In this document: piece after piece, positions 1-64,000 of the stretch
Layout: the number at the start of each line of letters is the position of its first letter
Position numbering within the stretch: the first letter of the stretch is position 1
DNA from: Curvibacter sp. GWA2_64_110
Lineage (GTDB): Bacteria; Pseudomonadota; Gammaproteobacteria; Burkholderiales; Burkholderiaceae_C
Direction of reading: 5' to 3'
DNA length: 64,000 nt
NCBI GenBank assembly: GCA_001797315.1
Contig: MGPC01000013.1
Location: 62,001-126,000 of the forward strand
Made by a program: the position numbers and the translations under genes
The notes under the pieces: generated by a model
Told to the model about the DNA's origin: nothing
Seen by the model: only the letters and a program-made list of their open reading frames with translations
Database searches by the model: none

Positions 1-510
1 CTTCTTGGCAGCAGCCTTCTTTTCCTGCGCCTTGGACGGGAAAACCTCGGTCACGCCCTTCTTGGCAGCGCTCGACCGCTTGAGCGTGGTCGGTTTGGCT
101 TCGGCGCTGGTCTTGGCCGGCGTTTTGGCGGCCGGCTTGTCGGCACCGAATTTCAGGCGCACCGGCTTCTCGCCCCACAGATCTTCCAGGTGGTAGTACT
201 GGCGGATGTTGGGCTGCATGATGTGCACCACGGCCTGGCCGCAGTCCACGATGATCCACTCGCCGTTGTCCTCGCCTTCCATGCGCGGCTTGGCAAAACC
301 GGCGCCACGCACGGCATCACGCACACTGGCCGCCAGTGCCTTGGTCTGGCGGTTGGATGTGCCGGAAGCGATCATCACGCGCTCGAACAGCGGCGAGAGG
401 TGCTCGGTATTGAACACCTGGATGTCCTGCGCCTTCACGTCCTCCAGACCATCGACGATGGCGCGCTGGAGTTTTTGGATGTCTTTTTTGGCAGCGGTTT
501 CTGTAGTCAT
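1..510 (-). CDS. rsfS: Ribosomal silencing factor RsfS (partial, 3' end off window)
   Basis: RsfS binds ribosomal protein uL14 on the large subunit and blocks subunit joining during starvation. The first 110 residues match the family: an N-terminal helical start, then the core with WIIVDCGQAVVHIM near residues 85-98 and the RQYYHLEDLWG stretch after it. The start ATG (508-510) overlaps the nadD stop as TGATG, so the two are translationally coupled; nadD-rsfS adjacency is the usual arrangement. The family is normally about 105-130 residues. Here at least 170 codons are open, because a Lys/Ala/Pro-rich tail continues from about residue 120 to the window edge, so the true C-terminus is not visible. 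Identification of the core is secure; the role of the basic tail is unknown. Confidence 0.93.
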   Translation of the reverse strand, partial: MTTETAAKKDIQKLQRAIVDGLEDVKAQDIQVFNTEHLSPLFERVMIASGTSNRQTKALAASVRDAVRGAGFAKPRMEGEDNGEWIIVDCGQAVVHIMQPNIRQYYHLEDLWGEKPVRLKFGADKPAAKTPAKTSAEAKPTTLKRSSAAKKGVTEVFPSKAQEKKAAAKK

Positions 511-1112
511 CAAGAGGTCGTGTAAAGGTGATGGTCTTCAATATAGCGCGCAACGGGCTCGCAGACCAGAGGGGCGATGCCTTGCTGGCTCGCCACCCGG
601 GTGCGGATGCCGGTGGCGCTGATGTCCATGGCAGGCATGTGCAGCTTGCGAAAGCGCGCCGCCATCTCGGGCGGGGGTACAAATCGGGTCTCTCGGCCCG
701 TCAATCCATCGCGATCAGCTACACAAATTATAGCAAGATGAACAATCTCCTGCCAGTCGCGCCAACTCGGCAGTACATCGGCCTGATCCTTGCCCATGAC
801 CAGGAACAACTCGGCTTCAGGCTGCTCGGCGTGCAGTTCGCGCAAGGTATCGAGCGTGTAGGATGGCCCCTCGCGTCGAATCTCACGGTCGTCAAGCACC
901 AGCCCGGGTAGCCCGGCAAAGGTCATTTCGGCCATCGCCAGGCGGTGCTCCGCCGGCGTGAGTTGCCGGCGCTTGTGCCAGGCGTACCCGGTCGGCAGCA
1001 CGCGCAACTCATCGAGCTGCAACTGCTGCAACGCCACCTCAGCCAGCGCCCGATGCGCCAGATGCGGCGGGTCGAAAGCGCCGCCAAAGATACCGAGTCG
1101 CTTGTGCGTCAC
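510..1112 (-). CDS. nadD: Nicotinate-nucleotide adenylyltransferase NadD
   Basis: NadD joins nicotinate mononucleotide and ATP to give deamido-NAD, the penultimate step of NAD synthesis in the cytoplasm. The 200-residue product begins with the nucleotidyltransferase signature GIFGGAFDPPHLAH (about residues 7-20) and has the second signature ISATGIRTRV near residue 170, with SYTLDTL in between. I chose a GTG start at 1110-1112 because it lies two bases after the hemF stop and directly precedes the conserved strand; a TTG at 1118 overlapping hemF is an alternative. It sits in the order hemF-nadD-rsfS, probably read from one transcript. Confidence 0.94.
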   Translation of the reverse strand: MTHKRLGIFGGAFDPPHLAHRALAEVALQQLQLDELRVLPTGYAWHKRRQLTPAEHRLAMAEMTFAGLPGLVLDDREIRREGPSYTLDTLRELHAEQPEAELFLVMGKDQADVLPSWRDWQEIVHLAIICVADRDGLTGRETRFVPPPEMAARFRKLHMPAMDISATGIRTRVASQQGIAPLVCEPVARYIEDHHLYTTS

Positions 1113-1114
1113 GC

Positions 1115-2044
1115 TCAAACCCAGTCCCGCCGCGGCAGAAACTTCGTATACAGCGCCTCTTCCGGCGAGCCCGGTTCGGGTCGCTGCTGGTAGGCCCAGC
1201 TCACCAGCGGCGGCATGGACAGCAGGATGGATTCGGTACGGCCGCCCGACTGCAGGCCGAAGTGGGTGCCACGGTCCCAGACCAGATTGAACTCGACATA
1301 ACGGCCGCGCCGGTAGAGCTGGAAATCGCGCTCGCGCTCGCCCCAGGTCAGGTGCTGACGCCGCTCGACGATCGGCAGATAGGCGCCCAGGAAAGCATCG
1401 CCGACGGCCCGCAGCATGGCGAAACTGCCGTCGAAACCAAGCTCGGAAAAGTCGTCGAAGAATACCCCGCCAATACCGCGCTGCTCGTTGCGGTGTTTGA
1501 GGAAGAAGTATTCGTCGCACCAGGTCTTGAAGCGCGGGTACTTGTCATCGCCAAAAGGCTGGAGCGCATCACGGCAGACCGTGTGGAAATGCACCGCGTC
1601 TTCCTCGAAACCATAGTACGGCGTCAAATCCATGCCACCGCCGAACCAGCACGCGTCCTGTCCGTCTTTGCCCTTGGCCGCCAGCATGCGCACATTCATG
1701 TGCACCGTCGGCACATATGGATTGCGCGGATGGAACACCAGCGACACGCCCATGGCTTCGAACGGGGCACCGGCCAGTTCCGGCCGGTGCTGGGTGGCCG
1801 ACGGCGGCAGCCTGGGGCCGCGCACATGCGAAAACCCGCAGCCGGCACGCTCAAACACGCGCCCGCCTTCCAGGATCTTGGTCAGACCGTTGCCCTGCAG
1901 CAGTTCGCCCGGCTCTTTTTCCCAGGCGTCGGCTAAAAACTCGTTGCCGTCGAGCTGGGCGATGGCGCCCGTGATACGCAACTGCAGATCCTGCAGGTAC
2001 TGGCGCACGGCACTGACATTCGGAGTTTCTGTGGTCATGGTCAT
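1115..2044 (-). CDS. hemF: Oxygen-dependent coproporphyrinogen III oxidase HemF
   Basis: HemF converts coproporphyrinogen III to protoporphyrinogen IX with O2 in the cytoplasm, a late step of haem synthesis. The 309-residue protein carries the family blocks in order: [11 protein letters not shown], the [12 protein letters not shown] substrate block, [17 protein letters not shown], and the C-terminal [20 protein letters not shown]. Length fits the family (about 300). The start at 2044 gives a 4-base ATGA overlap with the stop of the upstream acyltransferase gene; a second ATG two codons later (2038) is possible. The presence of HemF rather than the oxygen-independent HemN indicates aerobic growth, although HemN could be elsewhere. 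Confidence 0.97.
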
Positions 2045-2688
2045 TTCACAATGGTTTCGGTCCGCGGTACATCGGCCCCGAGCAGTTGGATGGGGGCCGC
2101 ATTGGCAGGCCGGCAACCCGTCACGCCGGCATAAATGCTGGCAATGCGGCGGAAATCTTCGGTCTCATGCCCCGTCAGGTGGATGAAGTCCACCACACTC
2201 ACTTCACGCAGACGGTAATCGACGCGTACCAAGCCCAGCGGCACCGCCGCCGTCACGGCAGTGCGGTAAAAACCACTGCGCCAGCCCGGAATATGCTTGC
2301 GCGTGCCTTCCGGCGCCAGAGCCAGCCAGAAATATTCGCGCCGTTGGCGCGCCTGTGCCAGCTGCTCCGCGGTCTCGGCCACCACGCCGTGCGATGCGGT
2401 TCGGCGCACGGGCAGGCCACCGAGCCAGCGCAGCCAGCGGCCGAACAGCGGGATGCGAAACAGGCTGTCCTTGCCCCAGAAACGCACCGGCACCCCCACC
2501 GCCCATTTGACGACAACCAGCAGCACGAAGTCCCAGTTACTGGTGTGCGGATAGACCGCCAGCACGCCTTGCATGGCCGGCAGCCCTGCAAAATCAACCC
2601 GCCAACCCAAACGCCGCAGAATCCAGCGTGCCAAGGCACTGCCGGCAAACTGCACCGGATAGGGCCGGGGGAAATCGTTCAGGTGCAT
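2041..2688 (-). CDS. PlsC-type lysophospholipid acyltransferase family protein
   Basis: This 215-residue protein belongs to the glycerolipid acyltransferase superfamily. It has the catalytic HX4D motif (H48 to D53, in PHTSNWDF) and the substrate-binding block APEGTR at 125-130, with hydrophobic stretches before and between that suit membrane association. The family transfers acyl chains to lysophosphatidate or related lipids; the specific acceptor cannot be read from the sequence. The gene lies 9 bases after purD and overlaps hemF by 4 bases, so it is in the yebC-to-rsfS run. It is shorter than E. coli PlsC (about 245), and a true PlsC for phospholipid synthesis may exist elsewhere, so I leave the symbol blank. 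Confidence 0.85.
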
Positions 2689-2697
2689 CCTTGAACA

Positions 2698-3990
2698 TCA
2701 GCCTTTGATGGCACGGTAGCCGATGTCTGTACGGTACTGCATGCCGTCGAAATGGATGCCCTTGGCCACCTCGTAGGCGCGCTGCTGCGCCTGTTTCACG
2801 CTGTCAGCCAGTGCCGTGACGCACAACACGCGGCCGCCGGACGTCAGCACCTGGCCGTCCTTCATCACGGTGCCAGCATGAAACACCATCGCATCATCGG
2901 CATCCGTCGGAAGACCCGTGATGACGTCACCCTTGCGCGGATTCATCGGATAGCCGTGCGCGGCCATCACCACCCCCAAGGCGCAGCGACGGTCCCATTC
3001 CAGATCGACCAGATCCAGCCGGCCGTGCGGACCGGGCTCGGTGGCCGCCAGCATCACATCGACCAGATCGCTCTTCAGGCGCATCATGATCGGCTGGGTT
3101 TCCGGATCGCCCATGCGGCAGTTGAATTCCAGTGTCTTGGGATTGCCCTGCGCATCGATCATCAGGCCGGCATAGAGGAAGCCGGTGTAGGGAATGCCAT
3201 CCTTTTCCATGCCCTTGATGGTGGGCAGGATCACCTCGCGCATGGCGCGGGCATGCACCGCCGGCGTCACCACCGGCGCGGGCGAATACGCGCCCATGCC
3301 GCCGGTGTTGGGCCCCTGGTCGGCGTCGAGCAGGCGCTTGTGGTCCTGGCTGGTGGCCAGGGCCGTGACGTTCTTGCCGTCGCACAGCACGATGAAGCTG
3401 GCCTCCTCGCCCTGCAGGAATTCCTCGATCACCACGCGCGCGCCGCCTTCGTTGTGGCTCACACCCAGCTTGTTGTCCAGCAGCATGAAGTCGATCGCCT
3501 CGTGGGCTTCGGCCAGCGTCATGGCCACCACCACACCCTTGCCAGCCGCCAGCCCGTCGGCCTTGACCACGATGGGTGCGCCCATCTTGTCGACATAGGC
3601 ATGCGCTGCCACCGGGTCGGAGAAGGTCTCGTACTCGGCGGTCGGAATGCCATGGCGTTTCATGAAGACCTTGGAGAAGGCCTTGGAACTCTCCAGCTGT
3701 GCTGCCGCCTGGGTCGGGCCGAACACCCGCAGGCCGTGCGCGCGGAACTCGTCCACCACGCCGGCTGCCAGCGGCGCCTCGGGCCCCACCACCGTGAGGC
3801 CGATCTTTTCGGCCTGCGCCCAGACCCGCAGCTCCTTGACGTCCGTGATCGGCACGTTCTGCAGGCGCGCATCACGCGCCGTGCCCCCGTTGCCAGGCGC
3901 CACATAGACCACCTGCACCTTGGGAGACTGGGCCAGTTTCCAGGCCAGTGCGTGTTCCCGGCCGCCGCCACCAATCACGAGTACTTTCAT
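2698..3990 (-). CDS. purD: Phosphoribosylamine-glycine ligase PurD
   Basis: PurD ligates glycine to phosphoribosylamine with ATP, giving GAR in purine synthesis. The 430-residue length matches the family. The N-terminus MKVLVIGGGGREHALAWK is the classical GARS start, which fixes the ATG at 3988-3990 over upstream alternatives. The ATP-grasp core follows, with KADGLAAGKGVVVA near residue 145, TGGMGAYSPAP around 225 and EFNCRMGDPETQ near 290. It is downstream of yebC with a 157-base gap that contains a repeat element, and it is 9 bases upstream of the acyltransferase gene. The other purine genes here are purA and a phosphoribosyltransferase about 30 kb away. Confidence 0.97.
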   Translation of the reverse strand: MKVLVIGGGGREHALAWKLAQSPKVQVVYVAPGNGGTARDARLQNVPITDVKELRVWAQAEKIGLTVVGPEAPLAAGVVDEFRAHGLRVFGPTQAAAQLESSKAFSKVFMKRHGIPTAEYETFSDPVAAHAYVDKMGAPIVVKADGLAAGKGVVVAMTLAEAHEAIDFMLLDNKLGVSHNEGGARVVIEEFLQGEEASFIVLCDGKNVTALATSQDHKRLLDADQGPNTGGMGAYSPAPVVTPAVHARAMREVILPTIKGMEKDGIPYTGFLYAGLMIDAQGNPKTLEFNCRMGDPETQPIMMRLKSDLVDVMLAATEPGPHGRLDLVDLEWDRRCALGVVMAAHGYPMNPRKGDVITGLPTDADDAMVFHAGTVMKDGQVLTSGGRVLCVTALADSVKQAQQRAYEVAKGIHFDGMQYRTDIGYRAIKG

Positions 3991-4058
3991 ATCAAACCTT
4001 GTTTCGCCTTTAGCCCAGTATGCAGGCACGCAAACCTAATCAGTCCAGAGGACACCGT

Positions 4059-4141
4059 GGAACCGGCTTGGCCGGGCCACTGGTGTCCGCCCCCTGCAAG
4101 GGGGGTGGCGGAGCGACACGTCCTTTGCGCAGCCTGGGGGT
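4059..4141 (+). repeat. GC-rich intergenic repeat, copy 1
   Basis: About 83 bases in the yebC-purD spacer align nearly end to end with 33396-33476. Shared words are GGAACCGGCT, GCCGGGCC, GCCCCCT, AGGGGGGTGGCG, AGCGA and AGCCTGGGGGT. The centre can form a hairpin from CCCCCT and AGGGGG around a short loop. It resembles the REP-like extragenic elements of Comamonadaceae. The function is unknown. Confidence 0.75.
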
Positions 4142-4147
4142 GTTCAA

Positions 4148-4867
4148 TCACAGCCCAGCGTTGTGATAGACCTCTTGCACATCGTCCAGGTCTTCCAATA
4201 CGTCCAGCAGTTTCTGCATTTTGGCGGCGTCATCGCCGCTGAGTTCGATCGTATTCTCCGGTCGCATGGTCACCTCGGCCACCTCGGGCTTGAGGCCAGC
4301 AGCTTCCAGCGCGTTCTTCACGGCCTCGAAGTCGCCAGGTGCCGTCAACACCTCGACCGCACCATCGTCGTCGCTCACCACGTCCTCGGCGCCGGCTTCC
4401 AGCGCCACTTCCATCACCTTGTCCTCAGAGGTACCCGGTGCGAAGATCAATTGCCCACAATGCTTGAACTGGAACGCCACCGAGCCTTCGGTGCCCATGT
4501 TGCCGCCATGCTTGGAAAAGGCATGGCGTACCTCGGCCACGGTGCGCACGCGATTGTCCGTCATGGTATCCACAATGATGGCCGCCCCGCCGATGCCGTA
4601 GCCCTCGTAACGGATTTCCTCGTACTGCACGCCTTCCTGGTTGCCGGTCGCCTTGTCGATGTTGTACTTGACGCGGTCAGCCGGCATGTTGGCGGCCTTG
4701 GCCTTGTCGATGGCCAGGCGCAGGCGCGGGTTGGCTGCCGGGTCGCCGCCACCGGCGCGTGCCGCCACCGTGATTTCACGGATGATGCGGGTCCAGATCT
4801 TGCCGCGCTTCTCGTCCTGGCGGCCCTTACGGTGCTGAATATTGGCCCATTTACTGTGTCCAGCCAT
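4148..4867 (-). CDS. yebC: YebC/PmpR family protein
   Basis: YebC-family proteins are cytoplasmic; some act as DNA-binding regulators and recent work links them to translation of difficult motifs such as polyproline. The 239-residue sequence starts with the family signature [18 protein letters not shown], followed by [19 protein letters not shown] and the acidic C-terminal third ending in [16 protein letters not shown]. Length is typical. It heads the minus-strand run towards purD and diverges from the HerA-like gene, leaving 59 bases for both promoters. No strong promoter hexamers are obvious there. Confidence 0.95.
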
Positions 4868-4926
4868 GGGGATTCCTTAAAAGTTCGTTACGCTATGGGG
4901 AGTGAATTGTACTTTTTGAGAACGCA

Positions 4927-6429
4927 ATGGCTGATTCGATCCTGATTGCCCGGCACAACGAGACGCAATGCTTCATCCGGCCCGACAAGGCCAACCGCCA
5001 CGGCCTGATCACCGGCGCCACCGGTACCGGCAAATCCATCACGCTGCAAACCCTGGCCGAAGGCTTCTCGCGCATCGGCGTGCCGGTCTTCATGGCCGAC
5101 GTCAAGGGCGACCTCACCGGCATCTCGCAAGCCGGTGTTATTGGAGAAAAACTGGCCCAAGTCCTGAAAGAACGGGCATTAACCGCTCCTGAATCGATAG
5201 CATGTCCCACTACCCTGTGGGACGTGTTCGGCGAACAGGGCCACCCGGTACGCGCCACGGTCAGCGACCTCGGCCCCCTGCTGCTGGGCCGCATGCTCAA
5301 CCTCAATGAGACGCAGGAAGGCGTGCTGCAGCTGGTATTCAAAATAGCCGACGACCAGGGCCTGCTGCTGCTCGACATGAAGGACCTGCGCGCCATGTGC
5401 CAGCACGTGGGCGACAACGCTTCGCAGTTCACCACCCAGTACGGCAACATCAGCGCGGCCAGCATCGGCGCCATCCAGCGCGGCCTGCTGCAGATCGAAG
5501 CCCAGGGCGGCGACAAGTTCTTCGGCGAACCCATGCTCAACATCGTCGACTTCATGCAGACCGATGGTCAGGGTCGCGGTGTCGTCAACATCCTGGCCGC
5601 CGACAAGCTGATGAACGCGCCACGCCTGTACGCCACCTTCCTGCTGTGGCTGCTGAGCGAGCTGTTCGAACACCTGCCCGAAGTGGGCGACCTGGACAAG
5701 CCCAAGCTGGTGTTTTTCTTCGACGAAGCCCACCTGCTCTTCAACGACGCGCCCAAGGCCCTGTTGGAGCGCATCGAACTGGTGGTGCGGCTGGTGCGCA
5801 GCAAGGGTGTGGGCGTCTATTTCGTCACCCAGAACCCGCTCGACATCCCGGACAGCGTGCTCGGCCAGCTCGGCAACCGCGTGCAGCACGCCCTGCGCGC
5901 CTTCACGCCGCGCGACCAGAAAGCCGTCAAGTCGGCCGCCGACACCATGCGGCAGAACCCGAAGCTCGACATAGCCACCGCCATCACCGAACTGGCCGTG
6001 GGCGAAGCACTGGTGAGCTTCCTGGACGACAAGGGCCGCCCCGGCATCACCGAACGGGTCTATGTGCTGCCGCCGGGCAGCCAGATCGGCCCCATCACGC
6101 CCGCGCAGCGCAAGGCCCTGATCGCTGGGTCCATGGTAGCCGGCGTGTACGAAAAAACCGTCGACCGCGAATCGGCCTTTGAGTTGCTGTCCGGCCGCAC
6201 ACAGGCGCGCATGGGCCAGGCCGAAACGCCCGCACAGGAACAGGCGTCCTCCGGCGGTGGCTTGCTCGACACCCTGGGTGGCCTGCTTGGCGGCGGACAA
6301 AAGCGCACCCGCGCCAGCGCCGGCGAACAACTCATCAAGAGCGCCGCCAGCGCCATCGGGCGTGAAGTCGGGCAGCAGATCATTCGCGGGGTACTGGGGA
6401 GCATTCTGGGCAAAGGCAAGCGCAAGTAG
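4927..6429 (+). CDS. HerA-like ATPase (DUF853, YjgR family)
   Basis: This 500-residue protein matches the YjgR/DUF853 family of FtsK-HerA superfamily ATPases. It has a Walker A GATGTGKS at residues 30-37, a Walker B with [10 protein letters not shown] near 263-272 and an arginine-rich sensor region with [18 protein letters not shown]. The C-terminal 100 residues are variable and contain Gly-rich segments ([15 protein letters not shown]) ending in GKGKRK. The cellular role of the family is not established. Residues 70-92 are coded by an AT-rich stretch that looks like a short repeat element read in frame (5134-5201). It is a single gene, convergent with relA across 30 bases. Confidence 0.9.
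5134..5201 (-). repeat. AT-rich repeat site A, inside herA-like coding sequence
   Basis: The strand opposite the gene reads GCTATCGATTCAGGAGCG at 5201-5184, which differs from 13911-13928 (GCTATCGAAACAGGAGCG) at two positions. The element then runs on with a GGGCCAGTTTTT stretch like those at 34007-34070 and 35948-36003. It is noticeably AT-richer than the flanking codons and keeps the frame open. The assignment to one family is by eye. Confidence 0.55.
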
Positions 6430-6459
6430 CTTTTGCCCGCCTTTCGCTCCGGTAACCGA

Positions 6460-8685
6460 CTACCGCCGCCGCGCCGACCGCACCCCGGCCAAGCCGGCCA
6501 CCGTCCCCAGCACCTTGCCCAGCCGGCCGGAATCCGCCACCTCGACCGTCAACGTCATCCAGGCCACGCTCTTGATGGTCTGCGTCTGCGCACCGATGAC
6601 GTTGAGCTTTTCCTTCGCGAACACTTCCAGGATATCGCGCAGCAGCCCCTGGCGGTCGGCTGCTTCCACCGTCACATCCACCGGATACAGCGCCGGCTCG
6701 CCGCTCTTGGAGCGGCCCCATTCGACCTCAATCACGCGCTCGGCGTTGCGCGCAGCCATCTCGCGCAGGTTGGCGCAGTCGGCCCGGTGCACGCTGACGC
6801 CCTTGCCACGCGTGACGAAGCCGCGGATCTCGTCGGGCGGTGCCGGTTTGCAGCATTTGGCAAGCTGCGTCAGCAGCGAGTCGACCCCCACCACCAGCAC
6901 GCCACCGCGCAAGCTGCCGTCACTCTTGGACTTCCTGAGGGTCGGTTCGTCCTGCGTGGCCGGCGGTGCCGGCGGGCGCAACAGGGTCTCGATGTTGCGC
7001 AGGGAAAACTCGTCCTTGCCCACCACTTCGAACAGGGCGTCGGCTGAGCCAAAGCCCAGTTGGGAGGCCAGGTCCTCCAGCTTGATGGCGGTCTTGCCCT
7101 CGCGCTGCAGCAGTTTTTCCACCGCCTCGCGGCCGCGTGCCACCGTCTCATGCATGGCCTGGGCATTGAACCAGGCTCGCACCTTGGCGCGGGCGCGCGG
7201 GCTGGCCAGAAAGCCGAGTTCGGGGTTGAGCCAGTCGCGCGAGGGGCCGCCTTCCTTGGCAACCACCACCTCGACTGTCTGGCCGTTTTTCAACGGCGTG
7301 CTGAGCGGCACCAGGGCACCGTCAACGCGCGCACCGCGGCAACGGTGGCCCAGATTGGTGTGCACGCTGTAGGCGAAGTCCACCGGTGTGGCACCCTGTG
7401 GCAACTCAACGATGGCGGCATCGGGCGTGAGTACATAGATGCGGTCCTCGAAGACGCCCTGCCCCTGTTGCGGCCCGGAGAGATCGCGCTCCCAGGCCAG
7501 CAGCTGGCGCAGCACGGCGATCTTGGCATCGTAGGAACTGTTGGCCGAGACGCCGGCGTAGCCCTTGGCGCCGGCCTCCTTGTAAGCCCAGTGCGCGGCC
7601 ACGCCGTGCTCGGCATGCTCGTGCATGGCCTGGGTCCGGATCTGGATCTCGATCGGTCGGCCCTCGGTATCGCGCACGATGGTGTGCAAGGACTGGTAGC
7701 CGTTCGGTTTCGGTTTGGCGATGTAGTCGTCAAACTCTTCCGTCACCGGCTGGAACTGGCTGTGCACCCAGCTCAGGGCTGCGTAGCAGTCCGGGATGGA
7801 GTTGACCACGATGCGCAGCGCCCGCACGTCGTAGACCTGGTCGAAGCCGAGCGACTTGCCGCGCATCTTCTTGACGATGCTGTAGATGTGCTTGGGCCGG
7901 CCCTGGACCCGGGCATGAATGCCCTGGGCGTTCAGTTCGGACTCCAGCCGGGTGCGCAGGTGCTCGACATAGGCCTCGCGCTCGATGCGCTTCTCGTCGA
8001 GCAGCCGCGCCACCGCCTTGTAGGTATCGGGCTCCAGAAAACGGAAGGACAGATCCTCCATCTCCCACTTGACCTCCCAGATGCCCAGCCGGTTGGCCAG
8101 CGGAGCGAACACCAGCAGCGACTCGGCCGCCAGGCCCGGCGGCACCGGCAGCTTGGTGGCGGCGAAGTGGCGCAGCGTCTGCAGGCGCGAGGCCAGGCGC
8201 AGCATGACCACGCGCAGGTCGCGCGAGAAGGCCAGCAACATCTTGCGCACGTTCTCGGTCTGGGCGGCGGCGGTCTGCGCCATCGGCACCGGCGTGCCCG
8301 AACGCGAGGCGGCGACCTGGGCCGCACGCGCCTGGCGCTGCACCTGCACCAGCTTGGTGGTCTCCACCGCCAGTTCGGCAAAGCTGTCGCCGAAGGCCTT
8401 GGCGATCACTTCCTGCGGCTTGTTCAGGTGGGCGCAGGCATAAACCAGGTAGCTGGCGGCCTGCATGGCCTCCGAGCCGCCGATGGTCTTGAGGATGGCG
8501 GCCACTGCGTCAGCATGGGCCAGCATGTTTTCGCCGGTGTCCAGCGTCTCGCCGGCCAGCAACGGCTCGGCAAAGGCGCGCGCGCGTGCCAGCGCATGGT
8601 CCTGCTCGGGCAGGCTGTGCGCCGTGGCGGCAATGACTTGCGGCAGCGGCTCTGCGTTTTGATGTTCGGCAGCGTGGCTTTTCAT
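6460..8685 (-). CDS. relA: (p)ppGpp synthetase RelA
   Basis: RelA makes (p)ppGpp from ATP and GTP/GDP on stalled ribosomes and triggers the stringent response. The 741-residue protein has an N-terminal HD-like region without an intact HD pair, so hydrolase activity is unlikely. The synthetase domain has KHIYSIVKKM near 265 and EFDDYIAKPKPNGYQSLHT near 317; the acidic EFDD signature is the RelA type, not the SpoT type. A TGS domain (from about 413, YVLTPDAAIVELPQGATP), a Cys-containing zinc-finger-like segment near 608 (AKCCKPAPPDEIRG) and a C-terminal ACT domain follow. A separate bifunctional SpoT should exist elsewhere. It is preceded by an alpha/beta hydrolase gene 7 bases upstream, so the two probably share a transcript. 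Confidence 0.95.
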   Translation of the reverse strand: MKSHAAEHQNAEPLPQVIAATAHSLPEQDHALARARAFAEPLLAGETLDTGENMLAHADAVAAILKTIGGSEAMQAASYLVYACAHLNKPQEVIAKAFGDSFAELAVETTKLVQVQRQARAAQVAASRSGTPVPMAQTAAAQTENVRKMLLAFSRDLRVVMLRLASRLQTLRHFAATKLPVPPGLAAESLLVFAPLANRLGIWEVKWEMEDLSFRFLEPDTYKAVARLLDEKRIEREAYVEHLRTRLESELNAQGIHARVQGRPKHIYSIVKKMRGKSLGFDQVYDVRALRIVVNSIPDCYAALSWVHSQFQPVTEEFDDYIAKPKPNGYQSLHTIVRDTEGRPIEIQIRTQAMHEHAEHGVAAHWAYKEAGAKGYAGVSANSSYDAKIAVLRQLLAWERDLSGPQQGQGVFEDRIYVLTPDAAIVELPQGATPVDFAYSVHTNLGHRCRGARVDGALVPLSTPLKNGQTVEVVVAKEGGPSRDWLNPELGFLASPRARAKVRAWFNAQAMHETVARGREAVEKLLQREGKTAIKLEDLASQLGFGSADALFEVVGKDEFSLRNIETLLRPPAPPATQDEPTLRKSKSDGSLRGGVLVVGVDSLLTQLAKCCKPAPPDEIRGFVTRGKGVSVHRADCANLREMAARNAERVIEVEWGRSKSGEPALYPVDVTVEAADRQGLLRDILEVFAKEKLNVIGAQTQTIKSVAWMTLTVEVADSGRLGKVLGTVAGLAGVRSARRR

Positions 8686-8692
8686 GGGTAAC

Positions 8693-9595
8693 TCATTCTT
8701 CGCCGAGCAGGAAATCGCTGACCAACTGCACTTGATCGGACGCGATCAGGGTCGGCGCATGGCCGACACCGGCAAACGCCACCAACCGGGCCTTGGGGCC
8801 GCGTTGCGTCATGGTCTGCGCCGTCTCCAGCGACAACAGATCGGACTGTGCGCCGCGAATCAGCAGTGTTCTGGCGCGGATGGCGTCATACAGGCGCCAC
8901 AACACGGCTTCGCCCTGGGCCGCCGACGCCTGCGTCAGGGCCCGGAACGGCACGGCGATGGCTGGGTCGTAATGCAGCACGAACCCACCCTGCGCGTCAG
9001 CAGCCGGCTTCAGCATGGGGCGTGTCAGGGCCAGCCACTGCTCGCGCGTGTGCGACCCGAAACTCGACGAGATGACCCACAGGGCGTCGGCCGCCTGTTC
9101 CAGCGACTGGAAGCGAACCGGTTGCCCCAGGTAGCTGCCGATGCGCTGCACGGCCTGCCACTCGACCACCGGGCCGACATCGTTGAGCACCAGGCGCCGG
9201 ATTGGAACCGGCAACGGCAACTCGGGTTGGCCGCACAGCCCCAGGCCGATCAGCCCGCCCATGCTGGTACCGACCCAGTCGAGCGTGGCCGGCTGCAGTT
9301 GCTGGAGCAGCACCAGCATGTCGGCCGCGTAGGCCGGCAGCTGGTAACCCATCGGGTCCTTGAGCCAGTCGCTGCGGCCGCGGCCCACCACGTCGGGGCA
9401 GACCACGCGCACATCGTCTCCGCCGCGGGCGCACAGGGCTTGCGCCAGCACATCGAAGTCGCGGCCCTGGCGCGCCAGACCGTGCACGCACATCACCACA
9501 TGCCCAGCCTGCGGTTTGCCCCACTGCCAGTACGCCATGCGGTGGCCGCCATGGGCGTCGGGGCAGGATACGTAGTTCAGCGTAGGCTCGGACAT
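8693..9595 (-). CDS. Alpha/beta-fold hydrolase
   Basis: The 300-residue product is an alpha/beta hydrolase. It shows the oxyanion block HGLARQGRDF near residue 38, the nucleophile elbow GTSMGG with Ser111, an Asp-containing region near LIRGAQSDLL, and the catalytic His in GVGHAP close to the C-terminus. Substrate is unknown; esterase or lactonase activity are possible. I chose the ATG at 9593-9595 (MSEPTLNYV) because family members begin similarly; an in-frame ATG 15 codons upstream at 9640 directly follows an AGG. It diverges from the 3-hydroxybutyrate dehydrogenase gene and lies just upstream of relA. A link to polyhydroxyalkanoate breakdown is only suggested by that neighbour. Confidence 0.82.
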   Translation of the reverse strand: MSEPTLNYVSCPDAHGGHRMAYWQWGKPQAGHVVMCVHGLARQGRDFDVLAQALCARGGDDVRVVCPDVVGRGRSDWLKDPMGYQLPAYAADMLVLLQQLQPATLDWVGTSMGGLIGLGLCGQPELPLPVPIRRLVLNDVGPVVEWQAVQRIGSYLGQPVRFQSLEQAADALWVISSSFGSHTREQWLALTRPMLKPAADAQGGFVLHYDPAIAVPFRALTQASAAQGEAVLWRLYDAIRARTLLIRGAQSDLLSLETAQTMTQRGPKARLVAFAGVGHAPTLIASDQVQLVSDFLLGEE

Positions 9596-9679
9596 GGTGA
9601 AATCTTGTGACTGAAGATAATGTGACAGCGGTACCGTCATCCTAATTCATCCATAACATCCCCTGATCGGAGAAAGACC

Positions 9680-10462
9680 ATGCTCAAAGGCAAAACCGCC
9701 CTCGTGACCGGCTCCACCAGCGGCATCGGCCTCGGCATTGCCAAGGCGCTGGCCCGCCAAGGCGCCAACATCGTGCTCAACGGCTTCGGCGACGTCGAAG
9801 GGCCGAAGGCCGAGGTCGCCGCGCTGGGCGTCAAAGTGGCCTACCACGGCGCCGACATGAGCAAGGCCGCCGATATCGAGGACATGATGAAGTTCGCTGC
9901 GGCACAGTTCGGCCGCGTGGACATCCTGGTCAACAACGCCGGCATCCAGCATGTGGCGCGCATTGAGGACTTCCCGCCCGAGCGCTGGGACGCCATCCTG
10001 GCCATCAACCTCACCAGCGCCTTCCACACCACGCGCCTGGCGCTGCCGGCGATGCGTACCGCCGACAACGGCAAGGGATGGGGCCGCATCATCAACGTCG
10101 CTTCGGTGCACGGCTTGGTGGCCTCGGCCGAGAAATCGGCCTACGTGGCAGCCAAGCACGGCATCGTCGGACTGACCAAGGTCACCGCATTGGAAAACGC
10201 CACCAGCGGCGTCACCTGCAACGCCATCTGCCCCGGCTGGGTGCTGACGCCGCTGGTGCAAAAGCAGGTGGACGCCAAGGCTGCCGCACTGGGCCTGTCC
10301 AACGAGGAGGCCAAGAAGCTGCTGCTGGGCGAGAAGGAGCCGTCGATGCAGTTCACCACGCCCGATGAGCTGGGTGAGCTTGCCGTGTTCTTCTGTTCAC
10401 CGGCCGCCAACAATGTGCGCGGCGTGGCGTGGAACATGGACGGCGGCTGGGCGGCCCAGTAA
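9680..10462 (+). CDS. bdhA: 3-hydroxybutyrate dehydrogenase (SDR family)
   Basis: This enzyme interconverts (R)-3-hydroxybutyrate and acetoacetate with NAD(H), the entry of polyhydroxybutyrate breakdown products into central metabolism. The 260-residue SDR has the cofactor motif TGSTSGIG (10-17), NNAGIQH near 85-91, and the catalytic triad Ser142, Tyr155 and Lys159 (YVAAKHG). CPGWVLTPLV and the C-terminal WNMDGGW match the 3-hydroxybutyrate dehydrogenase subgroup. A good ribosome binding site (GGAGAAAG) lies 7 bases before the ATG. It is a single gene, convergent with the SIMPL-domain gene. Another SDR specificity is possible but less likely. Confidence 0.9.
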   Translation: MLKGKTALVTGSTSGIGLGIAKALARQGANIVLNGFGDVEGPKAEVAALGVKVAYHGADMSKAADIEDMMKFAAAQFGRVDILVNNAGIQHVARIEDFPPERWDAILAINLTSAFHTTRLALPAMRTADNGKGWGRIINVASVHGLVASAEKSAYVAAKHGIVGLTKVTALENATSGVTCNAICPGWVLTPLVQKQVDAKAAALGLSNEEAKKLLLGEKEPSMQFTTPDELGELAVFFCSPAANNVRGVAWNMDGGWAAQ

Positions 10463-10512
10463 GCGTCCGGACGATTACCGGAACGCCAGCCCCGCACGGC
10501 CTCACGCCGGCC

Positions 10513-11220
10513 TTATTTCAGTTGCACCGAACCACTCACGGTCACCAGGACCGTTCCCTGGCCGGCCTCGACCGGCAGCGGGGCATCGGCCGCAGCGCTG
10601 CTGGCCGCCATGGCGAGGAAACGCGGGCGTGGCGGGTTCGGCTCGCTGCTGCTGATGGCAACTTCACGCAGGGTGTAGGCCGCAAAGCCAAAGACCTTGG
10701 CAATGTCGGCGGCCCGTGCCTTGAAGCGCTCGATGGCCTGTGCCTGCACCTGCGACTCGACGGCAGCCTGCTGCTCCCGGCTCAGGCTGAACGCCACGCT
10801 GGCCACGCTCAAGGTCTGGATGCGGCCGGCCGCGGCACTGATGCGGGCAAAGTCGCGCCCCTCCAGCAGGAGTTCGGCCGAGCCCTGCCAACCGTTGATA
10901 TGGCCATCGCGGCCACGGCGCGGCGCCAGGTTGAAGTTGCCGGTTCGCACCTGCAGCGCGCCGGGCTGGGCGCTTGCGCGGGCCTCGGCGAGGGCGGCGT
11001 CCAGCGCCGCTTTGAGCTGGGCCTGCACCGCCTGGGCATCCGGGCCGTCGCGGCTGGTGCTCATGGCCAATACCAGCCAGTCGTGCGGCACTTCGAGCGC
11101 AGCCGTGGCGGAGAGCTGCACCACGCTCTGTGGCATCGGCAAGGAATTTTGCTGTGCAAAACCGGCCGTTGCCGCCGTCAAGACAAGATATGCAGCTACT
11201 TTTTTCATAGCAAAATTCAT
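10513..11220 (-). CDS. SIMPL (DUF541) domain exported protein
   Basis: The 235-residue protein starts with a signal peptide (MNFAMKKVAAYLVLTAATAGFAQ) and then carries the SIMPL/DUF541 fold, recognisable by the VQLSATAALEVPHDWL start, the YTLREVAISSS stretch and the closing GTVLVTVSGSVQL strand. Members are periplasmic or outer-membrane-linked proteins of unclear function, some tied to oxidative stress. The ATG at 11218-11220 follows GGTGGAAAA and is better than an upstream in-frame codon. The signal-peptide codons contain GCTATGAAAAAAGTAGCTGC, the core of a repeat type seen elsewhere in the window. It is downstream of a small exported protein on the same strand, 50 bases away. Confidence 0.82.
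   Translation of the reverse strand: MNFAMKKVAAYLVLTAATAGFAQQNSLPMPQSVVQLSATAALEVPHDWLVLAMSTSRDGPDAQAVQAQLKAALDAALAEARASAQPGALQVRTGNFNLAPRRGRDGHINGWQGSAELLLEGRDFARISAAAGRIQTLSVASVAFSLSREQQAAVESQVQAQAIERFKARAADIAKVFGFAAYTLREVAISSSEPNPPRPRFLAMAASSAAADAPLPVEAGQGTVLVTVSGSVQLK
11192..11211 (-). repeat. AT-rich repeat site B, forming signal-peptide codons
   Basis: The minus strand reads GCTATGAAAAAAGTAGCTGC. This matches the GCTAT...TAGCTGC end motif seen at 34020-34026 and the GCTATC ends at 5201 and 13911. Only the inner end of the element is present. It codes for AMKKVAA of the SIMPL-protein signal peptide. Confidence 0.4.
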
Positions 11221-11270
11221 TTTTCCACCTGCCTCGTCGAGGCACATGTCGCACATTGTGAGGCCTGTCG

Positions 11271-11540
11271 TCAGGGGGACGTCCGCCCCGCCCCCTGGGG
11301 CTGCTGTTGGCGCAGCTGCTGACGCAAGGCCTGCCGCTCCAGCGGCGATAGCCGCCGGGATACCGGGTTTGGCGTCGCCTGCGCCGGTTGGCGCTGGGGC
11401 TGCAAGGCCTGGCGCAATTCGGCTCGCCGCGGCTCTCGCGGTAACGGAGGTTCAGCCGCCCCCTGGACGTCGCCCGGCGTCTGCGCCATGGCGCAGTTGA
11501 CGAGGAACAGGAAACAACTCAAACAACGGCGAATCTTCAT
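11271..11540 (-). CDS. Small exported protein, unknown function
   Basis: This 89-residue protein has a clear signal peptide (MKIRRCLSCFLFLVNCAMA, cleavage likely after AMA) and then a short Pro/Gln/Arg-rich mature part. Near the C-terminus is RRLSPLERQALRQQLRQQQ, an amphipathic basic helix of the LSPxERxxLRxxL type found in many small betaproteobacterial exported proteins. I do not recognise a named family. It is on the strand opposite ompR and starts 171 bases from it; the spacer would carry both promoters. It may be cotranscribed with the SIMPL protein gene downstream. Confidence 0.6.
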   Translation of the reverse strand: MKIRRCLSCFLFLVNCAMAQTPGDVQGAAEPPLPREPRRAELRQALQPQRQPAQATPNPVSRRLSPLERQALRQQLRQQQPQGAGRTSP

Positions 11541-11616
11541 GGTTCAAAGCCCCCTTAAGCAGCTAGACGCTTCCATCTCCGCATTGTTCCGAGCGCCACC
11601 GCTCAACGCCTCGCAT

Positions 11617-11696
11617 ATTTGTAACAGACTGTCAAAGTTGCCTGTCAATCACGCGAAATCAGGATTTCGGCCTGCAAAATCGGCCTTGTTACAAAT
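11617..11696. promoter_or_regulatory. Inverted repeat in the ompR upstream region
   Basis: ATTTGTAACA at 11617-11626 is the exact reverse complement of TGTTACAAAT at 11687-11696, 60 bases apart, the second arm ending 15 bases before the ompR ATG. GTAACA-type words occur in OmpR binding sites in enterobacteria, so autoregulation is a reasonable inference. No binding evidence is available from sequence alone. Confidence 0.45.
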
Positions 11697-11711
11697 TTGC
11701 CGAGAGAGATC

Positions 11712-12446
11712 ATGGCCACTTCTAGCTCCAGCCGTACCGACAAGATTCTGGTCGTGGATGACGACGCCCGCATCCGCGATCTGCTGCGTCGCTACCTCAC
11801 CCAGGAAGGATTCGAGGTCTTCCAGGCCGAAGACGGCAAGTCGCTCACCCGCATCCTGCTGCGCGAGACCGTTGACCTGATCGTGCTTGACCTCATGATG
11901 CCGGGCGAAGACGGCCTGTCCATCTGTCGCCGCCTGCGCGCCGCCAATGACAAGACGCCCATCATCATGCTGACTGCCAAGGTCGAGGACGTGGACCGTA
12001 TCGTCGGCTTGGAGGTGGGTGCCGACGATTACCTGGGCAAACCCTTCAACCCGCGCGAACTGCTGGCGCGCATCAATGCCGTGCTGCGCCGTCGTCCGAC
12101 GCAAGAAGCCCCCGGTGCGCCGTCGAGCGACAACGAGGTGGTGAACTTCGGCCCCTTCAACTTTGATCTGGGTGCCCGCACACTGCGCAAGGAAGGCGAA
12201 GAACTGCCGCTCACCACCGGCGAGTTCGCCATGCTCAAGGCGCTGGTGCGCCATCCACGCCAGCCGATGTCGCGCGAGAAACTGGCCCAGTTGGCGCGCG
12301 GCCGCGAATTCGAGCCCTTTGACCGTAGCCTGGACGTGCAGGTCTCGCGCCTGCGCAAGCTGATCGAGGTCGATCCGGCCTCGCCGCGCTACATCCAGAC
12401 CGTCTGGGGCGTGGGTTATGTTTTTGTGCCGGACGGTGCGGGTTGA
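11712..12446 (+). CDS. ompR: Two-component response regulator OmpR
   Basis: This 244-residue response regulator has a receiver domain (acidic pair Asp16-Asp18, phosphorylation site Asp60 in LIVLDLMMPGEDG, Lys110 in DDYLGKPF) and a C-terminal winged-helix DNA-binding domain (LTTGEFAMLKALVRHPRQPMSR to VGYVFVPDG). The spacing and sequence fit OmpR rather than PhoB. The ATG at 11712 follows GAGAGAGAT. Its partner kinase gene overlaps its stop by 4 bases. In proteobacteria this pair responds to osmolarity and acid and controls porin genes; the targets in this organism are not shown here. Confidence 0.92.
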   Translation: MATSSSSRTDKILVVDDDARIRDLLRRYLTQEGFEVFQAEDGKSLTRILLRETVDLIVLDLMMPGEDGLSICRRLRAANDKTPIIMLTAKVEDVDRIVGLEVGADDYLGKPFNPRELLARINAVLRRRPTQEAPGAPSSDNEVVNFGPFNFDLGARTLRKEGEELPLTTGEFAMLKALVRHPRQPMSREKLAQLARGREFEPFDRSLDVQVSRLRKLIEVDPASPRYIQTVWGVGYVFVPDGAG

Positions 12447-13873
12447 AACTTCCTTTTTCCAAACGCAAGGCCGGGGAAAAAACGTCCGCGCAGGCCGAGC
12501 CCCTCCGTCCGGTGCCGCTGGAGGCCGAGATGGCCGGGCTGGAACGCCAGCAGCGCGGCCTGAGCCTGTTCTGGCGCACCTTCTTCCTGCTCGCCGTGCT
12601 GCTGCTGGGCAGCATTCTGGCCTGGCTGCAGACGCTGCGCACGCTGGAAATCGAACCGAGGGCCATCCAGACGGCGCAGCAGATCGCCTCGCTGGTCAAT
12701 CTCAGCCGCGCCGCCCTGGTCCACTCGGATGCCATCGCCCGCGTTTCGCTGCTCAAGACCATGAGCGACGAGGAAGGCGTGCACATCCTGCCGCGCGAGC
12801 CCGGCGACACCTTCGAGCCCTTTGACGACGACAAGCTGGACCGGCGCATCACGCTGGAACTGGTGGCCCGTCTGGGCCCCGGCACGGTGGTGGCCGACAG
12901 CGTCAATCAGCAACCCGGGCTGTGGGTCGGTTTCGTCATCGACGGCGACAACTACTGGATGCTGACCGACCGCGCCCGCTTTGACCGGACCGGCGGCAAG
13001 ACCTGGCTGATCTGGCTGCTCACGGCCGCAGCCTTGTCGCTGGCCGGCGCCGCGCTGATCGCGCGCCTGATCAACCGGCCGCTCAAACAGTTGTCGTTCG
13101 CCGCCAGCCGCGTGCGCGAAGGCGACTTTGCAGCCAGCCGCCTGGACGAGAAGGTCGCCACCAGCGAAATCCGGCAGGTCAACATCGGCTTCAACCGGAT
13201 GGCGCAGCGCCTGGCCAAGATCGAGCAGGACCGCGCCGTCATGCTGGCCGGCATCTCGCACGACCTGCGCACACCGCTGGCCCGGCTGCGGCTGGAAACC
13301 GAGATGAGCGTGGGCGACGGCAATGCCCGTGCCCACATGGTGGCCGACATCGAGCAGCTCGACGCCATCATCGACAAATTTCTCGATTACGCCCGCCCCG
13401 ACCATGTGCAGCTCAGCCCGGTCAGCCTGAACGAAGTGGTCCGCAGCTGCATCTACGCCTTCAAAAAACGTGCCGACATGCGCATCCGCCTCGACCTGGA
13501 AGACGGGCTCTGGGTACTGGCCGATGACGTGGAGCTCGGCCGCGTCATCTCCAACCTGTTGGAAAATGCGCGCCGCTACGGCAAGACACCGGCCACCGGC
13601 GTGACCACGGTCGAGATCGCGGCGCGTGCGCGTGAGCAATGGGTGCTGCTCAAACTGCGCGATCACGGGCCGGGGGTCGACCCCGAACACTTGCCCAACC
13701 TGACCAAACCCTTCTTCCGCGGCAATGCCGCCCGCACCGAGGCCACCGGCGCCGGCCTGGGGCTTTCCATCGTGGAAAAAACCATCCACCGCATGGGTGG
13801 CAAATTTGCGCTGGGCAACACCAGCTCCGGCGGACTGGTCGCCCACATCAAACTGCCGCGCGCCCCGAAATAA
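12443..13873 (+). CDS. envZ: Sensor histidine kinase EnvZ
   Basis: The 476-residue inner-membrane kinase has two membrane segments (about 43-62 and 185-206) flanking a periplasmic domain of about 120 residues, a HAMP linker, the H-box MLAGISHDLRTPLARLRLE with phospho-acceptor His273, then N (NLLENARRYGK), G1 (DHGPGVD) and G2 (GAGLGLSIV) boxes. It should phosphorylate the OmpR encoded just upstream. The start is a TTG whose TTGA overlaps the ompR stop, implying coupled translation and lower yield than the regulator. It converges on ispF, and the 38-base gap has no clear terminator. Confidence 0.92.
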   Translation: MKLPFSKRKAGEKTSAQAEPLRPVPLEAEMAGLERQQRGLSLFWRTFFLLAVLLLGSILAWLQTLRTLEIEPRAIQTAQQIASLVNLSRAALVHSDAIARVSLLKTMSDEEGVHILPREPGDTFEPFDDDKLDRRITLELVARLGPGTVVADSVNQQPGLWVGFVIDGDNYWMLTDRARFDRTGGKTWLIWLLTAAALSLAGAALIARLINRPLKQLSFAASRVREGDFAASRLDEKVATSEIRQVNIGFNRMAQRLAKIEQDRAVMLAGISHDLRTPLARLRLETEMSVGDGNARAHMVADIEQLDAIIDKFLDYARPDHVQLSPVSLNEVVRSCIYAFKKRADMRIRLDLEDGLWVLADDVELGRVISNLLENARRYGKTPATGVTTVEIAARAREQWVLLKLRDHGPGVDPEHLPNLTKPFFRGNAARTEATGAGLGLSIVEKTIHRMGGKFALGNTSSGGLVAHIKLPRAPK

Positions 13874-13910
13874 AAAACAGGCTGCAGACCTTATGGAATA
13901 TGCGCCGACA

Positions 13911-13928
13911 GCTATCGAAACAGGAGCG
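13911..13928 (+). repeat. AT-rich repeat site E, at the 3' end of ispF
   Basis: GCTATCGAAACAGGAGCG matches the complement of 5184-5201 at 16 of 18 bases. The ispF stop codon (TAG on the minus strand, 13914-13912) lies inside it, so the element provides the last residues (ALLFR) and the stop. Only this end of the repeat is recognisable. Confidence 0.5.
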
Positions 13929-14388
13929 CTACAGCGCGCGCCTCGATGCTGAGCCCCTGCCCGACGGGGCCGAGCTTTTCCGCCGTCTTGGCCTTGACGT
14001 TCACCTGCACCACATCGATGGCAAGCGCCGCGGCAATGCACTGGCGCATCGCCGCGATGTGCGGCGCCATCTTCGGTGCCTGAGCAATGACCGTGCTGTC
14101 CACATTGCCGATCTGCCAGCCCTGCTCACGCACACGCTTCGCTGCCTCGCTCAACAGCACCACGGAGTCCGCGCCGCGGAATTGGGGATCTGTATCGGGA
14201 AAATGCCAGCCAATGTCGCCCAGCCCCGCCGCCCCGAGCAGGGCATCGGTGATGGCATGCAGCAGTACATCGGCATCGGAATGGCCCAGCAGACCGAGGT
14301 GGAACGGAATCTCGACGCCGCCGATGATGAGCTTGCGCCCGGCCACCAGGGCGTGCACGTCCCAGCCCTCTCCCACACGAATGTTCAT
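13912..14388 (-). CDS. ispF: 2-C-methyl-D-erythritol 2,4-cyclodiphosphate synthase IspF
   Basis: IspF closes CDP-methylerythritol phosphate to the cyclic diphosphate in the MEP isoprenoid pathway. The 158-residue protein has the zinc ligands Asp10 and His12 (GEGWDVHAL), [18 protein letters not shown], and [11 protein letters not shown], and the C-terminal [14 protein letters not shown] block. Its start overlaps the ispD stop by 4 bases. The last codons lie in a repeat element (site E), which may have replaced the native end. ispG of the same pathway is at 45.4 kb in this window. Confidence 0.97.
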
Positions 14389-15104
14389 GCCATGCTCCCT
14401 TCCATGGTGCGCGCCCGGAGCACGGCTTCGGCCAGCGCAAAGTCCTCCGGATACGTCACCTTGAAATTCTGCGCGCTGCCGGGTATCAGGCGCGGCGCCA
14501 GGCCGAGCGCCTCGATGGCACTGGACTCATCGGTCACCTGGTCGCCCGCCTGCAGCAGCGCACGGCGCAACAGGCCGAGGCGAAACATCTGCGGCGTCTG
14601 GGCCAGCCATTTGTCGCTGCGATCGAGTGTCGCCGCCACGCGCCCGTCCACTTCGCGCTTGAGGGTATCGGGCAGCTTGTGGGCCAGCAGACCGCCCACC
14701 TCATCGTGCTCACAGCCATCGATCAACCCGGTGATTTGCGCCGGCGTGATCAGGCAGCGCGCCGCATCGTGCACCAGCACCCAGTCACCGTCTCGGGCAC
14801 CCTGCGCCGCCAGCGCATTCAAGCCATTCAAGACGCTCTGGGCTCTTGTGGAGCCGCCGCACTTGGCGATCGAAAAAAGGCCGCTTTGCGGATCGAGGAA
14901 AGCATCCCCCGGCGCCAACACCACCACCGTCCGGTGCAGGCGCGGCACATCAGCAAAAGCGGCCAGCGTATGCTGCACCATGGGCCGTCCCGCCACGGGC
15001 TGGTATTGCTTGGGCTGACCGGCCCCGGCACGGGAACCGGTGCCGGCACAGGGAATCAGGGCCCAGATCAAGGGTGAGGAAGAGTGTGCAGGCGAATCCA
15101 TCAT
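14385..15104 (-). CDS. ispD: 2-C-methyl-D-erythritol 4-phosphate cytidylyltransferase IspD
   Basis: IspD transfers CMP to methylerythritol phosphate, the step before the IspE kinase. The 239-residue form has the nucleotide-binding start [20 protein letters not shown] (near residues 15-34), [12 protein letters not shown] around 108-119, and [11 protein letters not shown] towards the C-terminus. The start is uncertain: ATG codons at 15119, 15104 and 15101 are all in frame and none has a strong ribosome binding site; I chose 15104. It is followed by ispF with a 4-base overlap and preceded by the HD-GYP sensor gene, 50 bases upstream on the same strand. Confidence 0.93.
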
Positions 15105-15154
15105 GCGAAGTGCCGCCATTCTAAGACCCAGGTGCGCTGTTCGGGCGTTGGGCA

Positions 15155-18100
15155 CTACTGCGGCAGGGTATAGCCCTTGTCATGCAGCAGGCGGGAAAAG
15201 GCATCGATCGCATCCGGGTCGTACTGCGTGCCGCGTCCGCGCTCCAGTTCGTCGAGCGCCACATCTAGGCCCCGGGCCGGCCGGTAAGGCCGGTGGGTGG
15301 CAATGGACTCGATCACATCCGCCACGGCCAGCACCCGCGCCTCGGGCAGGATTTGCTCGCCCTTGAGGCCGAGCGGATAGCCGCTGCCGTCAAGCCGTTC
15401 ATGGTGCTGATGAATGATGTCGGCCACAGGGAACGGGAACGGGACGCACTTCAGGATGTCGTACCCTGCTTGCGCATGGCCACGGATCAGTTGCATCTCC
15501 AGCGCCGACAGACGACCGGGCTTCGACAGAATCTCGGCCGGCACCGATATCTTGCCGATGTCGTGCACCAAGCCCACCATTTCCAGCCTGTCACAGCGTT
15601 CCTCCGACCAGCCCATTTCGCGGCCGATGGCGCCGGCAATCAGGCTCACACGCCTTTCATGGCCTGCGGTGTAGGGGTCGCGCTGGTCGATCATGTTGGA
15701 GACCGCCTGCAGCGTACCGCGCATCGACGCTTCCAGCTGCTTCACATAACCGGCAATCTGCGTCTCGGCCTGCTTGCGCTCGGTGATGTCCTCGGCCATG
15801 ACAATGGTCGCGGCCTGGCCATCCCAGGTGATCGGGTTGGCATGCAAGCCAAATTCACGGACATCGCCGTTCTTGCGCCGCACCGGCACCTGATAGTGCA
15901 CGCTGCGCTCGCCTGCTTCCAGCCGAGCCCAGTTTGCCTTGATGCGTGCGATGTTCTCCGGGTCCTGGCTGGTGAATTTCCATATGTCCTGGCTCAGCAA
16001 CTCTTCACTCGACCAGCCGATCATCTCGCAATAACGCGGATTCACATAGATCAATTTATCGTTGCGCCGGACATAAATGCCCATGACCGTCTGCTCGATC
16101 ATGCTGCGGAAATGCTGCTCACTTTCTCGCAGGGCCCGCTCACTGCGCCGGACCTCGGTCAGGTCGGTCCAGGCGACAACAGCGTCATCGCCCACCAGGG
16201 TCATGGTGCCGCGCGCAATGCGCTCGCTGCCATCCTTGCAGCGCAAGCTGAGCTCGGGGGAGCGGACCTCACTGCCTGAACGCCTGGCTTCCTCGATCGA
16301 CTGACTCCACGCGGCCTTGAGTTGCTGACGCACGGCGGGGTCGGGATAGATCTGGCTGAACCAGTGCTCCTCGCTGCCGATCTCCTCCAGTGCATAGCCC
16401 AGCCATTGCTGGTGGGCCCGGTTGATGGCACGCATGGTACCGGCCGAAAGCGACTGGATCTGCATCGGCGTTGGCGACGCCTCGAAGACTTCGCGAAAAC
16501 GGAATTCGGAAATTTCAGCGCGCGCCTCGGCGGTCTGCCGTCGTTCGTTCTGCGCGATGCCATTGAGGGCGAACTCCAGATCGGCCGTCATCTCATTGAG
16601 CAGGTTGAGCTGCGACGGATCGAACGCACCCGGCCCTTGGGCATACAGGCCCACGACACCAAACAGCTGGCCCTCACGGATCATCGGCAGCATGGCCCTT
16701 TCCGTGATCCCTTGTTCGCCCAGGTAAGCGTACCACTGGGCATGTGCCGGCGCATCTTTCAGATTTGACGAGACCACCCTCCCACGGCACAGTTCGTCGA
16801 ATGCCTCTCCGAAAGGGCTTTGCGGGTCAGCGATCACCGCATGAAGCTCGTCCAGCTTCCCGCTATCGATGCCATGGGAATGCACCACGCGCAAGGGCAT
16901 GTTCCCCACATCGGATGTCGCGATGAACAGCATGGGGAACGCGCTGTGGTGGATCAATGCATCGAACACGCGCGCCAGCAACTCGTCATTGCTGCGGCAG
17001 CGCACAATCGCCCGATTGGTCGCGCTGAGCATGTCATACAGGTAGGTCAGGCGTTTGACCTGCACGCTTGCCTGCATCCGCTCGATCGCCTCGCCAACAC
17101 GCTGCGCCACGGTGCGAAGCAATTCACGTTCCTCGGCCAGGAAGGGATCCGCTGCCTGCGTCAACTCGGCGGAATAAAAGACCCGGATCGACCCCACACT
17201 TTGGCGATTGACGAGCAGCTCGTTTCGAAGGCAATGCCGGGCGATTTCCGAGCCCTGGGCACCGAAGGTCCCCCAGTCGCTCACAAACGCGGCACGTGCA
17301 TGCGCAGGAAACAGGAAAGCAGAGGGCAAGACCTCCACCACCTGTGTCAACACGGTGGGAACGTCAACATCCGGCCGCTCCAGCACATTGGAGATTTCAT
17401 ACTGGCAGCGCAACTCCTTGACGCGTTCGCCCAGGTCATGCACCAGCAGTTCGCGGTCGGCCAGAAGCTGCTTTTTCTCGGTGACGTCGCGCACGACCTG
17501 CACATAACTGCGATCACGGCCTTCGATGATGAACGGCGCCACCGTGCACTCCACAATGCCGGCCGAACCGCCGCGATCGATCTCGACCGAAAACCGGCTC
17601 TCGCCGCGTGCGATGCGGGTACACGCCAGGCAGTCTTCGACCGGCACCGTGCCAGCATGGAAGACGGCATGGACGGACAGGCCAATCAGCTCTTCCGGTT
17701 TCATGTTGGCATAAATGGCTGCCGCCTGGTTGGCCTGGCGAATCAGGCCATCTTGACGAATCACGATCGCCGGATCGGGGACCGCATCGTAGGTACTGGC
17801 CGTGCGCGACAGCATGCTGAAGGGCTCGCGCAAGGTACTCTGCACCAATGCCAGGTACACGAACCAGTAGGCAAAGATCTTGAAGACATGGCCTAACTCG
17901 TTCGACAGGCCATAGACGTTGGCATAACGCGTAAAGGCGAACTCCGACAGGATCATGGCCACCAGGGCCAGCTGCATGCTCAGTAACAGGCTGGGTGACA
18001 TCAGGCGCCGATCCCGCCAGTACAGCATGCCGGTGGCAAGCAGCATCGCAATGATCACGTACTCGGCATAGATCTTGAAAGGCGTCAGGCCTTGTCCCTC

Positions 18101-18637
18101 GACAAACATGACGGGGAAATAGCCGGAGAAGATCCACGCAGCGCCCCCCAAAGCCGCCACCCCGTAGCCGAAATGCAGGGATTTGATGCGGACCGCGCGA
18201 CGCAAGAACAGCGGCGAGCTCAGCAGCGCCACCGCCTGGATGAAACGTGCCGCGATCCAGAACTGGGTAGGCATGTTGGCATCGGCCTGCGGCAGAAGGT
18301 CCATGCCCTTGTACGACACCATGTGGATCAGGTCCAACGCGGCACACCAGCCAATGGCCACCGCCACGTACACCGTGAAGTGATTGCGCGTGAAGCGGCG
18401 TGAGGTCGTCGCCACCACCATGGCTGTGTGGGCGATGATGATGGAGAAAGTCTCGGCCAGGGTATGGAACAGCAGGTAGTGGACCTGGCCCGCAGCGACA
18501 GCAATGGCCGATATCAGTGCCGCCGGCGCCAGAAGTTGCAAGATCGTCCAGAACGAAGGAATCCGTCCTCCCGAAAGAAAGACGTCCTGCTCGATCAAGC
18601 CGTTATCGCTCACTTGGGCTCCCGGTAGAGTTGTCAT
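15155..18637 (-). CDS. MASE3/PAS/GAF/HD-GYP sensor, probable c-di-GMP phosphodiesterase
   Basis: This 1160-residue protein is a large membrane signal transducer. The first 250 residues hold about eight hydrophobic segments resembling a MASE3 sensor. PAS-like (about 275-390), two GAF-like (420-540 and 550-700) and two more PAS-like domains (715-830 and 840-960) follow. The HD-GYP output is near 970-1155, with VHDIGKISVP near 1022 and HHERLDGSGYP near 1078, so the metal ligands and GYP are intact. HD-GYP domains hydrolyse cyclic-di-GMP. There is no GGDEF domain, so it should only degrade. The ATG at 18637 was chosen; a GTG eight codons upstream is also open. No cognate partner is adjacent. The sensed signal is unknown. 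Confidence 0.88.
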   Translation of the reverse strand: MTTLPGAQVSDNGLIEQDVFLSGGRIPSFWTILQLLAPAALISAIAVAAGQVHYLLFHTLAETFSIIIAHTAMVVATTSRRFTRNHFTVYVAVAIGWCAALDLIHMVSYKGMDLLPQADANMPTQFWIAARFIQAVALLSSPLFLRRAVRIKSLHFGYGVAALGGAAWIFSGYFPVMFVEGQGLTPFKIYAEYVIIAMLLATGMLYWRDRRLMSPSLLLSMQLALVAMILSEFAFTRYANVYGLSNELGHVFKIFAYWFVYLALVQSTLREPFSMLSRTASTYDAVPDPAIVIRQDGLIRQANQAAAIYANMKPEELIGLSVHAVFHAGTVPVEDCLACTRIARGESRFSVEIDRGGSAGIVECTVAPFIIEGRDRSYVQVVRDVTEKKQLLADRELLVHDLGERVKELRCQYEISNVLERPDVDVPTVLTQVVEVLPSAFLFPAHARAAFVSDWGTFGAQGSEIARHCLRNELLVNRQSVGSIRVFYSAELTQAADPFLAEERELLRTVAQRVGEAIERMQASVQVKRLTYLYDMLSATNRAIVRCRSNDELLARVFDALIHHSAFPMLFIATSDVGNMPLRVVHSHGIDSGKLDELHAVIADPQSPFGEAFDELCRGRVVSSNLKDAPAHAQWYAYLGEQGITERAMLPMIREGQLFGVVGLYAQGPGAFDPSQLNLLNEMTADLEFALNGIAQNERRQTAEARAEISEFRFREVFEASPTPMQIQSLSAGTMRAINRAHQQWLGYALEEIGSEEHWFSQIYPDPAVRQQLKAAWSQSIEEARRSGSEVRSPELSLRCKDGSERIARGTMTLVGDDAVVAWTDLTEVRRSERALRESEQHFRSMIEQTVMGIYVRRNDKLIYVNPRYCEMIGWSSEELLSQDIWKFTSQDPENIARIKANWARLEAGERSVHYQVPVRRKNGDVREFGLHANPITWDGQAATIVMAEDITERKQAETQIAGYVKQLEASMRGTLQAVSNMIDQRDPYTAGHERRVSLIAGAIGREMGWSEERCDRLEMVGLVHDIGKISVPAEILSKPGRLSALEMQLIRGHAQAGYDILKCVPFPFPVADIIHQHHERLDGSGYPLGLKGEQILPEARVLAVADVIESIATHRPYRPARGLDVALDELERGRGTQYDPDAIDAFSRLLHDKGYTLPQ

Positions 18638-18657
18638 TCGAATTGGCTTGTGCCTGG

Positions 18658-18673
18658 CCACCCCCTCGGGTGG
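18658..18673. repeat. Short GC hairpin upstream of the HD-GYP gene
   Basis: CCACCC-CCTC-GGGTGG forms a 6-base stem just ahead of the HD-GYP start codon. Its GGGGGTGGC context recalls the centre of the GC-rich repeat at 4059 and 33396, so it may be a degenerate copy. It could occlude the start region in RNA. Confidence 0.3.
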
Positions 18674-18757
18674 GGTAGCCCATCTTAAGACGAGTTGACG
18701 TCCACCGCCGGATTCCCTGCACGGCCCAAGTAAAATCCAGGCATTGACAGCCTTTTG

Positions 18758-18789
18758 ACACCCCCCGTTCCAGCACCGGGGGGTGTTTT
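18758..18789 (+). terminator. Terminator-like hairpin immediately upstream of mfd
   Basis: ACACCCCCCG (18758-18767) pairs perfectly with CGGGGGGTGT (18777-18786) around a 9-base loop and is followed by TTTT on the plus strand. This looks like an intrinsic terminator. It ends 15 bases before the mfd ATG, and no plus-strand gene lies upstream for more than 4.8 kb, so it may act as a leader attenuator or simply insulate mfd. Confidence 0.6.
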
Positions 18790-18804
18790 CTATTGGTATT
18801 CCTG

Positions 18805-21800
18805 ATGGACCTGCCCAAACTCCAGACCGGCAAACGCTTCACCCTGCCCCGCCCTGTGGGCTCGGCGGACGCCTTGCTGCTGGCCAGCCTGGGCCAGCGG
18901 GAGAAGGCCGACGGCAAGCTCATGGCCGTCGTCACGGCCGATGCCACCGACGCCCAGCGCCTGATCGAGGAAATCGCCTTCTTCACGCCGGAGCTGCGCT
19001 GCGCCCTGTTCCCGGACTGGGAAACCCTGCCCTACGACACCTTCTCGCCGCACCAGGACCTGATCAGCGAGCGCCTGGCCACGCTCTGGCGCCTGTACAA
19101 CCACGGCCGGCGCAGCGATGGTGAGACGGCCGACGTGGTCGTCATTCCAGCCACCACGGCGCTGTACCGGCTGGCGCCGCCGAGCTTTCTGGCGGCCTAC
19201 ACCTTCGAGTTCAAGGTCAAGCAGAAACTCGATGAAAGCCAGCTCAAGGCCCAGCTCACCCTGGCCGGCTACAACCATGTGACGCAGGTGGTCAGCCCGG
19301 GCGAGTACGCGGTGCGCGGCGGCCTGATCGACCTCTTTCCCATGGGCTCGCCGGTACCTTACCGGGTGGACCTGTTCGACAACGAGGTCGACTCCATCCG
19401 CACCTTCGACCCCGACAGCCAGCGCAGCCTCTACCCGGTGCCCGAAGTGCGCCTGCTGCCTGGGCGCGAATTTCCGATGGACGAGGACGCGCGCAAACTG
19501 TTCCGCCGCCGCTGGCGCGAACTGCTCGAAGGCGACCCGACCAAGAGCCGGCTCTACAAGGACATCGGCAACGGCGTGGCCAGCGCCGGCATCGAGTACT
19601 ACCTGCCGCTGTTCTTCGAAGAAACCGCCAGCGTGTTCGACTACCTCGGTGCCGAGGCCACCGTGGTGCTGCACGGCGACCTGGAGCCGGCCTTCCAGCG
19701 CTTCTGGCAGGACACCAAGGACCGCTTCCGCCTGGCCCAGGGCGACCCGGACCGCCCGGCGCTTCCGCCCGAAACGCTCTTTCTGAGCGCCGAACAGTTC
19801 TACGCCCAGACCAAGGGGAACGCCCAACTGGCACTCCGGCCAGCAGAGCACCTCGACGGCGAAGACGGTGCCTACGGCACGGCTTTCCAGAAGCTGGAAG
19901 AACTCGCGGTGGTGCGCGGCGCCGAAGACCCGCTGGCCCGTCTCAAGGCCCACATCCGCAACACCCAGCATCGTGTGCTGCTGCTGGCCGAGAGCGACGG
20001 CCGGCGCGAAAGCCTGCTCGACTTCCTGCGCGCCAGCAGCCTGATTCCACCGGCCTTCGACTCGCTGCAGGAATTTCAGGCCAGCGAGGAAAAAGTCGGC
20101 ATCGCCACCGCGGCACTGACCAGCGGCTTTGGCTGGCTGGATGAAGGGCTCGACTTCATCACCGAGACCGAGCTGTTCGCTGCCGGCCCCACCACGCGCC
20201 GGCGCAAGAAGCAGGAACAGGTCAGCGACGTCGAGGCGCTGATCAAGGATCTCTCCGAACTCAATGTCGGCGACCCGGTGGTGCATTCCGCCCACGGCAT
20301 CGGCCGCTACCGCGGCCTGGTCAACATGAGCGTCGGCCAGCTGCAGGACGACGGCACACCCGAGATGCAGGAATTCCTGCACCTCGAATACGCCGACAAG
20401 GCCGTGCTGTACGTGCCGGTCAGCCAGCTGCAGTTGATCAGCCGCTATACCGGCGTCAGCGCCGACGAGGCACCGCTGCACCGGCTCGGCTCCGGCCAGT
20501 GGGAAAAAGCCAAGCGCCGCGCCGCCGAACAGATCCGCGATGCTGCAGCCGAGCTGCTCAACATCTACGCCCGGCGCGCCGCACGCGAAGGCCACCCGTT
20601 CCGCTTCTCGGCCAAGGACTACGAGGTGTTTGCCAACGACTTCGGCTTCGAGGAAACCGCCGACCAGCGCGCCGCCATCCACGCCGTGATCCAGGACATG
20701 GTCTCGCCGCGCCCGATGGACCGGCTGGTCTGCGGCGATGTCGGCTTCGGCAAGACCGAGGTGGCGCTGCGCGCCGCTTTCATTGCCGTCACCGGCGGCC
20801 GGCAGGTGGCCTTTCTGGCCCCGACCACACTGCTGGCGGAACAGCACTACCAGACCCTGGTCGACCGCTTCAGCAAGTGGCCGGTCAAGGTGGCCGAAAT
20901 GAGCCGCTTCCGTTCGAGCAAGGAAATCACAGCCGCCATGAAAGGCATTGCCGACGGCACCATCGACATCGTCGTCGGCACCCACAAGCTGCTGAGCCCC
21001 GACACCCATTTCAAGAACCTGGGCCTGCTCATCATCGACGAGGAGCACCGCTTTGGCGTGCGCCACAAGGAGGCCATGAAGGCCCTGCGCGCCGAGGTGG
21101 ACGTGCTGACGCTCACCGCCACCCCTATCCCGCGCACGCTGGGCATGGCGCTGGAAGGCCTGCGCGACCTGAGCGTGATCGCCACCGCGCCGCAGCGCCG
21201 CCTGGCCATCAAGACCTTTGTGCGGACCGAAGGCAACGGCGTCATCCGCGAGGCCGTGCTGCGTGAATTGAAGCGTGGCGGCCAAGTCTACTTCCTGCAC
21301 AACGAAGTGGAGACGATCGAAAATCGCCGTGCCAAGCTGGAGGAGCTGCTGCCGGAAGCGCGCATTGCGGTGGCGCACGGCCAGATGCCAGAACGCCAGC
21401 TGGAGGCCGTGATGCGCGACTTCGTGGCCCAGCGCTACAACCTGCTGCTGTGCTCCACCATCATCGAGACCGGCATCGACGTGCCGGCGGCCAATACCAT
21501 CGTGATGTCCCGTGCCGACAAGTTCGGCCTGGCCCAGCTGCATCAGCTGCGCGGCCGCGTCGGCCGTAGCCACCACCAGGCCTATGCCTACCTGATGGTG
21601 CCCGACAAGGACGGCCTGACCAAGCAGGCCGCCCAGCGCCTGGACGCCATCCAGCAGATGGAGGAACTCGGCTCCGGTTTCTATCTGGCCATGCACGACC
21701 TGGAAATCCGTGGCGCTGGCGAGGTACTGGGCGAAAACCAGAGCGGCAACATGTTGGAAGTGGGCTTCCAGCTCTACAACGAGATGCTGAGCGAGGCCGT

Positions 21801-22308
21801 GCGCAGCCTGAAGGAAGGCAAGGAGCCCGACCTGCTGGCGCCGATGAGCGTCACCACCGACATCAACCTGCACGCCCCTGCCCTGCTGCCCGACGACTAC
21901 TGCGGCGATGTGCACATGCGCCTGAGTTTCTACAAGAAGCTGGCCACGGCCAAGAATACCGAGCAGATCGATGCCCTGATGGAGGAGATCGTCGACCGTT
22001 TCGGCAAGCTCCCTGCCCAGACGCAGACCCTGATCGACGTGCACCGCCTGCGCGTGATTGCCAAGCCCTACGGCGTGGTCAAGGTCGATGCCGCACCGCA
22101 CCTGATCACCATCACCTTCAGAAAGGACGCCCCGGTCGACGGCATGCGGGTGATCGAGCTGATCCAGAAGAACCGCCACATCAAACTGGCCGGCAACGAA
22201 AAACTGCGCATCGAGCGCGAACTGCCCGACCCGAAGGCGCGCGCGCATCTGGTGCGTGACGTGTTGCGCAGCCTGGGCCAGCCCAAAACCGAGGCCGCCC
22301 CGGCCTGA
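18805..22308 (+). CDS. mfd: Transcription-repair coupling factor Mfd
   Basis: Mfd removes RNA polymerase stalled at DNA lesions and recruits UvrA for nucleotide excision repair. The 1167-residue length is normal. The order is a UvrB-like N-terminal region (DWETLPYDTFSPH near 73), the RNA-polymerase-interacting domain around 480-550, the translocase with Walker A GDVGFGKTEVA near 644 and DEEH box IIDEEHRFGVRHKE near 743, the helicase C lobe with STIIETGIDVP and QLRGRVGRS, and the C-terminal TRCF domain. The ATG at 18805 was preferred to a TTG at 18793. A terminator-like hairpin sits just before it. serB starts 17 bases after its stop, so both probably share a transcript. Confidence 0.97.
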   Translation: MDLPKLQTGKRFTLPRPVGSADALLLASLGQREKADGKLMAVVTADATDAQRLIEEIAFFTPELRCALFPDWETLPYDTFSPHQDLISERLATLWRLYNHGRRSDGETADVVVIPATTALYRLAPPSFLAAYTFEFKVKQKLDESQLKAQLTLAGYNHVTQVVSPGEYAVRGGLIDLFPMGSPVPYRVDLFDNEVDSIRTFDPDSQRSLYPVPEVRLLPGREFPMDEDARKLFRRRWRELLEGDPTKSRLYKDIGNGVASAGIEYYLPLFFEETASVFDYLGAEATVVLHGDLEPAFQRFWQDTKDRFRLAQGDPDRPALPPETLFLSAEQFYAQTKGNAQLALRPAEHLDGEDGAYGTAFQKLEELAVVRGAEDPLARLKAHIRNTQHRVLLLAESDGRRESLLDFLRASSLIPPAFDSLQEFQASEEKVGIATAALTSGFGWLDEGLDFITETELFAAGPTTRRRKKQEQVSDVEALIKDLSELNVGDPVVHSAHGIGRYRGLVNMSVGQLQDDGTPEMQEFLHLEYADKAVLYVPVSQLQLISRYTGVSADEAPLHRLGSGQWEKAKRRAAEQIRDAAAELLNIYARRAAREGHPFRFSAKDYEVFANDFGFEETADQRAAIHAVIQDMVSPRPMDRLVCGDVGFGKTEVALRAAFIAVTGGRQVAFLAPTTLLAEQHYQTLVDRFSKWPVKVAEMSRFRSSKEITAAMKGIADGTIDIVVGTHKLLSPDTHFKNLGLLIIDEEHRFGVRHKEAMKALRAEVDVLTLTATPIPRTLGMALEGLRDLSVIATAPQRRLAIKTFVRTEGNGVIREAVLRELKRGGQVYFLHNEVETIENRRAKLEELLPEARIAVAHGQMPERQLEAVMRDFVAQRYNLLLCSTIIETGIDVPAANTIVMSRADKFGLAQLHQLRGRVGRSHHQAYAYLMVPDKDGLTKQAAQRLDAIQQMEELGSGFYLAMHDLEIRGAGEVLGENQSGNMLEVGFQLYNEMLSEAVRSLKEGKEPDLLAPMSVTTDINLHAPALLPDDYCGDVHMRLSFYKKLATAKNTEQIDALMEEIVDRFGKLPAQTQTLIDVHRLRVIAKPYGVVKVDAAPHLITITFRKDAPVDGMRVIELIQKNRHIKLAGNEKLRIERELPDPKARAHLVRDVLRSLGQPKTEAAPA

Positions 22309-22325
22309 TATCTCGCACCTTGAAC

Positions 22326-23036
22326 ATGAGCACACAAGAAATTTCTCCCGGCCTGGTCATCCAGGGCATCACCCCGCCGCTGCGCCTGAGCGACTTCAAG
22401 CTGATTGCCTTCGACATGGACTCCACCCTCATCAATATCGAGTGCGTGGATGAAATCGCCGACGCGGTCGGTCGCAAGGCCGAGGTCGCAGCGATTACGG
22501 AGGCCGCCATGCGCGGCGAAATAACCGACTTCAAGGAAAGCCTGCGCCGGCGCGTCGCCCTGCTCAAGGGCGTTACCGTGGCCGACATGGCACGCGTGTA
22601 CGAAGAACGCCTGCGCCTCAACCCCGGCGCCGCCAACCTGGTGGCTGCCTGCAAGGCAGCGGGCATGAAGGTGCTGCTGGTCAGCGGCGGCTTCACCTTC
22701 TTCACCGACCGCGTGCGCGACCTGCTGGCCATCGACTTCACCCGCTCCAATGTGCTCGAGGTGCAGCACGGCGTGCTCACCGGCCGCATGATCGACCAGC
22801 CGTGGGGCGACATCTGCGACGGCGCCGAAAAACGCCGCATGCTGCTGCAGACCTGCGAACAGATGGGTATCCGCCCGCAGCAGGCCATTGCCATGGGTGA
22901 CGGCGCCAACGACCTGCCCATGATGGGCGAGGCCGGCCTGTCCGTGGCCTACCACGCCAAGCCCAAGGTGCGCGAACAGGCCATGGTCGCCATCAACAGT
23001 GGCGGTCTGGATCGCCTGCTTGAGGTCCTGAAGTAA
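22326..23036 (+). CDS. serB: Phosphoserine phosphatase SerB
   Basis: SerB hydrolyses L-phosphoserine, the last step of serine synthesis. It is a HAD-family enzyme of 236 residues. The nucleophile motif FDMDSTLINIE has Asp30 and Asp32, motif II is LLVSGGFTFF, the conserved Lys comes before motif III, and motif III is AMGDGANDLPMM. There is no N-terminal ACT extension, so this is the short catalytic type. It starts 17 bases after mfd and is followed 15 bases later by the thioredoxin-like gene, suggesting a mfd-serB-trx transcript. Confidence 0.95.
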   Translation: MSTQEISPGLVIQGITPPLRLSDFKLIAFDMDSTLINIECVDEIADAVGRKAEVAAITEAAMRGEITDFKESLRRRVALLKGVTVADMARVYEERLRLNPGAANLVAACKAAGMKVLLVSGGFTFFTDRVRDLLAIDFTRSNVLEVQHGVLTGRMIDQPWGDICDGAEKRRMLLQTCEQMGIRPQQAIAMGDGANDLPMMGEAGLSVAYHAKPKVREQAMVAINSGGLDRLLEVLK

Positions 23037-23051
23037 GGGCAACGTGCGGCC

Positions 23052-23603
23052 ATGCGCGTGCGGCAACTCCGACTCGGCTTCAGGTCCTGGCTGCTGGATT
23101 GGCGATCCCATGGCCTCACGCTGCTGACGGTGGTGTTGGTCTATACCGGCCTGCACCTATGGCAGACGCGCCATCTGGCCGACGGTCCCGCCCCGACGTT
23201 CAGCGCCACGCTGGTCAATCCACAAGCCATCGGCAGCATCAACCTTGCGCAGTGGCACGCGGCTCACCCCGGCCGAGCCGTGGCCTTGCACTTCTGGGCT
23301 GAATGGTGCCCGATCTGCCGCATGGAAGAAGACAGTATCAGCGCTGTGCAACACGACTGGCCCGTGCTAGGCGTGGCCATGCAGTCGGGCGATGCGGCGC
23401 GGGTGCAGACTGTGCTGAACCAGCGGGGACTGCCCTGGCAGACCGTCATCGATCCCGACGGCAGCATCGCGCGACGTTATGGCCTGTCTTCCGTCCCCGC
23501 CTTCATCGTGCTCGATGCGCAGGGCCAGATCCGCTTTGCCGAAGTCGGCTACACCAGCGAGATCGGCATGCGCCTGCGCCTGTGGTGGGCCCAGACTTTC
23601 TGA
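23052..23603 (+). CDS. Membrane-anchored thioredoxin-like disulfide oxidoreductase
   Basis: The 183-residue protein has one N-terminal membrane segment (about 21-37) and a periplasmic thioredoxin fold. The active site is WCPIC (Cys86 and Cys89), with the cis-proline region SSVPAFIV near 150. This domain plan fits the TlpA/ScsD group that reduces or exchanges disulfides in periplasmic proteins. The specific partner is unknown. It lies between serB and the PhnD-like gene on the same strand, and the position alone does not indicate its target. Confidence 0.82.
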   Translation: MRVRQLRLGFRSWLLDWRSHGLTLLTVVLVYTGLHLWQTRHLADGPAPTFSATLVNPQAIGSINLAQWHAAHPGRAVALHFWAEWCPICRMEEDSISAVQHDWPVLGVAMQSGDAARVQTVLNQRGLPWQTVIDPDGSIARRYGLSSVPAFIVLDAQGQIRFAEVGYTSEIGMRLRLWWAQTF

Positions 23604-23662
23604 AGCTACACTGCCTGCAAGCAGTCTTCCGTTTTCAAATCTCTTGATTCATGGAGTTCGTG

Positions 23663-24475
23663 ATGAAGTTGTTTGCGCGCATCATTGCAGCAGTCCTGGC
23701 CTGTGGCACCGTTTTGTCGGCCCAGGCCCTGGTCATCGGCATCACGGAGGGCGTGACCTACCGCGCCACTGACAATGAAATCGAAGCCCGTTTCGAGGCC
23801 ATTGGCAAGGTGCTGGGCAACGCGACCCGCCAGCCGGTCAAGCTGCAGGTCATCAGCAGTTACAACGGCCTGCGCGATGCCCTGAAAAAAGGACAAGTCG
23901 ACCTCGCCTTCATCCACCCATCGCACATCGCTTTCGAAGCCATCAAGGGCGGCGGCTTCAAGGCCATCGCCTGGACCGCCGGCTACACCCAGTACAAGGT
24001 GTCCTTCCTGTGCAGGGAGCCGCAGCCGATCCAGAACTGGGCCACGGTCGCCGGCAAGGCTTTTGTCACGCCCGACCCGGACTCGATCACCGCGGTCATG
24101 ACGCGCGCCATGCTGGCTGAGCACAAGCTGAAACCGACCGATGTGAAGCTGCAAACCACGCGCTACCAGGATGCAGTGCCCTTTTATGTCGAGAACGGCT
24201 TCGCCGCATATGGTGCCACCGCCTCCAGCAGCGTGATCAAGGCCTGGAAGGACAAGGGCGGCAAGACCTGTGCCGAATCGCGCCCCATGCCGATCAAGCA
24301 GTGGATTGCCTCCAACCGGCTCGACCCCTCGCTTGCCAACGCCCTGCGCGATGCCCTGCTGGGCCTGGACCAGAACGAGCCGGGCCGCCGCGCCCTGGGG
24401 GCCTCGGGCTACAAGGGCTTTGTCGCGCCGTCCGAAGAACTGGAAAAGCAGCTCATCGTCTGGCTCGGCCTCTAA
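23663..24475 (+). CDS. PhnD-like periplasmic phosphate/phosphonate-binding protein
   Basis: This 270-residue protein has a signal peptide (MKLFARIIAAVLACGTVLSAQA) and the PhnD/SsuA/transferrin-like fold, seen in LVIGITEGVTYR, YNGLRDALKKGQVDLAFIHPSH (split here at residue 20) and the closing ALRDALLGLDQ and ASGYKGF segments typical of phosphonate- or phosphite-binding proteins. No ABC permease or ATPase lies beside it, so it is an orphan. The ATG at 23663 follows GGAG. It converges on phoD across a 25-base spacer holding a perfect palindrome. A sensory or shared-transporter role in phosphorus uptake is an inference. Confidence 0.82.
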   Translation: MKLFARIIAAVLACGTVLSAQALVIGITEGVTYRATDNEIEARFEAIGKVLGNATRQPVKLQVISSYNGLRDALKKGQVDLAFIHPSHIAFEAIKGGGFKAIAWTAGYTQYKVSFLCREPQPIQNWATVAGKAFVTPDPDSITAVMTRAMLAEHKLKPTDVKLQTTRYQDAVPFYVENGFAAYGATASSSVIKAWKDKGGKTCAESRPMPIKQWIASNRLDPSLANALRDALLGLDQNEPGRRALGASGYKGFVAPSEELEKQLIVWLGL

Positions 24476-24479
24476 GCCG

Positions 24480-24499
24480 GCCGGTCTGCGCAGACCGGC
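24480..24499. terminator. Perfect 20-base palindrome between phnD-like gene and phoD
   Basis: GCCGGTCTGCGCAGACCGGC is its own reverse complement and fills most of the 25-base gap between two convergent genes. As RNA it forms an 8-base stem with a GCGC loop on either strand. There is no T-tract, so a bidirectional terminator is likely but not proven. Confidence 0.55.
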
Positions 24500-24500
24500 G

Positions 24501-26063
24501 TCAGATCTGCTCGATCACAGGACGCCCGGACGCCACGGCAAAACGCGCCAGGGTCTTGATGTCCGAGACGGGATTCGTCACATCATCCACCGCACGCAAC
24601 GAGGTGCTGAGTTGCCCCGGCGTGAATTCCACCACGCCGTAACCGCGGTACTGCCCATCGGCAAAGACGAAGTGAGGATTCTCGGCAAGGCGCTCGGCCA
24701 CCTGCGCTGCGCCGCCCGCGCGTGAGCTGATGCTGGTACCGCAGAACTCCACACCGATCGAGGGACTGGCGGCATCAGCATAGTCAGCCTTGATATGGCC
24801 GACCCAGTTCTCGTGCACATCGCCGCCCAGCAGCACCGGGTTGGCCACTTTGTTGCGGCGTAGCGCATCGGTCAGGCGGGTACGGGCGGCCGCATAGCCG
24901 TCCCAGCCGTCGTTCCACAGGCGTTGCCCCGGCCCGGGACGGGCATCGCGCATACCAAACAGCGTCTGCTGCCCGATCACGTTCCAGCGTCCACCCGAAC
25001 GAGCCAGTGCGCCGGCCAGCCAGCGCTCCTGGTCATGCCCCAGGTAGCTACGCTGCGGCTCGTCCCAGACGGCACAGTGTGCCGGATCGATCAGGCTGCC
25101 ACCTGGTTTGCCCTCTTTCAGGCAGGGCTGGCGGTCACGGTACTGCCGCGCATCGAGCAAGTAGATGGAGGCCAGCCGCCCAAACGGCACCTGACGGTAG
25201 ATGCGCATTTCGGCCCCCTTCGCCAGCCCGGACATCGCCTGGGTCAGCACCGAAGCCCTGAGCGGCATGTGCTCGTAATAGGCCTGGTAGGCCGCAGCAC
25301 GGCGGGTCGCGAAGTCCGGCACCGTGCCCATGCCGAGCACGCCATTGCCCTCTTGCAGACCCGCGTAATCGTTCTGCACCTCATGGTCATCCCAGGTCAC
25401 GAGCCAGGGACACGCCGCATGCATGGCCTGCAGATTGGCATCGCTCTTGTGCAAGGCATAACGCTGGCGATAGTCATCCAGCGTCAGCACCCAGCCACCT
25501 GTCACGGAGCGCACGGCATTGAGTGCGCCCGGGTACTCGTAGATGTAGTCGCCCAGAAACAGCACGGCGTCCAGATTCTCGTCGCGCATGTGATGCCAGG
25601 CGCTGTAGAAACCATGCTCCCAGCGCTGGCAGGAGGCATAGCCCAGCCGCAGCCGGGCGGGACTGGCATCAGGGGCCGGGAAGGTGCGGGTGCGGCCAGT
25701 CGGACTGACGGCCGCCCCGGCCATGAAGCGATAGAAATACCAGCGGTCCGGGTCCAGACCCACGACTTCGGCGTGCACCGCATGGGCCAGTTCCGGTAGC
25801 GCCTGCACCTGACCACTGCGGGCGATACGGCTGAAACTCTCGTCATGCGCCACCTCCCAGCGCAACGTCACCGGGCCGCGCAAGGGCTCGGCCGGCAGCA
25901 GGCGCGTCCACAGCACCACCGAATCGTGCGCCGGCGAGCCACTGGCCACGCCCAGCGCAAAGGGATCGCGCATCCAGCGCGGCTGGCTCCAACTGCTGCG
26001 CGGCAACCACAGCGTACCAGCAGCAGCGGTGGCCAGCCGTAACAGATCACGTCGTTGCAGCAT
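24501..26063 (-). CDS. phoD: PhoD-type alkaline phosphatase/phosphodiesterase, Tat-exported
   Basis: PhoD enzymes are calcium/iron metalloenzymes that release phosphate from mono- and diesters outside the cytoplasm. The 520-residue protein starts with a twin-arginine signal (QRRDLLRL, Arg4-Arg5, then a hydrophobic stretch), so it should be exported folded. Family motifs are YASCQRW, DAVLFLGDYIYEY, WDDHEVQNDY and LLGGDVHENW. The PhoD-like N-terminal domain (DPFALGVASGSPAHDSVVLW) comes before the catalytic core. A GAAGG site lies just ahead of the ATG. It diverges from a small-protein pair and converges on a PhnD-like gene. No convincing Pho box was seen. Confidence 0.92.
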   Translation of the reverse strand: MLQRRDLLRLATAAAGTLWLPRSSWSQPRWMRDPFALGVASGSPAHDSVVLWTRLLPAEPLRGPVTLRWEVAHDESFSRIARSGQVQALPELAHAVHAEVVGLDPDRWYFYRFMAGAAVSPTGRTRTFPAPDASPARLRLGYASCQRWEHGFYSAWHHMRDENLDAVLFLGDYIYEYPGALNAVRSVTGGWVLTLDDYRQRYALHKSDANLQAMHAACPWLVTWDDHEVQNDYAGLQEGNGVLGMGTVPDFATRRAAAYQAYYEHMPLRASVLTQAMSGLAKGAEMRIYRQVPFGRLASIYLLDARQYRDRQPCLKEGKPGGSLIDPAHCAVWDEPQRSYLGHDQERWLAGALARSGGRWNVIGQQTLFGMRDARPGPGQRLWNDGWDGYAAARTRLTDALRRNKVANPVLLGGDVHENWVGHIKADYADAASPSIGVEFCGTSISSRAGGAAQVAERLAENPHFVFADGQYRGYGVVEFTPGQLSTSLRAVDDVTNPVSDIKTLARFAVASGRPVIEQI

Positions 26064-26091
26064 CCTTCATCCCTTTCATCGGGCGGCATTC

Positions 26092-26125
26092 GGCCACAGG
26101 CCTTTTCCTTGACAGGCCTGTGGCC
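26092..26125. promoter_or_regulatory. 11-base inverted repeat in phoD/small-protein intergenic region
   Basis: GGCCACAGGCC (26092-26102) and GGCCTGTGGCC (26115-26125) are exact reverse complements separated by 12 bases. The right arm fills the first part of the spacer of the promoter at 26109-26137. This placement is typical of a repressor operator, although a structured DNA or RNA role is also possible. Confidence 0.6.
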
Positions 26126-26144
26126 TGACCGTACAGTGTTTCAG
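26109..26144 (+). promoter_or_regulatory. Sigma-70-type promoter for the small-protein pair
   Basis: TTGACA at 26109-26114 is a perfect -35 hexamer. TACAGT at 26132-26137 follows after exactly 17 bases as the -10. Transcription would begin near 26144, about 30 bases before the first small gene. An inverted repeat overlaps the -35/-10 interval. Confidence 0.65.
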
Positions 26145-26173
26145 CAAGATTAACGCCCGGCACGGAACCCACA

Positions 26174-26380
26174 ATGGAAATCTCCTCCACCACCATGATC
26201 GCCCGAGAAGCCATGAAGACTCAGGCTACCGAAAAAAAGCCGGAAGAGGACATGGCGGTCAAGCTGCAGCAGCAAAAGCTCAATGCCGAAGCGCAGATGA
26301 TGAACAGGGAAGAAAATCCCAAACCGGTGGTGAATACACAGGGACAGACCACCGGCCGCATCGTCAACACCACGGCGTAA
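26174..26380 (+). CDS. Small protein 1 with NTxGxTTGR tail, unknown function
   Basis: This 68-residue protein has no signal peptide. The middle (MAVKLQQQKLNAEAQMM) is a charged, probably helical stretch and the C-terminus is KPVVNTQGQTTGRIVNTTA. The next gene, 13 bases downstream, ends in KPMLNTRGETTGRLLSTQA, identical at 11 of 19 positions, so the two are paralogous at least in this tail. The N-terminal MEISS and the NxxGxxxNTxA-like end recall YjfB-type putative motility proteins, but that match is weak. A well-formed promoter precedes it. I do not assign a function. Confidence 0.72.
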   Translation: MEISSTTMIAREAMKTQATEKKPEEDMAVKLQQQKLNAEAQMMNREENPKPVVNTQGQTTGRIVNTTA

Positions 26381-26393
26381 ATCGGGATTTACC

Positions 26394-26666
26394 ATGCTCG
26401 GCCTCGCACCCTCCTCCAGCGGCCTGCCCAGCCAGCAGTTGAGCCTGTACCAGGCCAAGCTGCAGCAGGCACGGCGCGAAGCGGCGCAGGCACAGACCCG
26501 GGTGCAATCACTGGAAGTGCAAACCGAAACCGCACGCCAGGAAGCGGCCCAGGCGCAGAGCAAGGTCCGCAGTCTCGAAGGCAAGGGATCGCCACGCAGC
26601 GACGCCAAGCCCATGCTGAACACCCGGGGCGAAACCACCGGCCGTCTGCTCAGCACGCAGGCCTGA
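26394..26666 (+). CDS. Small protein 2, coiled coil with NTxGxTTGR tail
   Basis: The 90-residue product has a helical coiled-coil body from about residue 18 to 62. Two similar segments, KLQQARREAAQAQTRVQSLE and ETARQEAAQAQSKVRSLE, form an internal repeat with REAAQAQ/QEAAQAQ cores. The C-terminal 19 residues match those of small protein 1. No signal peptide or membrane segment is visible, so it is probably cytoplasmic. It lies 13 bases after small protein 1, almost certainly in the same transcript, and is convergent with rlmB. The function is unknown. A shared-tail partner for the first protein is a reasonable guess. Confidence 0.7.
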   Translation: MLGLAPSSSGLPSQQLSLYQAKLQQARREAAQAQTRVQSLEVQTETARQEAAQAQSKVRSLEGKGSPRSDAKPMLNTRGETTGRLLSTQA

Positions 26667-26689
26667 CGCGCCGGCACCTTTTGTTAGTT

Positions 26690-27424
26690 TCAGCCGCGCT
26701 GGCGCAGCGCCTCGTACAGGCACACGCCGCTGGCCACCGATACGTTCAGGCTTTCCACGCCGCCCTTCATCGGGATGCTCACCAGCTCATCGCAAGTCTT
26801 GCGCGTGAGCTGCCGCATGCCCTGCCCTTCGGCACCCAGCACCAAAGCGACCGGGCCCTTCAAGTCGACCTGATACAGGGTCTTGGGGGTATCGTCGCTG
26901 GTGCCGATGCACCAGATGTTGCGCTCCTTGAGTTCGTTCAGGGTGCGCGCCAGGTTGGTCACCATGAAGTACGGCACGGTCTCGGCCGCACCGCTGGCCA
27001 CCTTGGCCACCGTGGCATTGATACCCACTGCATGGTCCTTGGGTGCGATGACGGCATGCGCACCGGCGCCGTCGGCCACGCGCAGGCAGGCCCCCAGGTT
27101 GTGGGGGTCTGTCACGCCGTCGAGCACCAGCAACAAGGGCGGCTCGGTCAGGCTGTCCAGCAGGTCGTCCAGCGACTTGACCTGGGCCACCGGCTCCACC
27201 CGCGCAGCCACGCCCTGGTGGCCGTGGCTGCCAGCCAGCTTGGCCAGACGCAGGCCATCGGCCTCGATCAGGCGTACGCCGGCTTCATGGGCTTTTTCGA
27301 GGAACTGGCGCATGCGCGCATCACGCCGCGTCGGCTCGTAGTAGATCTCAATGATGGATTTGGGTGACGTCTTCAGACGGACACCCACGGCATGGAAGCC
27401 GAACAGGACTTTGGGCGAGGACAT
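26690..27424 (-). CDS. rlmB: 23S rRNA 2'-O-methyltransferase RlmB
   Basis: RlmB methylates the ribose of G2251 (E. coli numbering) in 23S rRNA. The 244-residue protein has the N-terminal RNA-binding domain ([12 protein letters not shown]) and the SPOUT knot: [20 protein letters not shown], then [10 protein letters not shown] and [18 protein letters not shown], which carry the SAM site and the trefoil knot. Length and motifs match RlmB rather than other TrmH-family enzymes. It is a single minus-strand gene 21 bases after ybbA on the same strand, so it may be cotranscribed with it. Confidence 0.94.
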
Positions 27425-27445
27425 GGGGATGGATTATCCCCCTTG

Positions 27446-28129
27446 TCATCCGACCGCTTCAGCCACCACAGACCCAGCCTCAATGGTGATGCGTCGCTCA
27501 CAGCGCCGGGCAATGCCGGCATCGTGCGTCACCAGCAGCAGCGTCGTGCCCTGCTCGCGGTTGAGCTCAAACATCAGCGCCATCACCTTCTCGCCGGTGG
27601 CAAAGTCCAGGCTGCCGGTCGGCTCGTCGGCCAGCAATACCGCCGGCTGCACGACAAAAGCGCGCGCCAGCGCCACCCGCTGCTGTTCGCCGCCGGACAG
27701 CACCTTGGGGTAATGACCCAGGCGTTGCGCCAGCCCGACACGTGAAAGCATCTCGGTGGCGGCCTGGCGCGCATCGCGGCGGCCGGCCAGCTCCAGCGGC
27801 AGCATCACGTTTTCCAGCGCCGTCAGATGGCCCAGCAGCTGGAAGCTCTGGAACACGAAGCCCACCTTGTGCGCCCGCAGCGCGGCGCGCGCATCCTCGT
27901 CCAGTGCAAACAGGTCCTGCCCGGCCAGGCGTACTGTGCCGCGCGTGGGTGTGTCGAGCCCGGCAATGATGGACAGCAGCGTGCTTTTGCCTGAACCAGA
28001 GGCGCCGACAATGGCCACCGTCTGCCGCGCCGGCACGTGGAAGTCGATATCGCGCAAAATGTCGAGGGTACCGGTGGAGTCGCTGACCGACTTGTGCACA
28101 TGCTCCACGGAGATGATGGATTCAGACAT
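27446..28129 (-). CDS. ybbA: ABC transporter ATP-binding protein YbbA
   Basis: This 227-residue ATPase is of the LolD/MacB/YbbA group. It has Walker A GASGSGKST near residue 42, the Q-loop FVFQSFQLLGHLTALENV, signature LSGGEQQR, Walker B VLLADEPTGSLD, and the switch His in LVTHD. YbbA pairs in other genomes with a large permease (YbbP) and lies divergently from tesA, as it does here. No permease gene is adjacent, so the partner is missing or elsewhere. Its start ATG (28129-28127) overlaps the tesA ATG (28128-28130) within a single CATG. Confidence 0.88.
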   Translation of the reverse strand: MSESIISVEHVHKSVSDSTGTLDILRDIDFHVPARQTVAIVGASGSGKSTLLSIIAGLDTPTRGTVRLAGQDLFALDEDARAALRAHKVGFVFQSFQLLGHLTALENVMLPLELAGRRDARQAATEMLSRVGLAQRLGHYPKVLSGGEQQRVALARAFVVQPAVLLADEPTGSLDFATGEKVMALMFELNREQGTTLLLVTHDAGIARRCERRITIEAGSVVAEAVG

Positions 28130-28772
28130 GAGGCTTTCTTTGTTTCGACGCTACTTTATCGCGGTTGGCCTGCTGGCCGCCGCCGCAGGGTTTTGCCAAG
28201 CCGCGGAACCGGCCCCGCGCACTGTGCTGGTGCTGGGAGACTCGCTCAGCGCCGAATATGGCCTGAAACGCGGCAGCGGCTGGGTGGCCCTGCTGGAACA
28301 GCGGCTGGCTGGCGAGAAAAAGACCGTCAAAATCATCAATGCCAGCATCAGCGGCGACACCACCTTTGGCGGCCGGTCACGCCTGCCGGCCCTGCTGGCG
28401 CAGCACCGCCCCACGCATGTGATCATTGAACTGGGCGGCAATGACGCGCTGCGTGGCCTGGCCCTGGCCAATACCGAGGACAATCTGGCCTGGATGACGC
28501 AAGCGGCACAAAAGGCCGGCGCCCGGGTGCTGCTGCTGGGCATGCAAATGCCGCCCAACTACGGTCTGGACTACGCCAACCGCTTTGCCGCCTTGTTCCG
28601 CAACGTGGCACGTACGCACAAAGCGGCGCTGGTGCCCTTCTTTCTCCATGGCGTGGCCGATGGGCCGGATACCGTACGGTTGTTCCAGGCCGACCGCATC
28701 CACCCGAACGAGCAAGCACAACCCATCCTGCTGGACAACGTCTGGCCGGAACTGAAGAAACTGATTTCATGA
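28128..28772 (+). CDS. tesA: Arylesterase/acyl-CoA thioesterase I TesA
   Basis: TesA is a periplasmic GDSL hydrolase acting on thioesters, lysophospholipids and aryl esters. The 214-residue protein has a signal peptide (MRLSLFRRYF then a hydrophobic stretch to about Ala26), block I VLGDSLSAEYG with Ser39, block III GGNDALRG and block V DRIHPN with the catalytic Asp-His. The tesA-ybbA divergent pairing is conserved in proteobacteria. The start at 28128 shares CATG with ybbA; an in-frame ATG at 28116 behind GGAG would place the start inside ybbA. mnmH overlaps its stop by 4 bases. Confidence 0.93.
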   Translation: MRLSLFRRYFIAVGLLAAAAGFCQAAEPAPRTVLVLGDSLSAEYGLKRGSGWVALLEQRLAGEKKTVKIINASISGDTTFGGRSRLPALLAQHRPTHVIIELGGNDALRGLALANTEDNLAWMTQAAQKAGARVLLLGMQMPPNYGLDYANRFAALFRNVARTHKAALVPFFLHGVADGPDTVRLFQADRIHPNEQAQPILLDNVWPELKKLIS

Positions 28773-29845
28773 GTTTGACCACCATCACCGCCGAGGAGGC
28801 GTTGCGCCGGCTCGGCGAGTTCGACACCATCATCGATGCCCGCAGCGAAGACGAGTATGCCGAAGACCATCTGCCGGACGCCGTCAACTGGCCCACGCTC
28901 GACAATGAAGAGCGAAAACTGGTCGGCACGATGTACAAGCAGGTCAACGCCTTCGAGGCCAGCAAGCGGGGTGCGGCCATGGCGGCGCGCAATATCGCCA
29001 ATCACATCGAGCGCGAAGTGCTGGACAAACCCAAGAACTGGAAGCCGCTGGCCTACTGCTGGCGCGGCGGCAAACGCAGCGGCTCGCTCTCGCTGGTGCT
29101 GAGCCAGATCGGTTTTCGCATCACCCTGCTCGAAGGCGGCTACAAGGCCTTCCGCAACGCGCTGCTGGAAGACATTCCGCGCCTGGCGCCGAAATTCGAC
29201 TGGCACGTGATCTGCGGCACCACCGGTTCCGGCAAGACGCGGCTGTTGCAGGCACTCGAAAAAGCCGGCGCCCAGGTGCTGGACCTGGAAGCGCTGGCGA
29301 ATCACCGCAGCTCGGTGCTGGGCGCCCTTCCTGGCGTGCCGCAGCCGTCGCAAAAGCACTTCGACACCCGCATCTGGGACGCGCTGCGCCGGCTTGATCC
29401 GGCACGTCCGGTGTTCGTAGAAAGCGAAAGCAAGAAGGTTGGCAATGTGGCGGTGCCGGCAGCCCTGATCGAGGCCATGCGCGCTGCCCCTTGCCTGAAC
29501 CTGGTGCTGCCTGATGAACAGCGCGTCGCCCTGCTGATGGAGGACTACGACTTCTTCGTACGCGACCGCGAGGCTTTTTGCGAGCGGCTCGACGCGCTGA
29601 CCCAACTGCGCGGCAAACAGGTGGTCGACGGCTGGAAAACCCAGGTTCGCGCCGGCGAGATCGAGCCCGTGGTGCGCGACTTGTTGCTCAGCCACTATGA
29701 CCCGGTGTATTTGCAGTCGATGGCGCGCAACTTCAAGCAGTACGTCCAGGCACAGACCATCAGCCCGACAGACCGTTCGCTACCGGCGATGCAGGCGCTG
29801 GCGCATGAGCTGGTGGCGCAACAGCAGGCTCTCGCCACAGCATGA
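28769..29845 (+). CDS. mnmH: tRNA 2-selenouridine/geranyl-2-thiouridine synthase MnmH
   Basis: MnmH (SelU, YbbB) replaces sulfur with selenium in 2-thiouridine at the tRNA wobble position, through a geranylated intermediate. The 358-residue protein has a rhodanese domain with catalytic Cys97 in YCWRGGKRSGS and a P-loop domain with GTTGSGKT at 140-147 and the YDFFVRDREAF stretch. Its start overlaps tesA by 4 bases, and its stop overlaps the DUF1993 gene by 4 bases, so all three are coupled. selD, which makes the selenophosphate donor, is not in this window. Confidence 0.93.
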   Translation: MSLTTITAEEALRRLGEFDTIIDARSEDEYAEDHLPDAVNWPTLDNEERKLVGTMYKQVNAFEASKRGAAMAARNIANHIEREVLDKPKNWKPLAYCWRGGKRSGSLSLVLSQIGFRITLLEGGYKAFRNALLEDIPRLAPKFDWHVICGTTGSGKTRLLQALEKAGAQVLDLEALANHRSSVLGALPGVPQPSQKHFDTRIWDALRRLDPARPVFVESESKKVGNVAVPAALIEAMRAAPCLNLVLPDEQRVALLMEDYDFFVRDREAFCERLDALTQLRGKQVVDGWKTQVRAGEIEPVVRDLLLSHYDPVYLQSMARNFKQYVQAQTISPTDRSLPAMQALAHELVAQQQALATA

Positions 29846-30360
29846 GCCTCAGCATGTCATCGGCCAGCCTGCCGGTGTTCCGGCAGTCGCTGGGGCATCT
29901 GCGGCATATCGTGCAGAAGGGCATCAACGACGCGCAAGCACGCAGCTACGCGCCGCAGGTTCTGATGCAGGCGCGCCTGGCGCCTGACATGTTGCCGTTT
30001 TCCCGGCAGGTGACAGTGGCCTGCGATGTGGTCAAGATCTGGGGCCACCGCATGCAAGGCCTGGAGCCGCCCAAGTACCCGAACGACGAAACCACGCTGG
30101 AACAGCTGCAGGACAGAATCGACCAGACCCTGGCCTGGCTGGCCACCATTCCGGCGGACGTTCTGGACGGGACCGAGGAGCAGAGCATCACCATGCCCGC
30201 CAGCAATGGCCAGACCCAGACGATGTACAGCGAAGACTACCTGAAGCACTGGGCCATTCCCAACCTGTTTTTTCACATCACCACCGCGTATGCCATCCTC
30301 CGGCATAACGGGGTGCCACTGGGCAAGCGTGATTTCCTGTATGGCCCGGACACGCCGTGA
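29842..30360 (+). CDS. DUF1993 family protein
   Basis: This 172-residue cytoplasmic protein belongs to DUF1993, whose members are related to the DinB four-helix fold. It shows the conserved LPVFRQSLGHLRHIVQKG start, the LAPDMLPFSRQVTVACD block and the C-terminal FFHITTAYAILRHNGVPLG with the family's His-rich LFFHITTAY motif. The function is unknown. It is the last gene of the tesA-mnmH run, joined by an ATGA overlap. No terminator with a T-tract follows, although a hairpin lies 86 bases on at the end of the convergent gene. Confidence 0.85.
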   Translation: MSLSMSSASLPVFRQSLGHLRHIVQKGINDAQARSYAPQVLMQARLAPDMLPFSRQVTVACDVVKIWGHRMQGLEPPKYPNDETTLEQLQDRIDQTLAWLATIPADVLDGTEEQSITMPASNGQTQTMYSEDYLKHWAIPNLFFHITTAYAILRHNGVPLGKRDFLYGPDTP

Positions 30361-30445
30361 GTGCCGGGTTCCGCGCAACGACTTGAGCACCTGGTTGACG
30401 CCCCGGCGTTGATGCCCAAGCTGCGAATGTCGGGTCAGGAAGGAC

Positions 30446-30470
30446 TTCGTTCCGCTCAATTCGGAACGAA
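30446..30470. terminator. Hairpin at the convergent end of DUF1993 and membrane-protein genes
   Basis: TTCGTTCCG (30446-30454) and CGGAACGAA (30462-30470) are exact reverse complements with a 7-base loop. The stop codon of the minus-strand gene (30458-30456) is in the loop. There is no T-tract, so its role as terminator is uncertain. Confidence 0.45.
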
Positions 30471-31082
30471 CAGCATGATTCCAAAATTGATGTCCACAAA
30501 AAGTGCCCCGGCGGTGATCAGCCCCCCCATGGTGCGGGGACGGCTTCGGACCCAGGTATCGAAGCCCATGTGCATGGCATCAAAGGGCTGAGTCCAATGG
30601 TGCGTGGAATACCACTGATTCACGCGCTTTTCGATGGTGATCAGCCTTGCAGGGAAGAAAAACAACATGATGCCCACGGCCATCACGATCAACTCGCCCG
30701 CGATCAGGAACCATTGAACGGTTTGCACGACGATCTCTGCAACCAATGAATAGCGGGTATTTCGGATACCCAATGCAGCGACAAAGTCGCCCGCATGCAC
30801 CTGCGTGATCAAGACGAAAATCGAATAGATCACGAGCAGCATAAGTACAAACCACACCCGGCGGCAAAAGCGATAAATCGCCGCATCGACATCCCGCGGC
30901 CTGTCAAACCACTGCATGCTGCGCCGCGTCGATATCCAGCGATTCATCCACCCGAATACATGCTGCATGCGCTGGGGTGCAAAGACCAGTCCGGCGCCGA
31001 CAGCAACACCGATCAGGCCGAACAGAAAGAAGAACCTGATGAAAAACGGAACCAGAAACTGGTCGAACAGCAGATCGCTCAT
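30456..31082 (-). CDS. Predicted inner-membrane protein, four helices
   Basis: The 208-residue protein has about four hydrophobic segments: FFIRFFFLFGLIGVAVGAGL near 10-30, VWFVLMLLVIYSIFVLI near 75-91, IVVQTVQWFLIAGELIVMAV near 115-140, and a last one at the C-terminus (GGLITAGALFVDINFGIML). Between the first two is a basic loop with WMNRWISTRRSMQWFDRPRD. I do not recognise the family. The ATG at 31082 is preferred because GGAG precedes it. It is alone on its strand between DUF1993 and the DUF2189 gene. The function is unknown. Confidence 0.65.
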   Translation of the reverse strand: MSDLLFDQFLVPFFIRFFFLFGLIGVAVGAGLVFAPQRMQHVFGWMNRWISTRRSMQWFDRPRDVDAAIYRFCRRVWFVLMLLVIYSIFVLITQVHAGDFVAALGIRNTRYSLVAEIVVQTVQWFLIAGELIVMAVGIMLFFFPARLITIEKRVNQWYSTHHWTQPFDAMHMGFDTWVRSRPRTMGGLITAGALFVDINFGIMLFVPN

Positions 31083-31221
31083 GAATTTTGTTGCTCCAGA
31101 CAATTAACCGTTTCAGCATGCACCGGAATTGCGAGGCTGGCAAGCCTGGGTTTCAATGCAAATCATTGGGTACTGCGCGCAGTTGGCCATTCGCTCCAGC
31201 CAGGTAGCACCCCAATACGTC

Positions 31222-32046
31222 CTACACCTCCCACCGCACCGCACCGCGGTAGGCGTGCCATGTCGCATGCCCCAACCAGGGCCCGACCAACAGCAGGCCC
31301 AAGCCCGATGGAATGAGCGCCGCCAGCGCCAGCAGGCTGATCAACGCGCCCCACAGCAGCAGCACCGGCAGGTTGCTGAAGAAGACCTGCAGACTGGTGA
31401 TCGAGGCCGAGATGGCGTCGGTATCGCGATCGAGGATCATGGGAATGGACACTACCGAAGTAGCGAATACCAGGCCGGCGAATGCGCCGCCGACCACCAG
31501 ATAGACCGCCACGAACTCCCAGTTCTCTGGGTTGAAGACGGCCTGCAGCACGCCGGCGGTGGATGGCATGCCGGTGTTGAAGAAGACGGCAAACACCACC
31601 AGCGATGCCCGGCCCCAGAGCAGTTCCAGCACGATGAGCACCAGCACCAGCATGCCCATGCTGCCGATGTGCGAATCCCAGCAGGTCAGGGAATAGACAA
31701 TGTCGGGCTTTTCACCCCGCTCACGTCGGCGGCTGACTTCGTACAGCCCCATGGCCAGGAACGGACCAACCAGCAGGCAGCCCGAAGCAATCGACATGGT
31801 GTACTCGGGCAGGTGATAGAAGACGGCCCGCAGCAGCATGGCCATGGCCCAGAAACAGGCCCCGTAGAACAGGGCAATGCCCTTGGCGGCCCACAGATCC
31901 TGCCAGCCGCGTGCCAGCCAGCGGAACGGGTCGGCAAAACCGAGCGTCACGATCTCGCGCTTGGGCCCCACCGGCGGTGGCGGCACATAAGGCGCGGGGT
32001 TTTCTGGCAGGCTGGACGCCTCGGACGCGGAATTGATCTTGGTCAT
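31222..32046 (-). CDS. DUF2189 membrane protein
   Basis: This 274-residue protein has a short Pro-rich cytoplasmic start (APYVPPPPVGP), then a DUF2189 core with about six membrane segments. Characteristic pieces are FADPFRWLARGWQDLWAAKGIA in two parts, LPEYTMSIASGCLLVGPFLAMGLYEVSRRRERGE, CWDSHIGSMGMLVL and the end LLLVGPWLGHATWHAYRGAV. The family is often found beside cytochrome oxidase or small-molecule transport genes but its role is not known. The ATG at 32046 was chosen over an upstream TTG. Its neighbours (a PLP lyase and another membrane protein) give no functional hint. Confidence 0.78.
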   Translation of the reverse strand: MTKINSASEASSLPENPAPYVPPPPVGPKREIVTLGFADPFRWLARGWQDLWAAKGIALFYGACFWAMAMLLRAVFYHLPEYTMSIASGCLLVGPFLAMGLYEVSRRRERGEKPDIVYSLTCWDSHIGSMGMLVLVLIVLELLWGRASLVVFAVFFNTGMPSTAGVLQAVFNPENWEFVAVYLVVGGAFAGLVFATSVVSIPMILDRDTDAISASITSLQVFFSNLPVLLLWGALISLLALAALIPSGLGLLLVGPWLGHATWHAYRGAVRWEV

Positions 32047-32120
32047 GGAGGCCAAGACTAGCGGGCGTCAGTACCACTGGCTACTCAGGAAAACACCAAC
32101 CCGGGTAGGGGTATGGCCGA

Positions 32121-33317
32121 TCAGCCCAGGGCAGCGGCCAGCGCCTGCGCCAGGTCGGCCTGCAAATCCTCAGCCGCCTCAAGCCCGACCGAAAAGCGCA
32201 CCAGATGGCCGCGCGCCAGATGCGCCGGCCAAGTCGAGCGCATGCCTGCCAGCTCGTAAGGTACGACCAGGCTCATGGGCCCGCCCCAGCTGTAGCCAAG
32301 CTTGAACAGGCGCAGCGCGTCGCAGAAGGCATCCACCTGCGTCGGGCTGTATCGGGGATCAAACAGCACGCTGAAAAGGCCGGCCGCCCGTCCCGCGTCG
32401 CTCCCGCACAAGGCCTGCCAATGGGCATGCCCGGGCGAGCCCGGCAACGCCGGGTGCAGCACCTGGGCAAATTCAGGCCGCGTCTGGCACCACCGAGCCA
32501 GGGCCCGTGCCGTCTGGTCATGCGCCCGATAGCGCAGCGGCAAACTGGGCAGCGAACGCAGCAGCGCCTCCACGTCGTTGGCGCCGACGCCCAGCCCCAG
32601 GCGCATATGGGTGAGCTTGAGGCGGATATGCAGCGCCTCGTCGCGCGTGACCACGCTGCCCATGAGCACGTCGCCGCCGCCGCTGGGGTACTTGGTCAGC
32701 GCATGGGCCGAAATGTCGACGGCCAGGCCGTCACCAAGATCGAATGGATTGAAGGCCAGGCCGGCGCCCCAGGTGTTGTCCAGCGCCGTGAGCACGCCTC
32801 GACTGCGGCAGATGCGCACCAGTTCGCGCAGGTCAGGGAACTCCAGCGTCACCGAGCCGGCGGCCTCCAGCCAGACCAGCCGGGTTTGGTTGCCGATACG
32901 GCGCGCCAGATCCTGCGGATCCATCGGATCGTAGAACTGGTGCGTGACACCCCAGGCCTTGAGTTCGCCTTCGGCCAAGGCCTTGTTGGGGCCGTAGGCG
33001 TTGTCGGGGATCAGCACCTCGTCGCCGCTTTGCAGCAGCGCCAGGCCGACGTTGGCGATGGCGGCCAGGCCGCTGGGCACCAGCACGCACTGTGCGCCGC
33101 CTTCAAGCGTGCACAGGCGCTCCTCCAGCAGGTAGGTGGTGGGCGTGCCGTGCAGACCGTAGGTGTAGCCGGTCTTGTCTTTCCACTCGCGGCTGCGCAT
33201 GGCCGCCACGCTCGGAAAGATCACGGTGGAGGCCTTGAACACACCCGGCTGCGGCGCGGCAAAGCCTGCCGGCGGCATGTAGGGATGGTGGATCAGCTCG
33301 GTGCTCTTGTCGCTCAT
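32121..33317 (-). CDS. metC: Cystathionine beta-lyase, PLP-dependent (MetC type)
   Basis: The protein (398 residues) belongs to the Cys/Met-metabolism PLP enzyme family. The Schiff-base Lys is Lys209 in SAHALTKYPSGGGDV, and YGLHGTPTTYLLEERL and the SGLAAIAN stretch bind cofactor. The beta-lyase branch cleaves cystathionine to homocysteine, pyruvate and ammonia. The substrate call rests on overall similarity, notably the absence of gamma-synthase hallmarks, and is less certain than the family call. The ATG at 33317 gives the MSDKSTELIHHPYMPPAGF start typical of this branch. It is followed on the same strand by the DUF2189 gene. Confidence 0.82.
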   Translation of the reverse strand: MSDKSTELIHHPYMPPAGFAAPQPGVFKASTVIFPSVAAMRSREWKDKTGYTYGLHGTPTTYLLEERLCTLEGGAQCVLVPSGLAAIANVGLALLQSGDEVLIPDNAYGPNKALAEGELKAWGVTHQFYDPMDPQDLARRIGNQTRLVWLEAAGSVTLEFPDLRELVRICRSRGVLTALDNTWGAGLAFNPFDLGDGLAVDISAHALTKYPSGGGDVLMGSVVTRDEALHIRLKLTHMRLGLGVGANDVEALLRSLPSLPLRYRAHDQTARALARWCQTRPEFAQVLHPALPGSPGHAHWQALCGSDAGRAAGLFSVLFDPRYSPTQVDAFCDALRLFKLGYSWGGPMSLVVPYELAGMRSTWPAHLARGHLVRFSVGLEAAEDLQADLAQALAAALG

Positions 33318-33395
33318 GTCATGGCCTTGATTGCAGACAACGCTGAGCTTAACGCGAACGACCAAGCAAGAGGTGCCTCAACCGTAGGCATCCGC

Positions 33396-33476
33396 GGAAC
33401 CGGCTCTGCCGGGCCGCTGGGTGCGCCCCCTCTCAGGGGGGTGGCGTAGCGAACGCAGTGAGTGGAGCCTGGGGGT
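33396..33476 (+). repeat. GC-rich intergenic repeat, copy 2
   Basis: About 81 bases between the phosphoribosyltransferase gene and metC align with 4059-4141, with the same order of words (GGAACCGGCT, GCCGGGCC, GCCCCCT, AGGGGGGTGGCG, AGCGA, AGCCTGGGGGT). The CCCCCT/AGGGGG centre again forms a hairpin. Its last bases overlap the end of the phosphoribosyltransferase gene (stop at 33478-33476). Confidence 0.75.
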
Positions 33477-34000
33477 CACACTTTCCATTTCTGCAGCAGT
33501 TGCGCCGGACGCATGCGGTCGTAACTCTCGAAGGGCTGGTGGATCCAGGGGTTGGTCGGCAGGAATTCCACCGAGAAGTCGGCCTTGAAGGTGGACTGGG
33601 CCTTGGTCCAGATCACCGCGCTGCGCAGCTCGGTGATGGCCGGGTAGTTTTCGCGCAGCATGGCGATGACGGCATCCAGCGTGTGGCCCGAGTCGGCCAG
33701 GTCATCCACCAGCAGCACACGCCCGGCGATCTCGCCCTGCGGCGTGGTGATGTACTTGGCGATGTCCAGGTGGCCTTGCGTCGTGCCGGCATTGGCGCGG
33801 TAGGAGCTGGTGGAGACGATGGCCAGCGGCTTCTCGAAAATGCGCGAGAGGATGTCGCCCGGACGCATGCCGCCGCGCGCCAGGCACAGGATGGTGTCGA
33901 ACGCCCAACCGGATTGATAAACCTTGATCGCCAGTTTCTCGATCAGGTTGTGGTACTCGTCGTAGCTCACATACAAATGCTTGCCGTCTTCCGTCAACAT
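33476..34000 (-). CDS. Phosphoribosyltransferase, hypoxanthine/xanthine type
   Basis: The 174-residue protein has the type I phosphoribosyltransferase fold. The PRPP loop is RVLLVDDLADSGHTL near residues 97-111; before it comes CLARGGMRPGDILSR and after it the hood-type C-terminal WIHQPFESYDRMRP, which resembles XGPRT and Bordetella-type hypoxanthine enzymes. It salvages a purine base to its nucleotide; which base is not determined here. It is the gene after purA in the purine cluster and starts 73 bases after purA's stop, with a repeat between. Confidence 0.85.
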   Translation of the reverse strand: MLTEDGKHLYVSYDEYHNLIEKLAIKVYQSGWAFDTILCLARGGMRPGDILSRIFEKPLAIVSTSSYRANAGTTQGHLDIAKYITTPQGEIAGRVLLVDDLADSGHTLDAVIAMLRENYPAITELRSAVIWTKAQSTFKADFSVEFLPTNPWIHQPFESYDRMRPAQLLQKWKV

Positions 34001-34006
34001 CCGGTT

Positions 34007-34070
34007 GCTCCTTTATTTGTAGCTGCTTGCGAAATATCCATGAGGCAAACAGCCACTTTTTATCAAAAAT
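34007..34070 (+). repeat. AT-rich repeat site C, between purA and phosphoribosyltransferase
   Basis: The stretch has TTTGTAGCTGCTTGCG, then AGCCACTTTTTATCAAAA. It shares the layout TTTG-TAGC...GCNCACTTTTT-type words with 35948-36003. It fills most of the 73-base gap and stops just before the purA stop codon. Confidence 0.55.
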
Positions 34071-34073
34071 CGA

Positions 34074-35519
<1,446 letters not shown>

Positions 35520-35527
35520 TCACATGC

Positions 35528-36676
35528 TCAAATGGCGCTCAGCACCCACTGCCCGGCGACCTCGATCAGTTCGCGGTCGCACTGGAATTCATCGATTTCA
35601 CTTTCATGGCCCGGCAGCACGCAGACCACCGTCTCGCCCTGCCCGCGCAGGCGCGCAATCGCCTGGCGCAGTGCCGGCGACTCGCCCCAGGGCGCGCGGA
35701 TGGCAGCACGCAACGCGCGCGCACCGACGGCGCCCACCAGGGTCTTGAGGTCCAGGCTGAAGCCCACCGCCGGGCGCTTGCGGCCGAACACCGCACCGAC
35801 TTCGTCGTACCGGCCGCCACGCAGCAGCGCGTCGCTGGCACCTTCGGCATAGACGGCAAAACGCACGCCGCTGTAATAGGCATAGCCGCGCAGGTCGGCC
35901 AGATCGAAGCTGAGCTGGGTGCCTTCCAGATGGCTTGCCAGCCACTTCAAATTTGATAGCGCCTCGCGCAATGCCGGCAAGGGCGGGAGCACTTTTTCGG
36001 CCTGATCCAGCACAGAGACGTCGCCGTAGAGCTGCAGCAATGCCAACAGGCCCTGGCGCGACGCCGCCGGGAAGTCTTGGGTAAGCTGGGTCAGCGCGGT
36101 CACGTCCTTGGCGGCCAGCGCGGCATGCACTTGCGCCAGGGTTTCGGCGTCGGCGTTCACATCAGCCAGCAAGGCGCTGACGATACGCACATCGGCCATG
36201 TCCACGGTGAAATTCGGCAAATTGGCGGCCCTGAGGCAGTCGAGCGCGAGTTGCAGCGCCTCCAGATCGGCTTCTAGGCCGGCGTGGCCGTAGATCTCGG
36301 CGCCAAGTTGCAGCGGCTCGCGCGTGGCATGCGGGCTGGCCGGGCGCGTGTGCAGCACCGGGCCGCAGTAGCACAGGCGGGCGACGCCGCGGCGGTTGAG
36401 CAGATGGGCATCGATGCGCGCCACCTGCGGCGTGGTGTCGGCGCGCAGCCCCATGGAGCGGCCGGACAGCTGATCGACCAGCTTGAAGGTTTGCAGGCTG
36501 AGCGCCTGGCCAGTGCCCGTCAGCAGGGACTCCAGGTGCTCAAGCAGCGGCGGCATGACCAGTTCGTAGCCATAGCAGCGCGCCATGTCCAGCAAATCGC
36601 GACGTAGTTCTTCGATGTGACGCGCCTCGGAAGGCAAGACATCGGCAATGTGATCCGGCAGGACCCAGGCAGACAT
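35528..36676 (-). CDS. hisZ: ATP phosphoribosyltransferase regulatory subunit HisZ
   Basis: HisZ is a catalytically inactive HisRS-like protein that binds short-form HisG and makes it active and sensitive to histidine. The 382-residue protein keeps class II synthetase motifs in degraded form: [42 protein letters not shown], and a C-terminal [21 protein letters not shown] without the full catalytic set. hisZ lies between the hflC side and purA as in other betaproteobacteria. Residues about 225-243 are coded by an AT-rich repeat (site D, 35948-36003) read in frame. HisS itself is at 44 kb. Confidence 0.93.
35948..36003 (+). repeat. AT-rich repeat site D, inside hisZ
   Basis: CAAATTTGATAGCGCC leads to AAGGGCGGGAGCACTTTTT, matching the layout at 34007-34070 (TTTGTAGCTGCTT to GCCACTTTTT). 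On the coding (minus) strand it makes residues [19 protein letters not shown] of HisZ without breaking the frame. Confidence 0.5.
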
Positions 36677-36755
36677 GGGATTTTGGGGTGCTGTTAAAAA
36701 CGTGATTTTACCGGGCTTGGCGACCGGACAAAATCAGGCGGGTTTCAGGACCTTG

Positions 36756-36947
36756 TCACAGCGCCTGCCACCACAGCCACAGCAGGCCGGCCAGGATGCT
36801 GCACAGGCCGAAAAAGCGGATCTGGCCGTCACTCAGCTGCAGGATCTGGGCGAACATGCGACGCCAGCCGCCGGGCGAAAGAAAGGGAAACAGGCCCTCG
36901 ATCACCAAGACCAGGGCCATGGCCAGCCAGAAGGAGTCGCTGTCCAC
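36756..36947 (-). CDS. DUF2065 (YjeT-type) small membrane protein
   Basis: The 63-residue protein has two membrane helices (about 5-22 and 43-60) and the DUF2065 signature: DSFWLAMALVLVIEGLFPFL with the SPGGWRRMFAQI loop. Its function is unknown. It starts with GTG four bases after the hflC stop, and this hflK-hflC-DUF2065 order is conserved in proteobacteria, so it is likely part of that operon. The region 36677-36755 before hisZ holds nothing I recognise. Confidence 0.83.
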   Translation of the reverse strand: MDSDSFWLAMALVLVIEGLFPFLSPGGWRRMFAQILQLSDGQIRFFGLCSILAGLLWLWWQAL

Positions 36948-36950
36948 GCC

Positions 36951-37850
36951 TTACTTTTTCGCACCAGAAGGTGCGCCCTGGCCGCGGAACACCTTGAAGA
37001 ACTCCGAGGACGACGGATCCAGCACCATCACATCGCTCTTCTTGCTGAAGCTGGCCTTGTAGGCCTCCAGGCTGCGGTAGAACTGGGCAAACTGCGGGTC
37101 ACGGCCGAAGGCCTCGGCATAAATGCGTGCCGCTTCGGCATCACCCTCACCCTTGACCTTCTGGGCGTCGCGGTAGGCGTTGGCAATCGTCACCTCGCGC
37201 TGGCGGTCGGCATCGGCACGGATCTTCTCGCCTTCGGCGCCACCGGTGGAGCGCAGCTCGTTGGCCACCCGCTTGCGCTCAGCCTCCATGCGGCGGTACA
37301 CCGACTCGGTGATGGCATCGACGTAATCGGCCCGGGTGATGCGGACGTCCACCACGTCCACGCCCCAGGGCTTGGCCCCGCGAACCTTGTCCAGCACTTC
37401 GGCCTTGACGTCGGCCGTCAGGGCTTCGCGCTTGAGCGACAGCAGCTCCTTCACGGTGCGTTTGTTGATCTCTTCCTGAAAGGCGTTGCGCACCACGCGG
37501 TTGAGCTGGCTGGCACCGGCCGCCTCGTTCAGGCCGACGTTGCGGATGTACTCGGTCGGATCGGTGATGCGCCAGCGCACATACCAGTCGATCACGACAC
37601 GCTGCTTTTCGGCGGTGAGCATCGGCTCGGTGTCGGTGCTGTCCAGCGTGAGCAGGCGCTTGTCGATGTAGGTCACGTTCTGGAACGGCGGCGGCAGCTT
37701 GATGTTCAGCCCCGGCTCGGTGATGACCTCCTTGATCTGCCCCAAGGCATAGACCACACCGAACTGCCGCTGGTCGACCACGAACAGCATGGAACTCGCC
37801 AGCGCCAGCAGCACCAGCAGCGAAGAAATGACAAATCCAACCCGGTTCAT
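36951..37850 (-). CDS. hflC: Membrane protease modulator HflC
   Basis: HflC forms with HflK a complex that encircles FtsH and limits its proteolysis of membrane proteins. The 299-residue protein has a short N-terminal membrane anchor (about 4-24), then the SPFH/band 7 domain (VYALGQIKEVITEPGLN near 33-49) and a long coiled-coil C-terminus with AEGEKIRADADRQREVT. The ATG at 37850 is 9 bases after the hflK stop, so the two are cotranscribed. Typical length and organisation leave little doubt. Confidence 0.95.
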   Translation of the reverse strand: MNRVGFVISSLLVLLALASSMLFVVDQRQFGVVYALGQIKEVITEPGLNIKLPPPFQNVTYIDKRLLTLDSTDTEPMLTAEKQRVVIDWYVRWRITDPTEYIRNVGLNEAAGASQLNRVVRNAFQEEINKRTVKELLSLKREALTADVKAEVLDKVRGAKPWGVDVVDVRITRADYVDAITESVYRRMEAERKRVANELRSTGGAEGEKIRADADRQREVTIANAYRDAQKVKGEGDAEAARIYAEAFGRDPQFAQFYRSLEAYKASFSKKSDVMVLDPSSSEFFKVFRGQGAPSGAKK

Positions 37851-37859
37851 TCTGGGCTC

Positions 37860-39236
37860 CTATCGGGTTTCACGGTCGCGCGAGCGTCCGCCGTCGCGGG
37901 TGCGGGCATCGAGCGGCAAGGTGGCCGGCGCTGCCGGAGCGGCAGGCATTGCCGGCGCGGCGGCAGCGGATTGCGCAGCAGCTTCGCCCGCGCTCATCTG
38001 CATGATCTTGTCCAGCGGCAGGTACAGCAGGTTCGAGCCCTGGCGCGACTCGACCAGCACCTTGGTCACACTGCCGTAGATCTGTTGCATGGTCTCCAAG
38101 TAGAGGCGATCGCGCGTGACCTGCGGCGCCTTCTGGTACTCGGTCAGGACAGCACGGAAGCGCTGGGCATCACCCTGCGCCTGCGCCACGATGCGCGCCT
38201 TGTAGGCCTCGGCCTCTTCCTTCAGGCGCGAAGCGGCACCCAGGGCGCGCGGCACGACGTCATTGGCATAGGCCTCGGCCTCGTTCTTGGCACGCTCGCG
38301 CTCCTGGCCGGCCTTGAGCACGTCGTCGAAGGCCGCCTGCACCTGCTCAGGCGGGCGCACGCCACCTTGCTGCAGGTTGATGCCCACCACTTCGATGCCG
38401 ACCTTGTAGCGGTCGAGGATGGTCTGCATCAGCGTACGCACGCGCGGCGCGATCTGGTCGCGCTCCTCGGACAAAGCAGAGTCCATGCGCATCTTGCCCA
38501 CCACCTCGCGCACGGCCGTCTCCGCCGCCTGCACCACGGCCTCGCTCGGACTCTTGCTCTCGAACAGGAAGGCGCGCGCATCGTTCAGACGGTATTGCAC
38601 GGCGAACTTGATCTCGACGATGTTCTCGTCTTCGGTCAGCATGGCAGACTCGCGCAGGCCGGTGGCCTTGATCACGGTGTCACGCCCCACATCCACGGAA
38701 CGGATCTGGGTCACAAACACCAGTTCGTGGCGCTGAATCGGGTACGGCAGACGCCAGTTGAAGCCGGCGCCGACCGTCGACTTGTATTTGCCGAACTGGG
38801 TGATGACGGCCTGCTGGCCTTCCTGCACGATGAAAAAGCCGGTACCGAGCCAGATCAGCACGACGATGGCAGCAATCAGGCCGGCCCCCAGGCCTGCGCT
38901 CTTCATGTCGGGCTTGAAGCCGCCGCCGTTTCCACCACCCGTGCCGCCGTTGCGGCCACCACGCCCCGGTCCCCCGCCAAACAGGCCACCGAGCTTGCGA
39001 TTGAAATCGCGCCACAGTTCGTCCAGGTCCGGCGGCCCCTGAGTGGGCCCTTGGTTCTGGCCCCGTCCCGGGCCATTTGAGGGCGGCGGGTCGGATTCGG
39101 GCCGGGATGGCTCGGGCTTGCCGGCATCGGTCGGTTTGTCGTCGCCACGGCCCCAGCGGGGGTCGTTCAGGTTGAACATGCCCCGGATGCGGCCCGACCA
39201 TTCCGCCCAGCGAAAGGCGCGTGATTGGAGTTTCAT
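37860..39236 (-). CDS. hflK: Membrane protease modulator HflK
   Basis: HflK is the partner of HflC in the FtsH-HflKC complex of the inner membrane. In the 458-residue form chosen here, an N-terminal Pro/Gly-rich cytoplasmic region (PRWGRGDD, GGGPGRGG) precedes one membrane helix (about 118-140), the band 7 domain (VGAGFNWRLPYPIQRHELV) and an Ala/Pro-rich tail ending in DARTRDGGRSRDRETR. The start is uncertain: two adjacent ATGs at 39239 and 39236 and one at 39179 (MFNLNDPRWGRG) are possible. It follows hflX and precedes hflC. Confidence 0.93.
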   Translation of the reverse strand: MKLQSRAFRWAEWSGRIRGMFNLNDPRWGRGDDKPTDAGKPEPSRPESDPPPSNGPGRGQNQGPTQGPPDLDELWRDFNRKLGGLFGGGPGRGGRNGGTGGGNGGGFKPDMKSAGLGAGLIAAIVVLIWLGTGFFIVQEGQQAVITQFGKYKSTVGAGFNWRLPYPIQRHELVFVTQIRSVDVGRDTVIKATGLRESAMLTEDENIVEIKFAVQYRLNDARAFLFESKSPSEAVVQAAETAVREVVGKMRMDSALSEERDQIAPRVRTLMQTILDRYKVGIEVVGINLQQGGVRPPEQVQAAFDDVLKAGQERERAKNEAEAYANDVVPRALGAASRLKEEAEAYKARIVAQAQGDAQRFRAVLTEYQKAPQVTRDRLYLETMQQIYGSVTKVLVESRQGSNLLYLPLDKIMQMSAGEAAAQSAAAAPAMPAAPAAPATLPLDARTRDGGRSRDRETR

Positions 39237-39276
39237 CATTTCGTCTCTTGTAGCTCTCTGGCCGGATTGTGCCCAA

Positions 39277-40455
39277 TCAGGAAGCGGTTGGATGATTTTC
39301 GGCGGAAAGTGCCTCCACTCTTTCGGGAGATTCCCGACCCGTCTCGCTGGCGCGACGTGCCAGCAGCTGGCGCAAGGCCGGCAGCCCCTCGCCCTTGCGC
39401 GCACTGGCGAAGACACGAGGCGTTGCCACGCCATCCAGGTCATAGCTGTCTTCGAGCTGCAGCGGCCGGCGCGCTTCATCCAGCGCATCGAGCTTGTTGA
39501 ACACCAGCACTTGCGGAATATCGGCGGCCCCGATCTCGGCCAGCACCCGCTGGACTTCCGCGATCTGCTCAGGATAGTTCGGATTGGAAGCGTCGACCAC
39601 ATGCAGCAGCAGGTCGGCATCGACCGCCTCCTGCAGCGTGGCCTGGAAAGCGTCGATCAGGCCGTGCGGCAGGTCGCGGATGAACCCCACCGTATCGGAC
39701 AGGGAAACCGAACGCCCGGCCTCGCTCAGGTACAGCTGGCGCGTGGTGGTGTCCAGCGTGGCGAACAGCTGGTCGGCGGCATAGGCGCGGGCCTTGACCA
39801 GGGCGTTGAACAGCGTTGACTTGCCGGCGTTGGTGTAGCCGACCAGCGAGATGTTGAAGGCATCGCGCCGCTCGCGCTGGCGGCGCTGGGTCTGGCGCTG
39901 GCGCTTGACCTTCACCAGCCGCTCCTTGGTGCGCTTGATGGCCTCATTGATCATGCGGCGATCCAGCTCAATCTGCTTCTCACCCGGGCCGCCACGCACA
40001 CCGGCACCGCCGGTCTGGCGCTCCAGGTGGGACCAGCGCCGCACCAGGCGAGTACTGAGGTATTGCAGGCGAGCCAGTTCGACCTGCAGCTTGCCTTCAT
40101 GGCTGCGCGCACGCTGGGCGAAGATTTCCAGAATCAAGAGTGTGCGGTCGTTGACCGGCAACTCCAGATGGCGCTCAAGATTGCGTTGCTGCGCCGGGCT
40201 CAGGCTCTGGTCGAACAGCACCTCGGTGGCACCGAGTGCCTGCGCCAGCTGCTTGATTTCGTCGGCTTTGCCGCTGCCCACGAACAGCGCGGCATCGGGC
40301 GCCCTGCGCTTGCAGGTCAGGCGCGCGACCGGTTGCAGTCCCGCGGTTTCAGCCAGCAGGCCCAGTTCTTCGAGTTCGCCATCAAAATGGGGCAGACCAA
40401 AGTCCACCCCTACCAGAATGGTCGGTGCCGGGGTCTTGTCGGGCAAATCAGTCAA
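39277..40455 (-). CDS. hflX: GTPase HflX
   Basis: HflX is a ribosome-splitting GTPase that rescues stalled ribosomes. The 392-residue protein has the N-terminal HflX domain (VGVDFGLPHFDGELEEL), a glycine-rich linker with GGAGVRGGPGEKQIELDRR, then the G domain with G1 GYTNAGKST near 206-214, the G3 DTVGFIRDLPHG and the NKLD G4. The start is TTG at 40455, with no nearby in-frame ATG and a poor ribosome binding site, so it could differ. The order hfq-hflX-hflK-hflC is the standard arrangement. Confidence 0.95.
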   Translation of the reverse strand: MTDLPDKTPAPTILVGVDFGLPHFDGELEELGLLAETAGLQPVARLTCKRRAPDAALFVGSGKADEIKQLAQALGATEVLFDQSLSPAQQRNLERHLELPVNDRTLLILEIFAQRARSHEGKLQVELARLQYLSTRLVRRWSHLERQTGGAGVRGGPGEKQIELDRRMINEAIKRTKERLVKVKRQRQTQRRQRERRDAFNISLVGYTNAGKSTLFNALVKARAYAADQLFATLDTTTRQLYLSEAGRSVSLSDTVGFIRDLPHGLIDAFQATLQEAVDADLLLHVVDASNPNYPEQIAEVQRVLAEIGAADIPQVLVFNKLDALDEARRPLQLEDSYDLDGVATPRVFASARKGEGLPALRQLLARRASETGRESPERVEALSAENHPTAS

Positions 40456-40521
40456 ATGGAACGCAGCCTGCTTGCAGGCCCAAAAGTAACCGTCATTCAG
40501 GCGTCAGCGCCCCAAGCCGCA

Positions 40522-40773
40522 TCAGGCTGCGCCGGGCTGCTCGACCTCGCCGGTCGAGAAATTCACGGCACGTCCCGGCACGATGGTCGAGATGGCGTGT
40601 TTGTAGACCATCTGCGTCACCGTGTTGCGCAGCAGCACGACGTACTGGTCAAACGATTCGATCTGACCTTGCAGCTTGATACCGTTGACGAGGTAGATGG
40701 ACACCGGCACGTGTTCGCGCCGCAGGGTGTTCAGAAAAGGGTCTTGCAAGAGCTGACCTTTGTTGTTGCTCAC
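40522..40773 (-). CDS. hfq: RNA chaperone Hfq
   Basis: Hfq is a hexameric Sm-like RNA chaperone that pairs small RNAs with mRNAs. The 83-residue protein shows the Sm1 motif ([19 protein letters not shown]) and Sm2 with YKHAIST. The GTG start at 40773 is fixed by a strong GGAGA site and by the [15 protein letters not shown]-type N-terminus. It is shorter than gammaproteobacterial Hfq because it lacks the long C-terminal tail, ending soon after EVEQPGAA. It lies between der and hflX on the minus strand, with a 101-base upstream gap. Confidence 0.97.
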
Positions 40774-40874
40774 GATATTCTCCGTGTTCAAAAGTTCTGT
40801 AGAAGTTGCCACCTTACCACAGCAGGCTGGCTTGTGGTTGACAAAAGGAATAAACCCCCAGGAATCGACGGCAT

Positions 40875-42218
40875 CTAGCCGTTTTCTTTCTCGGCGTAGG
40901 GGTTGTGCGAGGTTTTCATCTCGATGCGCAGGGGGGTGCCAACCAGATTGAACTCCTTGCGGATGCGCCCTTCGAGAAAACGCTTGTAGGCATCGGTCAC
41001 ATGTTCCAGCGAGTTGCCGTGGATCACGACGATCGGCGGGTTCATGCCGCCCTGGTGCGCATAACGCAGCTTGGGCCGGTAGATACCGGACTTCTTGGGC
41101 GTCTGGTACTGCACCGCCTCCTGCAACAGCCGCGTCAGCACCGGCGTGGGCATCTTGCAGCTCGCCGACTTGTGCGCCTGGATGATCGATGCCCACAGCG
41201 GCCCCAAGCCCTGACGCTTCTTGGCGGAAATATGGTGAAGATCGGCAAATTTAAGGAAGGCCAACCGGGTTTCGATGGAGCGCTGCAGCAGCTCGCGCTG
41301 GTAGTCGTCCACCGCATCCCACTTGTTGACCGCCAGCACCACCGCACGGCCGCTTTCCAGGATGTAGCCGGCGATGTGGGCATCCTGGTCGGTCACGCCC
41401 TGGGTTGCGTCCAGCAGCAACAGCACCACATTGGCCGATTCGATGGCCTGCAGGGTCTTGACCACGGAAAACTTCTCGATCGCCTCGAACACCTGTCCCT
41501 TTCGGCGCAGACCGGCGGTATCGATCAGTTCGAAACGCTGGCCATTACGCTCGAAAGGCACACTGATCGCGTCGCGTGTCGTACCCGGCATGTCGAAAGC
41601 CACCAGACGCTCCTCACCGAGCCAGGTATTGATCAGCGTGGATTTGCCGACGTTGGGCCGGCCAGCCACGGCCAGCTTGATCAAGCCGGGATCGCGCTCC
41701 TCTTCGGCTTCGTCCGGGTCCGGCAAATTCAGCGGCGCCAGCGCCAGCTCCACCAGTGAACGGATGCCCTGGCCGTGGGCTGCGGAAACCGGGTACACCT
41801 CGCCCAGGCCCAACTCGAAAAATTCGGCAAGTTGCACGCCCTCCTGCATGCCTTCGGCCTTGTTGGCCACCAGCACACAGGGTTTGCCCAGACGACGCAG
41901 GTAGTTGGCAATGTCGTGGTCCTGCGCAGACAGGCCCTGGCGGGCATCGACCACGAAAATCACCACGTCGGCCTCGGCCACCGCCTGGCGGGTCTGCTTG
42001 GCCATTTCCTTGTAAATACCGCTACCGGCATCCGGTTCGAAGCCACCGGTGTCGATGACGATGAACTCATGCTTGCCCAGCTTGCCGTTGCCGTAATGGC
42101 GATCGCGCGTCAGGCCGGCAAAATCAGCCACGATGGCATCGCGCGACTTGGTCAGCCGGTTGAACAGCGTCGACTTGCCGACGTTGGGACGACCGACCAA
42201 GGCCAGAACAGGTTTCAT
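40875..42218 (-). CDS. der: Ribosome assembly GTPase Der
   Basis: Der (EngA) is an essential GTPase with two tandem G domains that acts late in 50S assembly. The 447-residue protein begins [17 protein letters not shown] (first G1 at 9-17), has a second GRPNVGKST near 184-192 and a C-terminal KH-like domain rich in basic residues, ending in [13 protein letters not shown]. The ATG at 42218 fits the family start. It follows bamB by 16 bases and precedes hfq. Confidence 0.97.
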
Positions 42219-42234
42219 GCGTTGGAGCCCAGTT

Positions 42235-43377
42235 TCATTCAGGTTGGAAGCCGAAGACGCCGCCATTGCGCGTCACGACCACCAGCGTGTTGCCGGCCAG
42301 CACGGGGGCAACAGCGATCGCCGAGCCATCGGTGCTGACGCGGGCCACGGGCGACCCGTCTTCGCGTGAGAGGAAATGCAGCAAACCGCCACCATCGCCT
42401 ACCACCACGGAACGGCCCGCGACCAACGGGGTGCCCAGGTTGCGATAGCGCAGGAGTTCTTGCGCCCAGGCACGCTCACCATCGGCACGGCGCCAGGCCG
42501 CGACAGTGCCGTCAGCCTCGGTACCGAAGACAAGGTCACGGTCGCCTTGCACACCGGTGGCACCGACCGCCGGCTTGGTCCACAGCACGGAACCGCGGGC
42601 GGCATCAACACAGCCCACTGCCGCCTGGAAGGCACGGGCACAGACCACGTCGCCCTCACGGCTCACACCGGCCACCAGATCCACCAGCCGTTCAATATCG
42701 TTCACACCGCGCGGTGAAGCAATGGCCGCTTCCCAGCGCACGCTGCCATTGAGCGGATTCAAACCCACCAATTTGCCGGACAACCCCACCACCAGCGTAT
42801 CGCCCACCGCCAGCAGGACGCCGGCCTGGCGCAGCACCAGGGCATCCCCCGAACGCTGCTGTTGCCATAGACGACGGCCGGACTGCCCGTCGAAGGCGCT
42901 GACCGTACGGTCCGCGCCGAGCACAAAGACTCGTCCGCCAGCCACCAACGGAGCAGTCAAGCTGACGGCATTGAGACGCTGGCGCCAGACCTCACGACCG
43001 GACTCCAGTGTGACAACCTCATTGCCGCGGGTGATGACCGCCGCGCGTTGGCCGTCGTAGCCAACACCCGCGCTCAACGGCGTACCCAGCGATGCGCGCC
43101 AGAGATCGCCACCACTACGCGCATCCAGCACCGCGACCGTGCCATCCGACGAGGCCAGCACCACGCTTTGCCCCAGCACACGGACATTCAAGGGCAACGC
43201 CACCTCACCGACCTTGGAGATCCAGGCCTGGCGCACGCCGATCAGATTGGGACCTGGCGACAGTTCGGCCGGCTTCGGCTTTTGCGGGCCACTGGAGCAG
43301 GCCGCCAACAAGATCGCCATGGCCAAGGGCAATGCCCCCCGCAGCACGCCCGAAAATCCACGCAACGCCCGGTTCAC
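42235..43377 (-). CDS. bamB: Outer membrane protein assembly factor BamB (lipoprotein)
   Basis: BamB is a lipoprotein of the BAM complex that helps insert beta-barrel proteins in the outer membrane. The 380-residue protein has a lipoprotein signal with LLAAC (Cys27), then an eight-bladed PQQ-type propeller seen as repeats such as [33 protein letters not shown] and [10 protein letters not shown]. The GTG start (43377) overlaps the stop of yfgM as GTGA, so they are translationally coupled. Together with bamD at 53.4 kb the window holds two BAM lipoproteins; bamA is not here. Confidence 0.95.
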
Positions 43378-44042
43378 TTGGCACCTCCTGCAGCGCGCTC
43401 AGCGGGAACACTGGCACCCAGTGCCGCCAGCTTCACATCGACCAAGCGGCGATATTCACTGCTTGCGTCCAGCCCTTGGTAGGCCTTGAGGTATTCAGCC
43501 ACAGCCTCGGCTTTCTTGCCTTGCGCCTGATAGATATCGCCGCGCCGGTCGGCGGCCAGGGCCGCAAAGTCGGCCGGAAAATTGCCAGACAGCTGCTTGA
43601 GCGCCTCGTCATAGGCCTTGGACTCCAGCAGCACCCCCGCCAAACGCAGGCGGGCAATGGCTTGGTAACCCTCATCCGAGGATTTCTCGGCCACCCAGAG
43701 CAGCGCCGCCTTGGCGGCATCAAGCTTGCCGGTTTCGACATAGACCTTGGCTGCCAGCAGGCCAGCCTGCTGGGCGTAAGTGGTCGAAGCAAATTTGTCC
43801 TTCATATCAGCCAGCGCACGATCGAGCTTGGCTGCGTCACCCGTCATGGCAATACGCTCCACCTCATCGTACATGGCTGCTGCCTGAGCCGCCTGGTTGC
43901 GCTGCCAGTACTGATACAGATTCCAGCCGGCAAAGGCCGCCAGCACCACGATGAGCGCCCAGGTGATGGCGTTGCCGTACTGGCGCCAGAAATGCTTGAG
44001 CTGGTCAAGCTGCTCTTGTTCTTCGAGATCGAGATGTGCCAT
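43374..44042 (-). CDS. yfgM: YfgM-like tetratricopeptide membrane protein
   Basis: YfgM is a single-pass inner-membrane protein with periplasmic TPRs that works with the PpiD chaperone near the Sec translocon. The 222-residue protein has the conserved cytoplasmic start MAHLDLEEQEQLDQLKHFW, one membrane helix (about 25-42) and TPR-like helices downstream (for example YQAIARLRLAGVLLESKAYD). It lies between hisS and bamB, the usual position, and its GTGA stop overlaps bamB. The ATG at 44042 follows from the conserved start. Confidence 0.92.
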   Translation of the reverse strand: MAHLDLEEQEQLDQLKHFWRQYGNAITWALIVVLAAFAGWNLYQYWQRNQAAQAAAMYDEVERIAMTGDAAKLDRALADMKDKFASTTYAQQAGLLAAKVYVETGKLDAAKAALLWVAEKSSDEGYQAIARLRLAGVLLESKAYDEALKQLSGNFPADFAALAADRRGDIYQAQGKKAEAVAEYLKAYQGLDASSEYRRLVDVKLAALGASVPAERAAGGAK

Positions 44043-44055
44043 GAGGTGTATTGGT

Positions 44056-45369
44056 TTAAGACCGCGATTGTAGGTGGGGCGCCCAGTCGGCCACATTCGC
44101 CAACGGATATGCCGTCTGCGCGCCGCTGCCGTCGCGCAAGGCTTTGACAGTCACCAGGTTCTGCGCCAGTTCATCGGCACCGAAAATCAAGGCGTAGCTG
44201 GCCCCGCTGGCATCAGCCCGTTTGAACTGCGACTTCATGCTGCCCATGCCCTCACCCGTGCCGGCATGCATTTGCACCCGCACGCCCGCGGCACGCAAGG
44301 TCTGCAGGCATGCCATGGCCATCGGCAAGTTCCCGATTTCCGGCACGATGGCATAAGCATCCAGCTCGGGCGATGGATTCTCCATGCCCTGCTCCTTCAG
44401 CAGTTCAAGCACACGCTCCACGCCCAAGGCCCAGCCAACTGCTGGCGCCGGCTTGCCGCCAATCTGCTCGATCAGGTAGTCGTAGCGACCGCCGCCGCAA
44501 ATCGTGCCTTGCGAACCCAGGCGCGTGGTGATGAACTCGAACACGGTCAGGTTGTAATAGTCCATGCCGCGCACCAGACGCGGGTTAATGCTGTAAGCCA
44601 CGCCATTGGCATCCAGCATGGCGCGGACCTGGCTGAAATGGGCCAGCGAAGCCTCTCCCAGGAAATCGATCAGCTTGGGTGCGGCGTCCACCAGTGCCTG
44701 CATGGCCGGGTTCTTGGTGTCGAGGATGCGCAGCGGATTGAGGTGCAGGCGCCGACGCGCCTCTTCGTCGAGCTGCTCGGCATGCTGCTCGAAATAGGCA
44801 ATCAGTGCAGCGCGGTGCTGCTTGCGTTCCTCAGGCTGGCCAAGACTGTTGAGTTCCAGGCGCACCTCGTTCAGGCCCAGCGTCTTCCACAGCGCATCGG
44901 CCAGCAGGATCAATTCGGCATCGATCTCGGCGCCGGCAAAGCCCAGCGCTTCGGCACCGATCTGGTGAAACTGACGATAACGCCCGCGTTGTGGCCGTTC
45001 ATGGCGGAACATCGGCCCCATGTAGTACAGGCGCTTGCCGCCGTCGTAGAGCATGGAATGCTCGACCACCGCGCGCACCACGCCGGCCGTGCATTCGGGA
45101 CGCAACGTCAGGTGTTCGCCATTGAGTCGATCTTCGAAGGAATACATCTCCTTCTCGACGATGTCGGTCACCTCCCCCAGGCCGCGAATGAACAACGGCG
45201 TGGGCTCAACAATCGGCGTGCGAATATTGCTGTAGGCGTAGCGCGCCATCAACGAACGCACTTGCTGCTCCAACCACTCCCAGCGGACCGAATCCGGCGG
45301 CAGGATGTCGTTCATGCCTTTGACGGCTGTCAGCTTCTCGGCCTTGGCGGCCATCTTCTTTTCTGTCAT
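44056..45369 (-). CDS. hisS: Histidyl-tRNA synthetase HisS
   Basis: HisS charges tRNA-His in the cytoplasm. The 437-residue class II enzyme has motif 1 ([19 protein letters not shown]), motif 2 with [17 protein letters not shown], the histidine-specific [15 protein letters not shown], and motif 3 [27 protein letters not shown]. The C-terminal anticodon-binding domain ends in [15 protein letters not shown]. The ATG at 45369 gives a short extension before the conserved start. It lies between ispG and yfgM. Confidence 0.97.
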
Positions 45370-45377
45370 GAATCTGT

Positions 45378-46652
45378 TCAGGCAGCTTCAGATACCTTGT
45401 GGGTTCCGAAGCGATTTTCGATATAGGTCTCGACCACTTGCTGGAAATCGCGCGCAATCGCGTCGCCGCGGAGGGTCATGCGCTTTTCGCCGTCGATGAA
45501 GACCGGCGCGGCCGGCGCCTCGCCCGTGCCCGGCAGGCTGATGCCGATATCGGCATGCTTGCTTTCACCGGGTCCGTTGACGATACATCCCATCACCGCC
45601 ACCTTGAGCGTCTCAACCCCAGGGTAACGCTTGCGCCAGACCGGCATCTGCGCACGCAGGAAGTCATCGATCTGTTTGGCCAGCTCCTGGAAAGTGGTGC
45701 TGGTGGTACGGCCACAGCCCGGGCAGGCCGTGACGCTGGGCACGAAAGTGCGCAGGCCCAGTGCCTGCAGGATCTCGGAGGCAATCACCACCTCCTGCGT
45801 ACGTGCCTCGCCCGGCTGCGGCGTCAGCGAGACACGAATGGTGTCGCCGATGCCCTCTTGTAACAAGATGGAAAGCGCCGCGGCGGAAGCGACTGTGCCC
45901 TTGGTACCCATGCCGGCTTCGGTCAGGCCCAGATGAAGCGCGTAATCACAGCGCATGGCCAGTTCACGATAGACTGAAATCAGGTCCTGCACGCCGCTGA
46001 CCTTGCAGGACAGGATGATCTGCCTGCCCTCCATGCCCATGCCTTCGGCGAAACGTGCCGACTCGATGGCGGAAGTCACCAGCGCTTCGTACATCACCGC
46101 CTTGGCATCCCAGGGCTCAGTGCGTCGACTGTTTTCATCCATCAGGCTGGCCAGCAACTCCTGATCCAGACTACCCCAGTTGACACCGATGCGCACCGGC
46201 TTGTTCCAGCGCATGGCCACCTCGATCATCTGGCCGAATTGGCGATCACGCTTGTCACCCTTGCCGACGTTACCAGGATTGATGCGGTATTTGGACAAGG
46301 CCTCGGCACAAGCCGGGTAAGCCGTGAGCAACGTATGGCCGTTGTAGTGAAAATCGCCAATCAAGGGGACATCGACCCCCATTCGATCAAGTTGTTCGCG
46401 AATGTGCGGTACCGCCTGTGCCGCCTCCGGCGTGTTGACCGTGATACGGACCATCTCGGAGCCGGCCAGAGCCAGTTCCTTGACCTGAATGGCCGTGCCG
46501 ATAGCATCCACCGTATCGGTGTTGGTCATCGATTGGACGCGCACCGGCGCACCGCCACCAACGGTCACGACGCGCGTACCCCAGCTCACGCTGGCCTGAC
46601 GTGTACGACGTGATTTCGGCGCTGTCTGCTCGATCGGAAAACTGGGCTGCAC
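45378..46652 (-). CDS. ispG: 4-hydroxy-3-methylbut-2-enyl diphosphate synthase IspG
   Basis: IspG (GcpE) is a 4Fe-4S enzyme that turns methylerythritol cyclodiphosphate into HMBPP, the step after IspF in the MEP pathway. The 424-residue protein has the TIM-barrel start [18 protein letters not shown], the [14 protein letters not shown] block and the cluster ligands in [18 protein letters not shown] and [18 protein letters not shown]. The GTG start at 46652 adjoins the rodZ stop. ispD and ispF are 31 kb to the left. Confidence 0.97.
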
Positions 46653-47615
46653 TTACTTGACCTCAAAACGGGCGACGTTTTCGCGCGCGACTGTCTCCAG
46701 GCTGAATGGCTTGCCACGCACCAGGACCTCAGTGGCGTCGGCTCGCCCTATCACCACCGACAGCGGCAGTGCACCCGAGACGCCCACTGTTTCACCGGCT
46801 ATCAGCGTCCGGCGCAACTGAACGACACCCTGCGCATCCGTAACTTCAACCCAGGACGAACCACGGGCCTTGAAAGCAAGCACCCCGCTGCCAACCGCAC
46901 TGGCCGGCATCCCGGCTACAGCAGGAGCCGCCGGACTAGCAGCCGGCGCTACCGCAATAACGCCAGGAGCGGGTGGAGTCACAGATGCCACCGGTTGCTT
47001 GCTGGCAATGGCCGGAGCCACCGACAGTGGCGTCGGCATGACCGGCTCCGCAAGCGCCTCTGCATGTTTTTCTGCCGCAACGGCAGGCGGCGGCTCCTGC
47101 GCCGGGACGACAGCCACCATCACCTCGGAGGAAGTGATACCGGCGCCTTCCTTGCGCTCCATCGTCGGGAAGAAAATCAATACCAGTGCACCGGCCAGAA
47201 GTGCCAGTGCCGCCAGCACGCCGGGGCGCGAGAGTTGGTTCCACATGGACACCGTCGTCGCATCGCCCGGCGCACGAAATGGGGTGTTGATCCCCCACTC
47301 ATCCGGCTTGAGCTGCGGCACTGTCGTTTGCGGCAACAAGGCGAGCACTGGTGCCGGATCGATCTTCAGGGTCCGGCAGACACTGGAAGCCAGTGCGCGC
47401 ACGAACACGGCATCGGGCAAGAGATCGAGCCGGTCGGCCTCAAGGGCCTCCAGCTTCTTGACCGGCACTTTCATGGATACCGCCAGTGCGGCTACATGCA
47501 GCCCGGCCGCCTCGCGCGCCTGGCGCAGCAATTCACCTGCCGTGACCGACGTTGCCACAGCCTCGCTCGCGGCCGATACGTCCGTTCCCGCCACCAGTTC
47601 TTGTTCCTCACTCAT
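46653..47615 (-). CDS. rodZ: Cytoskeletal protein RodZ
   Basis: RodZ links MreB to the cell-wall elongation machinery and helps set rod shape. The 320-residue protein has an N-terminal helix-turn-helix (about 22-85, AGELLRQAREAAGLHVAALA), a single membrane helix (about 130-147, LAALALLAGALVLIFF), an Ala/Pro-rich periplasmic linker and a C-terminal DUF4115 beta domain (SGVLAFKARGSSWVEVTDAQ). The ATG at 47615 follows GAGGGG with 7-base spacing, so it was chosen over two ATGs upstream. It overlaps the pilW stop by 8 bases. Confidence 0.92.
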   Translation of the reverse strand: MSEEQELVAGTDVSAASEAVATSVTAGELLRQAREAAGLHVAALAVSMKVPVKKLEALEADRLDLLPDAVFVRALASSVCRTLKIDPAPVLALLPQTTVPQLKPDEWGINTPFRAPGDATTVSMWNQLSRPGVLAALALLAGALVLIFFPTMERKEGAGITSSEVMVAVVPAQEPPPAVAAEKHAEALAEPVMPTPLSVAPAIASKQPVASVTPPAPGVIAVAPAASPAAPAVAGMPASAVGSGVLAFKARGSSWVEVTDAQGVVQLRRTLIAGETVGVSGALPLSVVIGRADATEVLVRGKPFSLETVARENVARFEVK

Positions 47616-48444
47616 TGAATGCCCCTCGCTCATAGGCCCCGACTTCACGCGACTGCGGATAGCGTTTCTTGAGTTGTGTCGCCAATTGCTCCACGGCCTC
47701 ACGGTTGTTCAAACGCTGTTCGATTTTGATGCCAAGCCATAGTGACTCGGCATTGGCCATCTCGCCGTTGTTCAGACGCCGGATATAGAACTGGGCACGC
47801 ACCAGTTCCCCCCGCTGAAACAGCAGCATCGCCAGGTTGTAGCCCGTGACCGGGTTGGCGGCATCGAGTTCATAGGACTTGCCCAGGCTGTATTCAGCCT
47901 CGGCCCGTTGGCCGGCCCTGGTCTGACATAGACCCTGGGCCATCCAGGTCTTGGCTCGCCCGCCGTAAGTCGGGTTGGCAATGGCCTGGGCAAAGGCCTG
48001 GAAGGATTCTGGGTAGCGCGCCTGCTGGCACAGCAGCCAGCCATAGTTGTGCGTCACATTGGCATCGCGCGGATTGAGCGCCATGGCGCGGCGGAAACTC
48101 TCTTCGGCCAGACGCAGATCGTTCAAGCGCATGTAAATCAGGCCGCGCAGGTTGTAGGCTTCGGCATAAGCAGGGTCCACCACCAGCGCCTGCTTGATCT
48201 CGTCCAGTGCAACCGTCGTCTGTCCCTGCTCGAAATAGCCGATGGCCAGCTCCAGCCGGATACGAGCCCGCTTGCGCGCCTCAGGTTCGTCGGAATCGGT
48301 CACGATATCCGGCTGATTGCCATGCATCCCCGCTGGCTCGGCCGTGGTGGCGCAGCCGGACAGCCCCGCCACGGCCGCCAGCGCCAGACAAGCGCCCCAC
48401 AAATACATGGCGGCCCGTCGCGATACCGTCTCGCTGATTGTCAT
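47608..48444 (-). CDS. pilW: Type IV pilus biogenesis lipoprotein PilW/PilF
   Basis: PilF (PilW in Neisseria) is an outer-membrane lipoprotein that helps secretin PilQ assemble. The 278-residue protein has a lipoprotein signal (LSGC, Cys31) and six or so TPR units, for example YFEQGQTTVALDEIKQALVVD and AEAYNLRGLIYMRLNDLRLAEE in parts. It sits between rlmN and rodZ, the conserved gene order in beta- and gammaproteobacteria. It implies type IV pili, although no other pil gene is in this window. Confidence 0.9.
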   Translation of the reverse strand: MTISETVSRRAAMYLWGACLALAAVAGLSGCATTAEPAGMHGNQPDIVTDSDEPEARKRARIRLELAIGYFEQGQTTVALDEIKQALVVDPAYAEAYNLRGLIYMRLNDLRLAEESFRRAMALNPRDANVTHNYGWLLCQQARYPESFQAFAQAIANPTYGGRAKTWMAQGLCQTRAGQRAEAEYSLGKSYELDAANPVTGYNLAMLLFQRGELVRAQFYIRRLNNGEMANAESLWLGIKIEQRLNNREAVEQLATQLKKRYPQSREVGAYERGAFNE

Positions 48445-48447
48445 GCC

Positions 48448-49596
48448 TTAAATCTCCTCCGAGTTCTTTTCCATTGCCGCCACGGGTTTGAGCATCACGA
48501 TGCGCTGCTGTGCAATGCGCTCACCCACCCGGGTACGGTCCCTGACATCGCCAGCCAGTTGTCCGCAGGCGGCATCGATATCGTCACCGCGTGTTTTGCG
48601 CACGGTCGTCACGATACCAGCATCCAAGAGGATTTTCGCGAAAGCAAGCACCTGGCTTTGCGGCGATCGCACCAGGCCCGACTCAGGGAATGGGTTGAAG
48701 GGAATCAAGTTGAACTTGCACCAGACGCCACCGGTCGCGTGCTGGCGCACCAGCTCGACCAGTTGTCGCGCATGCTCGGGTTGATCATTCACGCCATCGA
48801 GCATGCAGTATTCGAAGGTGATGAAATCGCGCGGCGCATGGGCCAGATAGCGGTTGCAGGCCGCCATCAACTCGGCAATCGGGTACTTCCGGTTCAGCGG
48901 CACCAAGTTGTCGCGCAGGGCATCGTTGGGCGCATGCAGGGACACCGCCAGCGCCACCGGGCAATCCTGTGCCAGGCGATCCATCATGGGCACCACGCCC
49001 GAGGTGGACACGGTCACACGGCGGCGCGACAGGCCGTAGCCATGATCGTCCAGCATGATGCGCAGGGCCGGAATGAGTTCGTTGTAGTTCTGCAGCGGTT
49101 CGCCCATGCCCATCATCACCACATTGGTGATGACCCGATCCTGGCGTCCGAGATGCTGGCGCAAGAAACGCTCGGCAAACCAGAGCTGGGCGATGATCTC
49201 GCCTGTCGTCAGGTTGCGGCTGAAACCCTGATGGCCGGTCGAGCAAAAGCGGCAGCCGACCGCGCAACCGGCCTGGGACGAAACGCACAGCGTGCCGCGG
49301 TCTTCCTCGGGAATGAAAACAGCCTCGACGGCATTGCCGTCCCCCACATCGAACAGCCACTTGATGGTGCCGTCGGCAGAGATTTGCTGGGAGATGACAT
49401 CCAGTCCCTTGATATGGGCCGTCGTCGCCAGCTTCTCACGCAGGGACTTCGCCAGATCGGTCATCTCACCGAAACCGGACGCCCCTTTTTGATGGATCCA
49501 GCGAAACAGCTGGGTGGCACGGAACCGTTTTTCACCCAGCCGCTCGCAAAAGGCGGCCAAACCGTCGAGGTCATAATCGAGCAGGTTGGCCGTCAT
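48448..49596 (-). CDS. rlmN: 23S rRNA/tRNA adenine-C2 methyltransferase RlmN
   Basis: RlmN is a radical SAM enzyme that methylates A2503 of 23S rRNA and A37 of several tRNAs. The 382-residue protein has the cluster motif CAVGCRFC (Cys111, Cys115, Cys118), the [11 protein letters not shown] substrate block, SLHAPND, and the catalytic Cys355 near the C-terminus ([12 protein letters not shown]). The ATG at 49596 matches the family start. It lies between ndk and pilW. Confidence 0.96.
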
Positions 49597-49603
49597 CTCA
49601 TGT

Positions 49604-50029
49604 TCAGCGCGAATAGACGTTCATACCGGGGAAGAAGAAGGCCACTTCCACAGCAGCCGTCTCGGCGGCATCGGAGCCGTGCACAGCGTTGGCGTCGATG
49701 CTGTCGGCGAAATCGGCGCGGATCGTGCCGGGCGCAGCTTTCTTGGGATCGGTAGCCCCCATCAGGTCACGGTTTTTCAGAATGGCGCCTTCGCCTTCCA
49801 GCGCCTGGATCATCACCGGGCCGGAAATCATGAAATCCACCAGATCCTTGAAGAAGGGACGCTCTTTGTGCACGGCATAAAAAGCCTCTGCTTCACGGCG
49901 GGACAGGTGCGCCATCTTGGCGGCGACAACCTTCAGGCCGGCGGCTTCGAAGCGGGCATAGATCTGACCGATCACGTTCTTGGCGACGGCATCGGGCTTG
50001 ATGATGGAGAGAGTGCGTTCGATAGACAT
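49604..50029 (-). CDS. ndk: Nucleoside diphosphate kinase Ndk
   Basis: Ndk transfers phosphate between nucleoside triphosphates and diphosphates. The 141-residue protein has the conserved [14 protein letters not shown] start, [18 protein letters not shown], and the active-site His117 in [12 protein letters not shown]. Length is exactly that of the family. It heads the ndk-rlmN-pilW-rodZ run and is preceded by a 139-base gap after rluB that contains an inverted repeat. Confidence 0.98.
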
Positions 50030-50082
50030 GTGATTTTCCTGAGTTATTGGTGTTCAGTTTCCACCCACTGGGCAAAGCCTTG

Positions 50083-50129
50083 GATTTTAACCCGTAAGGC
50101 ATTGCAGGCTTGTTCAACGGGTCAAAATC
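50083..50129. promoter_or_regulatory. Inverted repeat upstream of ndk
   Basis: GATTTTAACCCGT (50083-50095) and ACGGGTCAAAATC (50117-50129) pair with one mismatch in 13 across a 21-base loop. It lies in the 139-base rluB-ndk gap. Its role (operator, or transcript end of rluB) is not clear; no T-tract is obvious. Confidence 0.4.
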
Positions 50130-50168
50130 TCTCTGTGGAGTTGGCCGGCGGCAGCCGTAGGGCTGACT

Positions 50169-51521
50169 TCAGCGACCACGCCCCCCGCGGCGCTGGCCTC
50201 CACCTCCGCTCCCGCCATCACGGCGCGGCCCCTGGCGCTGGCGCGTGAAGCTGTCGGCGCCGATGTAGCCGAAGGCCGTTTTCATCGGATCCGGCTGGGC
50301 ATCGCCGCCCTGGCGGTCACCCCGTTCCTTGCGTCCCTGGGATTTTCGCGCGCCCGGATTGGCCGCGCCCGGTCCCGGGCCGCGTGGTCCATTGCCACCA
50401 CCGCCACGTCGCTTGTTACGGCCTGCCCCACCCGCTTTTCCCCCAGGCTGGGAACGGTTTACCCCGTTCCCCTCGGCTGTGCTCGTCGCATCGCCGCCTG
50501 GCGCGCCACGACGGTCGGCAGCGCGCATCAAAGCCTTGATATCGCCTTCATCGAGTTCCATCCAAGCACCGCGCTTCAGACCGCGTGGCAGCATCATGGC
50601 GCCATAGCGGATGCGGATCAGACGACTGACCGCATGGCCGACCGCCTCCAGCATGCGGCGCACCTCACGGTTGCGCCCTTCGGAAATGGTGACGCGATAC
50701 CAGCAGTTCGAGCCTTCGCCGCCGCCTTCCTCGATCGAGCCGAACTGGGCCACACCATCGTCGAGCTGGACACCCTCCAGCAGGCGCTGCTTTTCTTCCT
50801 TGCTCAGAGCGCCAAGCACACGCACGGCGTACTCCCGCTCCAGGCCGAAGCGGGGATGCATCAGTTTGTTGGCCAATTCGCCGGAATTGGTGAACAGGAG
50901 CAGCCCCTCGGTATTGAGATCCAGGCGACCGACCGATTGCCACTTGCCCTGCCCGAGCTTGGGCAGTTTGCGAAAAACCGTCGGTCGGTTCTGCGGGTCG
51001 TCGTGCGTCACGACCTCGCCAACCGGCTTGTGGTACGCGATCACGCGCGCGGCCGGTGGCTCGATGCGAAAACGCACCGGCTTGCCATTGACCTTGATAT
51101 GGTCACCGAACTGGATACGTTGACCGATGTGGGCCGGCTCGTTGTTGACCGAAATCCGCCCCTCCATGATGAGTTGCTCCATCTCAAGCCGCGATCCCAT
51201 GCCGGCCTGCGCCAGCACCTTGTGCAGCTTCGGCGTTTCCACCTGGGGCGCCAGCACCCGCTTGGACGGCAACGTCACATCCGGCGACGCCTCATCGGCA
51301 TCCAATTGACCGGATACCACATCTTCAAAACGGTAGCTCGCCTCGCTCGTCCGGTCCGCCTGGGCATCCCGCCTCGCAGAGCGGGGTTGCGGGGCCGCAT
51401 CTTCTCTGGATTCGCTGGTCATGCCGGCGTCCTCGGGCGGTGCGACGGCTGTCTGGACCTCAGTTTCGGCAGACTCTGCAGCCTGTGCCGGCACGGGCGC
51501 AGAAGGGTTGTGATCGCTCAT
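50169..51521 (-). CDS. rluB: 23S rRNA pseudouridine synthase RluB
   Basis: RluB makes pseudouridine 2605 in 23S rRNA. The 450-residue protein has an acidic/Ala-rich N-terminal extension of about 90 residues, an S4 domain ([20 protein letters not shown]), then the catalytic domain with [19 protein letters not shown] holding the nucleophilic Asp. The last 100 residues are Gly/Arg-rich low complexity ([18 protein letters not shown]). It is longer than the usual 290 residues because of both ends. The start overlaps the scpB stop by 4 bases. Confidence 0.9.
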
Positions 51522-52183
51522 GGTTGATTTCCACTCAAGACAAAGAGTTCATCCGGGGTTCCAGCCTGCTCTGTCAGTTCGGATTGCGCTATCCCCGCGA
51601 CGTCACTGCCCGTCTCCATCGGCAAGGATTCCTGCGCGGCCCCCAGCATGTCGAGCATGCCGGCCTGCTGCGCCGGCGTTTCCATCAGGGGAAGCTGGTC
51701 AAGGGACTCCAGGCCGAGGTCATCCAAAAATTGCTTGGTCGTCGCATACAGCGCCGGCCGGCCGACCGCCTCACGGTGACCGATAACCTCAATCCAGCCA
51801 CGGTCCTCCAGTTGCTTGAGGAGCATCGAGTTGATGGTCACGCCCCGGATGTCCTCCATGTCGCCACGCGTCACCGGCTGCCGGTAGGCAATGATGGCCA
51901 AAGTTTCAAGCGTCGCACGCGTGTAGCGCGGCGGCTTCTCCGGGTGCAGGCGATCCAGGTATTCGCGCATCTCAGGGCGGCTTTGAAAGCGCCACCCGCT
52001 GGCGACACACACCAGTTCCACGCCGCGCAGGGTCCATTCCTGCTGGAGATCGAGCAGCAACTGCTTGATCGTGTCCCCCCCCAACTCATCGTTGAACAGC
52101 GTCCGCATGTCCCGCAGCTGCAGGGGTTGCTGTGAGCAGATCAGGGCTGTTTCCAGCACGCGCTTGGCATCCGCCGTATTCAT
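51518..52183 (-). CDS. scpB: Segregation and condensation protein ScpB
   Basis: ScpB is the winged-helix subunit of the SMC-ScpAB condensin that organises the chromosome. The 221-residue protein has the two winged-helix units: [20 protein letters not shown] at the start, [40 protein letters not shown]-type block ([18 protein letters not shown]) and [19 protein letters not shown]. It overlaps rluB by 4 bases, the common scpB-rluB arrangement. scpA is not adjacent. The 128-base gap upstream to rluD holds nothing I recognise. Confidence 0.92.
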
Positions 52184-52311
52184 GGTCTTGCGAGTCCAGA
52201 AAAAAGCATCATCTCGATGCGAATATCAGGGTGTTTGACGAGGTGCGGCTCATGGACCGAGCGTCCCTGGCCGGAGGCGTCCCGGCAAAGGCCGGGGCCG
52301 AAGGGAAGCCT

Positions 52312-53334
52312 TCAAGGGTCATCCTGTTTTGCATTGTAGCCCAGCCCCCAAGCCTGCAAGGCCCTTTGCAAATCATCCGGCAACGGCGCCCGGAACACCA
52401 AGGCCTGTCCGGTCATCGGATGCGTGAACGCCAGGCGGCAGGCATGCAGGGCCTGCCGCTGCAGGCCTGCCGCTGCCGCGCCGCCATAGAGCTCATCAGC
52501 CACCAGCGGGTGGCCGATCGATGCCAGGTGAACCCGGATCTGGTGTGTACGTCCGGTGTGCAGGGTACAGCGCAACAAACAGCCCAGCTCACAGTTGGCG
52601 AGCTGTTCGATGCTGGTTCTAGCCGGCTTGCCGGCATGCCGCGCCAGATCAACCACTGCCATGCGCAGGCGGTTGCGTGGATCGCGCCCGATCGGCGCGT
52701 CAACGTCGCGGCGGGAGGGGCCATGCCAAGGATGATGGGCCAACGCCACATACTGGCGACTTACCTCGCGCTGGGCGATCAGCCGCACCAACGCCTCCAT
52801 CGTCGCCCGGGTCCGGGCCACCACCATCAGACCGCTGGTGTCTTTGTCCAAGCGATGGACAATGCCCGCCCGCGGCAGTTGTGCCGCCTGGGTATCGTAG
52901 GCCAGCAGGCCGTTCAGCAAGGTCCCGGACCAGTTGCCAGGAGCCGGATGCACCACCAGTCCGGCCGGCTTGTTGATCACCATCAGATGCGGATCTTCGA
53001 AGACGATCTGCAAGGGAATGGCTTCAGGCTTGAAAGCCTGGCTTTGGGGCGTCGGCCGCAATTCGATGACACCGTGCTCGCCCGCCTTGACCTTGAGTGC
53101 CGGCTTGCGCAAGGTGACGCCGTTCTGGGTCACCGCCCCGGCCTCAATCAATTGCTGCAGGTAGCTGCGGGAAAACTCCGGAATCAGTTCGACCAAAGCG
53201 CGGTCCAGGCGCGATCCGTGCAGGGCCTCCCCAATGATCCAGGCACGTGACTCCGCCTCCACGGGGCTGTCGACGCCGTCATCGAGCTCCTCGTCGGCAG
53301 GGGGGGTCGATATAATTGAGTTCGATTCTTTCAA
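52312..53334 (-). CDS. rluD: 23S rRNA pseudouridine synthase RluD
   Basis: RluD forms pseudouridines 1911, 1915 and 1917 in helix 69 of 23S rRNA. The protein has an S4 domain (GSRLDRALVELIPEFSRSYL), the catalytic core with RAGIVHRLDKDTSGLMVVA holding the Asp, and HTGRTHQIRVHLASIGHPL. The N-terminus is uncertain. The TTG at 53334 gives 340 residues but lacks a clear ribosome binding site, and no ATG is nearby. It diverges from bamD with only 16 bases between the chosen start codons. Confidence 0.88.
   Translation of the reverse strand: MKESNSIISTPPADEELDDGVDSPVEAESRAWIIGEALHGSRLDRALVELIPEFSRSYLQQLIEAGAVTQNGVTLRKPALKVKAGEHGVIELRPTPQSQAFKPEAIPLQIVFEDPHLMVINKPAGLVVHPAPGNWSGTLLNGLLAYDTQAAQLPRAGIVHRLDKDTSGLMVVARTRATMEALVRLIAQREVSRQYVALAHHPWHGPSRRDVDAPIGRDPRNRLRMAVVDLARHAGKPARTSIEQLANCELGCLLRCTLHTGRTHQIRVHLASIGHPLVADELYGGAAAAGLQRQALHACRLAFTHPMTGQALVFRAPLPDDLQRALQAWGLGYNAKQDDP
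53311..53316 (+). promoter_or_regulatory. TATAAT -10 hexamer upstream of bamD
   Basis: A consensus TATAAT lies 35 bases ahead of the bamD ATG, inside the rluD N-terminal codons if rluD starts at TTG 53334. The matching -35 position (53288-53293) reads TCCTCG, so the promoter is half-supported. A GAGAGAG ribosome binding site follows. Confidence 0.4.
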
Positions 53335-53350
53335 GAGAGAGTAGCCTGTA

Positions 53351-54157
53351 ATGCTTCGCACCAAATTATCGGTTGTCTGTACCCTGTTCCTGGCAACTGG
53401 GGCAGCACTGATCGCCGGATGCTCATCCACACCTGTCGACAAGACAGCCGGCATGAGCCCGAACAAGATCTACGCCGAAGCCAAGGACGAACTCAGCACC
53501 GGCGCCTACGACAAGGCGATTCCCCTGCTCGAAAAACTCGAGGGGCGCGCTGCCGGCACCCCGCTGGCCCAGCAAGCCCAGCTTGACAAGGCCTATGCCC
53601 ACTACAAATACCAGGAGCCGGCCCAGGCACTGGCCACACTGGATCGCTTCATCAAGCTGCACCCTGCCAGCCCCGCCCTCGACTACGCGCTCTACCTCAA
53701 GGGCATCATCAATTTCAACGATGACCTCGGTCTGTTCTCTTCGATCACGCGCCAGGATTTGGCAGAGCGTGACCAGAAGGCCGCCAAGGAGTCGTTCGAA
53801 TCCTTCAAGGAACTGGCCACGCGCTTCCCCGACTCTCGCTATACGCCCGATGCACGGCTGCGCATGAGCTACATCGTCAACTCTCTGGCCCAGTACGAAG
53901 TCCACGTGGCGCGCTACTACTACTCGCGCGGCGCCTATCTGGCTGCCGTCAACCGGATCCAGATCGCCCTCACCGATTACCAGGGCGCACCAGCTCTGGA
54001 AGAGGCGCTATTCATCCTGGTCAAATCCTATGAAGCACTGAACATGCCGCAACTGCGCGACGATGCCAGGCGGGTGCTCGAAAAGAACTATCCGCAGAGC
54101 GAGTATCTGAGCCAGGGCTTCAAATCGAAGTCGGATCCGTGGTGGAAGTTCTGGTAA
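53351..54157 (+). CDS. bamD: Outer membrane assembly lipoprotein BamD
   Basis: BamD is the essential TPR lipoprotein of the BAM complex. The 268-residue protein has a lipoprotein signal with LIAGC (Cys24), then TPR units seen as YDKAIPLLEKLEGRAAGTP, KYQEPAQALATLDRFIKLHP and RFPDSRYTPDARLRMSYIVN. The ATG at 53351 follows AAGAGAGAG. Its 3' end overlaps the convergent dinG-like gene by 38 bases, ending in SKSDPWWKFW. It is divergent from rluD. Confidence 0.95.
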   Translation: MLRTKLSVVCTLFLATGAALIAGCSSTPVDKTAGMSPNKIYAEAKDELSTGAYDKAIPLLEKLEGRAAGTPLAQQAQLDKAYAHYKYQEPAQALATLDRFIKLHPASPALDYALYLKGIINFNDDLGLFSSITRQDLAERDQKAAKESFESFKELATRFPDSRYTPDARLRMSYIVNSLAQYEVHVARYYYSRGAYLAAVNRIQIALTDYQGAPALEEALFILVKSYEALNMPQLRDDARRVLEKNYPQSEYLSQGFKSKSDPWWKFW

Positions 54158-56132
54158 GCGCAGCCAGCAACTCCAGCACCTCATCCTCCGAGCGGATTCG
54201 ACGCATGGGCGGCAAGGCAGCCAGCAGACGTCGACCATACCCCATGCTCAGCAATCGGGTGTCGCACAGAACCAGCACCCCCCGATCGGTCTCGCGCCGG
54301 ATCAGGCGCCCGGCCCCCTGCTTGAAGGCCACCGCCGCCTCCGGCACAAAGTAGTCGTTGAACGGGCTGCGCCCGGTTTCTTCCAGGCGTTTGGCACGGG
54401 CCTGCACCAATGGATCGTTGGGCGGCGGAAACGGCAGCTTGTCAATGAACACCAGTTGAAGGGCATCACCGGGAATATCGACCCCCTCCCAGAACGAAGC
54501 GGAGGCCACCAGAATGCAGCCGGGTTGCCCAGGCCCCGCCCCTTGGCGAAAGCGTGCCATCAACTCGCGCTTGGGCAACTGCCCCTGGGCAAGCACCTGC
54601 AAATCAGTGCCTTCCGGCAAATGCGCCTGCACCGCTTCGCTGACCGCGCGCAAGGCACGCAAGGTGGTGGTCAGCACCAAGGTCCGACCACCCAGCAGGG
54701 AAGCCATGCGGACGACCAAGGCCGCCACCTGCTCGCTGTGGGCCGGGTCTGCCGGTTTGGGCAGGTTCGCGGGAACATACAAAGCGGCCTGCTGCGGATA
54801 ATCAAATGGGCTGTCCACCCGCAGTATCTCGGCCTGCGTCAAACCACAAGGCTCGGTGAACCAACTCAAGGCGGCATCGTCGCCGAGTGTGGCCGAGGTA
54901 AAAATCCAGGACTTCCCAGCCTCGGCAGCTTCCGTCGGCGCCAACAGCCGGTTCTGCACGGCCGCGGAAATATCCAGTGGCGATTCCACCAGGCGCAACT
55001 GGCTGCCGACATCCAGCCAACGTACCGAGCCGGGCTCGCAATTGCGAATGAAAAAGTCCGTCAGGGCCGCCAAGCCCCCCGCTCGCTCCTGCAGACGCAC
55101 GAAATCCGGCGAGATTTCGCTCACCGTCGCCAGTGCAGTAACCGCCTCATGGCAGGCATTTTGCAGCGCGACCAGGGCATCCCGCCACACCAGCGGTTCA
55201 ATATGGCCAGGTGCGACCCCTGTCCAGCCCTGCTTGGTACCGGGGAACGACCGACCCGCGCACAAACGCAGGTCGCGCGCGGCCCGCTCCAGTACCGAGG
55301 CGCATTGTGACCAGTCCACCAGTCCCCGGGCCTGCTGCAGACCACAGGCCAGCATGTCGCGGGCGAAATCCAGCAGTTGCCCGGTCGAGAGTTGTCGTCC
55401 GAGAAACTGGACTCCGGTTTCATTGAGCTGATGCGCCTCATCAAAAATGACGGTCCTGACCGTCGGCAGCAATTCAGCCATGCCGGATTCGCGCACGGCC
55501 AGATCGGCAAAAAACAGATGGTGGTTGATGACCACCACGTCGGCCGCCAGCGCTTCGCGGCGCGCTAGATTCACACGGCAGTCACGAAACGTCGGACACT
55601 GGCTGCCCAGGCAGTTCTCGCGCGTGGACGTCACCAGCGGAACAAGCGGTGAGCGCTCATCCAGCCCGGGCAATTCGGCCAGGTCTCCAGTACGGGTCTG
55701 TTGCGCCCAGATCTCGATCCGCGCCAAGGCACGGGCCACCCCAGGTTCTGATGAAGAAATGTCATGCCGCGCCAACTCCATGCGATGCAGGCACAGATAG
55801 CTGCCGCGCCCCTTGAGCAGCGCTGTGCGGACAGGGACACCCAAGGCCGTGATCAGGCGCGGCAAATCACGTGCGTAGAGCTGGTCCTGCAGGGTCTTGG
55901 TGGCAGTGGACAGCAAGATCCGTTCGCCGCTGAGCAAGGCCGGCACCAGGTAGGAGAAGGTCTTGCCAACACCCGTCCCGGCTTCCACCACCAGCGCACC
56001 GCCCTGCTCTATCGTCCGGGCCACGGCCAAGGCCATCTCGGTCTGGCCCGGACGCAGCCGGAACTCCTCCACGGCACGCGCCAGCACGCTGCCAGGCGCG
56101 AACGCCTCCTGAACCAGGGTCTGCAAACTCAT
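54120..56132 (-). CDS. DinG/YoaA-type ATP-dependent DNA helicase
   Basis: This 670-residue XPD-like superfamily 2 helicase has Walker A EAGTGVGKT near 51-59 and DEAH box TVIFDEAHQLNE near 230. Four cysteines, one in SYLCLHR and three in CLGSQCPTFRDC, are in the iron-sulfur cluster region. The C-terminal half has SATLGDDAALSWF, ASFWEGVDIPG and the QGAGRLIRRETDRGVLV motif. It fits YoaA or DinG, which unwind lesions or R-loops; which one is not settled. The stop overlaps bamD's coding end by 38 bases. A DUF465 gene lies 3 bases upstream. Confidence 0.9.
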   Translation of the reverse strand: MSLQTLVQEAFAPGSVLARAVEEFRLRPGQTEMALAVARTIEQGGALVVEAGTGVGKTFSYLVPALLSGERILLSTATKTLQDQLYARDLPRLITALGVPVRTALLKGRGSYLCLHRMELARHDISSSEPGVARALARIEIWAQQTRTGDLAELPGLDERSPLVPLVTSTRENCLGSQCPTFRDCRVNLARREALAADVVVINHHLFFADLAVRESGMAELLPTVRTVIFDEAHQLNETGVQFLGRQLSTGQLLDFARDMLACGLQQARGLVDWSQCASVLERAARDLRLCAGRSFPGTKQGWTGVAPGHIEPLVWRDALVALQNACHEAVTALATVSEISPDFVRLQERAGGLAALTDFFIRNCEPGSVRWLDVGSQLRLVESPLDISAAVQNRLLAPTEAAEAGKSWIFTSATLGDDAALSWFTEPCGLTQAEILRVDSPFDYPQQAALYVPANLPKPADPAHSEQVAALVVRMASLLGGRTLVLTTTLRALRAVSEAVQAHLPEGTDLQVLAQGQLPKRELMARFRQGAGPGQPGCILVASASFWEGVDIPGDALQLVFIDKLPFPPPNDPLVQARAKRLEETGRSPFNDYFVPEAAVAFKQGAGRLIRRETDRGVLVLCDTRLLSMGYGRRLLAALPPMRRIRSEDEVLELLAALTRTSTTDPTSI

Positions 56133-56135
56133 GCG

Positions 56136-56339
56136 TCAGGCTGGCTCGTTGGGCGTGAGACTGCGTTCAAGACGCGTAATTTCGTCGCGCAGGATCAGGC
56201 GTCTCTTCTTGAGTCGCCGGATCAGCAGTTCGTCCAGGGGCAAGGCCTGGCTGAGACGGTCGATCATGGCGTCAAGATCGGCATGCTCGATGCGCAGCTC
56301 GATCAGGTGACGTTCGGGGGAGTGGAGATTGGAGTCCAA
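56136..56339 (-). CDS. DUF465 (YdcH-like) small protein
   Basis: The 67-residue cytoplasmic protein matches DUF465: SPERHLIELRIEHADLDAMI, a helical middle and RRLKKRRLILRDEITRLERSL, with basic and acidic faces typical of a two-helix hairpin. The function is unknown. The TTG start at 56339 was chosen because the family begins near NLHSPER; a longer reading to 56372 is less likely. It lies 3 bases upstream of the helicase gene and diverges from the PP2C gene. Confidence 0.75.
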   Translation of the reverse strand: MDSNLHSPERHLIELRIEHADLDAMIDRLSQALPLDELLIRRLKKRRLILRDEITRLERSLTPNEPA

Positions 56340-56453
56340 GAGTCGCAGTAAAAAGACAAACCGGGGAAGCAAACATCCTCATCTCCCCGCTTGCTTCGAT
56401 AATACGTCTTTCACACCGACTTATCGAGGACTTTGTCCTTCAGGCTGCTGACC

Positions 56454-57212
56454 ATGAGCAAAGGTTATCGACTCACTGCATCAACCGGAATCCACAAGGG
56501 GGATCGTGAATACCAGCAGGACCAGGTAGCGCTGTTGAACCACCCGCGCATCAACGGCTGCGTGCTGGCGGTCGTAGCCGACGGCATGGGCGGCCGCAGC
56601 GGTGGCCGTACCGCATCGGACCAGGTCATGATGACGGCCAAACAACTGTTTGAGCGCTATGCCCCGGAAACCGACGATGCTCCGACATTGCTCAAGCAAT
56701 TGGTACAGGAGGCGCATCTGGTCATCAAGCTGGCCGCCATTTCCTCCGAACAGGAACCACACAGCACGCTGGCGGCCTTCCTGATCAACCCGGGTGGTGA
56801 CTGCCACTGGATCCATGCCGGCGACTCGCGCATCTACCATTACCACGACGATCGACTGGTCAGGCGCACACTCGACCACTCCTATGTCCAGACACTGGTC
56901 GAGGGCGGCAGCATCACGGAAGAGGAGGCCAATGTCCACCCCCAATCCAATATCCTGATGGGCTGCCTGGGAACGGAAAGCGATCCCCCCATGGAGATGC
57001 ATTTCATCCCTCAGCTACGCCCCGGCGACACCCTGATGGCCTGCAGCGATGGGGTCTGGCACTACTTCAACAGCGCAGAACTTGGGGCAGCCCTGTCCAG
57101 CCTGTCAGCCCGGGAAGCCAGCGAATTCCTGATTGACAAAGCCCGCTCACGCGCCCATGGCAGCGGCGACAACCTGTCGCTGGTCATCGTCAAGCTCGAA
57201 CCGCTGGATTGA
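56454..57212 (+). CDS. PP2C-family Ser/Thr phosphatase
   Basis: This 252-residue metal-dependent phosphatase (PPM/PP2C family) has the motifs in order: DREYQQDQV near 20, VADGMGGRSGG near 45-55 (metal-binding Asp), HAGDSRIYHY near 128, ACSDGVWHYF near 202 and GSGDNLSLVIV near 240. It has no membrane segment, so it is cytoplasmic. Its kinase partner is not in the window, and PP2C enzymes often pair with Hanks-type kinases or type VI secretion. The ATG at 56454 was preferred over a TTG at 56433. It is a lone plus-strand gene. Confidence 0.9.
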   Translation: MSKGYRLTASTGIHKGDREYQQDQVALLNHPRINGCVLAVVADGMGGRSGGRTASDQVMMTAKQLFERYAPETDDAPTLLKQLVQEAHLVIKLAAISSEQEPHSTLAAFLINPGGDCHWIHAGDSRIYHYHDDRLVRRTLDHSYVQTLVEGGSITEEEANVHPQSNILMGCLGTESDPPMEMHFIPQLRPGDTLMACSDGVWHYFNSAELGAALSSLSAREASEFLIDKARSRAHGSGDNLSLVIVKLEPLD

Positions 57213-57219
57213 AACCGAT

Positions 57220-57855
57220 TCACGGCGGGGTGGGCAAGGGCCGGACCGGTGGCTGGCCCACCTTGTCGGCCAGCGCCTTGTCACGCCGTGCCCTGTTTTC
57301 CTTTGCCTGGCGCTGTTTTTCTTCGAATTCCTGCTTGTCGGCGGCCCGGCTTTCCGCCGTAGGCCGGTCGCTGCTCTTGTCCCGCTCACTGCGAGGCGCC
57401 GCCGAAAGCCGGTCCTTCTCGGATTGCAGTTTGTCCACCTTCTTTTGCTCAGCCCGCTCCAGCCGTTCCTTGTGGTCCTGAATGGCGGCCTCACGCTTCT
57501 CCGCGGCTTCCTGCAGCGCGGCAGGCGAGGACTTCTCTTCCAGCCGCTGAACCTCTTCCACACCTTTTTGCCGGCGCTGCTCGTCATTGACGGCGATCTC
57601 CTGGCGCCGCAGATCCTCCATCACCAGGCGGCGCTTAACACGCACCTGGCGTAGACAGTCATTGACCGCAAACCGCTGGTAACAGGCGGCCTCCTCCTTG
57701 GCGTAGTGTGCTTCCTGTCGTCTTCGCTCCACCTGAATGCGGTCGAGTTCAACTTGAAAGGCATCGGTGGCAGGCGCGGCCGGCTCTTGCACTTGCTGCG
57801 CCTGCAGCCCGGAGCCTGCAAGGCCGATGAACAGGAAGAGAAACCAGTTTTTCAT
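57220..57855 (-). CDS. Exported coiled-coil protein of unknown function
   Basis: The 211-residue protein has a signal peptide (MKNWFLFLFIGLAGSGLQAQ) and a long charged helical body from about 30 to 200, with Glu/Arg/Lys-rich coiled-coil heptads (EKREAAIQDHKERLERAEQ). A conserved-looking pair of cysteines lies in ACYQRFAVNDCLR, probably a disulfide in the periplasm. It is joined to zapE by an ATGA overlap (57855-57852), so the two are translationally coupled. It ends in Pro-rich PPVRPLPTPP. I do not recognise a family name. Confidence 0.72.
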   Translation of the reverse strand: MKNWFLFLFIGLAGSGLQAQQVQEPAAPATDAFQVELDRIQVERRRQEAHYAKEEAACYQRFAVNDCLRQVRVKRRLVMEDLRRQEIAVNDEQRRQKGVEEVQRLEEKSSPAALQEAAEKREAAIQDHKERLERAEQKKVDKLQSEKDRLSAAPRSERDKSSDRPTAESRAADKQEFEEKQRQAKENRARRDKALADKVGQPPVRPLPTPP

Positions 57856-58952
57856 GTCAGTCGAGTATCCACCACGCGCCGATCAAGGGAAAGGAACTCC
57901 TGCGATTGCATTTCATTAAGCCGCGACACGGTACGCGGAAATTCGTGCACCAGAGGACCCTCGGTATACAACGCTTCCGGTGGTACCGCCGCCGACATGA
58001 TGAGCTTGACGCGCCGGTCGTACAACACATCAACCAGCCAGGTGAAGCGCCGTGCCTCGGACGCCATGCGCACCGGCATGTGCGGCACGTCGCTCAAGAA
58101 TACAGTGTGGAACTGGGTCGCAATTTCCAGATAGTCATTCTGCGAGCGAGGGCCGCCGCATAGGGTCCGGAAGTCGAACCAGACCACGCCGCCGGCCTTG
58201 CGCCGGGCGCGAATCTCGCGCGCCTCGATATGCAGTGCCGGATCCTCGTCCTGCGTTTCGGCCAGCCGGTTGAAGGCCTCGGTCATGGCCGCATCGGCCT
58301 CGGGCCCGAGCGGCGTGTGGTAGAGCTTCACATGCTCCATGGCACGACGGCGGTAGTCGGTGCCGTTATCCACGTTGACGATCTCAAGTTTCTGGTTGAG
58401 CAACGCAATGGCAGGCAGGATGCGCTCACGGTGCAGCCCATTGGGGTAAAGCTCGTCAGGCTGGAAGTTGGATGTGGCCACCAGACCGACGCCATTGTCA
58501 AACAGCGCCGCCAGCAGGCGGTGCAGGATCATGGCATCGGTGATGTCGGCCACATGGAACTCATCGAAGCAGATGAGCTTGTACTTCAGTGCCATGCGCT
58601 CGGCCAGCGCATTGAGCGGGTTGACCGTGCCCTGCAGCTCTGCCAGCTCGCGATGCACCTCGCGCATGAACTCGTGGAAATGCAGCCGGGTCTTGCGCTT
58701 GAGCGGCACGGCATTGAAAAAGCAGTCCATCAGAAAGCTCTTGCCGCGCCCCACGCCGCCATACATGTACACCCCTTTGGGAATGTCGGGGTTGTTGATG
58801 AGTTTTTTCAGCGCGTTGGAGCGCTTTTCCTTGTACTTGGCCCATTCGGCGGCACAGCGGTCCAGCGCGACAACCGCACGCAACTGCGCGGGGTCACTCC
58901 CGTAACCCCGCGTCTTGAGTTCAGACTGATAAGCCTCGAGTACCGCAGCCAA
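57852..58952 (-). CDS. zapE: Cell division protein ZapE (AFG1-type ATPase)
   Basis: ZapE is an ATPase that destabilises Z-rings and is needed under stress. The 366-residue protein has Walker A GGVGRGKS (65-72), Walker B LICFDEFHVADITD, and a C-terminal arginine and ELY-type region typical of the AFG1/ZapE family. The start is a TTG at 58952, with AGGTG upstream. It follows lpdA by 15 bases and its ATGA overlaps the coiled-coil gene, so it belongs to the odhA-odhB-lpdA-zapE run. Confidence 0.9.
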   Translation of the reverse strand: MAAVLEAYQSELKTRGYGSDPAQLRAVVALDRCAAEWAKYKEKRSNALKKLINNPDIPKGVYMYGGVGRGKSFLMDCFFNAVPLKRKTRLHFHEFMREVHRELAELQGTVNPLNALAERMALKYKLICFDEFHVADITDAMILHRLLAALFDNGVGLVATSNFQPDELYPNGLHRERILPAIALLNQKLEIVNVDNGTDYRRRAMEHVKLYHTPLGPEADAAMTEAFNRLAETQDEDPALHIEAREIRARRKAGGVVWFDFRTLCGGPRSQNDYLEIATQFHTVFLSDVPHMPVRMASEARRFTWLVDVLYDRRVKLIMSAAVPPEALYTEGPLVHEFPRTVSRLNEMQSQEFLSLDRRVVDTRLT

Positions 58953-58967
58953 GCCGGTGCACCTGGC

Positions 58968-60395
<1,428 letters not shown>

Positions 60396-60416
60396 AGGTA
60401 TTCCAATCGTTGGTTC

Positions 60417-60538
60417 AAAGCGTAGCGAGCGGCCTCAGGGCAAGGCGCGGGTGGCGAGCAACCGGAACGTACTCAAGGTACGTGAGGATTGCGCGAACGG
60501 GACCCGCAACGCCGCCATGAGGTCGCGCAGTAGCTTTT
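60417..60538. repeat. Long imperfect inverted repeat between odhB and lpdA
   Basis: Outer words AAAGC and GCTTT bracket a symmetric stretch: GCGGCCTCA with TGAGGTCGC, GCGGGT with ACCCGC, and ACGTAC (60467-60472) with GTACGT (60478-60483) around a 5-base loop. The right end overlaps the odhB stop codon (60539-60537). It can fold as one long hairpin and may be a mobile or mRNA-processing element. Confidence 0.6.
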
Positions 60539-61787
60539 AGATATCAAACAGCAGGCGGGCCGGGTCTTCCAGCGCTTCCTTCATCGCCACCAGACCCAGC
60601 ACGGCTTCGCGGCCGTCGATGATGCGATGGTCGTAGCTCATGGCCAGGTAGTTGATCGGGCGGATCACGATCTGGCCGTTCTCCACCACGGCACGGTCCT
60701 TGGTGGCGTGCACGCCCAGGATGGCCGACTGCGGCGGGTTGATGATGGGGGTGGACAGCATGGAGCCGAAGACACCACCGTTGGAGATGGAGAAGGTGCC
60801 GCCGGTCATCTCCTCGATACCCAGCTTGCCGTCGCGCGCCTTGGCGCCGTACTCGGCAATCTTCTTCTCGATGTCGGCAAAGCTCATCTGGTCGGCATTG
60901 CGCAGGATCGGCACCACCAGACCGCGCGGCGAACCGACGGCAATACCGATGTCGAAGTAACCGTGGTAGACGATGTCGTTGCCGTCCACCGAGGCGTTGA
61001 GCACCGGGTACTTCTTCAGCGCATGCACGGCCGCCTTGACGAAGAAGCTCATGAAGCCGATCTTGACGCCGTGCTCCTTCTCGAACTTGTCCTGAAAGCG
61101 CTTGCGCATTTCCATCACCGGCGCCATGTTCACCTCGTTGAAGGTGGTCAGGATGGCGTTGGTGGATTGCGACTGCAGCAGGCGCTCGGCCACGCGAGCA
61201 CGCAGGCGGCTCATCGGTACACGCTGCTCCGGGCGCTCGCCCAGGTCGACCGACGGTGCCGCCACTTGCGGCAACGCCTTGGTCGGCACACCGGTCGGAA
61301 TGGCGGCGGGAGCGGCCTTGGCGCCACCGGCCACAGCCGCCAGCACGTCACCCTTGGTCACGCGGCCGTCTTTGCCGGTACCGGCCACGGAACCGGCGGC
61401 GAGCTGGTTGTCCGCCATCAGCTTGGCGGCGGCCGGCATGGCGACACCCGCCTTGGAGGCCGACACCTGTGCCGCGGCAGTTGCAGGCGCGGCGGCGGCA
61501 GGCGCCGCAGCGGGCGCGGCTGCCGGTGCAGCGGCACCCGCCTTGGCTTCGGTATCGATACGAGCGATTAACTGCTCGGCCACCACTGTGCCGCCATCAC
61601 CCACCAGGATTTCGGCCAGCACGCCGGCGGCAGGCGCCGGCACTTCCAGCACCACCTTGTCGGTCTCGATTTCGATCAGGATCTCGTCGGCTGCGACGGC
61701 CTCACCGGCTTTTTTCTTCCACTGCAACATCGTGGCTTCCGCCACGGACTCGGACAGTTGCGGCACTTTGACTTCTACGATAGCCAT
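60537..61787 (-). CDS. odhB: 2-oxoglutarate dehydrogenase E2, dihydrolipoyl succinyltransferase
   Basis: This E2 subunit carries succinyl groups in the 2-oxoglutarate dehydrogenase complex. The 416-residue protein has one lipoyl domain ([18 protein letters not shown], Lys44), an Ala/Pro linker, the E3-binding domain ([20 protein letters not shown]) and the catalytic domain with [17 protein letters not shown]. The family's typical length and one lipoyl domain point to the OGDH E2 rather than pyruvate dehydrogenase E2. It follows odhA after 80 bases. Confidence 0.96.
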
Positions 61788-61867
61788 TTGAATTCTTTCC
61801 GTATCTTTTTTAGGTTCACGGAACAGGCCTTCAGGCCCGTCCCAAACTGATTAAGAAACTAGCGACC

Positions 61868-64000
61868 TTATTTGCTCAGGACAAAACCCTTGAGCTTGCC
61901 AAAGGCACCGTCAACCAGGGCCTTCTGCTGTTCCTGGTGCAGATGCGAGTAGCCGACCGCCGGCGAAGCCGAGGCTGCACGGCCGGAGTAGCCCAGCTTC
62001 TGGCCTTCGCTCATGTTCTCGTGAATGTTGTGCTGAATGAAGAACCAGGCGCCCTGGTTCTGCGGCTCATCCTGGCACCACACGATCTCGCCGGCATTCG
62101 GGTACTTCTTGAGCTCAGCGGCAAAGGCCTTGTGCGGGAAGGGATAGAGCTGCTCGACACGAATGATGGCCACGTCGTCGGCGCCCTTCTCTTCACGCTT
62201 CTTGACCAGGTCGTAGTAGACCTTGCCGGAACAGGCAATGACACGCTTGACCTTGTCGGCCTTGATGTCCTTCTGCTCGGGGATGACGGTCTGGAAGCCA
62301 CCCTTGGTGAACTCGGACAACGGCGAAGTCGCATCCTTGTTGCGCAACAGGGACTTGGGCGTCATGATGATCAGCGGCTTGCGCAGGTTGCGGACCATCT
62401 GGCGGCGCAGCACGTGGAAGATCTGGCTGGCCGTGGTCGGCTGCACCACTTGCATGTTGGTGTCGGCCGCCAGCTGCATGAAGCGCTCCAGGCGCGCCGA
62501 GCTGTGCTCGGGGCCTTGGCCTTCATAACCGTGCGGCAGCATCAGCGTGATGCCGTTGACGCGACCCCACTTCACCTCGCCGGAGGCAATGAACTGGTCG
62601 ATCACCACCTGGGCGCCGTTGGCGAAGTCGCCGAACTGCGCTTCCCAGATCACCAGCGTGTTGGGATCGTTGGAGGCGTAGCCGTATTCGAAGCCCAGCA
62701 CCGCCTCTTCCGACAGGATGGAGTCGATCACGACGAACGGTGCCTGGTTCTCGGCCACGTTCTGCAAGGGCACATAGGTACCGGTGTCCCACTTCTCGCG
62801 GTTCTGATCATGGATCACGGCGTGACGGTGGGTAAAGGTACCACGGCCGCAGTCCTCGCCCGACAGACGCACCGGGTAGCCGCTGGCCACCAGCGAGGCA
62901 AACGCCATGTGCTCACCCATGCCCCAGTCCACCGGGATGTCGCCACGGCCCATGGCCGCACGGTCGTCATACACCTTCTTCACCAGCTGGTGCGGCGTGA
63001 TGCCGGCGGGAATGGCGGTCAGTTTTTCAGCCAGTCGTTTCCACTCGGCCAACGGAATGGCCGTGTCACCGACATCGGTCCACTTCTTGCCCAGGAACGG
63101 CGACCAGTCGACCGCATATTTGCTCTTGAAGTTGGTCAACACCGGGTCCACCGTGTGCTTGCCCGCATCCATCGCGGCGCGATAGGCCTTCACCATATCG
63201 TCGCCCAGCGACTCGCCCAGGCCTTGGGCGGCCAGCTTGTCGGCGTAGAGCTTGCGCGTGCCGGGGTGAGCAACGATTTTCTTGTACATCAGCGGCTGCG
63301 TCAGCGCCGGCGTGTCCTGCTCGTTGTGGCCCAGCTTGCGGAAGCAGGTGATGTCCACCACCACGTCCTGGCGGAACTCCATGCGGAATTCCAGTGCCAG
63401 CTGCGTGGCCAGCACCACGGCTTCGGGATCGTCGCCATTGACGTGCAGCACCGGTGCTTCGACCATCTTGACGATGTCGGTGCAGTACACGGTCGAGCGC
63501 ATGTCGCGCGGATCGGAGGTGGTGAAACCGATCTGGTTGTTGATGATGATGTGCACCGTGCCACCCGTGGAGTAACCACGGGTCTGGGCCAGGGCCAGGG
63601 TTTCCTGGTTAACGCCTTGGCCACCGAAGGCGGCGTCGCCGTGCACCAGCACCGGCAGCACCTGGCTGCCTGTGGGGTCGCCGCGGCGGTCCATGCGGGC
63701 GCGCACCGAGCCCTCCACCACCGGGTTCACGATTTCCAGGTGCGAGGGGTTGAACGCCAGGCTCAGATGGACCGGGCCGCCGAGGGTCGTAACGTCGGAG
63801 CTGAAACCCTGGTGGTATTTCACGTCGCCGGCCGGCAGATCTTCCGGTGCGGTGTGGTCAAACTCGGCGAACAGGTCGCCCGGCATCTTGCCCAGCGAAT
63901 TCACCAGCACGTTCAGGCGGCCGCGGTGTGCCATACCAATGACGATTTCCTGCACGCCCTTGAGGCCGGCTTGCTGGATCAGTTCATCCATGGCGGCAAT
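61868..64000 (-). CDS. odhA: 2-oxoglutarate dehydrogenase E1, OdhA (partial, 5' end off window)
   Basis: This thiamine-diphosphate-dependent E1 decarboxylates 2-oxoglutarate in the TCA cycle. The visible 710 residues begin IAAMDELIQQAG and include GMAHRGRLNVLVNSLGK, the QVLPVLVHGDAAFGGQG block, the TDP-motif region IINNQIGFTTSDPRD, and a C-terminal pyrimidine-binding half with GYEGQGPEHSSARLERFMQL. The protein is normally about 950 residues, so roughly the first quarter lies beyond the right edge. odhB and lpdA follow downstream. Confidence 0.96.
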   Translation of the reverse strand: MAAMDELIQQAGLKGVQEIVIGMAHRGRLNVLVNSLGKMPGDLFAEFDHTAPEDLPAGDVKYHQGFSSDVTTLGGPVHLSLAFNPSHLEIVNPVVEGSVRARMDRRGDPTGSQVLPVLVHGDAAFGGQGVNQETLALAQTRGYSTGGTVHIIINNQIGFTTSDPRDMRSTVYCTDIVKMVEAPVLHVNGDDPEAVVLATQLALEFRMEFRQDVVVDITCFRKLGHNEQDTPALTQPLMYKKIVAHPGTRKLYADKLAAQGLGESLGDDMVKAYRAAMDAGKHTVDPVLTNFKSKYAVDWSPFLGKKWTDVGDTAIPLAEWKRLAEKLTAIPAGITPHQLVKKVYDDRAAMGRGDIPVDWGMGEHMAFASLVASGYPVRLSGEDCGRGTFTHRHAVIHDQNREKWDTGTYVPLQNVAENQAPFVVIDSILSEEAVLGFEYGYASNDPNTLVIWEAQFGDFANGAQVVIDQFIASGEVKWGRVNGITLMLPHGYEGQGPEHSSARLERFMQLAADTNMQVVQPTTASQIFHVLRRQMVRNLRKPLIIMTPKSLLRNKDATSPLSEFTKGGFQTVIPEQKDIKADKVKRVIACSGKVYYDLVKKREEKGADDVAIIRVEQLYPFPHKAFAAELKKYPNAGEIVWCQDEPQNQGAWFFIQHNIHENMSEGQKLGYSGRAASASPAVGYSHLHQEQQKALVDGAFGKLKGFVLSK

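Follow-up and report, generated by a model that had tools for sequence, protein, structure and literature searches.

The locus raises the question of why two small adjacent genes, A and B, encode proteins with unlike bodies that finish in the same short peptide, and of what such a tail might do. Both lie in the window, i.e. the whole stretch of 64,000 nucleotides analysed here. On the comparisons set out below, A and B may be members of an unnamed Burkholderiales family of small flagellum-associated proteins, the tail of which would be a docking or assembly peptide, a reading in which our belief and our doubt are about evenly balanced. Across the order, the tail genes track with flagella, the swimming organelles of bacteria, and some of them stand behind sigma-28 promoters.

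The gene pair and its products

The two genes are separated by 13 bases and are both on the plus strand (Table 1). On one side, in the opposite orientation, is a gene that we take from its sequence to be phoD-like; on the other, convergent with the pair, is one that is presumably rlmB-like. Counted from the lysine onward, the A and B tails are identical at 11 of 19 positions, which bears out the arrangement described in the sequence-only reading, i.e. neighbouring proteins with different bodies and a common C terminus. That reading also held B to be a coiled coil with a repeat of its own, and in agreement with this B was modelled as a single helix (block pLDDT 81-86 over residues 21-60), with a repeat of 21-residue period being apparent by eye (A26-E41 versus A47-E62, 12 of 16 positions identical). 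The model of A is of low confidence and comprises two uncertain helices rather than plain disorder; its tail was modelled as a weak hairpin, with bridges at residues 52-53 and 59-60 (block pLDDT 75 over residues 51-60). Overall the models are poor, with pTM values of 0.24 and 0.32 for A and B.

Table 1. Positions in the window of A, B and their elements.
Feature	Position	Strand	Description
Protein A	26174..26380	+	68 aa; short N terminus MEISS, variable hydrophilic body, conserved tail
Protein B	26394..26666	+	90 aa; coiled coil, then tail
Tail of A	26324..26377	+	PVVNTQGQTTGRIVNTTA; tail-profile match
Tail of B	26610..26663	+	PMLNTRGETTGRLLSTQA; tail-profile match, E 1.3e-4
Helix of B, residues 13-64	26430..26585	+	Structure model
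B repeat copy 1, residues 26-41	26469..26516	+	By eye on the translation
B repeat copy 2, residues 47-62	26532..26579	+	By eye on the translation
Sigma-70-type promoter-like site	26109..26137	+	TTGACA-N17-TACAGT, upstream of A

Selection on the pair and its relatives

A and B are very likely real genes. Compared with the nearest relative, the window copies have dN/dS values of 0.14 (A) and 0.37 (B), and eight further gene pairs, two of them also including a window member, range from 0.03 to 0.75; the value is below 0.4 in nine of the ten pairs compared, with one B pair giving the 0.75. The best named-record match of A, with 84% identity, is in a Hylemonella metagenome-assembled genome; records of Rhodoferax and Curvibacter come next. 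A B-like coiled-coil gene lies behind the A gene at no fewer than 18 of the 23 A-related loci, the two being separated by some 3 to 85 bases, and tandem pairs are present in several genera; at one locus (L083, in genome G305) the gene order is inverted.

The nearest relatives of the two members of the window pair are not at the same locus. Window A shares 84% identity with its counterpart at L029, the B protein of which is only 67% identical to window B, whereas window B is 83% identical to that of L031, the A protein of which is 49% identical to window A; in line with this, dS versus L031 is 0.26 for B and 1.70 for A. This disagreement suggests, from sequence comparison, that one of the two genes has been exchanged. 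Origin of A from a mobile element was considered and rejected, there being no plasmid or phage match for A at E<=1 and likewise no plasmid match for one relative. Co-evolution of the A and B tails within genomes was also considered, but the signal over 14 pairs (9.93 versus 9.15 identical residues of 18, with 431 of 10000 shuffles as high) is weak and was set aside.

The tail: consensus, position and spread

The tail consensus, P-x-V-N-T-x-G-Q-x-x-G-x-x-[IL]-N-x-x-A, spans about 18 residues; N, G and G are invariant across 28 aligned tails, and Ala is almost without exception the final residue. It is well kept in A, whereas in the B relatives it is often reduced to the last residues, G-x-h-h-[ND]-x-x-A. 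A profile search in related genomes, suggested when the tail was first noticed, reveals that it is not private to the window: a 20-column profile (A1) gave matches in 31 of 300 Burkholderiales genomes (E<=0.1) and a broader, unanchored 22-column profile (A2) in 33 of the 300 (E<=0.02). The latter number falls to 29 without four weak matches, in G228, G069, G190 and G269, of which that in G228 (E 0.0025) was read and found to be internal, not C-terminal, and those in the remaining three genomes were excluded solely for their E-values and reading frames. All 38 tail matches listed with E<1e-3 are C-terminal, the stop codon coming directly after the tail in 36 and one residue later in two. Given both the 33 genomes with matches and the location of every one of these 38 strong matches at, or one residue before, the stop codon, the similarity of the tails is, as judged from sequence, beyond chance.

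The family has so far been seen only in Burkholderiales. In 369 genomes sampled across the class, no tail match outside this order was convincing; only the window's own genome and one weak match (E 0.0077, in a 374-residue frame) were returned. Wide occurrence of the tail in unrelated contexts had been named at the outset as an argument against a specific role, and our results point both ways in this respect: the tail is widespread in Burkholderiales and occupies many genomic sites that are unrelated to one another, but its carriers at the loci read are small proteins of two shapes. At the loci read, the bodies in front of the tail are either hydrophilic or coiled coil.

A third tail protein, more divergent than A and B, is encoded on another contig of the window's own genome; it was found with profile A1 and missed by A2. 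It ends IILNTMGQPTGRLISFIV (L182 16676-17620, G000:C40) and has relatives in G002 and G004; a chemoreceptor-like match lies about 2 kb from the tail gene, at the end of the contig.

Co-occurrence with flagellar genes

FlhA is present in 31 of the 33 tail-positive Burkholderiales genomes and in 177 of the 267 others (Fisher p 0.0005, kinship ignored); with the four weak matches left out, the numbers are 27 of 29 versus 181 of 271 (p 0.0025, again with kinship ignored). Of the two tail genomes lacking FlhA, one (G311) carries a gene of flagellin type next to the tail gene. The other, G177, has the tail with neither an FlhA nor a PF00669 (flagellin-type) match, in an assembly that is 92% complete with 7% contamination.

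Within the window's genus, PF00669 matches occur in 17 of 17 genomes with A, including one with a weak, frame-broken A match, versus five of eight without A (kinship ignored). FlhA itself is not associated with A within the genus (14 of 17 genomes with A, six of eight without). All three A-positive genomes lacking FlhA (G004, G005 and G010) have flagellin-type genes, from which we infer that the missing FlhA reflects assembly loss. Some flagellated relatives are without A, and the flagellum therefore does not need it.

The neighbours of the tail genes were surveyed at 57 loci, i.e. 56 fetched loci plus the window, with some loci sharing a genome. Four of these have flagellar genes of the structural, export or sigma kind near the tail gene: in genus g45, flagellin adjoins it at three of four loci, and one G071 locus has flhA, flhB and fliA nearby. 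A fliI match at L172 was left unjudged in this count, and cheY- and cheB-type matches were counted as unspecific. Chemoreceptor (tar) matches occur at six other surveyed loci, and a cheA match at one. No flagellar structural gene is near the window pair or near the tail gene at the 23 A-related loci.

In the three g45 genomes concerned, the layout is the same: a coiled-coil tail gene and a short flagellin gene, of 285 aa, are convergent (L164 7080-8302, L166 7740-8992 and L167 7699-8920). In G061, the fourth genome of the genus, no such flagellin gene accompanies the tail gene (L168). At L041, a chemoreceptor match is 4 kb from the tail gene.

Promoters

Sigma-28 (FliA) promoters are the late promoters of the flagellar system. 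We scored sites against TAAAGTTT-N11-GCCGATAA, accepting those with at least 12 of 16 positions and CCGAT in the -10 part. Such sites, scoring 12 to 16 and in one case, at locus L066, perfect, are upstream of six of 29 distinct tail genes from across the order, all six falling in two families (f25 and f36), and are absent at the other 23. Among control open reading frames, one of 342 has a sigma-28 site, and that one is the same site reached through an overlapping frame.

Sigma-28 control of the window pair was rejected, since the best score upstream of window A is 8 of 16; similarly, none of the sites listed for loci L001 to L051 reaches 12 of 16. A search for sigma-70-like promoters in the window found one site versus a mean of 0.1 in shuffled sequence, and many related loci have TTGACA- or TTGAAA-like elements in a comparable position ahead of their A gene. 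The link to flagella that was raised for this pair from its sequence holds in other lineages, through sigma-28 promoters, co-occurrence and flagellin neighbours, but finds no counterpart in the window's own promoter and neighbours. Because the window has neither a sigma-28 site nor a flagellar neighbour, a flagellar role of its pair would have to be drawn from the family.

Relation to YjfB, FlxA and other known proteins

The sequence-only reading knew of no named family for these proteins, and this stands: neither A nor B has a match at curated cut-off in Pfam, NCBIfam or PHROGs, and searches of the same collections with 22 A-type relatives returned only chance-level matches (best E 0.0032). 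The body of B has coiled-coil-type matches alone, all below cut-off, and among solved structures (PDB) there are two matches only, both with E 0.17. A literature search with the peptide NTQGQTTGR found no paper, and the tail family was not recognised in the titles and abstract openings of work on YjfB, FlxA and small flagellar proteins.

A faint likeness to YjfB-type proteins had been the one lead from the sequence, and it has gained substance. Columns 1-14 of the family N terminus align with the start of YjfB (hhalign P 3.7e-4) and tail columns 14-22 with positions 58-66 of the YjfB profile (P 0.005); both alignments, each joining matching ends, score above all of 150 column shuffles in which the first and last columns were held fixed. 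YjfB is likewise a small protein, with the start M-[DA]-[VI]-x-x-[IV] and the end G-x-x-[IV]-[ND]-[TV]-x-A, and by profile the tail family has both the YjfB-type M-[DA]-[VI]-x-x-[IV] at its N terminus and G-x-x-[IV]-[ND]-x-x-A at its C terminus. The two nonetheless differ: YjfB has a central helix with V-L-K-K-A, absent from the family alignments, and usually ends P-P-H-L-G-Q-N-I, whereas N-T-x-G-Q-x-x-G is a feature of the tail family and not of YjfB. A, B and the 22 relatives do not match PF14070 (YjfB_motility, cut-off 27 bits), nor does anything in the window's own genome.

An excerpt of PMC11607428 describes YjfB as an uncharacterized small protein associated with the sigma-28 sub-module and other flagellar genes, and yjfB is listed as hypothetical in an excerpt of PMC4326333. 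In our Burkholderiales sample, YjfB occurs only in FlhA-positive genomes (93 of 93), and sigma-28-like sites are present at a few of the 17 yjfB genes scanned. Of the 29 tail genomes, 27 have FlhA and one more has a flagellin-type gene, with G177 having neither. Mutual exclusion of YjfB and the tail was suggested by the first 60 genomes, in which there was no overlap, but does not hold in the 300, where among FlhA-positive genomes YjfB is present in 13 of 27 with the tail and 80 of 181 without (p 0.84), i.e. the two are independent.

According to an excerpt of PMC4183435, Escherichia coli FlxA is FliA-dependent and has no obvious role in flagellar synthesis or motility. FlxA (PF14282) begins MSVTI and finishes NTAGTIDIYV, and is alike only in layout and in its last few residues. 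Homology of B with FlxA was rejected, there being no PF14282 match and a P of 0.33 for the B profile versus E. coli FlxA. Genome G052 has a tandem pair of the same layout (L186, 1245-1454 and 1462-1830), in which the second gene, a sub-cut-off FlxA match, stands behind a short A-like gene; both products end VGS[IV]INTSA, a tail variant missed by profile A2 in that genome. On the basis of this shared ending, it is possible, though we hold it doubtful, that YjfB, the tail family and FlxA-like proteins have a common terminal code, G-x-x-[IV]-[ND]-[VIT]-x-[AV], together with a similar start, and that unrelated bodies have been swapped between these ends, which would route many different proteins to one flagellar site.

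FliJ (TIGR02473 and PF02050) is, like B, a small coiled-coil protein, one of flagellar export, and gives weak matches to B (E 0.0017 and 0.0014, respectively). These are below the cut-offs (18.8 versus 50.45 bits and 19.3 versus 28.4 bits), and assignment of B as FliJ was rejected; since other coiled-coil families score equally well or better against B, the match most likely reflects composition.

Proposed role of the tail and alternative readings

The conservation of the tail at the extreme C terminus fits, without proving, the docking, secretion or self-assembly motif that was first envisaged. A tail fixed there on unlike bodies would be expected if it served docking or assembly through one shared partner, and we propose that the tail would be recognised by a single flagellar component, with the export gate, basal body, filament or a late-stage regulator as candidates. 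The body of A may then act as a spacer, the coiled coil of B may give oligomers, and B multimers and A would meet on the same partner; the encoding together of coiled-coil and hydrophilic carriers suggests just such a multimer and second protein at one place. The least certain step is that the S/T-rich N terminus, M-x-[IV]-x-S-V-S-S, could be an export signal. Both yjfB and flxA are small flagellum-linked genes of no known function, to which the present family adds a group defined by its tail. Its members are often encoded in pairs, and the tail is a candidate binding peptide of a length that could serve as bait as it stands. Should the tail have a fixed binding partner, that partner would assign a number of small proteins to the flagellar system across the Burkholderiales.

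Other explanations deserve consideration. A and B may themselves be substrates of flagellar type III export, secreted or filament-associated, with an N-terminal signal, a hydrophilic body suited to passage and a tail that would bind the hook or filament outside; we think this unlikely. It would account for the short conserved start M-x-[IV]-x-S-V, which we assume resembles known flagellar export signals, for the lack of a hydrophobic signal peptide visible by eye, for the sigma-28 class in some lineages and for the flagellin neighbours in g45, although the N-terminal pattern is too short for a sequence test. Quite unlikely, in our view, is that the pair encodes hydrophilin-like stress or abundance proteins under a housekeeping promoter, with the flagellar co-occurrence reflecting free-living lifestyle or common ancestry. 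The sigma-70-like promoter of the window, with similar ones in many relatives, the hydrophilic bodies, the presence of the tail in only part of the flagellated genomes and the lack of association of FlhA with A within the genus are as this would predict, but a C-terminally fixed tail would not be expected of a bulk protectant, nor would sigma-28 promoters and flagellin neighbours elsewhere.

We give little credence to a reading of the tail as a signal for degradation or protease recognition at the C terminus, with a small non-polar terminal residue, on proteins that would be short-lived regulators. Its place at the extreme C terminus and the nearly constant final Ala would suit such a signal, but the conserved positions (P, N, G and G) extend over some 18 C-terminal residues, and known degradation tags at C termini need fewer than this. 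Chance similarity of two adjacent low-complexity genes, for which the sub-cut-off, coiled-coil-type matches of the B body might be cited, can be dismissed in view of the order-wide profile matches, with the same tail at many loci and tandem pairs in several genera, and of selection on the coding frame.

Two minor observations concern the reading frames and promoters themselves. An antisense open frame of 175 codons on the minus strand (window 26150-26677) overlaps both A and B. A scan for a sigma-54 pattern gave one match, upstream of the L058 gene.
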